From the NCBI GenBank assembly GCA_020027325.1, contig JAHRAL010000017.1, positions 1 through 34,558 of the forward strand: a DNA stretch of 34,558 bases. The letters run 5' to 3'. This document shows positions 1 to 34,558 of the stretch, in pieces (the stretch's first letter is position 1; every line of letters begins with the position of its first letter). Both the position numbers and the translations under genes were made by a program. The stretch comes from Cenarchaeum sp. GTDB taxonomy: Archaea > Thermoproteota > Nitrososphaeria > Nitrososphaerales > Nitrosopumilaceae. Below the pieces are notes generated by a model. It worked only from the letters and a program-made list of their open reading frames with translations. It had not been told where the DNA came from and did not search any database.

Positions 1-83
1 GCTCCAAGTGCACAAATGACTAGAAATACAAATATGTGTATACCACCACACTTGCCTGCCAACCTGTCATTTTGACCATGTTG

Positions 84-105
84 AATTGTATTTAAACATA
101 CAATT
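84..105. promoter_or_regulatory. Palindrome centred on a TATA-like box
   Basis: Two perfect 8-bp inverted arms, AATTGTAT and ATACAATT, flank TTAAAC. The centre reads as an archaeal TATA element (TATTTAAAC) on the plus strand, about 27 nt before an ATG at 120. An operator over a TATA box would let a repressor block TBP binding. Only short ORFs follow, so the target is unknown. The palindrome is seen; the regulatory role is inferred. Confidence 0.4.
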
Positions 106-126
106 GTTTAGGCGTGAAAATGAGCG

Positions 127-140
127 CCCCCCCCCCCCCC
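127..140 (+). repeat. C14 homopolymer run
   Basis: A run of fourteen C residues follows a possible start at 120 (ATG AGC GCC, then C). It would encode a polyproline stretch. In the frame as given the ORF closes at 233 after 37 codons, and a change in run length changes the frame. It could be a slippage-prone contingency tract or a sequencing artefact. No protein is called here. Confidence 0.6.
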
Positions 141-205
141 ATTTTTTGCAAAACTGGGCCCGATGCACTAGACCACGCAAGGCCCTCAAGGAGAGGCCGC
201 CCGCC

Positions 206-212
206 AAAAAAA
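206..212 (-). terminator. Oligo-T tract downstream of tRNA-Ala
   Basis: Read on the minus strand this is T7, about 54 nt past the tRNA 3' end. Oligo-T runs are the usual archaeal termination signal. There is no strong hairpin in front of it. Confidence 0.4.
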
Positions 213-265
213 GATCGGATGGATTCCAGATAGGTGCGGTACGGCTGGATTGAACCCATATAGAG

Positions 266-337
266 TGGACCAGAGGGGAATTGAACCCCTGACTTCCGCG
301 TTGCGAACGCGGCATTATACCACTAAACCACTGGCCC
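266..337 (-). tRNA. tRNA-Ala (anticodon CGC)
   Basis: The minus strand folds as a full 72-nt cloverleaf ending in discriminator A. The acceptor stem GGGCCAG pairs with CTGGTCC and contains the G3:U70 wobble that marks alanine tRNAs. The anticodon stem CCGCG/CGCGG encloses loop TTCGCAA, giving anticodon CGC. The T arm AGGGG-TTCAATT-CCCCT is standard. No intron is visible and the terminal CCA is not encoded. A TATA-like GATTAAAA lies about 29 nt upstream (363-370). The tRNA head is about 80 bp from the divergent amidohydrolase start. Confidence 0.95.
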
Positions 338-362
338 TCAGGCGCACGCCCATACGCGCTTC

Positions 363-370
363 TTTTAATC
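363..370 (-). promoter_or_regulatory. TATA box of tRNA-Ala
   Basis: GATTAAAA on the minus strand is centred about 29 nt before the tRNA 5' end, the usual archaeal position. Confidence 0.5.
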
Positions 371-417
371 ATTTTCATAAAACGCATAATAGAGACGCAC
401 CGGCAACACGCACCATA

Positions 418-1803
418 ATGACACACGACATGATAATAACCGGGGCGCACGTGATAACGCCGGACGGCACACTAGAGCGCAACATTGTCGTAGACGAATC
501 AAGGGTCGTCTCATTTACAACCGACGACGTGCCGTGTGATACAAGGATCCGGGCCGACGGGCTAGTGGCACTCCCCGGGCTGATTGACACGCACGTGCAT
601 TACGGGGTATACACCCCCATAGACAGGGCGGCGGGCACAGAGTCGCATGCAGCCGCAATCGGCGGGATAACCACGATGATGCGGATGCTGCGCATAGGCG
701 GCGCGTACCAAAAGGCGCTGCCAGAACAGCTTGATGCAAGCAGGGGCCGGCACCACGTAAACTATGCAGTGCACGCATCAATATTCAACTATTCACAGGT
801 AGACGAGATGGAGTACTGTGCATCAAAAGGCGTCTCTTCATTCAAGATATACATGAACCTGGGCGGGGAGATCGGCCACGTTTACATGGATACGGCGCCT
901 GGCTCCACGGGACTTGACGAGGCGACAGTCGAGCTTACGGTTCCGCTCATCGACAAGATTGTCAAAAACGCAGCAGGACTCGGGCTGCCGGTGTGCGTCC
1001 ATGCCGAGGATTACGAGTCGTGTGCGTGCTCTATGCGCGAGGCACAGCAAAAGGGCGGCGACGGGCTGGGTGCGTGGTCCGAAAGCAGGTCACCCGAGTA
1101 CGAGGCAAAGGCAATCCAGACGGTATGCCGGGCAGCACGCAAGTACGGAACCACCGTATACTTTGTACACATTGGCTCGGCGCGCGCACTAGAGCAGATC
1201 AGAGCAGAGAGGGCGCAGGGCACAAAGGTCCACGTAGAGACGTGCCCCCACTATCTGACCATAACACACGAGGACCGCGGCGACTATCTTGCAAAGGTAA
1301 TGCCCCCGGTGCGCACAAGGGCCGACATTGGCGCGGTGTGGGCAGCACTTGGCTCCGGCGAGATTGACACGCTAGGGACGGATCATGTGGCAAACACGCA
1401 GAGCTCAAAGCTCGGCGACGGCCAGGACGTGTGGGGCGCACTTGCAGGATTCCCGGGTATCGGCGCGCTCTTGCCCATACTGCTGAGCAGCGGGGTCAAC
1501 TGCGACAGGCTCACACTAGAACAGCTGGCAGCACTCACCAGCGCAAACGCGGCAAAGATATTCTCATTGGACGGCAAGGGCGCACTCGCCGTGGGCAGAG
1601 ATGCAGACATTACGATTGTGGACACGCGGCTAGAAAAAGTCCTAGACCATGAAATGTTTGGCGGACACTCGGACTATTCCATATATGACGGGATGAAGCT
1701 GAGGGGCTGGCCTACAAAGACAATAGTGGGCGGGAGCCTGGTTGCAGAGGACTTTGAGGTAATAGCAAAGCCCGGCACTGGAAGGTTTGTGGCACCTAGA
1801 TGA
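418..1803 (+). CDS. Cyclic amidohydrolase, hydantoinase/dihydroorotase-like
   Basis: This metal-dependent hydrolase is 461 aa from the ATG at 418. Upstream in-frame codons run through the tRNA, so a start near 250 is not credible. The amidohydrolase signature is complete: H59 and H61 (GLIDTHVHYG), K143 as the likely carboxylated bridging lysine (SSFKIYM), H195 (CVHAEDYE), H251 and D322 (LGTDHVAN). The family opens cyclic amide rings (dihydroorotate, dihydropyrimidines, hydantoins, allantoin). The segment after the HxH motif and the lysine motif look closer to hydantoinase/dihydropyrimidinase than to classical PyrC, so the substrate is open. It converges on rpiA and overlaps it by 8 bp. Confidence 0.85.
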   Translation: MTHDMIITGAHVITPDGTLERNIVVDESRVVSFTTDDVPCDTRIRADGLVALPGLIDTHVHYGVYTPIDRAAGTESHAAAIGGITTMMRMLRIGGAYQKALPEQLDASRGRHHVNYAVHASIFNYSQVDEMEYCASKGVSSFKIYMNLGGEIGHVYMDTAPGSTGLDEATVELTVPLIDKIVKNAAGLGLPVCVHAEDYESCACSMREAQQKGGDGLGAWSESRSPEYEAKAIQTVCRAARKYGTTVYFVHIGSARALEQIRAERAQGTKVHVETCPHYLTITHEDRGDYLAKVMPPVRTRADIGAVWAALGSGEIDTLGTDHVANTQSSKLGDGQDVWGALAGFPGIGALLPILLSSGVNCDRLTLEQLAALTSANAAKIFSLDGKGALAVGRDADITIVDTRLEKVLDHEMFGGHSDYSIYDGMKLRGWPTKTIVGGSLVAEDFEVIAKPGTGRFVAPR

Positions 1804-2470
1804 TCTCAAATCTTCCGCGCATCCCTGCACGATAGATCACACTTGGGCGCCTTGTAAACAGGCCCGATTCGACCACGCCTGCAATGCCTCCAAGCCTGCG
1901 CTCAAGCGTCTTTGGCGAGTCGATGCGGCCAAAATCACAGTCAAGGATAATGTTTGCATTCTCTGTAAATGCCGGATACCTGCGTGCATCGCGCCGGATT
2001 GCCGGCTCTGCTCCCATCTTGCGCACCTGCGCCGCTACAAACCCCCTGGCAGACGGATGAACCTCCACTGGGACGGGCGCGTCAAGCTTGCGCGAGAATT
2101 TTGTCCTGTCTGCCATTATGACCGTCCTGCGTGCGGCTCTTGCCAGTATCTTTTCGCGCAAGAGCGCGCCTCCTCCCCCCTTTATCATGTTGCCATCTGC
2201 GTCTATCTGGTCTGCCCCGTCAAAGACCGCGTCAATTGAGCCCATCCTGCCCATATCCACAAGCGGGACGCCCGCCTCTTCGGCGACCAGGCGTATCTGA
2301 AGCGACGTCGGTATGCCGCAGACATCAAGGTCGTCGGCGCGGATCTTTGCTCCCAGCGCACGCACAAACGCAGTTGCCGCCCTGCCGCTACCAAGGCCGA
2401 TCACGCTTTTGTTTTTGACAAACCGCAGGGCGTCGGCTGACAATGCCTTTATGGCATCATTGAATGACAC
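1796..2470 (-). CDS. rpiA: Ribose-5-phosphate isomerase A
   Basis: RpiA interconverts ribose 5-phosphate and ribulose 5-phosphate in the cytosol, supplying PRPP for nucleotides. At 224 aa it has normal length. Family motifs are present: GLGSGRAATAF (about 25-35), the catalytic acidic loop DGADQID (84-90) and KGGGGALLREK (97-107), which holds the catalytic lysine and glutamate. The start is GTG at 2470, directly abutting the stop of the upstream Pro-rich protein gene, so translation is probably coupled. It is the last gene of the LSm-L37e-unknown-RpiA operon. In archaea lacking the oxidative pentose pathway this enzyme usually works with ribulose-monophosphate or non-oxidative routes. Confidence 0.95.
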   Translation of the reverse strand: MSFNDAIKALSADALRFVKNKSVIGLGSGRAATAFVRALGAKIRADDLDVCGIPTSLQIRLVAEEAGVPLVDMGRMGSIDAVFDGADQIDADGNMIKGGGGALLREKILARAARRTVIMADRTKFSRKLDAPVPVEVHPSARGFVAAQVRKMGAEPAIRRDARRYPAFTENANIILDCDFGRIDSPKTLERRLGGIAGVVESGLFTRRPSVIYRAGMRGRFEII

Positions 2471-3376
2471 CTACTCCACCTCTGCTTGATCCAACTTTTT
2501 GATCGCGTCCTGGATGTCTTTTGTTATATCAGAGATCGTGTCGTTGTCCGGCTCATCGATCTCGGGGCCGATCTCGGGCGTCTCGATAATCGGCGGGTCC
2601 ACCTTTGGGGGAACGTACTCGGGTTCGGGTGCGCTCTCTAGTAAGGGCCGGACCCCTGGTGCAGGTGTAGGTACAGTCTCCAAGGCAGGCGGGCTCACTT
2701 TTGGTCCCGGGGTTTCAGAGACGCTTGCTGCCGGTGTCTGTCCTGGCACTGTCTGCGGTTGCGGTATGGGGACGCTTGAAGGTATTGCGGCGTGCCCTGC
2801 TGAAACAACTAGCGGGGGCGCCGGCACTGTGCCCCGCGGCGGAATTTCCGTAAGCGTTGCAAGCTCGATGCGGCGACCAGACTCGGGTGCAACCATCTTG
2901 GTGTCAGGCGCCATTGTTTGTTTTGTGACGGGTTCTGGGTTTACGGCTTTTTTGGGCTTTGGCTCCCTTGCTGACTCGGCATCGAGCTTGGCGGCCAGCT
3001 GGCCAAACTTTTCTTCAATGCCCGAGAGTTTTTGATCCATCAGCGTTACTAGCCCGTCGCCAAGCGACCCGAGGTCGGGGTGCTTTGATGCATCTGTGAG
3101 TTTTTGCATATGTACGCCGATTGCTCCAAGCTGCTCCTGGTATCTTGACAAGAGCGCGCTGCGCTGCACGGGAGACAGACCCATGCCGTCGGCATACAGC
3201 CGCGCTATTGACTTTTCTAGAATGTGCTTTTGCGCATCAAGTGTGCGAATCTCTGACTGGAGCCGCGGACTGGCCCCGGCTAGTGGGACGTGCGGTCTGC
3301 GCATGGAGCTCAGGCGAGTCGCCGCAGCAGCTGTTGCCGCTCCTGCAACAACGCTGAGAAAGAGTTCTACTACCAT
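2471..3376 (-). CDS. Membrane-anchored coiled-coil, Pro-rich protein of unknown function
   Basis: I do not recognise the family. The best start is the ATG at 3376, 2 nt after the L37e stop; a start at 3400 would overlap L37e. The 301-aa product has an N-terminal hydrophobic helix (about 2-22, Val/Leu/Ala rich), then a helical, probably coiled-coil region (about 35-135). Next comes a long Pro/Val/Thr/Ser-rich low-complexity stretch (about 140-255). The acidic tail ends in a short amphipathic helix (DITKDIQDAIKKLDQ). This suggests a membrane-tethered extended linker or scaffold with a C-terminal binding helix. Which side of the membrane the bulk faces is not clear. It sits tightly between L37e and rpiA. 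Confidence 0.8.
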   Translation of the reverse strand: MVVELFLSVVAGAATAAAATRLSSMRRPHVPLAGASPRLQSEIRTLDAQKHILEKSIARLYADGMGLSPVQRSALLSRYQEQLGAIGVHMQKLTDASKHPDLGSLGDGLVTLMDQKLSGIEEKFGQLAAKLDAESAREPKPKKAVNPEPVTKQTMAPDTKMVAPESGRRIELATLTEIPPRGTVPAPPLVVSAGHAAIPSSVPIPQPQTVPGQTPAASVSETPGPKVSPPALETVPTPAPGVRPLLESAPEPEYVPPKVDPPIIETPEIGPEIDEPDNDTISDITKDIQDAIKKLDQAEVE

Positions 3377-3378
3377 TG

Positions 3379-3546
3379 CTATGTGTACCACTTTATCCAC
3401 GAGTACTTGCGAATCTTGGCATCAGGATAGCCGCAGCTGGCACACCTGTTGTGCCGCTTGTGAAACGCGTTCTTGCCGCACCGGCGGCAGCGTATGTGCG
3501 TCTTTTTTCTTGTAAAGCCACCCATCGAGGTAGTGCCCTTTACCAT
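3379..3546 (-). CDS. rpl37e: 50S ribosomal protein L37e
   Basis: This is a 55-aa zinc-ribbon protein of the large subunit, starting [20 protein letters not shown] and ending SWIKWYT. Two CxxC knuckles, C20/C23 and C35/C38, bind one zinc; the rest is strongly basic, as expected for an rRNA-binding protein. The ATG at 3546 is 2 nt downstream of the LSm stop. LSm followed by L37e is a conserved archaeal (and partly eukaryotic) gene pair, which supports both calls. Length matches the family. Confidence 0.95.
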
Positions 3547-3548
3547 GC

Positions 3549-3785
3549 CTAGTCCTCCGTAAGCGACGGCGATATCATTATGACGTTGTCGCCCCGCACC
3601 ACAATCGAGTCCAGATTCGCAGGCTGACCCCCGTCCTGGGTCTCCTCGGCCTGGTCCAGTATCAGGTTCATGTGCTGATCAAACCCGCGAAGGTTCCCGC
3701 GAATGGTCTTGTTGCCCTTGATCTTTATGAGAACGACCTTTCCTATGCTCTCGTCGAGAATCTTGACTGCCATATCTACTGACAT
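3549..3785 (-). CDS. Sm-like RNA-binding protein (LSm/SmAP)
   Basis: This 78-aa protein covers one Sm fold. The Sm1 motif is seen in [20 protein letters not shown] and the Sm2 motif in [11 protein letters not shown]. Archaeal SmAPs form heptameric rings that bind U-rich RNA and act in RNA processing and turnover. The ATG at 3785 has an unusually good Shine-Dalgarno (AGGTGAC at 3791-3797, 5 nt spacing) and a TATA element (3821-3830) about 40 nt away. This gene therefore has a short leader, unlike most of its neighbours. It heads the LSm-L37e-unknown-RpiA operon. Confidence 0.95.
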
Positions 3786-3790
3786 ACCTT

Positions 3791-3797
3791 GTCACCT
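3791..3797 (-). promoter_or_regulatory. Shine-Dalgarno of the LSm gene
   Basis: AGGTGAC on the minus strand matches the archaeal anti-SD and is spaced 5 nt from the ATG at 3785. It is notable because most first genes here appear leaderless. Confidence 0.6.
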
Positions 3798-3820
3798 AGC
3801 GTTTGTCGATGTTGGCTAGT

Positions 3821-3830
3821 ATATTAAAAT
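3821..3830 (-). promoter_or_regulatory. TATA box of the LSm-L37e-RpiA operon
   Basis: ATTTTAATAT on the minus strand is centred about 40 nt before the LSm ATG, predicting a leader of about 13 nt that includes the Shine-Dalgarno. Confidence 0.5.
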
Positions 3831-3831
3831 T

Positions 3832-4602
3832 TCAGATTTGAACGCGTCTAGGCCGTTTTGATCTTTGCGTACGCAGTTCATTGCGGCACATGCGCGCAAT
3901 CTTGTCTGCAATCTCGTCTAGGAGCAAGAGGCCGCCGGCCCGGGTCGCAGAGCGCGGATCGCCCCATATGCCGTTTGAGGCCACGCTCATAAACGAGGCA
4001 GATGCGCGGCGCGACAGGGCCCGGTGTTGCGACGGGGTGATCGAATCAGGCTCTACAAACCCCCGCTTTGCCTTGCGCATGTCCGCCTGACCGCATGCAA
4101 GCATCAGAGACGTCTCTGTGTGGCCGGCGTGATCAAACTTGGCAGACATGAAATCCCAGTACGGCACAACCACACACCGAATTGTCCGGGCAGTTGCGTG
4201 GCCGCGAATCTTTTTTCCAAGCCGTGCCAGGTGTCTCTGGTTTCCGTAATGCCCGTTGATGACGACTAGTCCGCGGCTCCCCGCATCGGCAAGCGAGGCG
4301 GCAATGTCTGCAACAAGACTGCGCAGTACGTGACCGCGAATGCTCATGTTCAGTCTTGGCGCATGTTCAAAGGACGCCCCGTAGGAGACTGGCGGCAGCA
4401 TTGCATACCCGGTGACTGCGCAGACCCGCGCAGAGACGGTAGTGGCAATGTCCGAGTCAGTAGAGACCGGGAGGTGATCGCCGTGCTGCTCGATGGATCC
4501 CACGGGAAGGACTGCGACAGAGCCGCGCAGTATTTTGCGCGCATTCGCATCGCTCTGCGATGTTACCGGCGGGACCGTTTTTTTGTGTGAACCTTTCGCC
4601 AT
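3832..4602 (-). CDS. Creatininase-family amidohydrolase (possible ArfB-like deformylase)
   Basis: This 256-aa protein carries the creatininase-fold metal site: GSIEQHGDHLPVSTDSD (E38, H40, D49/D51), VINGHYGNQRH (H118) and HAGHTETSLML (E163). Family members hydrolyse cyclic or linear amides. The archaeal member ArfB deformylates the FAPy intermediate on the way to riboflavin and F420, and MftE cleaves peptides. ArfB is an attractive guess because thaumarchaea use F420 and the upstream gene is another deformylase (PurU), but the sequence alone does not settle it. The ATG at 4602 gives a 40-bp overlap with purU; no internal ATG, GTG or TTG near the purU stop was seen. Confidence 0.8.
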   Translation of the reverse strand: MAKGSHKKTVPPVTSQSDANARKILRGSVAVLPVGSIEQHGDHLPVSTDSDIATTVSARVCAVTGYAMLPPVSYGASFEHAPRLNMSIRGHVLRSLVADIAASLADAGSRGLVVINGHYGNQRHLARLGKKIRGHATARTIRCVVVPYWDFMSAKFDHAGHTETSLMLACGQADMRKAKRGFVEPDSITPSQHRALSRRASASFMSVASNGIWGDPRSATRAGGLLLLDEIADKIARMCRNELRTQRSKRPRRVQI

Positions 4603-5414
4603 CGTACCTCAAGGGCCCCGTCAAGATGCATTTTTAGTGTATCAAAGAGCGCCCGGGCCTCCAGTTTCTGCCCTGCGCGCTTTATGGTTTCAATCGAGTC
4701 ACCGGCGTCCACCTCGAAGGATCTCTGTAGTATTATCGGGCCCTGATCCAGGTTCTCGGTGACATAGTGGGTGGTCACGCCGATGATCTTTGTGCCACGC
4801 TCATACGCCTGCGCGTATGCGGTGGCCCCGGCAAATGCGGGAAGGAGTGATGGGTGTATGTTGATTATGCGGTGGGGATAGCGCCAGACAAAGTTTGGGC
4901 TGAGTATCCGCATATAGCGGGCAAGCACTATAACGTCAATGTCATACTTTGTGCATATTGCAAGCATCTTTTGCTCGGCCTTTGCCTGGTCCTTCTCTTT
5001 GACTGTGACAAACGGTATGCGTGCACGCTTGCATGCGGATCCCAGCGTGGCCTCGGTGCCGACTACCACCGCAACCCGGCCGTGCAGCCGGGCCGCACCT
5101 GAGAGTATGGCATCAAGGCAGTGCGACTCGCGGGTCACAAATACTGCAATCTGCTGCACCCCAGAGTCCTCGTGGTGCGTACTTACGCTCATCTTGTACT
5201 TGCGTCCAAGTCTTGCCAGCCCTAGGTCAAACTCGCGGCGGTCCGGCGGCCTTGCAAACGACAGCTCTAGATGCATTCCAAAGAGGCCCTTGATGATGTT
5301 TTGGCTGACGGTCTCAATGTTGGCCCCGCTCTGAAATGCAAACTGGGTAAAAGCCGCAACAATACCCTCAGAATCCCTGCCTACGATTGATACTCCAACC
5401 CTGGTCTTTACCAT
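4563..5414 (-). CDS. purU: Formyltetrahydrofolate deformylase
   Basis: PurU hydrolyses 10-formyl-THF to THF and formate, balancing one-carbon pools and supplying formate to PurT-type purine synthesis. The 283-aa protein has an N-terminal ACT domain (about 5-80) and a formyltransferase domain (about 88-280). The catalytic Asn-His-Asp triad is visible as N185 and H187 in INIHPSLLPAF and D223 in NLDQGPI; their spacing matches GAR transformylase. A TATA element (5438-5447) lies about 28 nt upstream of the ATG, so the transcript is probably leaderless. It is first in a two-gene unit with the creatininase-family gene. Confidence 0.93.
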   Translation of the reverse strand: MVKTRVGVSIVGRDSEGIVAAFTQFAFQSGANIETVSQNIIKGLFGMHLELSFARPPDRREFDLGLARLGRKYKMSVSTHHEDSGVQQIAVFVTRESHCLDAILSGAARLHGRVAVVVGTEATLGSACKRARIPFVTVKEKDQAKAEQKMLAICTKYDIDVIVLARYMRILSPNFVWRYPHRIINIHPSLLPAFAGATAYAQAYERGTKIIGVTTHYVTENLDQGPIILQRSFEVDAGDSIETIKRAGQKLEARALFDTLKMHLDGALEVRWRKVHTKKRSRR

Positions 5415-5437
5415 TGCGTCAAACCTGCGGGCTCTGC

Positions 5438-5447
5438 CATATTAATG
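5438..5447 (-). promoter_or_regulatory. TATA box of purU
   Basis: CATTAATATG on the minus strand is centred about 28 nt before the purU ATG. Confidence 0.55.
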
Positions 5448-5466
5448 CCTAGCCAAAAGGCGCAGG

Positions 5467-6402
5467 TCATATCCGCAATCCGGCATCGACCATCAGTGCA
5501 ATGAATAGCACGCTCAGATAGGGACTGGAAAATTTAAAGAGAATCCACGATGTGCGCTCAGACGGGCTTGCAATAACCCAGCCAGAGAGTGCAATCATGA
5601 GCACGCCCGAGGCGATTGCAGTAATCACATAGACCAGCCCGGTCATCGGCTCGCCGCTCTCCAGCGTAATAAAGAACGGCGCGATGCTAAAGGCAACCAT
5701 TACCACGGTGGATGCGGCGATTATCCGGGCAGAGGCGGACTCGGAGCGGATGGCAGTAAGCATGGGTACGTTGACCGCGTTATAGTCGGACTTGAAGTGG
5801 AGCGTGAGGCTCCATATGTGGAGCGGTATCCAGATAAAGACCAGTCCTGCCATTGCAAGCCCGAGTGTCCACAGGTCCGCAGTGGTGACGGCAACCCAGC
5901 CTATGAGGGGCGGGGTCCCGCCGCAGAATCCGCCAAGGATGATGTTGGTCCAGCTCTTGCGTTTTAGTGCGTACGAATAGATCAGGATGTTGTTAAAGAG
6001 GCCGAATGCGATGAATCCTGTGGCCCAGAGGCCCTGCTCGAGCGTGGTTGTAAACGATATTCCAAACGCCATTGCAAGCGAGAGTCCCGCAAGTACGATT
6101 CCAAAGTCCCTTGCCTTTTGCGGCGGCGATATGCGCCCGGAGGGGAGCGGTCGGCCCCGCGTCCTCTCCATGACGGCGTCAATGTCGCGGTCGTGATAGT
6201 TTGTCAGCGTGTTGGCAGCGGCAGAACCTGCAATCACGCTGCCAAGGACCAGCGACCAGGTAATGACAGACACGTCGACTCCGTGTATGCTAGCAGCCGT
6301 CACGACGGCCCCAAAGGCCGTGAATGCAAGCAGGTACCATATCTTTGGCTTTGTCAGCTCGTAATATACTGCTACCCGCGAGGATTTTGTCTGTACCGAC
6401 AC
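5467..6402 (-). CDS. ctaB: Protohaem IX farnesyltransferase (haem O synthase)
   Basis: A UbiA-family membrane prenyltransferase of 311 aa that attaches a farnesyl group to haem B, giving haem O for haem-copper oxidases. It has about nine hydrophobic segments. The first Asp-rich prenyl-diphosphate site is NYHDRDIDAVMERTRGRPLP (about 68-87); the second lies around FKSDYNAVNVPM. The start is GTG at 6402, just after the Lrp-type gene stop at 6410, so the two are one operon and the regulator may control haem O supply. The gene fits an aerobic lifestyle. Confidence 0.93.
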   Translation of the reverse strand: MSVQTKSSRVAVYYELTKPKIWYLLAFTAFGAVVTAASIHGVDVSVITWSLVLGSVIAGSAAANTLTNYHDRDIDAVMERTRGRPLPSGRISPPQKARDFGIVLAGLSLAMAFGISFTTTLEQGLWATGFIAFGLFNNILIYSYALKRKSWTNIILGGFCGGTPPLIGWVAVTTADLWTLGLAMAGLVFIWIPLHIWSLTLHFKSDYNAVNVPMLTAIRSESASARIIAASTVVMVAFSIAPFFITLESGEPMTGLVYVITAIASGVLMIALSGWVIASPSERTSWILFKFSSPYLSVLFIALMVDAGLRI

Positions 6403-6409
6403 CGCGCAC

Positions 6410-6883
6410 TCACTTTCTGCCCTCGATGGTGTGTGGTATGTACTTTTTTACCGTCTTCATCTCTATAAACGTCTCAGACGATTCGACGCCCTGGATTTTG
6501 CCGAGTTTGTCCGATATCAGCTTGTGCATGTCGTCAAGGGATTTTGCATACACTGTGACAATGATGTCAAACCTGCCCGTCACCTCCGAGATTCCGCCAA
6601 CGCCGTCAATGAGGAGAACCGCCTCGATTATCGCAGACCGCCTGCCGCCCTCGATGCTCAGCCCTACGTGTGCCTTGACGCCGTATCCGAGGCTCTGCTC
6701 GTTGATCACGACCGTGTACCGCTCGATGATCCCGTTTTTGACCAGCCGGCGGACGCGCGCATAGATCACAGACGTGTTTGAGTTTATCTTTGCAGCAAGA
6801 GACGGGATTGATATGGACGCATCGTCGGCCAGCCCGGCAAGTATGTCCATGTCAAGCTTGTCGATTTTGGCTAACGGGGGCAA
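6410..6883 (-). CDS. Lrp/AsnC-family transcriptional regulator
   Basis: This 157-aa DNA-binding regulator has an N-terminal winged helix-turn-helix (about 8-55; IPSLAAKINSNTSVIYARVR is the likely recognition region) and a C-terminal RAM/AsnC effector domain (about 70-150). The start is TTG at 6883, reading MPPLAKIDKLDMDIL. It is supported by TTTTAA about 29 nt upstream and by the fit to the family N-terminus. Lrp proteins form octamers that sense amino acids or related metabolites. It precedes ctaB in the same operon and is divergent from nothing nearby, so autoregulation plus ctaB control is the simplest idea. Confidence 0.92.
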   Translation of the reverse strand: MPPLAKIDKLDMDILAGLADDASISIPSLAAKINSNTSVIYARVRRLVKNGIIERYTVVINEQSLGYGVKAHVGLSIEGGRRSAIIEAVLLIDGVGGISEVTGRFDIIVTVYAKSLDDMHKLISDKLGKIQGVESSETFIEMKTVKKYIPHTIEGRK

Positions 6884-6908
6884 TTGCGTGGGTGAATTTT
6901 TTAGACGC

Positions 6909-6914
6909 TTAAAA
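6909..6914 (-). promoter_or_regulatory. TATA box of the Lrp-ctaB operon
   Basis: TTTTAA on the minus strand is centred about 29 nt before the TTG start at 6883 and supports that start. Confidence 0.5.
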
Positions 6915-6944
6915 GTTTATTCTTGAAAATTTCGCAATATTTGA

Positions 6945-8027
6945 TCAGAGTTTGCCCCTTTTGTAGAGGGATTCGGCTAGCAGAACCGCGCCCTTGGCAG
7001 AGCCCATCTTTTTGTTGTGCGAAAAGAGCACATACTTTATCCCGTTTCCAAATATCTCGTCCTTTTCTAGCCTTCCGATCGTGGTAGTCATCCCGTCGCC
7101 CACGTCACGCTCTATTCTGGGCTGGGGCCTCATGGGGTCCTTGTGGAGTGCAATGTACTTTTCTGGCGCAGACGGGAGTCCTGCGACTGAAACGTTTTTG
7201 TCATAGTCGGCATATGCCCTTGATGCGGATTCTGCATCGACCTCCTTTTTGGTGTTTACAAGTACCGTCTCTGTGTGGCCGTCAATGACTGGCACCCTAG
7301 TGCACGTGCAGCTTACGCGAATGTCTGCATCCTCGATCTTGCCGTCGCGCAGTGTGCCGAGTATCTTTCTTGTCTCTATTCGCACCTTTTTTTCCTCGTT
7401 TGGAATGTATGGCTCGATGTTGTCCATTATGGTCATCGCACTCACTCCAGGCGACCTGCCCGCACCGGAGAGCGCCTGCATCGACGTCATTACGACCTTG
7501 TTTGCGCCGTGCTCCTTTACAAGCGGCTTTAGTGTTATTGCAAGCCCCGTCGTGGTACAGTTTGGCAGCGGCGCCACCCATCCCCGCCATCCGCGGTTCT
7601 TGCTCTGGATGTCAAGGAGGTCGGCATGATCGTCGTTTATCCCCGGTATCAGTATTGGAACGTCGCTTTCATACCTGTACGCAGAGCTCGTGCTGATTAC
7701 AGGAACGTCTGCTGCAAGTTTTGTCTCAATGTCCCGCGCAGCCTCTGACTCTACGGCCGAAAACACGAGATCGATCTCGGAGGTGTCCAGCTCGTCCGTT
7801 GTCCGGATGACCATGTCTGCGACGTACTTTGGGATCTGCCCGCTTCCATCCCACGCAATTATCCCGCTGGGATCAGAGGAGACTGCCTGCTTGTAGGTCT
7901 TGCCGGCATTTCGCTCCGATGCGGCAATCTGTGTGACCTCAAACCACGGGTGTTCGTTTAGCGCGTGGACGAACTCTTGTCCCACGATTCCCGTAACGCC
8001 GACTATTGCGACCCGCTTTTTCATCAT
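6945..8027 (-). CDS. asd: Aspartate-semialdehyde dehydrogenase
   Basis: This NADP-dependent enzyme reduces aspartyl phosphate to aspartate semialdehyde for Thr, Met and Lys. At 360 aa it is the archaeal/fungal type. The N-terminal Rossmann motif is VGVTGIVGQEF (about 10-20). The catalytic Cys is C157 in PNCTTTGLAITL and the likely base is H251 in VIDGHTETV. The start is one of two tandem ATGs at 8027/8024. Archaeal malonyl-CoA/succinyl-CoA reductases of the 3HP/4HB carbon cycle are paralogues of this enzyme, so a CoA-ester substrate is a minor alternative. It is divergent from the cobalamin operon, sharing an 84-bp promoter region. Confidence 0.92.
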   Translation of the reverse strand: MMKKRVAIVGVTGIVGQEFVHALNEHPWFEVTQIAASERNAGKTYKQAVSSDPSGIIAWDGSGQIPKYVADMVIRTTDELDTSEIDLVFSAVESEAARDIETKLAADVPVISTSSAYRYESDVPILIPGINDDHADLLDIQSKNRGWRGWVAPLPNCTTTGLAITLKPLVKEHGANKVVMTSMQALSGAGRSPGVSAMTIMDNIEPYIPNEEKKVRIETRKILGTLRDGKIEDADIRVSCTCTRVPVIDGHTETVLVNTKKEVDAESASRAYADYDKNVSVAGLPSAPEKYIALHKDPMRPQPRIERDVGDGMTTTIGRLEKDEIFGNGIKYVLFSHNKKMGSAKGAVLLAESLYKRGKL

Positions 8028-8046
8028 GTGGCGGCGCTCATGGTAT

Positions 8047-8055
8047 GTTATTAAT
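8047..8055 (-). promoter_or_regulatory. TATA box of asd
   Basis: ATTAATAAC on the minus strand is centred about 24-27 nt before the asd tandem start codons. It lies in the 84-bp gap shared with the divergent cobalamin operon, whose own TATA is weak. Confidence 0.5.
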
Positions 8056-8111
8056 CGTATTCATAAATCCGGCAAAACACTAAACACAAGCAATACTCCA
8101 CGCGTACTCGC

Positions 8112-9185
8112 ATGATTAAAAGTGAGGTTGGCTCGCACGTACGTGCACAGCACGGCGGGCCGCACTCGGTACCGGGCGGCAGTGCAGGCGGCGTGGTTGA
8201 TTTTAGCACGAATGCCGGCCCGCTCAGGACCCCCCGTGTGGTGGTGGCCGCACTCTGGCGTGCTGCGGATACGGCGTTTGCATATCCAGACCCCGACGCA
8301 AAGGAGCTCTGCGCTGCAATAGCTCGGCGCCACAGGATCAGCGCAAAGAGCGTCATTGCCGGCAACGGGGCAACTGAGATCATATACGAGTACTGCCGCG
8401 CATTTCTAGGGCCAAAGACGCACGTGCTAGTCCAGGCCCCGACGTTTGCAGAATATGCGTCAGCTGCAAGGCTGTGCGGTGCGCGGGTCAGCAGACACAG
8501 AACGATGGACGTAGCAGAGGATGCTGCGGGGTTTATCAGCCGCATTCCCAAAAAAGGATGCGTCTTTTTGTGCAACCCAAACAACCCCACGGGCGCACTG
8601 GTTGCACGCAAGCTCGTCCTAGAAATTGCCGACACGGCCTCAAAGAGGGGCTCGCAGCTCTTTGTCGACGAGTGCTTTGCCGAGTTGTGTCCAAGAGACG
8701 AGTCAGTCATTGGCAATGTCCGGACGCATGACAACCTCTTTGTCGTGCGCTCTTTTACAAAGCTGTTTGGGATTCCCGGAGTCCGCATAGGGTATGGAGT
8801 AGGGCCCGTGCGCGTCACGGCCCCGATGAACGAGGCAAGGGTTCCATGGAGCGTCTCGGGGCTGGGCCAGTCAGCAGGAATTGCGGCACTGGGATGCAGG
8901 GGCCACGCAGCAAAGTCGGCTGATGCGGCGGCAAGAGAGGTGGACTATCTTTATACTGCAATCAATGCAATGGATGGAATGTCTGCAATGCCGAGCATGG
9001 CAAACTTTGTACTTGCAAGGTCGTCTAGATACACGGGCGCGCAGATCCGCTCAAGGCTGCTCAAAAAAGGGATGCTGGTGCGCGACTGTAGCTCCTTTGA
9101 GGGCCTGGACCCGTCATTCATACGCATTGGCGTACGCTCCCACAGGGAGAACGCGGCACTAGTCAGGATGCTAGGGTCGCTATGA
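8112..9185 (+). CDS. cobD: L-threonine-O-3-phosphate decarboxylase (HisC-like)
   Basis: A PLP enzyme of the class I/II aminotransferase fold, 357 aa. It probably makes (R)-1-amino-2-propanol phosphate, the linker of the cobalamin nucleotide loop. Visible motifs are the cofactor-binding NPNNPTG (about 155-161), D186 in LFVDECFAEL and the Schiff-base lysine K217 in SFTKLFGIPGVRIGY. That last motif is very like Salmonella CobD. HisC (histidinol-phosphate aminotransferase) is the close alternative. The position as first gene of a B12 operon, with a 4-bp ATGA overlap into cobQ, favours CobD. The symbol cobD here follows the Salmonella usage. Confidence 0.82.
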   Translation: MIKSEVGSHVRAQHGGPHSVPGGSAGGVVDFSTNAGPLRTPRVVVAALWRAADTAFAYPDPDAKELCAAIARRHRISAKSVIAGNGATEIIYEYCRAFLGPKTHVLVQAPTFAEYASAARLCGARVSRHRTMDVAEDAAGFISRIPKKGCVFLCNPNNPTGALVARKLVLEIADTASKRGSQLFVDECFAELCPRDESVIGNVRTHDNLFVVRSFTKLFGIPGVRIGYGVGPVRVTAPMNEARVPWSVSGLGQSAGIAALGCRGHAAKSADAAAREVDYLYTAINAMDGMSAMPSMANFVLARSSRYTGAQIRSRLLKKGMLVRDCSSFEGLDPSFIRIGVRSHRENAALVRMLGSL

Positions 9186-10009
9186 CTGCAATAATGGTGC
9201 AGGGCACGACGTCTGGTGCCGGCAAGACGACCCTGGTCGCAGCACTCTGCCGCGCACTCTCAAACCGCGGGTACACAGTCTCGCCGTTCAAGGCGCAAAA
9301 CATGTCTCGATACTCGCACAAGTTCGGAGGACTGCGGATATCTCGTGCGCAGGCAGTCCAGGCTAGAGCTGCAAGGTGCGGCATTACGGCTGACATCAAT
9401 CCCATACTCTTGGACCCAAAGGGGGATGATGTCTCTGACGTCTATCTGAACGGGAAGCATCACTCTAAAATGAGCGCAAAAAAGTACTATGCGTTTGCAA
9501 AAAAACGCGGCCTACGGCTTGCACTGGACGCACTGGGCAGGCTGGCAGCCTCGCACGACATTGTAGTTATCGAGGGCGCCGGATCGCCTGCCGAGATCAA
9601 CATCGGCTCCGGTGACATTGCAAACATGGCAATAGCAGAGGCCGTACGCGCACCCGTGATACTGGTGGCTGACATTGAGCGCGGCGGGGCCTTTGCAAGC
9701 ATTGCAGGGACTATCGCGCTCTTGACCCCGAGGCACCGCAGGCTTGTCCGCGGCCTGGTCATCAACAAGTTCCGTGGCGACGAGCAGATACTCCGACCAG
9801 GATATGCACAGCTGCGCAGAATTACAAATAAACCCGTCCTTGGAACCATACCCATGATCCCGCTGAGGCTCCCCGAGGAGGACTCGCTTGGAGGCGGACG
9901 CACCACGATGCCAAGCGCAAAGAGGATCGACTCGGAGCTGCAAAAGATCGCAGGGCTGGTCGAGGAGCGCCTGGATGTCACAGGCATTCTCAGGATGTGC
10001 CGTAAATGA
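9182..10009 (+). CDS. cobQ: Cobyric acid synthase, ATPase domain only
   Basis: CobQ/CbiP amidates four side chains of adenosylcobyrinic a,c-diamide. This protein has the N-terminal dethiobiotin-synthetase-like ATPase domain: P-loop GTTSGAGKTT (8-17), FKAQNMS, LDPKGDD, VVIEGAGSPAEIN, DIERGGAFAS, VINKFRGD and LPEEDS. It stops at 275 aa, whereas the family is usually about 480-500 aa with a C-terminal glutamine amidotransferase domain. That domain is absent: the next gene starts 4 bp before this stop and encodes CbiB. The enzyme would need free ammonia or a separate glutaminase. The short form appears to be genuine, because the ATGA overlap is clean and no GATase remnant follows. Confidence 0.85.
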   Translation: MTAIMVQGTTSGAGKTTLVAALCRALSNRGYTVSPFKAQNMSRYSHKFGGLRISRAQAVQARAARCGITADINPILLDPKGDDVSDVYLNGKHHSKMSAKKYYAFAKKRGLRLALDALGRLAASHDIVVIEGAGSPAEINIGSGDIANMAIAEAVRAPVILVADIERGGAFASIAGTIALLTPRHRRLVRGLVINKFRGDEQILRPGYAQLRRITNKPVLGTIPMIPLRLPEEDSLGGGRTTMPSAKRIDSELQKIAGLVEERLDVTGILRMCRK

Positions 10010-10965
10010 TAGAGGTCGCACTGGTCATGGCAGCTGCGGTTGCAATCGATCTTGGACTCGGCGAGCCGCCGCGCAGGATGCACCCGACGGTCTGGATGGG
10101 TGCAATAATCGGGCGTCTGGTTGTGGCCGCCAAGGCATGCGCCACACACGAGCGTGCATCCGGCGCGGCCATCACGATTGCAGTAGTGGCCGTATTCTCT
10201 GTCCCGTTTGCAGTCCTCTATGCGGCAGCTGCCTCGCTGGATGCGTGGCTCCATACCGCACTCGTTGCCGCATCAAGCGTCGTGGCGCTAAATGTCGCAG
10301 TATCCGTACGCTCAATGCTCCAACATGCAGGCGCCGTGACAGGACCGCTGGGGCTCAACGATATAACTGCCGCACGGCAGAGGCTTGCAGCCGTAGTAAA
10401 GCGGAGGACCGGCGGGCTGGACTGCAACCACATACTCTCTGGGCTAGTCGAGACCATAGCAGAGAACACAGTTGATGGGATAATATCGCCGCTCTCCTAC
10501 TTTGCCCTGGCAGGGGCTCCGGGTGCGCTTGGATACCGTGCGGTAAACACGATTGATGCAATGGCCGGATACAGGACGCCCGAGCTAGAGGATGTCGGGT
10601 GGTTTGGAGCCGTGTGCGATACGGTGCTCAACTATGTCCCGGCAAGGATCACGGCATTACTGATGATAGCATCAGCTGCAATCCTGCGGCTTGACTGGAG
10701 GGGCGCGCTTGCAACAATGCAGAGGGACCACGCAAGGACTGCAAGTCCCAATGCGGGATACCCCATAGCTGCAATGGCAGGAGCCCTCGGAGTACGCCTT
10801 GAAAAAGTCGGGCATTATGTCATCGGTGAGGGTGGTGTGGCACCTACCATTCAGAGCGTCAGGCAGGCAGAAAGGATAATGCTCGTGTGCACCGGGATCT
10901 ATGTGTCGATGATCTCTGCTCTAGTTGTCGGGATAGGCACGCTGTGGTGGCACCCGCTTGTTTGA
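10006..10965 (+). CDS. cbiB: Adenosylcobinamide-phosphate synthase CbiB
   Basis: An integral membrane protein of 319 aa that joins aminopropanol phosphate to adenosylcobyric acid (called CobD in aerobic-pathway naming). The family opening is seen as DLGLGEPPRRMHPTVWMG (about 15-32). The conserved blocks SGLVETIAENTVDGIISPL and NTIDAMAGYR follow, with four to five hydrophobic segments. It starts with ATG overlapping the cobQ stop by 4 bp. Its substrate, aminopropanol phosphate, would be made by the first gene of this operon. Confidence 0.93.
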   Translation: MIEVALVMAAAVAIDLGLGEPPRRMHPTVWMGAIIGRLVVAAKACATHERASGAAITIAVVAVFSVPFAVLYAAAASLDAWLHTALVAASSVVALNVAVSVRSMLQHAGAVTGPLGLNDITAARQRLAAVVKRRTGGLDCNHILSGLVETIAENTVDGIISPLSYFALAGAPGALGYRAVNTIDAMAGYRTPELEDVGWFGAVCDTVLNYVPARITALLMIASAAILRLDWRGALATMQRDHARTASPNAGYPIAAMAGALGVRLEKVGHYVIGEGGVAPTIQSVRQAERIMLVCTGIYVSMISALVVGIGTLWWHPLV

Positions 10966-11704
10966 GAGGATTACAGCAGTGTTTTCACTGCTTACGGTCC
11001 TGCCATCAAGGCGCGACACAAAGCTGGATGATGCCGCATCCGCACTCTGGGCGTTTCCCATTGCGGGTCTTGTGATAGGCGCAATAGCAGGCGGAATCGG
11101 CGCCGTGATGATCCTTGCGGGGTTGGAACCGCTGCTTGCAGGCGTCTTTACAGTGGCGGCGCTGCTCATTCTTACCGGGCTACACCACCTGGACGGGCTT
11201 GCAGACATGGCAGATGCGCTCATGGTACGCGGGGGGCGCGAGCGCAGGCTTGGAGTGCTAAAGGATCCGGCAATCGGCATAGGCGGGGTCGCATCCGTCG
11301 GGGTCTATCTCTTGGCGCTTACTAGTTCCCTGCACGCGCTCGGGGCCGCAGAGCTGATGGCAGTGGTGATTGTTGCCGAGGTGACTGCAAAGATCTCGAT
11401 GGTCGTCGCAATGCGCGCAGGCACGCCGGCAGAGGGCAGCAGTGCGGCGCCGTTTATCAGGGCGGCAGGTACAAAGTCCACAGCCATCACAGTCATCATA
11501 GGCATCATCATCACGCAACTGACGGCGTCTGAGACGCTTCCCGGCGGCGCAATAGCAGTCGCCATGGCGGCAGGAGTCGTTGCCGCATTGCTTGTCGGCC
11601 GCATATCAAAGTCAAGCATCGGGGCCCTGCGCGGCGATGCAATAGGGGCGTGCAACGAGGTCTCAAGGCTTGCAGTCGTGATATTTCTGGTGGGCGTGCT
11701 ATGA
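10958..11704 (+). CDS. cobS: Cobalamin (5'-phosphate) synthase CobS
   Basis: A membrane enzyme of 248 aa that condenses adenosyl-GDP-cobinamide with alpha-ribazole (phosphate) in the final assembly step. The conserved Asp motif is LTGLHHLDGLADMADAL (about 72-88), followed by RLGVLKDPAIGIGG. Much of the rest is Ala/Gly/Ile-rich membrane helix. The start is TTG at 10958, 8 bp inside cbiB; the protein's first residues MFERITAVFSLLTVLP fit the family well. It runs into cobY with an ATGA overlap. Confidence 0.93.
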   Translation: MFERITAVFSLLTVLPSRRDTKLDDAASALWAFPIAGLVIGAIAGGIGAVMILAGLEPLLAGVFTVAALLILTGLHHLDGLADMADALMVRGGRERRLGVLKDPAIGIGGVASVGVYLLALTSSLHALGAAELMAVVIVAEVTAKISMVVAMRAGTPAEGSSAAPFIRAAGTKSTAITVIIGIIITQLTASETLPGGAIAVAMAAGVVAALLVGRISKSSIGALRGDAIGACNEVSRLAVVIFLVGVL

Positions 11705-12297
11705 TCGGCCTGGTCATGGCAGGCGGGCGCGGGACGCGGATGCTGCGCCTTGGCGAAAAACTTGCACTGGGCAAGAGGCCGATGGTGCTGCGCGTCATTG
11801 ATGCAGTTGCCGGCTCGGGACTCTGTGAGAGGATTATCACCACAACTAGCAAAAACTCCCCGCAGGCACGGGCCATTATCAAAAATGATTCGCGTGCAGA
11901 CGTTATTGAGACCGGCGGTGCCGGATACGTCGAGGACCTCACCGGCGTGCTGCGCGGACTGGACGGGGATGTCTTGATCGTGCCAGGCGATCTTGCACTG
12001 CTTGACGGGGAGGTTTTGCGCAACGCCCTTGCTGCACGGACAGACAATGATGCGTGGACCGTGATAATGTCGACTGTAAAGTTTGCAGAGTCGTTTGGCG
12101 CAAGGCCAGACTATTCGGTGGATGTTGGCGGCACGTTGTGCGCATACACCGGAGTCTCGATTGTCAACGCGGCGCATGTCTGCAACGCAGAACCCGTCGG
12201 CGAGGACAAGAAGATCATGGATGACCGACGCATCGTGCTTAATGTAAACACGCCTGCCGATTACAAGCTGTCGCTGGAATCCTTGACAGAGCCGTGA
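11701..12297 (+). CDS. cobY: GTP:adenosylcobinamide-phosphate guanylyltransferase CobY
   Basis: CobY is the archaeal, non-orthologous replacement of the bacterial CobU guanylyltransferase and activates adenosylcobinamide phosphate with GTP. The 198-aa protein starts with the nucleotidyltransferase signature MIGLVMAGGRGTRM (G8, G9, R10, G11, R13). ATG at 11701 overlaps the cobS stop; the longer 11650 start lies inside cobS and is unlikely. VIVPGDLALL is the likely metal-binding region, and VLNVNTPADY is the C-terminal family motif. The 3' end overlaps the convergent S27e gene by 37 bp. Confidence 0.9.
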   Translation: MIGLVMAGGRGTRMLRLGEKLALGKRPMVLRVIDAVAGSGLCERIITTTSKNSPQARAIIKNDSRADVIETGGAGYVEDLTGVLRGLDGDVLIVPGDLALLDGEVLRNALAARTDNDAWTVIMSTVKFAESFGARPDYSVDVGGTLCAYTGVSIVNAAHVCNAEPVGEDKKIMDDRRIVLNVNTPADYKLSLESLTEP

Positions 12298-12464
12298 ACA
12301 TTTGCCAGCGAGCCGGTCGGCGTTGCAATCGTGTTTCCACAAGAGTTGCACGTCACAACGGTTGTCGCGTGTGAATAGACCGACTGGGTCTCGTTGCACT
12401 CTGCGCACTCTACCTTGAGAAACTTGCTTGACGGCGAGGGAACAGAGATGTGGCTCTTTTTCAT
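12261..12464 (-). CDS. rps27e: 30S ribosomal protein S27e
   Basis: A 67-aa zinc-ribbon protein of the small subunit. The four zinc ligands are C20 and C23 (VECAEC) and C39 and C42 (VTCNSCGN). The ATG overlaps the L44e stop by 4 bp (ATGA), and L44e-S27e is a conserved archaeal pair. The Ser/Asp-rich end (VKDSSDSL) extends 37 bp into the convergent cobY gene. Confidence 0.95.
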   Translation of the reverse strand: MKKSHISVPSPSSKFLKVECAECNETQSVYSHATTVVTCNSCGNTIATPTGSLANVHGSVKDSSDSL

Positions 12465-12742
12465 GCCGCCACCAGCTCGAACTTTTTGATTCGAATCCCG
12501 TACGTGTTGAACTTTTTCTTACAGTCAGGACACGTGAGCATCCGGGTCACCTTCTTTGTCACCTTGGCAGGCTTTGCCAGTTTGGGGAACTTTTGGCCGC
12601 CGTACCCCTTTTTGTCTTCTGCGTGCCTCCTCTCGCCGATGGCCGAGGCGCGCCGCTTGCCCGGCTTGTAGATCGAGACCTTTTGAAGCGTGTGCTTTTG
12701 GCACTTTGGGCAGTAGCGCATTATGGCCTTTGGATACTTCAT
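12461..12742 (-). CDS. rpl44e: 50S ribosomal protein L44e
   Basis: A 93-aa basic large-subunit protein near the E site. Zinc ligands are C11 and C14 (RYCPKC) and C71 and C74 (LTCPDC). The family block KGYGGQKFPKLAKPAKVTKK is present. ATG at 12742 is chosen over a TTG two codons upstream because MKYPK is the typical archaeal N-terminus and a TATA element sits about 31 nt away. Confidence 0.94.
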   Translation of the reverse strand: MKYPKAIMRYCPKCQKHTLQKVSIYKPGKRRASAIGERRHAEDKKGYGGQKFPKLAKPAKVTKKVTRMLTCPDCKKKFNTYGIRIKKFELVAA

Positions 12743-12770
12743 CTGCAATCCAAAGCGGTTTTGTGCTGTA

Positions 12771-12776
12771 ATTTAA
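12771..12776 (-). promoter_or_regulatory. TATA box of the L44e-S27e operon
   Basis: TTAAAT on the minus strand (context CCTTAAATTAC) is centred about 31 nt before the ATG at 12742. Confidence 0.45.
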
Positions 12777-12811
12777 GGCTTGAATTTTGAATCAGATACG
12801 AGGTCAGCGTT

Positions 12812-12890
12812 CACTTGTTCCCAGTCGAGGATCTTTGCACTTGTATTATTTTACGTGACTAGGTTTTGGTATAGGCTACATCATGCTAAA
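12812..12890. repeat. Left copy of an imperfect direct repeat flanking the GNAT island
   Basis: This stretch, starting CACTTGTTC and ending CATGCTAAA, matches 13833-13909 in the same orientation with small gaps. By eye the first 30 positions agree at about 26, and later blocks (CTAG..., TTG, ATAG, TCAT, CTAAA) keep register. It lies between L44e and the 47-aa ORF. Confidence 0.6.
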
Positions 12891-12902
12891 ACTAGACTAA
12901 AG

Positions 12903-12908
12903 TTTAAA
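12903..12908 (+). promoter_or_regulatory. TATA box of the tiny ORF-GNAT pair
   Basis: TTTAAA is centred about 27 nt before the ATG at 12933, the spacing of a leaderless archaeal transcript. This supports real expression of the small ORF. Confidence 0.5.
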
Positions 12909-12932
12909 TGGTCATAATGTTAGTAGCATTAC

Positions 12933-13076
12933 ATGCCGCTAAGACAGGTACAACCACTTGACGATGATCAGTGGGATCAGCTTATGAAGGCGCTAAGCAA
13001 ACCGCCATCTGAAGAAACAATCAAATGCCTTCGAAAGGAAATCGAAGAGGCCCGAATGATAAAGGTGCACCGCTAG
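12933..13076 (+). CDS. Putative 47-aa antitoxin (TacA/DUF1778-tail-like)
   Basis: A short ORF from ATG 12933 to TAG 13074-13076, with a TATA box about 27 nt upstream. The predicted protein begins MPLRQVQPLDDDQWDQLMKA and has a helical acidic/basic body with LSKPPSEETIKCLRKEI. The pattern 'acidic-QW-hydrophobic-LxxPP-xxxxxLR' resembles the C-terminal toxin-binding tail of DUF1778/TacA antitoxins. The ribbon-helix-helix DNA-binding part is missing and the upstream frame is closed by a TAG at 12924. It ends 9 nt before the GNAT gene, the usual antitoxin-toxin order. The function is an inference from this pattern and context; no search was run. Confidence 0.5.
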   Translation: MPLRQVQPLDDDQWDQLMKALSKPPSEETIKCLRKEIEEARMIKVHR

Positions 13077-13085
13077 CTTTTAGAT

Positions 13086-13592
13086 TTGTCTAGATTCAAC
13101 ATTGATTTTAAGACAGACGTGCAGACTCATAAGCTAAAAAAGGAACTATTTGATCTAGACAGCTTTCGATGTAGTAACAAAGTCTATGAAGATTACCTAA
13201 AAAAAGAAGCATATAACGAACAAGAAAATAGCCTGTCTCAGACATGGGTGTTCGTATACAAGAAACAGAATGTGATAGGATATGTCTCTATTGCCATGGG
13301 CGACATAAACAAGACTGCCAGCAAAAAACTGATGAAATTTCCACATACCAACATTCCAGGTGTTCTGCTAGGTCAACTGGCAACGCACATTGACTACGAA
13401 GGACTCGGTGTTGGCAGATTCATGGTAGGCTGGGTATATGTCGAGGCATCAAGATTCGCAGAAAGTATAGGATGTCGTCTTTTATACCTCAATCCAGACA
13501 AAGGACTCAATGAATGGTACACCAAAATGGGTTTTACGCTTATCCAAAAGAAGAACAAACAAGACATTATGTTCCGTGATCTAAAATCATAG
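13086..13592 (+). CDS. GNAT acetyltransferase, TacT-type toxin candidate
   Basis: This 168-aa GNAT-fold protein resembles the TacT/AtaT toxins, which acetylate the amino group of aminoacyl-tRNA and stop translation. TacT-like features in order: FDLDSFRCSNKVYEDYLKKE (about 22-41), NSLSQTWVFVYKKQNVIGY (48-66), the acetyl-CoA loop YEGLGVGRFM (104-113), and WYTKMGF (144-150) with Y145 at the place of the catalytic tyrosine. The start is TTG at 13086; an in-frame TAG lies just upstream and the next Met is residue 71. Codon use is visibly AT-rich against its GC-rich neighbours, suggesting transfer. A housekeeping N-acetyltransferase remains possible. Confidence 0.75.
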   Translation: MSRFNIDFKTDVQTHKLKKELFDLDSFRCSNKVYEDYLKKEAYNEQENSLSQTWVFVYKKQNVIGYVSIAMGDINKTASKKLMKFPHTNIPGVLLGQLATHIDYEGLGVGRFMVGWVYVEASRFAESIGCRLLYLNPDKGLNEWYTKMGFTLIQKKNKQDIMFRDLKS

Positions 13593-13832
13593 GTAGTAAT
13601 GCGTAATTCTCATCTCGTGTCCTCAACTGCACTCTTTACAAGCCACGCTATGTTATTCAGTTTATGCGTGATTGTGCTTGAAGATCCTTGCCGAGAATCT
13701 TCAAACAGGATGTTCGAAAAAGTAGAAATGAAGATCATTTCCGACGAGCCGTTTCAACTCTACTCTACCACCGCATATTGCAGGTCGTGTGTTTGATAGT
13801 ATTCAAATATAGATATGTACAGAGTTATCATC

Positions 13833-13909
13833 CACTTGTTCACAGTAGCGGATTTTTGCACTCGGTATTTTCTATGCCTAGACCTTGTCATAGACGGCCT
13901 CATACTAAA
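13833..13909. repeat. Right copy of the imperfect direct repeat
   Basis: This copy starts CACTTGTTC and ends CATACTAAA, matching 12812-12890. The two copies are about 1,020 bp apart and each sits just upstream of a TATA box and start codon. A duplicated promoter region or the footprint of an insertion would give this picture. Confidence 0.6.
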
Positions 13910-13912
13910 TTA
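13906..13912 (+). promoter_or_regulatory. TATA box of adenine deaminase
   Basis: TAAATTA is centred about 27 nt before the ATG at 13936, predicting a leaderless mRNA. Confidence 0.5.
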
Positions 13913-13935
13913 AGTAGGCACACCCCCAACCACCC

Positions 13936-15708
13936 ATGAAGCGGCTCGCAGATCAGATTCGCACGCTCAATGCAACGGCCATCGGGGATGCGCACGCGGA
14001 TCTCATAATATCTGGCGCAACGCTTGCAAACGTCTACACCGGCAAGCTGGAAGAGGGGATCGATATCGCCATAGCCGGTGACAGGGTGGCATACGTCGGC
14101 CGCGATGCGGCGCACACGGCAGGCCCCAAGACGCGCACAGAGGACGCACGCGGAAGATTCGTCGTTCCCGGAATGGCCGACCCCCACATCCACATCGACC
14201 AGTTCGTCACGCCACACGAGTTTGCCGAACACGCGGTACTGCACGGGGTGACCACGCTCTTTTCGGATCCTATCGATATTGTAAGCGTGTGCGGGTATCG
14301 CGGCTTTGTGGAATTTTTGCGCCAGTGCAAGGATGCGCCTGCAAGGATATTCAACGTCGTCCCGGGCGGGCTGCCCGTAGACAGAAAGTTTAGCACGTCA
14401 AGGAGGCTTACTCGCGCACAGGAGAGGACCTCACTCAAACGCGACGACGTCGTCGGCCTAGGCGAGGTCTTTTCTTGGAAGCGTGTGACGGACAGGGATC
14501 CGCAGACCATGGCCCAGCTAAAGTCCATACTGCAAAAGGATCACGTCATCAACGGCCACACCGCCGGCGCGTCCGGCAAAAAGCTACAGGCATACGTGGC
14601 ATCGGGCATATTTTCGTGCCACGAGCCGATTGACTATGCACAGACTCTGGAGCGCCTGCGAATCGGGATGTGGGTGATGATACGCGAAGGCTCGATAATA
14701 CGCAGCCTCAAAGAGATTGTGACAGAGGTGCTAGCAGACAAGATCGACACGTCGCGCCTGATGTTCTGCTCTGATGGCGTCAGCCCGACGGACATGGTGC
14801 GCTATGGCCACATTGACCACTGTGTAAGACAGGCAGTATCGCTTGGCATGGACCCCGTAACTGCGTACACGATAGCCTCAAGAAACGCCTTTGACTATTA
14901 CTTGATGAGCCGCGATGTGGGCGGCATTGCACCGGGCAAGCTTGCAGATATCGTCGTGCTAGACGATCTCCAAAAGGCAAGCGTCAGGGACGTGTATGTC
15001 GGGGGCCGGCGCGTCGTGCACGGGGGCCGCCTGGTCAGGCGCACAAGGAGGCCGGGCCGTCCGACATGGACATCCAGAACTGTAAGGGTGGGCCGCGCAT
15101 TTGACGATGATGACTTTGCAGTGTGCGCCACCGGTCCCAGTTGTGTAAACACCATAGTCATGAAGACGCCGATAATAACCGGGGCAGGGAGCGCGACACT
15201 AGAGCCAAGGGACGGTACACTGTGCGCGGATGCAGACTCCCAAGTCCTAAAGGCTGCAAATTTCGAGCGCGCACGCCCCACGCACAAGGGGGTAGTGGCC
15301 TTTGTAGAGGGGCTTGGACGCATGGAGGGCGCACTGGCCACCACTTGGAGCTTTCATGAGAACGACTTGGTCGTCGTAGGATCAAACGAGCGAGACATGG
15401 CCGCTGCTACAAACATTGCGGCCTCGAGGGGTGGCGGGATTGTGTTTGTGCGCAACGCAAAGCGCGTTGCAGACATCCGGCTGGACTTTGCTGGAATACT
15501 GTCCACCATGAGCTTTGAAAAGGTTGCCGAGTCGCTGGAACGCCTTGATGCCAAAGTCCATGATGCGGGTTGCAGGTTTTCTGATGCGCACCTGGTGCCG
15601 CTCTTTTTGCCATTCCTTGCACTCCCGTCGGTGCGCCTCCTGCACACCGGGATGGTCGATATAAAGTCGTCAGAGAGAATTCCAACCGTTGCTCATAGGT
15701 TAAAATAG
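13936..15708 (+). CDS. ade: Adenine deaminase
   Basis: A 590-aa metal-dependent deaminase turning adenine into hypoxanthine for purine salvage. The amidohydrolase core has H84 and H86 in GMADPHIHIDQF, the metal-bridging Glu in GLGEVFSW, the His of VINGHTAG, the His of FSCHEPI and the catalytic Asp of FCSDGVSPTD. The C-terminal part (about 400-590) is the adenine deaminase-specific domain, with VAFVEGLGRM and GGGIVFV. Length is normal for AdeC. An ATG supported by a TATA box 27 nt away fixes the start. It is co-directional with the thermosome gene, which has its own promoter-like element. Confidence 0.9.
   Translation: MKRLADQIRTLNATAIGDAHADLIISGATLANVYTGKLEEGIDIAIAGDRVAYVGRDAAHTAGPKTRTEDARGRFVVPGMADPHIHIDQFVTPHEFAEHAVLHGVTTLFSDPIDIVSVCGYRGFVEFLRQCKDAPARIFNVVPGGLPVDRKFSTSRRLTRAQERTSLKRDDVVGLGEVFSWKRVTDRDPQTMAQLKSILQKDHVINGHTAGASGKKLQAYVASGIFSCHEPIDYAQTLERLRIGMWVMIREGSIIRSLKEIVTEVLADKIDTSRLMFCSDGVSPTDMVRYGHIDHCVRQAVSLGMDPVTAYTIASRNAFDYYLMSRDVGGIAPGKLADIVVLDDLQKASVRDVYVGGRRVVHGGRLVRRTRRPGRPTWTSRTVRVGRAFDDDDFAVCATGPSCVNTIVMKTPIITGAGSATLEPRDGTLCADADSQVLKAANFERARPTHKGVVAFVEGLGRMEGALATTWSFHENDLVVVGSNERDMAAATNIAASRGGGIVFVRNAKRVADIRLDFAGILSTMSFEKVAESLERLDAKVHDAGCRFSDAHLVPLFLPFLALPSVRLLHTGMVDIKSSERIPTVAHRLK
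15700..15707 (+). promoter_or_regulatory. TATA box of the thermosome gene
   Basis: TTAAAATA is centred about 30 nt before the TTG start at 15734. It overlaps the last codons of ade. Confidence 0.45.
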
Positions 15709-15733
15709 GGTAATTTGCGGATTTTGTTGCAAA

Positions 15734-17344
15734 TTGGCATCAATTCAGCAGACACCCCAAGGACCCGTTCTAGTACTCAAGGAGAGTGCGTTGCAGCAAA
15801 AGGGACGCGATGCACAGCAGAACAACATTATGGCAGCAAAGCTGGTCTCGGACATGGTCAGGACAAGCCTTGGTCCACGCGGCCTAGACAAGATGCTAGT
15901 CGACTCGCTAGGCGACGTCACGATAACCAACGACGGGGCCACGATACTCAAAGAGATAGACGTCCAGCACCCGGCCGCAAAGATGATGGTCGAAATAGCA
16001 AAGACTGTCGACAACGAGGTGGGTGACGGGACGACGTCGTCCGTCGTGTTCGGTGGGGCGCTCCTGACAAAGGTCGAGGAACTCCTCAAAAAGAACGTCC
16101 ACTCGTCAGTCATTGTCGACGGGTACCAGGCCGCAGCAGAAAAGACCCTAGAGATCCTGGCCGATTTGGCAAAGTCGGTAAAGCCGGACGACCGCGAGAC
16201 GCTGATCAACATTGCGACTACGAGCATGGCCTCAAAGCTGATATCAGATGACAGCGCGCCGCTATCAAAGATAATCGTCGATGCGATACTAAAGGTGTCC
16301 CAAAAGGACGGCACCGACTATACCGTTGATCTCGACAACATAAAGGTCGAAAAGAAATCCGGCGGCTCGATACAGGACACGAGGCTGATCTCGGGCATTG
16401 TCCTGGACAAGGAAATAGTCCACAGCGGGATGCCGCAGAGGATTGAATCGGCAAAGATTGTGCTGCTCAACGCCGCACTAGAGGTCGAAAAGACGGAGCT
16501 TAGCGCCGAGATCAAGATAAGCGATCCCACACAGATGCAGATGTTCCTCGAAGAGGAGAACCGCATGCTAAAGTCGATGGCAGACAAGCTGCGCGATATA
16601 GGGGCAAACGTCTGCCTATGCCAAAAGGGAATCGACGACATCTCTCAGCACTATCTGGCAAAGCACGGCATACTTGCCGTAAGGCGCGTAAAGGAGAGCG
16701 ACATGACAAAGCTCGCAAAGGCCACGGGTGCCAGAATATCGACAAACATTGAGGATCTGACAGAAAAGGATCTGGGATCCGCCCAGCTAGTCGAGCAGAG
16801 AAAGGTAGAGTCAGACAAGTGGGTCTTTATCGAGGGATGCCGCAACCCCCAGTCTGTAACCATACTCATACGCGGCGGCTCGCAGCGTATAGTCGACGAG
16901 GTCGACCGCTCTATGCACGACTCGCTCATGGTGGTCAAGGATGTGATCGAGAGGCCCAAAATAGTCGCAGGCGGCGGGGCGCCTGAATGCAACATTGCGC
17001 TCCAGCTCAGAGAATGGGCAGACACGCTTGACGGGCGCGAGCAGCTCGCAGTCAAAAAGTATGCAGAGGCCCTAGAGACCATCCCCGTAACGATTGCAGA
17101 GAATGCCGGAATGGATCCGATCGATTCGCTTGCGACCCTGCGAACAAAGCAGTCACTGGGCAAAAAGTGGACCGGAATCGACGTACGCAACACGCGTGTG
17201 GCAGACATGCTTGCAAGCAATATCATCGAGCCAGCAGTAGTAAAGGAGCAGATCATAAAGTCTGCAACAGAGGCCGCATGCATGATACTCCGCATAGACG
17301 ACGTGATATCTGTCGCACCGCCCGGCGGATCACCTGCCGGATAG
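15734..17344 (+). CDS. ths: Thermosome (group II chaperonin) subunit
   Basis: A 536-aa CCT/TCP-1-like subunit that forms a double-ring ATP-driven folding chamber with a built-in lid. Hallmarks are TSLGPRGLDKMLVD (about 44-57), TNDGATILKE (65-74), the ATP-hydrolysis motif GDGTTS (97-102), the apical KKSGGSIQDT and AGGGAPE in the equatorial domain. The start is TTG at 15734, giving MASIQQTPQGPVLVL as in homologues; no ATG is nearby. The end, PPGGSPAG, lacks the long Gly/Met-rich tail seen in many subunits. It is convergent with guaA with a 3-bp gap. Which paralogue (alpha or beta) cannot be told here. Confidence 0.96.
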   Translation: MASIQQTPQGPVLVLKESALQQKGRDAQQNNIMAAKLVSDMVRTSLGPRGLDKMLVDSLGDVTITNDGATILKEIDVQHPAAKMMVEIAKTVDNEVGDGTTSSVVFGGALLTKVEELLKKNVHSSVIVDGYQAAAEKTLEILADLAKSVKPDDRETLINIATTSMASKLISDDSAPLSKIIVDAILKVSQKDGTDYTVDLDNIKVEKKSGGSIQDTRLISGIVLDKEIVHSGMPQRIESAKIVLLNAALEVEKTELSAEIKISDPTQMQMFLEEENRMLKSMADKLRDIGANVCLCQKGIDDISQHYLAKHGILAVRRVKESDMTKLAKATGARISTNIEDLTEKDLGSAQLVEQRKVESDKWVFIEGCRNPQSVTILIRGGSQRIVDEVDRSMHDSLMVVKDVIERPKIVAGGGAPECNIALQLREWADTLDGREQLAVKKYAEALETIPVTIAENAGMDPIDSLATLRTKQSLGKKWTGIDVRNTRVADMLASNIIEPAVVKEQIIKSATEAACMILRIDDVISVAPPGGSPAG

Positions 17345-17347
17345 GAT

Positions 17348-18862
17348 TCACTCCAGCTCTATCGTGGCAGGGGGCTTGCTAGATACCGCGTACGTTACCA
17401 GTGCGACGTTGTCTACCTCGTTTGTTATGCGGTTGCTCATTGCCTCAAGCACATTGTGCGGGATGCGCGACCAGTCCGCAGTCATTGCATCTATGGACTC
17501 TACGATGCGGATTACAACGACGTGTCCGTGCACCCGCATGTCGCCCACGACCCCCACTGCGCGGTCATTACCCACCCCGGCGTACGCCTGCCACACAGAG
17601 TCGTACAGCCCGGCATTGCGGAGCTCGTCCTCGACAATCCTGCTAGCGTCCCGCGCCATGGCAAGCTTTTCTGGCGTGACTGCGCCCATTATGCGCACCG
17701 AGAGTCCGGGTCCCGGAAATGGGTGGCGAGCAATGATTGATTCTGGAATCCCCAGGATGCGCGCCACCTCGCGTACCTCGTCCTTGTAGAGCTCGCGCAG
17801 CGGCTCGACTAGCTCCAGTCCAAGCTCTTTTGGCAGTCCGCCCACGTTGTGGTGCGACTTTATCACCGCGGCAGGTCCTCCTGTTGAGCCGCTCTCGATG
17901 ACATCCGGATACAGAGTCCCCTGTGCAAGATGCGTGCATCGCGTGCCCGATGCTGCGGCCTCGCCAAAGACTGCGATAAACTCGCCGCCCACTATGCGGC
18001 GCTTTTTCTCCGGATCTGCGACGCCGGAGAGGCGCCCAAGGAACCGTTCTGAGGCGTCAACTGTCTCTAGATCTATTCCCAGCTCTTCATAGAGCGACCT
18101 TACCCCGTCAGGCTCGCCGTGGCGCAGCAGGCCGTTATCAACAAAGACGCACCTGAGCCGCGGGCCGATTGCTCTATGCAAGAGCGCCGCAGTCACAGTC
18201 GAGTCTATCCCGCCGCTTGCGCCGCACAGCACGTTGCCCCCAATCTCTGAGAGCTCGGCGACCTTGTCTTCTACAAAGGACTCCATGGTCCAGTCTGCGC
18301 GTGCGCCGCATATCTTGAGGACAAAGTTTCCCAGAATGTCGTTGCCGCGCTCTGTGTGTGCGACCTCGGGGTGGAACTGGACTCCGTATACGCGCCTGTC
18401 CGGATCGGCGATGGCAGCGGCCCTTGATGTGGACGTGTGCGCGATTACCTCAAAGCCGCCGGGCACCTTTGAGGCTTCATCACCGTGGCTCATCCATGCG
18501 CGAACCGACGTGCCAATGCCGCCAAGCAGGCCTTTTGGTTCGTCTATCTGGAGGGCCGAGGAGCCGTATTCGCGGTTTGCGTTTAGTACCTCGCCGCCGA
18601 ACTTGTCGACGACCAGCTGGTGGCCGTAGCAGATTCCAAGAACCGGCACGTTTGCAGAAAATATGCCGTCGTGGGGGTGCGGCGAGCCGTCCTCGTGCAC
18701 GCTCGAGGGGCCGCCGGACAGTATTATCCCCTTTACGCCGCCGAGCTTTGCAGGATCAATGTCGTGGCGCACAAGATCGGCTCGCACGGACAGCGAGCGG
18801 ATCCTCCTGCATATGAGGTGCGCGTACTGTGATCCAAAGTCGAGGACCGCAATCCTGTCCAT
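17348..18862 (-). CDS. guaA: GMP synthase (glutamine-hydrolysing), fused form
   Basis: GuaA converts XMP to GMP using glutamine. This 504-aa protein has both parts in one chain: a class I GATase domain (C78 in GICYGHQL, H164 and E166 in VQFHPEV) and an ATP-pyrophosphatase domain starting at SGGIDST (216-222), followed by a dimerisation domain ending in YAVSSKPPATIELE. Many euryarchaea split these into two subunits; the fused, bacteria-like form is used here. The ATG is 4 nt after the stop of the upstream unknown gene, forming a two-gene operon. Confidence 0.96.
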   Translation of the reverse strand: MDRIAVLDFGSQYAHLICRRIRSLSVRADLVRHDIDPAKLGGVKGIILSGGPSSVHEDGSPHPHDGIFSANVPVLGICYGHQLVVDKFGGEVLNANREYGSSALQIDEPKGLLGGIGTSVRAWMSHGDEASKVPGGFEVIAHTSTSRAAAIADPDRRVYGVQFHPEVAHTERGNDILGNFVLKICGARADWTMESFVEDKVAELSEIGGNVLCGASGGIDSTVTAALLHRAIGPRLRCVFVDNGLLRHGEPDGVRSLYEELGIDLETVDASERFLGRLSGVADPEKKRRIVGGEFIAVFGEAAASGTRCTHLAQGTLYPDVIESGSTGGPAAVIKSHHNVGGLPKELGLELVEPLRELYKDEVREVARILGIPESIIARHPFPGPGLSVRIMGAVTPEKLAMARDASRIVEDELRNAGLYDSVWQAYAGVGNDRAVGVVGDMRVHGHVVVIRIVESIDAMTADWSRIPHNVLEAMSNRITNEVDNVALVTYAVSSKPPATIELE

Positions 18863-18866
18863 GTCG

Positions 18867-19457
18867 CTACCCGGCAGGGTCGTCCACCATGCGGCTCAGC
18901 GACCACGAGACGGATTTTATGATTTCGTCTGCGCGCTCCTTGTCGCGGTAGTTTCTTACCGCGATATGGCGTATCTGCTCGTCCTCGCTTATCGTGCACT
19001 CGATGATCTCGGCTGGATTCAGGCCCCCGCTCTTTGCCCGAGCCTCGTCCCTTGAGCGCATTGAGCCGATGATGCGATCTACAAAGAACGTCTTTAGCGG
19101 GGATCCCTCCGATCTGAGTATCACCCCGTCGCCGATGGTAATGCGCAGCTCGTCAGGCGTCATGGTGGTGTGTGCGACTGCCTGTGAGTTTATCACGATC
19201 GGTTGCGAGTCGGCTTGCGAGGCATCGGGTTGTGTGGGTTCCGGTGTGGGTTCTGGTGCGGGCCGGCCCGTGCCTGGTTCTGCTGGCGTCTTTGGGAGTT
19301 GGGATGCGCGGGTAAAGCTAGACTTTGCGATAAACGAGTCGACGATCTTTATGCACCTCTGCATGTGATCGAGTTCTGTCTGGCACTCTTCGGCCCGGCG
19401 CATGAGGTACTCTTTGGTTGCCAGTATGTCGCGCATTTGGACGTCGTCGGGGCTCAT
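18867..19457 (-). CDS. Unknown protein: coiled coil, Pro-rich linker, C-terminal domain
   Basis: I do not recognise it. The 196-aa product has an N-terminal helical, likely coiled-coil part (about 5-50) and a Pro/Glu/Thr/Ser/Gln linker (about 55-85). A compact C-terminal domain follows (about 95-190; ELRITIGDGVILRSEGSPLK and IRHIAVRNYRDKERADEIIK), soluble and probably alpha/beta. TTTTAATATG about 26 nt upstream of the ATG makes it the leaderless first gene of the guaA operon. There is no signal peptide or membrane helix. The layout loosely echoes the protein at 2471-3376, without clear sequence identity. Confidence 0.75.
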   Translation of the reverse strand: MSPDDVQMRDILATKEYLMRRAEECQTELDHMQRCIKIVDSFIAKSSFTRASQLPKTPAEPGTGRPAPEPTPEPTQPDASQADSQPIVINSQAVAHTTMTPDELRITIGDGVILRSEGSPLKTFFVDRIIGSMRSRDEARAKSGGLNPAEIIECTISEDEQIRHIAVRNYRDKERADEIIKSVSWSLSRMVDDPAG

Positions 19458-19477
19458 GGCATTGCAGAATCGGCCTG

Positions 19478-19487
19478 CATATTAAAA
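19478..19487 (-). promoter_or_regulatory. TATA box of the unknown-guaA operon
   Basis: TTTTAATATG on the minus strand is centred about 26 nt before the ATG at 19457. Confidence 0.55.
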
Positions 19488-19518
19488 CGAACTCGCCGCG
19501 GCAGTCCTGCGGACTCGA

Positions 19519-19528
19519 CTTAAAATAC
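19519..19528 (+). promoter_or_regulatory. TATA box of the 19551 gene
   Basis: CTTAAAATAC is centred about 27 nt before the ATG at 19551. It forms a divergent promoter pair with the guaA operon promoter. Confidence 0.55.
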
Positions 19529-19550
19529 GGCGCGTCGTGGAAGTGCCTGC

Positions 19551-20009
19551 ATGTGGACAGCAGAGGAGAGCGAGGGGTACTTTCGCATATTCGACCCAAA
19601 AAAGAACATTGTGGGGTATATCGACCCGTACTATGGCATAGGCGAGGACGACGAGCAGGCCCAGGAAAAGATAGACGCCATGATAAGGGCCGCGCAGACT
19701 GTCCGCGGCGGGTTTTTGACGGTTCCGATGCTAAAGTTTGGGATATTTGACACCGATTACAGCGCCAATGTGCGCACGCTGGAGGGGCAGCTTGCCAGTA
19801 TCGCAGAGCGTGCCGGGCGCTGGCGCGCGTTTGCAGACTCTTGGCCCGGATGCCAGGACAACGACGTCCGGATATCGCACACCGATCACGACATGCTCAG
19901 CATTACGTTTCAGGTGTCGTTTGGGGGCGGCGTGGCACTAAGGGCTACTGATCTGGTCGATGCCGTGCGCCCGATGCTTGACCGCCTCGAAGAGCTCGGC
20001 CTGCTCTAG
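19551..20009 (+). CDS. Unknown soluble protein
   Basis: This 152-aa product does not resemble a family I can name. It is acidic and soluble with no signal peptide. It opens with a beta-like segment (YFRIFDPKKNIVGYIDPYYG), followed by helix EDDEQAQEKIDAMIRAA and strands LTVPMLKFGIFDTDYS. A central helix and a strand-rich stretch (DMLSITFQVSFGGGVAL) lead to a C-terminal helix (VRPMLDRLEELGLL). A good TATA box at the leaderless distance supports expression. It converges on the membrane protein gene, overlapping by 4 bp. It is divergent from the guaA operon, so co-regulation is possible. Confidence 0.75.
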   Translation: MWTAEESEGYFRIFDPKKNIVGYIDPYYGIGEDDEQAQEKIDAMIRAAQTVRGGFLTVPMLKFGIFDTDYSANVRTLEGQLASIAERAGRWRAFADSWPGCQDNDVRISHTDHDMLSITFQVSFGGGVALRATDLVDAVRPMLDRLEELGLL

Positions 20010-20497
20010 CCTGGCAGTCCGAGCTTTGCGGCACTAAACGCGGCCAAGCCCTCGGACTCGTACTCGAATGCGTCCTGGAGGAGCTCGTCTGAGCGGAGCT
20101 TGTACGAGTCATCACGGTTCATTATCCACAATGCATATTGTTCGTCGCTCTGCCTCTGCGACTCGGCTGACAGGACCAAGAGCTTGACTGCTGCCTCAAA
20201 GCCCGGCGGCGGGTCCAGTGAATCGTATCTTGCAATTATCGAATCCATCCTCTCTAGGTGCCCGTCGTAATGCCCCAGCATCTCCCCGTCGCCGATGCCC
20301 CCTGTCTCCCACGTCCGGGTCTTGAGTGCGAGTGCGTCCTGGGCCGCCTTGAGCGACTCGTGTATGTCTAGGATGGTGTTTCCAAACATCAGTCCTGCAA
20401 CCCGCGTCTCCTCGCGCACGGTGTGGTTGTATGATGCGGCCACAACCACTGCGCCTATTGCAATTGCGGCTATTGCCAGCTTTGCCTTGTAGTTCAA
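20006..20497 (-). CDS. Small single-span membrane protein, unknown function
   Basis: The best start is TTG at 20497, 2 nt after the upstream gene's stop; an ATG at 20617 would overlap that gene by 118 bp and add an unlikely Arg/Pro-rich leader. The 163-aa product has an N-terminal membrane helix (KLAIAAIAIGAVVVAAS, about 6-22) and then a helical acidic domain, probably outside the cell. Helices include ILDIHESLKAAQDALALK and the tail YESEGLAAFSAAKLGL. No catalytic motif is visible. It is last in an operon with a RAM-domain protein and a 97-aa unknown. Confidence 0.7.
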   Translation of the reverse strand: MNYKAKLAIAAIAIGAVVVAASYNHTVREETRVAGLMFGNTILDIHESLKAAQDALALKTRTWETGGIGDGEMLGHYDGHLERMDSIIARYDSLDPPPGFEAAVKLLVLSAESQRQSDEQYALWIMNRDDSYKLRSDELLQDAFEYESEGLAAFSAAKLGLPG

Positions 20498-20499
20498 GA

Positions 20500-20793
20500 T
20501 CAGTCGATATAGTTCCCGTGCTCGTCCGTAACGAGGTCGATTATCATCTCGGTGCCGCTGATAAAAGAGTCGTTGCGGATTGTTCGGACTCGGCCGACGT
20601 CCAGGTGGTGCGGCCATATCTCGACTACAATCTCGCCCACGTTGATGTCGGTAGGCGCGTCGGTAAGCACGATGTCGCCATCTACTATGCCATGGTCGTG
20701 AAGCTTTTTGAGGGCGTGATCCACGAGCGGCTGAGGGTTGTTATGGTTTATGGCCCAGACGGTTCCCGTGTACTCGATCTTTGCATCCGTCAT
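20500..20793 (-). CDS. Unknown 97-aa protein
   Basis: A compact acidic protein, mostly predicted strands with one helix (NPQPLVDHALKKLHDHGIV). Segments such as IEYTGTVWAINHN, DINVGEIVVEIWPH and GTEMIIDLVTDE suggest a small beta-barrel or sandwich. I cannot assign a family. The ATG at 20793 lies 1 nt after the RAM-domain gene's stop and its own stop lies 2 nt before the TTG of the membrane protein gene, so the three are surely co-transcribed. Confidence 0.7.
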   Translation of the reverse strand: MTDAKIEYTGTVWAINHNNPQPLVDHALKKLHDHGIVDGDIVLTDAPTDINVGEIVVEIWPHHLDVGRVRTIRNDSFISGTEMIIDLVTDEHGNYID

Positions 20794-20794
20794 C

Positions 20795-21031
20795 CTATTC
20801 CCCGCTTATGACGTTGAGCGTTATGGTAGAGACCACACGCGTGAGCTTTCTAATCCTCGTGGCGACTGTGCGCTCAAACTCCTCGGTGGTCTCTGTCCGG
20901 ATCTCGGCGATTATATCGTATGCGCCAAACGTCAGTCGTGCGCTCTTTACGCCGGGGATTCTCGATATCTCGTCGAGGACATACTCTTCGGCACCCAAGT
21001 CGCAGTTGAGCAGCACGTATCCAGAGTGCAT
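20795..21031 (-). CDS. Stand-alone RAM/AsnC effector-domain protein
   Basis: This 78-aa protein equals the ligand-binding half of Lrp/AsnC regulators without the helix-turn-helix: GYVLLNCDLGAEEYVLDEIS, IPGVKSARLTFGAYDIIAEI and TRVVSTITLNVI form the beta-alpha-beta-beta-alpha-beta plan. The ATG at 21031 is preferred over 21094 because the fold begins there and TTTTAAA sits about 27 nt upstream. Such single-domain proteins assemble as decamers and may sense amino acids or modulate full-length Lrp proteins, such as that at 6410-6883. It heads a three-gene operon. Confidence 0.85.
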   Translation of the reverse strand: MHSGYVLLNCDLGAEEYVLDEISRIPGVKSARLTFGAYDIIAEIRTETTEEFERTVATRIRKLTRVVSTITLNVISGE

Positions 21032-21054
21032 GTGAGCGTGGCAATTGTTGGGAG

Positions 21055-21061
21055 TTTTAAA
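21055..21061 (-). promoter_or_regulatory. TATA box of the RAM-domain operon
   Basis: TTTAAAA on the minus strand is centred about 27 nt before the ATG at 21031 and argues against the longer start at 21094. Confidence 0.55.
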
Positions 21062-21121
21062 GTATATCATCGGTATGCGCGGTATGGTGTCCACCCCCGC
21101 AGGAATTCGGCGTGGGTATTA

Positions 21122-21637
21122 TCAGAGGACCTGCTTGCCGTGCTCTGTGGGCACGATTTTTCGCGCAGCGTCAGGGAACTCGGAGTCGAACTGGCGGCCG
21201 TGCTGTATCCGGTCAAGCGCGACTGCCAGTGCTGCAATTTCCGAGTGTGGCTGGCTTCCAACTGCCACGTTATAGTCGGCAATGTCATAGACATCACGGG
21301 GGACCTTTTGCGCGCCGATGACTATCAGGACAGAGTCGTTTGCGGCAATCTCGTCTGCGACATCGCCGATCCTCGAGCCGTACATCGTTAGGTGGACTAT
21401 TGTCTGGCCGCGCTCCTTTGCATCACACAGTATGTCGCGCCAGGAATCTGTCGGCTCGACCTCAAAGCTGCCGCCCCAGGTCTTGCAGACGTCCCGGACA
21501 GTCCGTACAATGTCGGGGTTGATGTCGCTCATATAGATCCTAGAGGCGCCAAACGCCCTAGCGACGAGGGCCGCATGCGTCGTGACACGGTCGTCGCGGA
21601 CTATGCGCTGTCCTATTCGCAGCACGCTTATTGTCAT
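21122..21637 (-). CDS. trm56: tRNA (cytidine(56)-2'-O)-methyltransferase
   Basis: Trm56 is the archaea-specific SPOUT enzyme that methylates the ribose of C56 in the T loop, using SAM. The 171-aa protein matches the core family: VLRIGQRIVRDDRVTTHAAL (about 5-24), SRIYMSDINPDI, TIVHLTMYGSRIGD, VLIVIGAQKVPRDVYDIADY and NVAVGSQPHSEIAALAV, the SAM-knot region. The ATG overlaps the HflX stop by 4 bp, so it is the last gene of the regulator-HflX-Trm56 operon. Confidence 0.93.
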   Translation of the reverse strand: MTISVLRIGQRIVRDDRVTTHAALVARAFGASRIYMSDINPDIVRTVRDVCKTWGGSFEVEPTDSWRDILCDAKERGQTIVHLTMYGSRIGDVADEIAANDSVLIVIGAQKVPRDVYDIADYNVAVGSQPHSEIAALAVALDRIQHGRQFDSEFPDAARKIVPTEHGKQVL

Positions 21638-22719
21638 GTGTCGTTGCCCCCAATTACCGCAGAAAGCCTCTGCTTTAAAGAGTCCAGCCCGTCGCCGGTG
21701 GATGCGGATATTCGCACGGCCTGCGCGGCATCATCCAAAACGGACTCGGCTAGCAGGTCAAGCTCTTCTGGGGCCACCAGATCCGCCTTGTTTAGCGCGA
21801 CGATGATCCTTGCAGGCTCGACATCAAGCTCGGCAAGCGTCCTTTTACAGTCTGCCATCTTTGATTTTGCAAGCGGGACAGGGTCGCTTGCATCGACGAC
21901 TAGGATTATCGCATCTGCATGGGTCATCTCTTCGAGCGTGGACTTGAATGCCTCAATCATGAATGCAGGGAGGTTGCTGATAAAGCCGACAGTGTCAGAT
22001 ATGAGGTGGTCGGTGCTGCCAAACGTGGTGCGCCGGACGGTGGTCGCAAGCGTCGTAAAGAGATCCTCGCTGCGCTCCTTGTCCTCACCCGTAAGCGCAT
22101 TAAATAGCGTGGTCTTGCCAGACGACGTGTACCCCGCAAGCGAGACCGTGCAAAGTCCGGTGCGCCGGCGCGACGTGCGGTGCAGCTCGCGCCGCTTTGC
22201 ACTAGTCCGGAGCTTTGCGCGGACCGACTCCATGCGGTGGCGTATGTCGTTATAGTATACGTCGACTTCGAACTTGCCTATTCCCATGAATCCGGGCTGC
22301 TCGCCCATCTTTGAGAGGCGCACCTTTTCTCTTGCGTGCAGCATTTCATACCGGAGCTGTGCTAGACGCACCTGCTGGCGCGACTCGTCACTTGATGCCC
22401 GAAGCTCGAATATTTCCAGGATCAGTGCGGTACGGTCAAGAATCTTGATCTTTAGCTGTGATGCAAGGTTATAGTTTTGGCTTGGCCTCAGCATTGCGTT
22501 ATAGACGACGACGTCCGGGTGCAGCCGGCTCACCGACTCGCCAATGCTCTCAACGAGCCCCCCGCCCATCCCGTACTTTGAGGTCGGGTTCAGCGAGTGC
22601 ATGATCTTTTTTGTCACTTGGTATCCGGCAGACTCACACAGCAGCACCGCCTCGTCAAGATCCGACCTTGATGTTCCAGAGACCAGTATTGCACAGAGTT
22701 GGCGGTTCAGCTGCCCCAC
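21634..22719 (-). CDS. hflX: HflX-type ribosome-associated GTPase
   Basis: HflX binds the 50S subunit and can split stalled ribosomes. The 361-aa protein has the HflX N-terminal domain with the glycine loop SKYGMGGGLVE (about 47-57), a coiled helical linker (115-185) and a G domain. G1 is GYTSSGKTT (196-204), G3 is DTVGF (242-246) and G4 is NKAD. The start is GTG at 22719, directly following the TAG of the PhoU-like gene. Co-transcription with a tRNA methylase fits a translation-maintenance role. Confidence 0.93.
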   Translation of the reverse strand: MGQLNRQLCAILVSGTSRSDLDEAVLLCESAGYQVTKKIMHSLNPTSKYGMGGGLVESIGESVSRLHPDVVVYNAMLRPSQNYNLASQLKIKILDRTALILEIFELRASSDESRQQVRLAQLRYEMLHAREKVRLSKMGEQPGFMGIGKFEVDVYYNDIRHRMESVRAKLRTSAKRRELHRTSRRRTGLCTVSLAGYTSSGKTTLFNALTGEDKERSEDLFTTLATTVRRTTFGSTDHLISDTVGFISNLPAFMIEAFKSTLEEMTHADAIILVVDASDPVPLAKSKMADCKRTLAELDVEPARIIVALNKADLVAPEELDLLAESVLDDAAQAVRISASTGDGLDSLKQRLSAVIGGNDT

Positions 22720-23769
22720 CTATGCACTGCGGGTTGCAAGCGACGTGACGCGCTCTATGTTCATGTTTAGGACGACTTCGGATATGTCGCTTGCATACTC
22801 TGCTATGCGCCTAATGTCTTCTGCCATCCTCCGTGCGCGATAGCTCTCCTCGGTCCTAGCCTTTTGTGCTGACTCTAGGACCGACTTTTCCAGCTTTGCC
22901 AGGTCGCCGGTGCCGACGGTCCTCTCTGCTAACGCATAGTCCTGCGTAAAAAGCGCCAGACACGAGTCATCAAGCGTGCGCGAGGCATATTCTGCCATTG
23001 GCCGGAGCCTGTCGGCAAGCTTTTTGTTTATTCCGCTGTCAACCTCGATGAGAATCCGTGCCACTGCGACTGCGTGGTCGCCGGCGCGCTCGATGCTCTT
23101 GACGACCAGGCGGTAGTCCAGACAGTTGCGTGCGTTTCCGATCCCAAGCTCGCGCAGCACGCCCTCGTCATCGACTGCAATCTTTAGCTGGCGGATTATA
23201 TAGAATCCAAACCTGTCGACCTCGTCATCGGTGTTGATGACGTCGCGTGCCAGGCCGGTGTCGTTGTTCTCAACGGCAGTCATCGCATCGGCGAGCATCG
23301 ACTTTGAGAGGTGGAGCATGCGCTTGAACGCACCAGAGACGGATAGTGCAAGCGTGTCCACGAGGATCTGGATCGTGATTCCGCGGCTAGAGTCTGATAT
23401 TATTTCTGCACCCATCAGTGTGTGCCGGACCGTGTCCTTTATGGCCGCACGCTGTGTTGCGCCAATGGGTGAATCCCCCCACGTGACGTGTATCGTCGAG
23501 TACCCCTGGAGATAGAGCGATATTATCTTGCGGACGGTGACTGCCGGTGCATCCCTTCTCTTGATGCTCACGGTAATCTCGGAGCTGTTTGCAGTATCAC
23601 CGGTTGCGCGCTCGTGGGGCAGTGATATGAGCATCGATGATGTGCCGCGCTGTGAGACAATGATCGGGTCGCCCCGCTTGAGGCCCATCTGCTCGACCCA
23701 CGGTTTTGGGAGCGAGACAATGTATGACGACTTGCCGGTAAACTGGATCTTGCGAGTCTCACCCTTCAT
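22720..23769 (-). CDS. AbrB-PhoU fusion regulator (phosphate uptake regulator-like)
   Basis: A 349-aa protein joining an N-terminal SpoVT/AbrB DNA-binding fold (about 1-50; RKIQFTGKSSYIVSLPKPWV, then MGLKRGDPIIV) to two PhoU-type helical repeats (about 115-215 and 225-345). PhoU-type acidic metal-binding patterns are visible, for example DTGLARDVINTDDEVDR and ERAGDHAVAVA. This architecture is common in archaea and is linked to phosphate sensing, but no transporter genes are nearby. A TATA box about 27 nt upstream and a second TATA-like copy inverted near the ATG suggest a regulated promoter. It is first in the operon with HflX and Trm56. Confidence 0.88.
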   Translation of the reverse strand: MKGETRKIQFTGKSSYIVSLPKPWVEQMGLKRGDPIIVSQRGTSSMLISLPHERATGDTANSSEITVSIKRRDAPAVTVRKIISLYLQGYSTIHVTWGDSPIGATQRAAIKDTVRHTLMGAEIISDSSRGITIQILVDTLALSVSGAFKRMLHLSKSMLADAMTAVENNDTGLARDVINTDDEVDRFGFYIIRQLKIAVDDEGVLRELGIGNARNCLDYRLVVKSIERAGDHAVAVARILIEVDSGINKKLADRLRPMAEYASRTLDDSCLALFTQDYALAERTVGTGDLAKLEKSVLESAQKARTEESYRARRMAEDIRRIAEYASDISEVVLNMNIERVTSLATRSA

Positions 23770-23773
23770 CGAG

Positions 23774-23798
23774 TATATAGCACGCCCTGCTCTATATA
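23774..23798. promoter_or_regulatory. Inverted TATATAG/CTATATA pair at the AbrB-PhoU promoter
   Basis: TATATAG (23774-23780) and CTATATA (23792-23798) form a 7-bp inverted repeat with an 11-nt spacer. The distal copy is the TATA box, centred about 27 nt before the ATG at 23769. The proximal copy overlaps the predicted transcript start, a good operator position for autoregulation. Confidence 0.45.
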
Positions 23799-23874
23799 GA
23801 CAGATCGCAGGTCATACCCAAAGTATGCAAAAACCCGACCAAAAACAAAGGACACCAGAATGATCGAGCCATGT

Positions 23875-24558
23875 CTAGAGCAAGAACTCTGTCTTTAGGT
23901 TTGAATAAAACCTCTGCATGTTGGCGCGTATCGCAGGCATCCTCGGGCCTGCCTTTTCGGATATGACGCCGGGATCGATGCCCATCTTGCGCCTTATCTC
24001 GTGACCGGCAGCACCCACCCACGAGTCAACCATCCCCTGCCCCACCTCTAGGTGGAACTGGAGCCCCACCGCACGGCCTATCCGAAACGCCTGGTTTTCA
24101 TACGACGCAGAGTACGCCAGCCGCACAGCATCCTTTGGAAGATCAAACGTATCAGAATGCCAGTGAAACGCCTCAAATGGGGCAGAGAGGCCCGACATTA
24201 GCGCATCGTCGGGGTTGGGAAAAATATTCCCATACAGCCCGATCTCGGGAACCTTGCCGCGATAAACACTGGCGCCGCATGCACGTGCTAGCAGCTGTGC
24301 ACCAAGGCACACTCCGATGACAGGCAGGTCGGCGCCAACATACCGGCGCAGTATTTCCTGCTCTGAGCCGAGGTACCCCAAATCGTCGTTTGCACTCTGC
24401 GGACCGCCAAGGACAACCAACCCGTCAAACATTTCGGATGGAAACTTGCCGTGCCTGGCATCAACCGTATGCAGATCAAACCCGTCGTCCCGGAGCAGGC
24501 TGCCAAGCAGGCCGGGCCCTTCGAGCGGCGAGTTTTGGAGGATGAGAATAACTGACAT
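23875..24558 (-). CDS. Stand-alone class I glutamine amidotransferase
   Basis: A 227-aa GATase1-fold protein related to the amidotransferase half of GMP synthase. The full triad is present: nucleophile C84 in IGVCLGAQLLA, H169 and E171 in LQFHLEV. It should release ammonia from glutamine for an unknown partner, or hydrolyse a gamma-glutamyl compound. GMP synthase itself is already complete elsewhere, so this is not its missing subunit. It follows glutamate dehydrogenase by 38 nt on the same strand, which ties it to glutamate/ammonia metabolism. A role as glutaminase for the one-domain CobQ is conceivable but unproven. Confidence 0.85.
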   Translation of the reverse strand: MSVILILQNSPLEGPGLLGSLLRDDGFDLHTVDARHGKFPSEMFDGLVVLGGPQSANDDLGYLGSEQEILRRYVGADLPVIGVCLGAQLLARACGASVYRGKVPEIGLYGNIFPNPDDALMSGLSAPFEAFHWHSDTFDLPKDAVRLAYSASYENQAFRIGRAVGLQFHLEVGQGMVDSWVGAAGHEIRRKMGIDPGVISEKAGPRMPAIRANMQRFYSNLKTEFLL

Positions 24559-24596
24559 TGTCTAGTTCTGCGACATGCAGCACCCGGACGGCAACC

Positions 24597-25871
24597 CTAC
24601 GGCCATACGCCGCGGTGCTCAAAGGCTTCTAGGACGCGCCCCACTGCAAGCACCATTGCGGCCTTTCGCATGTCGATCTTGTGCTTTTTGGATAGTGCGT
24701 GCGTGTCGCGGAATCCGCGCACAATCTGCGCCTCCATCTTTGAGGCAACATCATCAAAGGTCCAATAGTAGCCCATGTTGTTTTGCACCCATTCCAGGTA
24801 CGATATACACACGCCCCCAGAGTTTGCTAGAATGTCGGGGACCACCATTATCTTTTTGCGGTAGATCACTGGGTCCGCATCAGGCAGAGTGGGGCCGTTG
24901 GCCGCCTCGCCGATTATACGGCAACGCAGTTTTGCGGCGATTTTCTTGTCGATCTGGTTTTCAAGAGCTGCCGGTATCAGGATGGTGCACTTTGTGGTCA
25001 ATAGATCCTGCGTCGTAATCTTTTTGCTTCCCGGAAGGCCGACTACGGTGCCCTTTTTCTGTTTCCATTCCTCGATCTTTGCCATCTTTGCGCCCCGTGG
25101 AATTGATATCGAGCCACGCGAGTCACTTACTGCGATGATCTTTGCTCCCTGCTTTTCAAGGTACTCGCCTGCAAATATCGCCGCGTTTCCAAATCCCTGC
25201 AACGCCACGGTTGCTCCGCGCATCTTTATCTTTAGTACACGGGCCGCCTCTCGCACACAGTGCGCGGTTCCAAGTCCGGTTGCAACGTTGCGTGCAAGCG
25301 AGCCGCCCATGGGTATCGGCTTGCCGGTAATGACCCCCAAGAGGCGCCTGTTGTTGTTCATCTTTGAGAACGTGTCCATTATCTGCGTCATCTCGCGGCC
25401 CGTGGTGTAGACGTCGGGGGCCGGAATGTCTTTTTCTGGGCCGATTATCTCTGATATCGCGTATGCAAAACCGCGTGTGAGGCGCTCAAGCTCGCCGGCG
25501 CTTAGCTTTTCCTTTTTGGGGTTTACAAATATCGCGCCCTTTCCCCCACCAAGCGGGACGTCGACTACGGCACACTTCCACGTCATCCATGACGACAGCG
25601 CCATGACCTCGCGCTCCATGTACTCGACTCCACCCTCTGGATCAAAGTATCGTATGCCGCCCTTGTAGGGCCCGCGGTCATTGTTGTGCTGCGAGCGAAA
25701 GCCGATAAAGACGCGCATCTTGCCGTTGTCCATCCTGACGGGTATCTTTACCCGAGCCACGCGGTTGGGGGTTGCAAGGTATTGGCGTATGCCCTTGTCC
25801 CTTATCCCAAGAATGTCGCATGCGTCATTAACCTGTTTGGTTGCATTAAGAAACGGATCATTGCCAGCCAA
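24597..25871 (-). CDS. gdhA: Glutamate dehydrogenase
   Basis: GDH reductively aminates 2-oxoglutarate with ammonia, a route of nitrogen assimilation. The 424-aa protein shows the substrate-site lysines K70 (GPYKGGIRY) and K99 (MTWKCAVVD), catalytic K111 (PLGGGKGAI) and the dinucleotide fold ALQGFGNAAIFAGEY. Length is typical of the hexameric archaeal/bacterial type. The start is TTG at 25871 (MAGNDPFLNATKQV); the TATA box ATTTAAATAC is about 34 nt upstream, implying a leader of a few nucleotides. Coenzyme preference cannot be read with confidence. Confidence 0.95.
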   Translation of the reverse strand: MAGNDPFLNATKQVNDACDILGIRDKGIRQYLATPNRVARVKIPVRMDNGKMRVFIGFRSQHNNDRGPYKGGIRYFDPEGGVEYMEREVMALSSWMTWKCAVVDVPLGGGKGAIFVNPKKEKLSAGELERLTRGFAYAISEIIGPEKDIPAPDVYTTGREMTQIMDTFSKMNNNRRLLGVITGKPIPMGGSLARNVATGLGTAHCVREAARVLKIKMRGATVALQGFGNAAIFAGEYLEKQGAKIIAVSDSRGSISIPRGAKMAKIEEWKQKKGTVVGLPGSKKITTQDLLTTKCTILIPAALENQIDKKIAAKLRCRIIGEAANGPTLPDADPVIYRKKIMVVPDILANSGGVCISYLEWVQNNMGYYWTFDDVASKMEAQIVRGFRDTHALSKKHKIDMRKAAMVLAVGRVLEAFEHRGVWP

Positions 25872-25900
25872 GCGCGGTCAGGCCGGCAACTGGGTATGGC

Positions 25901-25910
25901 GTATTTAAAT
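25901..25910 (-). promoter_or_regulatory. TATA box of gdhA
   Basis: The palindromic ATTTAAATAC (minus strand) is centred about 34 nt before the TTG start. Confidence 0.5.
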
Positions 25911-26012
25911 CTGCCACAGTATTGCAACCTAGGGCACCCCGTATTCATAATCCTCCTTCATGTTTTGGACAATCAAACAGCGCCTAGCCCAATGCAATGT
26001 CTGACTCGAATC

Positions 26013-28895
26013 TCAAGTAATGAGTATCGCAGGCTTGAACGGACGTGCCGCCTTTGCCTTGTTCTTTGGATCAGCGATCTCGGGATCAGATTCAGAATAG
26101 ACCGTCAGGCCAACGCCAAACTTGTCCCGGACTAGGCCGGCCAGTGCAGAGCTGTACAGAGTCGCCTCGTCAAGCTCGGCAGCATCAAGCCGTACTTTTT
26201 TGTCCCTAGACGTGGTGGATAAAATGTCGACTAGTGCGCGTTTTACATAATCTGCATTGCGTCGGATGCCCGCAGTCTGCTCGGACTCGCCTAGCATGCG
26301 CATTATAGAAGAGAGGTCTGCCCCACCCTTTTGCGCTGCACCTAGCATTGCCCGATATGCAACTAGCTTGTCGCTGCTTGCAACATAGAGTGTTATCTGG
26401 GACGGGGTGATCTTTGTCAGATCAAGGATCCTCTGAATGTCCCGGATGGCAGACTCTAGCAGGGACTCGGAGCACAAGAGAACCGAGTCGCCGGCGCACA
26501 GAGTCTCCGGCCATGCAGAACTAGAAGCGGCACCGTCGTTGCCAAGCATCTCCCACATTTCATCGGCGACATGCGGCGCAAATGGGGACAAGAGTGCGGC
26601 GCGCACAGACCAGGCCGCACGCAGTGCGCCATGGTTTTTTGCATCAGGACTCCGGTGTGCATGCCATGCAAGCGCAGAATCAATGTCAGAGAGTATCTTT
26701 CCAAGCGCCTCGCGCATGCGCATCTTTTTGATCAGATCACTTACCTCGGAGGATATCTCGCGCATTCTTGCCCCAAGCCACAGGTCAATGCCGGACTCGG
26801 CACCGTCCCGGCCGGACCCGGAGAGGTGTGCGCATTCACGCATCATCGACTCTAGTTTTGATGAGGAGGCGCGGACATGCTCAAACTTGAACTCTGCATC
26901 CTGGAGCAGCTCAGCAGACATCAGTATTGCCAGGCGTATGGGGTCTGCGCCATACTTGTGTATGGCCTGCCTGAGAGGCACTGTATTGCTCATGGATTTT
27001 GACATCTTTTTGCCGTCCATCATGACAGAGCCGTTGACGATTATCTGCCTTGGCCAGTGCTCCTTGGGAAATATCATGGCGTGGTTGAATATGAAAAATG
27101 ACAGGTGGTTTGGGACAAGGTCCCGGCCCGAATGCCTAGAGTCAACCGGATAGAAATAGGAAAAGGCGTCCCGGATCTCGTCTAGCGTGCCAGAATCCAT
27201 GCCGCACATTGAGGCAGTACCTGCCGCATCGCCCTGACCAAAAAAGACATAGTCAAAAAACCGGTCGCCAAGCGATTCAGGCTTTATCTTGGCGGCGTTG
27301 ACAAAACGCGAGATGACATAGTATGCCATGTATATGACAGAGTCAGACAAGCTCTCTACTGTCCATTCCGAATCCCACGGAAGCCTTGTTCCAAGCCCCG
27401 TCTGCCTTGCACACGCACGCTCGCGCAGCCACCCAAACACATAGTCAAACTCGGGGCGCATGTCAGAGGGCACGATCTCGATTCCCTCAAGACACTCTTT
27501 TGCAATCTCTTTCCACTCTGGGTTTGAATAGTCCAAGAACCACTGGTTGTCAAGTATGTGGACTACGCACTGCTCCCCGCACCTACAGTGTACCGGCGCG
27601 TTTGAGAACTCGTACATTACCTGCGGGCGGCCGGTCTGGATGCCTGCAAGCCATTTTGCCGACTCTGTCTTTGCAGTAGATGCGCGCATCCCGGCAAACA
27701 CGCCAGCATTATCAAGCATTACAGAATTCCGGTACTCGTCAGCATAGACTTTTTTTGTAATCTCATCAAGCCTCGGGTCAAGCTGGTCGGCGATGCCGGA
27801 CTCGCGGACAATCTTTTCAGCAGGGCACTGCCCGGATGACCCGCCAGAGGACATTATCTGAATGGGGGCAATCCCGGCTACCGTCGTTGATGGCTCGCCG
27901 TCGTTGCGTTTTTTGAGGTCCTCAAGGGCCTGATAGTCATAGGGCGCATGCGCGGGCACCGACATTACTGCGCCCGTGCCTGTCTCACCGCGCACAAAGC
28001 CTGCCAAAAGTACCGGCACCGTTCTCCCTATTCCCGGTATCTTGGCATTGTGTCCCACAAGATCCGAGCCGCGCACGGGAGTGCCGCCGTCGGGGCGGCG
28101 CGCACCACATGCAAGGTGGTCCATCTTGTCGGCGCATTCAGAGCTTACAAGCCACGTCTTATCCTGGACCCTTACCGGGTAATAGTCAATGTCTGGATTG
28201 ACCCACATGTTTGTCACGCCATAGATTGTTTCTGGGCGCATTGTTGCAGCAGGCAGTATGCGGCCGTCGTCAAGCTCTGCGCGCACAATCACATACTCTA
28301 CAAAGGCAGGCTCGACGTCCCCAAGCGTGTCGTGCTGCGAGACGGGGTTTTTGTCGCGTGCGCACCATCCCACCGGGTGTGACCCCTGGACGATCATCTT
28401 GTGGTCGCGCAGTAGGCGGACCTGCCATTCAATGAACTTTTGATACGCCGGATCAATTGTCGTAAACTCTCCGCTCCAGTCTATCGAGTAGCCCATCTCG
28501 ATCATCCCGGACTTTATCTCCTTGTGAAAATAGCTGGCAATCTTTACCGGATCCGCAAATGTCGCCACAACGTCCCGGGGCACGCCGTAAATGTCCACAA
28601 TGCTGTTGATAATGTCAGCATCGCCTGATTCTATCCTTTCTGCCATTCCAAGTATCGGGGTTCCCGTATAGTGGAATGCCATGGGAAAGAGCACGTTGTT
28701 GCCGTGCATCCGCTCAAAGCGCGCATGGACGTCGGCCAGCGTGTATGTGCGCCCGTGTCCGATGTGTTGCGGTGAGTTTGGGTACGGGTATGCAACTGTG
28801 ATGAACTTTTTGTTGCGCGCATGATCGACTTTGACAAACTCGGTGGCGCGCCAGCGCTGCTGCCACTTTGATTCCAGTTTTGCCCAGTCAGTCAT
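26013..28895 (-). CDS. leuS: Leucyl-tRNA synthetase
   Basis: A class Ia synthetase of 960 aa that charges tRNA-Leu. The HIGH signature is HIGH (44-47, within SPQHIGHGRTYTLADVHARF) and KMSKS lies near residue 632. The editing (CP1) domain is present (TMRPETIYGVTNMWVNP; GTGAVMSVPAHAPYD), and the archaeal-type C-terminal region follows. The ATG is 12 nt downstream of the alaS stop, so the two synthetases form one operon. About 100 bp of AT-richer sequence with no visible gene separates its stop from the gdhA promoter. Confidence 0.96.
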   Translation of the reverse strand: MTDWAKLESKWQQRWRATEFVKVDHARNKKFITVAYPYPNSPQHIGHGRTYTLADVHARFERMHGNNVLFPMAFHYTGTPILGMAERIESGDADIINSIVDIYGVPRDVVATFADPVKIASYFHKEIKSGMIEMGYSIDWSGEFTTIDPAYQKFIEWQVRLLRDHKMIVQGSHPVGWCARDKNPVSQHDTLGDVEPAFVEYVIVRAELDDGRILPAATMRPETIYGVTNMWVNPDIDYYPVRVQDKTWLVSSECADKMDHLACGARRPDGGTPVRGSDLVGHNAKIPGIGRTVPVLLAGFVRGETGTGAVMSVPAHAPYDYQALEDLKKRNDGEPSTTVAGIAPIQIMSSGGSSGQCPAEKIVRESGIADQLDPRLDEITKKVYADEYRNSVMLDNAGVFAGMRASTAKTESAKWLAGIQTGRPQVMYEFSNAPVHCRCGEQCVVHILDNQWFLDYSNPEWKEIAKECLEGIEIVPSDMRPEFDYVFGWLRERACARQTGLGTRLPWDSEWTVESLSDSVIYMAYYVISRFVNAAKIKPESLGDRFFDYVFFGQGDAAGTASMCGMDSGTLDEIRDAFSYFYPVDSRHSGRDLVPNHLSFFIFNHAMIFPKEHWPRQIIVNGSVMMDGKKMSKSMSNTVPLRQAIHKYGADPIRLAILMSAELLQDAEFKFEHVRASSSKLESMMRECAHLSGSGRDGAESGIDLWLGARMREISSEVSDLIKKMRMREALGKILSDIDSALAWHAHRSPDAKNHGALRAAWSVRAALLSPFAPHVADEMWEMLGNDGAASSSAWPETLCAGDSVLLCSESLLESAIRDIQRILDLTKITPSQITLYVASSDKLVAYRAMLGAAQKGGADLSSIMRMLGESEQTAGIRRNADYVKRALVDILSTTSRDKKVRLDAAELDEATLYSSALAGLVRDKFGVGLTVYSESDPEIADPKNKAKAARPFKPAILIT

Positions 28896-28907
28896 TGCCC
28901 CACTCGC

Positions 28908-31613
28908 CTACCCGGAGGCAATCTCCTCGGCCCGCCTTATGGCATCGCGCATCTTGGAGGCATCGGTCCCCCCTCCCTGCCCAAAGCGCTCGTTTCCACC
29001 GCCAGAGCCGCCAAGGACGGCGGCAGTCTCGCGGACGAGGGTGCCTGCACTCATCTTGCCAGAGGCGTCTGCGCCCGAGTATGCCACGATTCGTATGCGC
29101 GAGTCCTCGTTGATCAGTGCAAGGTAGACAAGCCTCGGCTCGACTAGTATCGCCTTTGAGCCCACCGCTATGTGGTATTCGGAATCCAGCTCGTCATCGA
29201 TTGTTGCATAGAGCATGATGTTGCCAATCTTTTTGGCAGCACCCACTGCCGCTGCTGCTGCCGGCTCTGATGAGCGTCGGATCAGGCTTTTGGTCCTGGT
29301 GCGCAGCAACTCTGCATTTGCAAGCGTCCTCTCTACGGACTCGGCGATCTTTTGCCTGTCGGCACCCAGTGCGGCACCGACCCGCTCTAGGCTCTGGTCC
29401 TGTCCCTGTATGTACGATATGGCCGCATCGCCGGCTGCAAAGACGAGCCGGATTGTGCCGTCTTGTATGCGCTCTGTGCGCATTATCTTTACCAGCCCGA
29501 TCTGGCCGGTTCTCTCTGTGTGCGTCCCGCCGCACGCCTCGACATCAAAGTCGCCCACGCTTACAATTCTGACAGTCTTGACTGGCACGACTCCGCCCTG
29601 GTATATGCGGAATCCAAACTTGGACTCTGCATCGCGGCGAGAATACGAAGAGACTGTCACCGGCAGGTTCTTGCGCACTATCGAGTTTGCAAGCGATTCT
29701 ATCTCTGAGACCTGTTTTGCAGTCAGAGCGGAGTGGTGTGTAATGTCAAGGCGGGCATACTTTTCATCCTTGAATGCAGAGTGCTGCCAGACCCACGACC
29801 CAAGAACCTGACGTGCAGACGAGTTGAGTATGTGCGTGCACGTGTGGTGTATAGTTATGGCGCTGCGCCGGGCAGAGTCGACCATGCACTTTACAGTCTG
29901 CCCCTCCTCGGGAGCCCCGCCATCTAGTTTGTGGATGATTATTCCTGCGTGCACGGTGACGTCTATGACCCGGAACCCGCCGATGGTTCCAGAATCAGGC
30001 TCTTGTCCCCCGCTTCGCGCATAAAACGATGTGCGATCCAAGACGACATAGTCCCCGCCTGCACGCATGACGCGTGCATCAAACTCGTGCGGGTCATCTC
30101 CGTAAAAGAGCGGCTCCGTCCTTTGCAGGCCCGCAAGCTCGGCATTTTGCTCTGGGATTTTCTGGGCTGCTGGCTGGTGAAGCTGGTCAATGCGCCCATA
30201 GAACTCTTGGGGGATCTCTCTTATGGCGCCGATCTCTTTTAGATAGTCCGGCGGGACGCCGTCGGACTCGTACAGCGTTACCAGCTCGTCGACTGTGGGT
30301 GCGGACTTGGATGCGCGCATCTTTGTTGCAATCGATTCGACCCTAGTGCGCATCTCTGAATACCTGCCGGTCTCTATGCCGATTATCTCCTTGATCTCCG
30401 AGGCTGCCTCGCCAAGCTCTGGATACGTGCCAGACAGGTATTTGACGTGCAGGTCTACTAGCTCGTCAATGTCGTGGCTGCCCCGTAGGTGTACAAACTG
30501 TGCCATCATGCGCCGCAAGAGAACGCGGAGGTTGTACCCGCCCCCCACGTTGCTTGGAAGCGCGCCGTCAGTTATTGCAAACGCAAGTGTACGAAGGTGG
30601 TCGGCTATCAGGTATATCCTCTCCAGCGGGGCAATGACGTCGGCCTCAAACGACTTTGTGACCCCGGTACACGACAAGAGTGCGCCGGCCCGCGCATCAG
30701 AGATACCCTGACGCGTCATGTTGCGTCCGATAGCCCCAAAGTAATCACAGAGTACACGGTTGTCCAGTTCCACCCCGGCAGCATCTGTCATGTGCGAAAC
30801 TATGGGTCCAAAACAACAGTCATACGCAGTCGGTGTCCCCATCGTCACCCACGCAAACCGTTCTAGTCCTGCACCCATGTCGATTACGCGGTGCTCTAGC
30901 TGCCGGCTCTTCTCCAGGCTTCCCTGAAACTCTGTAAATACGGCGTTGCCAAGCTCCAGCCCCCCGACAAAGTATTCAAGCGAGGAGCCAAACGAGCCGC
31001 CGCCGGACCACACGTCCTCAACAAATGTAATCTGCTTTTTTGGAATGCCGAGTGTGTCTGTGAGCATCTTGTAGTCAAGATCAATGCACTCGTCCTTCCA
31101 GTACCCCCCGTCGTCTGGCACGCTGAGCTGGCCTATCATGCAAAAGCTCGAAAAGTGGCGCCCAGTTATGCCGACGTTTCCAACGTCGTTGAACCGGAGG
31201 CACGTCTGCGGGACAATGACAGAGGGGGCAGGAAACACAAACTCGATTCCAGAGTCCGTCACGCGCTGAAAGTTGACAACAGAGGCGATGGTAAAGTAGA
31301 GATCCTCGCGCCACCGGCTTACAACGGGGTACCGGCTTACTGATTCGTGGCCGGCGTCCACAAAGAACGACTCGACCTGCCTCCAGGCCGCAGCATAGTC
31401 AAGGCGCTTGGACGTCGGCGGGTTGCCGATAAACGAGTATGCATCATCGACGTCGTCGTCCGGGCACACCTCCTTGAGCGGGTCCTGGCTCCAAAAGTAT
31501 CTCGGGCACTTTGTACATTTTTTGCGCTCAAATCCCTGGTCTTCAAAGAGTTTGACCCGATAGTACGAGTCGGGATCCTGGGAGAACTTTGCCAAGAGTG
31601 CCGCCTTGTCCAT
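28908..31613 (-). CDS. alaS: Alanyl-tRNA synthetase
   Basis: A class II synthetase of 901 aa, archaeal type. It begins with the archaea-specific N-terminal zinc region (KKCTKCPRYFWSQDPLKEVC). The catalytic core contains SRWREDLYFTIASVVNFQR and TCLRFNDVGNVGITGRH. The editing domain has zinc ligands HHTCTH and CGGTH, and a C-terminal DHHA1-like domain ends in LGGSGGGNERFGQGGGTD. ATG at 31613 is preferred over a TTG two codons upstream because a TATA box lies about 26 nt away. It charges, among others, the tRNA-Ala at 266-337. Confidence 0.96.
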   Translation of the reverse strand: MDKAALLAKFSQDPDSYYRVKLFEDQGFERKKCTKCPRYFWSQDPLKEVCPDDDVDDAYSFIGNPPTSKRLDYAAAWRQVESFFVDAGHESVSRYPVVSRWREDLYFTIASVVNFQRVTDSGIEFVFPAPSVIVPQTCLRFNDVGNVGITGRHFSSFCMIGQLSVPDDGGYWKDECIDLDYKMLTDTLGIPKKQITFVEDVWSGGGSFGSSLEYFVGGLELGNAVFTEFQGSLEKSRQLEHRVIDMGAGLERFAWVTMGTPTAYDCCFGPIVSHMTDAAGVELDNRVLCDYFGAIGRNMTRQGISDARAGALLSCTGVTKSFEADVIAPLERIYLIADHLRTLAFAITDGALPSNVGGGYNLRVLLRRMMAQFVHLRGSHDIDELVDLHVKYLSGTYPELGEAASEIKEIIGIETGRYSEMRTRVESIATKMRASKSAPTVDELVTLYESDGVPPDYLKEIGAIREIPQEFYGRIDQLHQPAAQKIPEQNAELAGLQRTEPLFYGDDPHEFDARVMRAGGDYVVLDRTSFYARSGGQEPDSGTIGGFRVIDVTVHAGIIIHKLDGGAPEEGQTVKCMVDSARRSAITIHHTCTHILNSSARQVLGSWVWQHSAFKDEKYARLDITHHSALTAKQVSEIESLANSIVRKNLPVTVSSYSRRDAESKFGFRIYQGGVVPVKTVRIVSVGDFDVEACGGTHTERTGQIGLVKIMRTERIQDGTIRLVFAAGDAAISYIQGQDQSLERVGAALGADRQKIAESVERTLANAELLRTRTKSLIRRSSEPAAAAAVGAAKKIGNIMLYATIDDELDSEYHIAVGSKAILVEPRLVYLALINEDSRIRIVAYSGADASGKMSAGTLVRETAAVLGGSGGGNERFGQGGGTDASKMRDAIRRAEEIASG

Positions 31614-31634
31614 ACACAACGCAACACGGGGCCC

Positions 31635-31642
31635 GTATTAAG
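31635..31642 (-). promoter_or_regulatory. TATA box of the alaS-leuS operon
   Basis: CTTAATAC on the minus strand is centred about 26 nt before the alaS ATG. Confidence 0.5.
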
Positions 31643-31767
31643 AAATTGTGTTGAATGCGACCTCTGATTGCAGTCACGGTATGGCGGACACGGCCTTTCT
31701 GTCCATCGGCCCGCACGCCGTTGCAAGACCCCATCAACAAGAGTTCAGGCCGCCGGACCAATTTGGG

Positions 31768-31796
31768 GCCTGCCATATCCGGCAGTACCGGCAGGC
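31768..31796. promoter_or_regulatory. Nested inverted repeat upstream of the 31854 gene
   Basis: GCCTGCC and GGCAGGC form perfect 7-bp arms around a 15-nt loop, and inner TGCC/GGCA pairs allow a second, competing hairpin. It lies in the 210-bp gap between divergent alaS and the 31854 gene, about 30 bp upstream of the latter's TATA box. It could be an operator or the hairpin of a small RNA. Confidence 0.4.
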
Positions 31797-31822
31797 ATTA
31801 TGCGCTGAGATGGCAGCGATGG

Positions 31823-31830
31823 ATTAAATA
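31823..31830 (+). promoter_or_regulatory. TATA box of the 31854 gene
   Basis: ATTAAATA is centred about 27 nt before the GTG start at 31854 and supports a leaderless GTG start. Confidence 0.5.
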
Positions 31831-31853
31831 CAAACACAGGTACCGCCTGCACC

Positions 31854-32360
31854 GTGTTTACCAAAAAGCGCTCACTAGTCGAGGGTGCACACGTGTTTGT
31901 CAGGGTACGGGCCAAGGAGATGACAAAGTTTGTAATTGGCGTGGCAACTGGCATTGAGGGCGCAAGGGTCGGCGTTGCAGGGGTCATGATAAACCCCGTC
32001 GGGCTGTACAACAAGGTGTCCCAGGGCAAGGCAGGAGCTCGCTCAAAGGAGATACTTGCCGAGCCCACACCCGAGAGCTGTGTGTTTGCCCTCATATACA
32101 GGGTGGAGCACGAGAGGTATTCTGGCGTATTTGATGTAAACGAGGACATTCACGTCATATCGCCACGCGACTATGCAATACTTGACGGGTGGGTCCGCGA
32201 GTCGCTCCCCGAACTCTTAAACGAGGTCCTCTCGCTGCCAAAGGGCTCAGAGCAGGACCGCGCCAAGGTCCGCCTGCGCCAAAAGATGGAGACCCTGCTA
32301 GACAAGAACCTCAGAAAGAATTTGTATTCGGTATGCAGGAGCCTCAAGATCCTAAACTGA
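31854..32360 (+). CDS. Unknown protein of 168 aa
   Basis: I cannot assign a family. The start is GTG at 31854, backed by a TATA box at the leaderless distance. The N-terminal half is strand-rich (VEGAHVFVRVRAKEMTKFVI, RVGVAGVMINPVGL). A middle part includes FALIYRVEHERYSGVFDVN. The C-terminal half is helical and basic (WVRESLPELLNEVLSLPKG, then RQKMETLLDKNLRKNLYSVC). The basic tail suggests nucleic-acid or ribosome contact. It lies just upstream of, and in the same direction as, ribosomal protein L12, which has its own strong TATA box. Confidence 0.75.
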   Translation: MFTKKRSLVEGAHVFVRVRAKEMTKFVIGVATGIEGARVGVAGVMINPVGLYNKVSQGKAGARSKEILAEPTPESCVFALIYRVEHERYSGVFDVNEDIHVISPRDYAILDGWVRESLPELLNEVLSLPKGSEQDRAKVRLRQKMETLLDKNLRKNLYSVCRSLKILN

Positions 32361-32380
32361 TTGCCAAACCCTCGCATAGT

Positions 32381-32390
32381 TTTATATAAA
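32381..32390 (+). promoter_or_regulatory. TATA box of rpl12
   Basis: TTTATATAAA is a near-consensus archaeal TATA box centred about 27 nt before the rpl12 ATG. It is the strongest promoter-like element in the window, suiting a highly expressed stalk protein. Confidence 0.7.
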
Positions 32391-32412
32391 GCAGTCATGG
32401 CACCGCATTGAA

Positions 32413-32733
32413 ATGGAATACGTCTATGCAGCACTTCTCCTGCACAAATTAAAGAAGGATGTGAGCGAGGAGAATGTTTCAAGCGTGATAAAGGCATCGG
32501 GTGCCGAGGTCAATGACGCACAGGTAAAGTCGCTCATTGCGGCGCTAGCTGATGTGAATATTGACGAGGCAGTAAAGAGCGCCCCCGTGGCGGCAGTAGC
32601 TGCAGCACCTGCGGCGGCCGCTGACGCACCGGCAGGAGATGCCAAAAAGGGCGGTAGTGCAAAGGAAGAGGCCAAAAAGGATGCAAAGTCCGAAGAGCAG
32701 GCAATCGAAGGTCTGTCATCACTGTTCGGATAG
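32413..32733 (+). CDS. rpl12: 50S ribosomal protein L12 (P1-like stalk protein)
   Basis: This acidic stalk protein of 106 aa recruits translation GTPases. It has the archaeal N-terminal dimerisation domain (MEYVYAALLLHKLKKDVSEE), an Ala-rich hinge (about 58-80), a charged Lys/Glu segment and the factor-binding end EGLSSLFG. The gene is alone on the plus strand and convergent to rpl10. Archaea usually carry L12 at the end of an L11-L1-L10-L12 operon, so this arrangement is unusual. A hairpin with a T6 run follows the stop. Confidence 0.95.
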   Translation: MEYVYAALLLHKLKKDVSEENVSSVIKASGAEVNDAQVKSLIAALADVNIDEAVKSAPVAAVAAAPAAAADAPAGDAKKGGSAKEEAKKDAKSEEQAIEGLSSLFG

Positions 32734-32743
32734 GATCGTATTT

Positions 32744-32762
32744 TTCCAAACTGGAATTTTTT
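32744..32762 (+). terminator. Hairpin plus T6 terminator of rpl12
   Basis: TTCCA-AAC-TGGAA forms a small stem-loop and is followed by TTTTTT, 10 nt after the rpl12 stop. The other strand has no T run after the hairpin, so it should act on rpl12 only. Confidence 0.6.
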
Positions 32763-32778
32763 AGTATTATAGCGTGGC

Positions 32779-33645
32779 CTATGCCGGCGTGTACTGCTTG
32801 GCAGAGCTGGCAAGCCCGCGTGCCGCAGAGTCGGCCCGCTGTATCACACTCTCAACGGTGTCAGGCGAGACGTATCCGGACTCGGATGCAACGGACTCTG
32901 CACTGCGCGCTGCGCGTGCAAGCAGCGTTGCAACGTTTTCAGGCGTAATGTATCCGGCCTCGATACTAAGCGATACTGCCTCCTGGTGCGCCCGGCCAAT
33001 CTCTTCTCTGAACGCCTCGACGTCAATGTATAGATCGTCACGCGTATAGATGACGCCTGCCTCTAGCGCACCTGCAAGCTCGACGCCGGCCTCTACTGGT
33101 TTTATCTCGAGCTTGCCAAGGAGGGCTGCAAGCTTTGCAGAGATCGTCTCGCCGCGCTTTGCAGCTACCGTGTCCTTTGTTATCCATATCGTGCCCTGGT
33201 CAATCTTTGTCGGTATCTTTGCCTCCTTGAATTCTGTGAGCATGGGTCCCGGGGCCACGCCGGTGTTCTTTGCAGGCACGATAACGTCGATGCTGGCCTT
33301 GTCCCCCCCGCGTGCCTCTAGCATTATCTTGTTCTTTGCCAAAAGGACGTTGAGCTTGAACGGGGACATGTTTGTAAACATTAGCATGCACTGCCCCACG
33401 ATCTGCTCGGACATGTCCCGGATTCCGGGCAGCTCAAGCGCGGCAAACGCCTTTTTGCTGACCTTGTTCTTGATGCTGACAAACTTTACCTCGTCTCGGA
33501 GCTTTTTTCGCAACGTGAGCATCTGCGATGCGCGCACCTTTTCCAGCTTTACTAGCGCCACTACGCCGTACTTTGTCGGCATCTCTTGTAGCTGCGAGTA
33601 CATCTGGGTTTTGTTGTCTGGCCATGACTGGCGGTTTTCATACAT
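32779..33645 (-). CDS. rpl10: 50S ribosomal protein L10 (P0 homologue)
   Basis: The base of the ribosomal stalk, binding 23S rRNA at the GTPase centre and carrying L12 dimers. The 288-aa protein has the rRNA-binding domain (about 15-110; LVKLEKVRASQMLTLRKKLR), the archaeal insertion (AKNTGVAPGPMLTEFKEAKI) and the helical L12-binding spine (about 205-285). It ends SSAKQYTPA without the charged hinge and LFG-type tail found in longer archaeal P0 proteins. The ATG lies 1 nt after the L1 stop. Confidence 0.93.
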   Translation of the reverse strand: MYENRQSWPDNKTQMYSQLQEMPTKYGVVALVKLEKVRASQMLTLRKKLRDEVKFVSIKNKVSKKAFAALELPGIRDMSEQIVGQCMLMFTNMSPFKLNVLLAKNKIMLEARGGDKASIDVIVPAKNTGVAPGPMLTEFKEAKIPTKIDQGTIWITKDTVAAKRGETISAKLAALLGKLEIKPVEAGVELAGALEAGVIYTRDDLYIDVEAFREEIGRAHQEAVSLSIEAGYITPENVATLLARAARSAESVASESGYVSPDTVESVIQRADSAARGLASSAKQYTPA

Positions 33646-33646
33646 C

Positions 33647-34297
33647 TCACTTTACCTTTGCTACCAGATGGACCGCCTTGCCCATAGTTGTCTTTATCAT
33701 GATCTTTTTGATGTTCTTTTCCCCGTTGGGCAGCTTTTTCTCAACAGAGCCAAGAATTGCCAGGGCGTTGGAGGCAAGCGCAGAGTCTTCCATGGACTCA
33801 TCACCAATCTTGCACGACAGGGACAGCGAGTTTCGCAGTCGGATCAGGGTTGATGCGCGAAACCGCTCAAGGAACGACTCGATGGACGCGTTAAACGGCA
33901 CTGGCGTGGGCATCTTGCCGCGGGGTCCGAGTATCTGTCCTAGCACTTTGCCGACCGTAGGCATCAGCTTTGTGTCTGCAAGGAAAAAGTCGTACTTGTT
34001 TACAAACTTGCGGGACTCGCGCTTGTTGTCGCCAAGCTGGTTGAGCTCGTTGATGTCGATTACCTTGTCGGCCTTTGCATCCTTTGCCTTCAAGCCCATG
34101 TCTCCGGACGCCATGACGCACACGGCTGCCGGCGAGCCAGAATGCGGGAGCTGGACGACCTCGTTTAGTGCAAAGCCCTTTTTGACATCAATGTCACGAA
34201 ATACGACAATCATCTCCAGTGACTGCCTGAACTTGCGGGCGCCTGCTGCCTCCCGGGCATTCTTTATTAGGACTAGCATGTCTGATTCGCTTATCAT
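33647..34297 (-). CDS. rpl1: 50S ribosomal protein L1
   Basis: L1 forms the mobile stalk at the E site and in many archaea represses its own operon by binding a mimic of its rRNA site. The 216-aa product starts at ATG 34297 (MISESDMLVLIKNAREAAG). A TTG seven codons upstream (34318) would leave no room for the TATA box at 34324-34329. Family blocks seen are FRDIDVKKGFALNEVVQLPH, DFFLADTKLMPTVGKVLG and LGPRGKMPTPV. No L11 gene lies directly upstream; a TnpB end occupies that place. Confidence 0.94.
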   Translation of the reverse strand: MISESDMLVLIKNAREAAGARKFRQSLEMIVVFRDIDVKKGFALNEVVQLPHSGSPAAVCVMASGDMGLKAKDAKADKVIDINELNQLGDNKRESRKFVNKYDFFLADTKLMPTVGKVLGQILGPRGKMPTPVPFNASIESFLERFRASTLIRLRNSLSLSCKIGDESMEDSALASNALAILGSVEKKLPNGEKNIKKIMIKTTMGKAVHLVAKVK

Positions 34298-34323
34298 TTG
34301 TACAAAACCGCTTGCCAACCCAC

Positions 34324-34329
34324 TTAAAA
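34324..34329 (-). promoter_or_regulatory. TATA box of rpl1-rpl10
   Basis: TTTTAA on the minus strand is centred about 29 nt before the ATG at 34297. It lies only 17 bp beyond the tnpB stop codon. Confidence 0.5.
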
Positions 34330-34345
34330 CCGTTGTTGCTGTCCA

Positions 34346-34558
34346 CTAACGGATGTTAGGAACTGACACGCATCGACTAGGAGTGACCGCGCACCCCACC
34401 ATCGCTTCACCTGCGTGCCGAGCCGGGGAGAACATTGCCCCTTTGGCCAGCACGTTCCTGCTGGCATTGACGTCTCGGTCGACGTACAGTCCGCACATGC
34501 ACCGCACCATTCGGCCCTCTTCGGCTAGCTTTTTGCCACATACCGAGCACTTTGAGCT
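34346..34558 (-). CDS. tnpB: TnpB (IS200/IS605 family), C-terminal part, cut by window edge
   Basis: The last 70 codons of a minus-strand gene that continues past the right edge. The zinc ribbon is KCSVCGKKL (C4, C7) and VRCMCG (C20, C22), followed by YVDRDVNASRNVL. The Asp of DRDxNA is the third RuvC catalytic residue of TnpB nucleases, so this end looks intact. TnpB proteins are RNA-guided DNA nucleases whose guide (omega RNA) comes from the 3' end of the gene and the element's right end. Here the stop is only 49 bp from the rpl1 start. The tail after NVLAKGAM is about 28 residues and keeps no known motif. Whether the N-terminal part is intact is not visible. Confidence 0.85.
   Translation of the reverse strand, partial: SSKCSVCGKKLAEEGRMVRCMCGLYVDRDVNASRNVLAKGAMFSPARHAGEAMVGCAVTPSRCVSVPNIR

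What the first reader, a model, noticed from the sequence alone, without database searches (positions are those of the whole stretch)
12933..13592. Candidate minimal toxin-antitoxin pair: 47-aa tail-only antitoxin plus TacT-like GNAT
Seen: a 47-aa ORF with its own TATA box, ending 9 nt before a GNAT gene that starts with TTG. The GNAT has the TacT-like order of motifs, including WYTKMGF. Known: TacA/DUF1778 antitoxins have an RHH DNA-binding domain and a C-terminal toxin-binding tail, and TacT-type toxins acetylate aminoacyl-tRNA. Inferred: this antitoxin kept only the tail, with no RHH, so it could neutralise the toxin without autoregulating. Such a micro-antitoxin in an archaeon would be unusual.
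Basis: partly seen in the sequence, partly recalled or inferred. Interest (0 to 1): 0.72.

Follow-up and report, generated by a model that had tools for sequence, protein, structure and literature searches.

The report
Archaeal tail-only antitoxin with GNAT toxin
An ammonia-oxidiser-type archaeon carries a two-gene toxin-antitoxin module whose antitoxin is only 47 amino acids long and matches just the toxin-binding tail of bacterial TacA/AtaR antitoxins, and the same stripped-down design turns out to be the rule for this toxin family in dozens of related archaea.

Summary
Observation confirmed. ORF 12933-13076 (47 aa, TATA box 30 nt before its ATG) ends 9 nt before a TTG-started GNAT (13086-13592). 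The GNAT is TacT-like: all 14 significant PDB sequence hits and the top 38 structural hits are TacT/KacT/AtaT/GmvT-type toxins, and the catalytic tyrosine is conserved. The 47-aa protein matches only the C-terminal toxin-binding stretch of DUF1778 antitoxins (0 of 20,000 shuffles score as high). An in-frame stop three codons upstream leaves no room for a ribbon-helix-helix (RHH) domain.
The pair is not a one-off. In 55 of 61 related archaeal GNAT frames a 43-59-aa ORF sits directly upstream. It is under purifying selection, co-evolves with its GNAT, and falls into three sequence types. None of 201 genomes sampled in the order has a TacA above cut-off. The window copy is an insertion between two genes adjacent in eight relatives.
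Most likely: a type II-like TA module whose antitoxin consists only of the neutralising tail, without self-encoded repression. Binding, toxicity and tRNA acetylation are inferred, not shown; fused-chain models gave no confident interface. Bikmetov et al. 2022 noted such unassigned short ORFs in passing. New variant of a known kind.

The parts
12812..12890 (.). left copy of a diverged direct repeat that flanks the module
   Evidence: 72% identical over 79 bp to 13833-13909; the 131-bp stretch around it has no second match elsewhere in the genome in a DNA search
12903..12908 (+). TATA box TTTAAA of the antitoxin gene, 30 nt before its ATG (leaderless type)
   Evidence: similar boxes at about -33 to -26 in relatives
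12933..13076 (+). 47-aa tail-only antitoxin gene (stop included)
   Evidence: only 2 codons separate the ATG from an upstream in-frame stop
12954..13016 (+). codons 8-28, the part similar to the toxin-binding tail of DUF1778 antitoxins (PLDDDQWDQLMKALSKPPSEE)
   Evidence: PF08681 48-68 of 80; AtaR in 6gtq_C/6ajm_C; hhalign to TacA columns 64-84; shuffles
13086..13592 (+). TacT-like GNAT acetyltransferase gene, TTG start (stop included)
13395..13415 (+). acetyl-CoA binding loop YEGLGVG (residues 104-110)
   Evidence: Gly110 invariant, Tyr104 and Gly108 nearly so, in type-A GNATs
13518..13520 (+). Tyr145, aligned with the catalytic Tyr of the TacT/AtaT/KacT family
   Evidence: alignment; invariant
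13833..13909 (.). right copy of the flanking direct repeat

Best explanation
The two genes form a toxin-antitoxin module. The GNAT (13086-13592) is a TacT/AtaT-type toxin that, by homology, would acetylate the amino group of aminoacyl-tRNAs and stop translation (inferred). The 47-aa protein (12933-13076) is its antitoxin, reduced to the neutralising tail: two helices joined by a turn (about residues 11-22 and from 27 on) that would lie on the toxin as the C-terminal tails of AtaR/TacA do and block its function (inferred from sequence). With no RHH domain and no regulator gene beside it, the antitoxin cannot repress its own promoter in the classical way; supply of antitoxin over toxin would depend on its upstream position and leaderless ATG start, against a TTG start for the toxin (inferred). 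Shown: the TacT-type fold and catalytic Tyr, the tail similarity, no room for RHH, conservation, selection and co-evolution of the pair, and insertion of the module into a conserved gene neighbourhood. Not shown: binding, toxicity, tRNA target, regulation.
For: GNAT: phmmer against all PDB sequences gives 14 TacT/KacT/AtaT-type chains at E 1e-9 to 3e-5 and nothing else below 0.4; with the family profile, E down to 3.5e-20. AlphaFold2 model (pLDDT 93): the first 38 PDB matches are GNAT toxins (TMt 0.74-0.86), then a drop to about 0.55; a type-B relative behaves the same. Antitoxin: PF08681 C-terminal part, E 0.045; a profile of 7 type-A proteins has AtaR (DUF1778) chains as first, second and fourth hits among 177,635 PDB sequences, best E 0.0094; hhalign with bacterial TacA aligns only the tail, E 5e-4; BLOSUM score to the AtaR tail 55, reached by 0 of 20,000 shuffles and by no other of 666 window frames. 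Conservation: 55 of 61 GNAT frames; pN/pS about 0.05-0.4; Mantel r 0.65, 0.79, 0.94 for types A, B, C, and antitoxin type follows the GNAT tree with the minimum of 3 changes. TA-like behaviour: patchy distribution, paralogues, decayed copies, orphan antitoxins, insertion between L44e and adenine deaminase genes that are adjacent in 8 relatives. No TacA over cut-off in 201 genomes of the order.
Against: Fused-chain models do not place the antitoxin confidently (pTM 0.75 and 0.70), though the artificial linkers are short and no coordinates or PAE were available. The similarity to TacA is weak for single sequences and holds only for type A; type B shows none and is tied to A by position, size, a predicted helix-turn-helix hairpin and a weak profile match (E 1.5e-4). 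I know of no experiment on any archaeal member. Mantel correlations may partly reflect shared descent.
Confidence: 0.8

Rival explanations
1. The GNAT is a house-keeping or detoxifying acetyltransferase and the short protein is its activating or regulatory subunit, not an antitoxin.
For: Bikmetov et al. 2022 offered a different physiological function as one option for GNATs outside their 'true TA clade'; substrate unknown; NCBIfam gives no name.
Against: Closest solved relatives are all toxins; patchy distribution, duplications and decayed copies; the partner resembles the toxin-neutralising tail of AtaR.
Confidence: 0.14
2. A refinement of the best explanation rather than a replacement: the short protein neutralises the toxin and the operon is still regulated, through a non-canonical DNA-binding mode of the complex or an unlinked regulator (as PaaR2 does for PaaA2-ParE2).
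For: An antitoxin without a DNA-binding domain can be controlled by another protein (PaaA2); upstream regions of the two younger tandem copies in the own genome are 87% identical.
Against: No recognisable DNA-binding domain in 47 residues; no regulator gene between the neighbours in the window.
Confidence: 0.25
3. The 47-aa ORF is a leader peptide or translational-coupling device for the GNAT and acts in cis, not as a protein.
For: It is short, immediately upstream, and often overlaps the toxin frame.
Against: Amino-acid level conservation and purifying selection, similarity to TacA tails, tandem extra copies and solitary copies away from any GNAT.
Confidence: 0.04
4. The antitoxin is a degenerate TacA that lost its RHH domain by a recent mutation or assembly error in this genome.
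For: Draft MAG-like assembly of 134 contigs.
Against: Same size and layout in dozens of independent genomes and no TacA above cut-off in 201 genomes.
Confidence: 0.01

Closest known systems
TacA-TacT / AtaR-AtaT / KacA-KacT / GmvA-GmvT (DUF1778-GNAT) type II modules
   Same: Antitoxin gene first, GNAT toxin second; same toxin fold, catalytic Tyr and acetyl-CoA loop; the antitoxin resembles the toxin-binding tail. PDB entries 6gtq/6gtr, 7ak8, 7ak9 and 9ils hold toxin with a C-terminal antitoxin fragment only (titles); the 6gtq fragment is 46 residues.
   Different: The archaeal antitoxin has no RHH DNA-binding domain and is about 47 aa against roughly 80-100 aa; the window toxin is only about 20-30% identical to bacterial ones.
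DUF4065-GNAT (VcaA-VcaT) modules
   Same: GNAT toxin with a non-DUF1778 antitoxin (PMC9177977).
   Different: DUF4065 is a different antitoxin family; here the partner looks like a piece of DUF1778.
Unassigned short ORFs before GNATs outside the 'true TA clade' (Bikmetov et al. 2022)
   Same: Short upstream ORFs that lack a predictable DNA-binding domain (PMC9177977); probably includes this kind.
   Different: The text read here gives them no family, no link to the TacA tail and no archaeal hosts.
PaaR2-PaaA2-ParE2
   Same: Antitoxin without a DNA-binding domain (PMC8630535).
   Different: Different toxin (ParE), and a separate regulator gene (PaaR2) is present; none adjoins the archaeal pair.

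Membership tests
DUF1778-GNAT (TacA-TacT) type II TA | toxin belongs to the TacT/AtaT/KacT group of GNATs | tested here: met
   best sequence and fold hits are exclusively these toxins before any other GNAT
DUF1778-GNAT (TacA-TacT) type II TA | catalytic Tyr and acetyl-CoA binding loop | tested here: met
   Tyr145 invariant; loop glycines conserved
DUF1778-GNAT (TacA-TacT) type II TA | antitoxin gene immediately upstream, co-oriented | tested here: met
   9-nt gap; same layout in 55 of 61 GNAT frames
DUF1778-GNAT (TacA-TacT) type II TA | antitoxin with N-terminal RHH (full PF08681/DUF1778 domain) | tested here: not met
   47 aa with an in-frame stop 3 codons before the ATG; only profile positions 48-68 of 80 match, below cut-off
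DUF1778-GNAT (TacA-TacT) type II TA | antitoxin C-terminal tail that binds the toxin | tested here: inconclusive
   sequence similarity to the tail; no confident modelled interface
DUF1778-GNAT (TacA-TacT) type II TA | toxin acetylates aminoacyl-tRNA and arrests growth | not testable with these tools
   needs experiment
DUF1778-GNAT (TacA-TacT) type II TA | autoregulation by antitoxin-operator binding | not testable with these tools
   no DNA-binding domain found, so the classical route is unlikely
DUF4065-GNAT | DUF4065 antitoxin beside the GNAT | tested here: not met
   no such Pfam hit on the 47-aa protein
RimI / metabolite or antibiotic GNATs | member of a named NCBIfam acetyltransferase family | tested here: not met
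   no NCBIfam hit for the window GNAT
PaaR-PaaA-ParE-like tripartite TA | separate regulator gene in the operon | tested here: not met
   no further recognisable gene between L44e and the adenine deaminase gene

The most novel reading that the evidence does not exclude
Tail-only antitoxins are the standard partners of TacT-like toxins in this archaeal phylum, in several short-protein types. Because the RHH-bearing bacterial systems attach to the (unrooted) toxin tree next to archaeal type A, the familiar DUF1778 antitoxin may have arisen by fusing such a free tail to an RHH repressor, so that transcriptional autoregulation would be a later addition to this TA family.
Probability: 0.25. Interest if true: 0.78.

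Novelty: new variant of a known kind. Interest (0 to 1): 0.63.

Why it matters
Classical type II antitoxins join two jobs, neutralising the toxin and repressing their own operon, and models of TA behaviour rest on that link. A natural, widespread module with only the first job makes it directly testable what the repressor half is for. It also points to an unannotated family of 45-60-aa antitoxins in archaea (no Pfam family recurs among the 44 type-A and type-B proteins scanned, apart from chance-level hits), and offers a minimal natural inhibitor of a TacT-like toxin about as long as the fragments used in crystals.

Tried and rejected
Recent loss of RHH through an error in this genome: rejected, same architecture in dozens of genomes. 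RHH upstream in the same reading frame: rejected, the ATG follows an in-frame stop by 2 codons and the TATA box sits 30 nt upstream. Read-through fusion through the in-frame TAG: rejected, the frame relation is random among relatives. Single-protein scans of genome contigs and viral contigs gave nothing, nor did an alignment scan of viral contigs; an alignment scan of genome contigs gave three Nitrosopumilales/Thaumarchaeota loci. PADLOC and NCBIfam gave no hit. The enlarged type-A profile ranks de novo TIM barrels first in PDB because a 13-residue match is summed over four repeats; no single repeat is significant. Fused-chain AlphaFold as a binding test was inconclusive. Distant GNATs of family f35 in the phylum have no recognisable small partner, so the rule does not extend to every related GNAT.

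Full report
What is there. The window is contig C26 of a 1.25-Mb draft archaeal genome; the named relatives of its GNAT are Nitrosopumilales/Thaumarchaeota. A TTTAAA box lies 30 nt before the small ORF's ATG, and TATA-like boxes cluster at about -33 to -26 in the 54 loci compared. That fits leaderless transcription starting at or near the ATG.

The toxin. A sequence search of all PDB chains returns fourteen TacT/KacT/AtaT-type sequences (E 1e-9 to 3e-5) and then nothing below 0.4; the archaeal family profile reaches 3.5e-20. The AlphaFold2 model (mean pLDDT 93) has GNAT-toxin chains as its first thirty-eight PDB matches, followed by a clear drop. Tyr145, aligned with the catalytic tyrosine, is invariant among the archaeal relatives aligned. 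The protein has no NCBIfam family.

The antitoxin. Pfam sees only the C-terminal part of PF08681/TacA (positions 48-68 of 80, E 0.045, below cut-off). A profile of seven type-A proteins ranks the 46-residue AtaR C-terminal fragment of 6gtq first of 177,635 PDB sequences (E 0.0094), with two further AtaR chains second and fourth. hhalign against seven bacterial TacA proteins aligns the tail only (E 5e-4, probability 31%). The window protein scores 55 against the AtaR tail; none of 20,000 shuffles and no other of 666 window frames reaches that. Each line is modest alone, but the family was predicted beforehand by the toxin next door. The upstream in-frame stop is three codons before the ATG, so an RHH domain cannot be present in this protein.

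It is a family. A profile search of 400 genomes of the order found about 49 with a strong GNAT match (my count from the table). Of 61 distinct GNAT frames of at least 120 aa, 54 have a recognised 43-59-aa ORF directly upstream and a 55th (L084) by eye. The six exceptions are two contig ends, two decayed copies in one genome, one antitoxin with an internal stop, and one without a recognised partner. Three sequence types occur: A, with consensus MALRxVxPLxxxQWxxLxxxLxxxPT; B, LEGKDAKxFLEYDSRxLTxEEKxxLKKA; C, in a single family of the order. pN/pS of the short ORF is mostly 0.05-0.4. Antitoxin and toxin distances correlate (Mantel r 0.65, 0.79, 0.94), and antitoxin type follows the GNAT tree with the fewest possible changes. 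Conversely, the type-A small-protein profile found 28 places in six-frame searches of 400 genomes; 22 adjoin a GNAT, one is at a contig edge and five are solitary, all in one genome. Beyond the order, two further families of the phylum carry comparable short ORFs, while distant f35 GNATs do not. TacA (PF08681) is over the cut-off in 0 of 201 genomes of the order.

Mobility. In eight relatives the L44e and adenine deaminase genes lie head to head with well under 150 nt between them; in the window this gap holds the module and is about 1.2 kb. A diverged direct repeat (72% over 79 bp) flanks the module, and a DNA search of the genome finds no other place like its left copy. The own genome holds a second type-A locus with three tandem antitoxin genes exactly 257 bp apart before its GNAT.

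Mechanism and what is not shown. The best reading is a type II-like module in which a natural C-terminal-tail antitoxin covers a tRNA-acetylating toxin, without self-encoded repression. Solved complexes of AtaT, TacT1, TacT3 and GmvT with C-terminal antitoxin fragments (entry titles) show that such a tail can bind alone. Direct interaction here is not demonstrated: chains read through natural in-frame stops gave pTM 0.75 and 0.70, which does not fix the position of the small protein, and no coordinates were available to inspect. Type B resembles TacA tails at no significant level and is tied to type A by gene position, size, a predicted pair of helices and a weak profile match.

Novelty. Bikmetov et al. 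(PMC9177977) remarked that GNAT genes outside their 'true TA clade' follow short divergent ORFs without predictable DNA-binding domains, and left them unassigned. PaaA2 is a precedent for an antitoxin without a DNA-binding domain (PMC8630535). What is added here is the assignment of one type to the TacA tail, and the finding that tail-only partners are the rule in an archaeal order, with pairing, selection and co-evolution evidence. I found no paper describing it in archaea in the held library, which lacks most subscription journals.

Noticed in passing
L044:1501-2708 (own genome, contig C56): Three tandem antitoxin genes, start-to-start exactly 257 bp (copies 2 and 3 86% identical in the ORF), before a single GNAT: possible antitoxin dosage array.
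   Followed up: partly
L052, L063, L068, L070, L071 (all genome G321): Solitary type-A antitoxin genes without any GNAT downstream, in a genome with many decayed GNAT copies; possible anti-addiction genes.
   Followed up: partly
L073, upstream of the GNAT frame on the reverse strand (G109): Intact GNAT frame with an antitoxin frame interrupted by an internal stop; sequencing error or silenced toxin.
   Followed up: no
window 13473-13475 (GNAT codon 130): Cys130 (IGCR) is invariant in the archaeal type-A and type-B GNATs aligned, where the bacterial toxins aligned have Val or another residue; a possible redox or structural role.
   Followed up: no
window 12812-12890 and 13833-13909: Diverged direct repeat flanking the insertion in the otherwise short L44e-adenine deaminase intergenic region; may be a duplication made on insertion.
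   Followed up: partly
L007:960-1445 (G008): Two type-B antitoxin genes in a row before one GNAT, as in the own-genome array.
   Followed up: no
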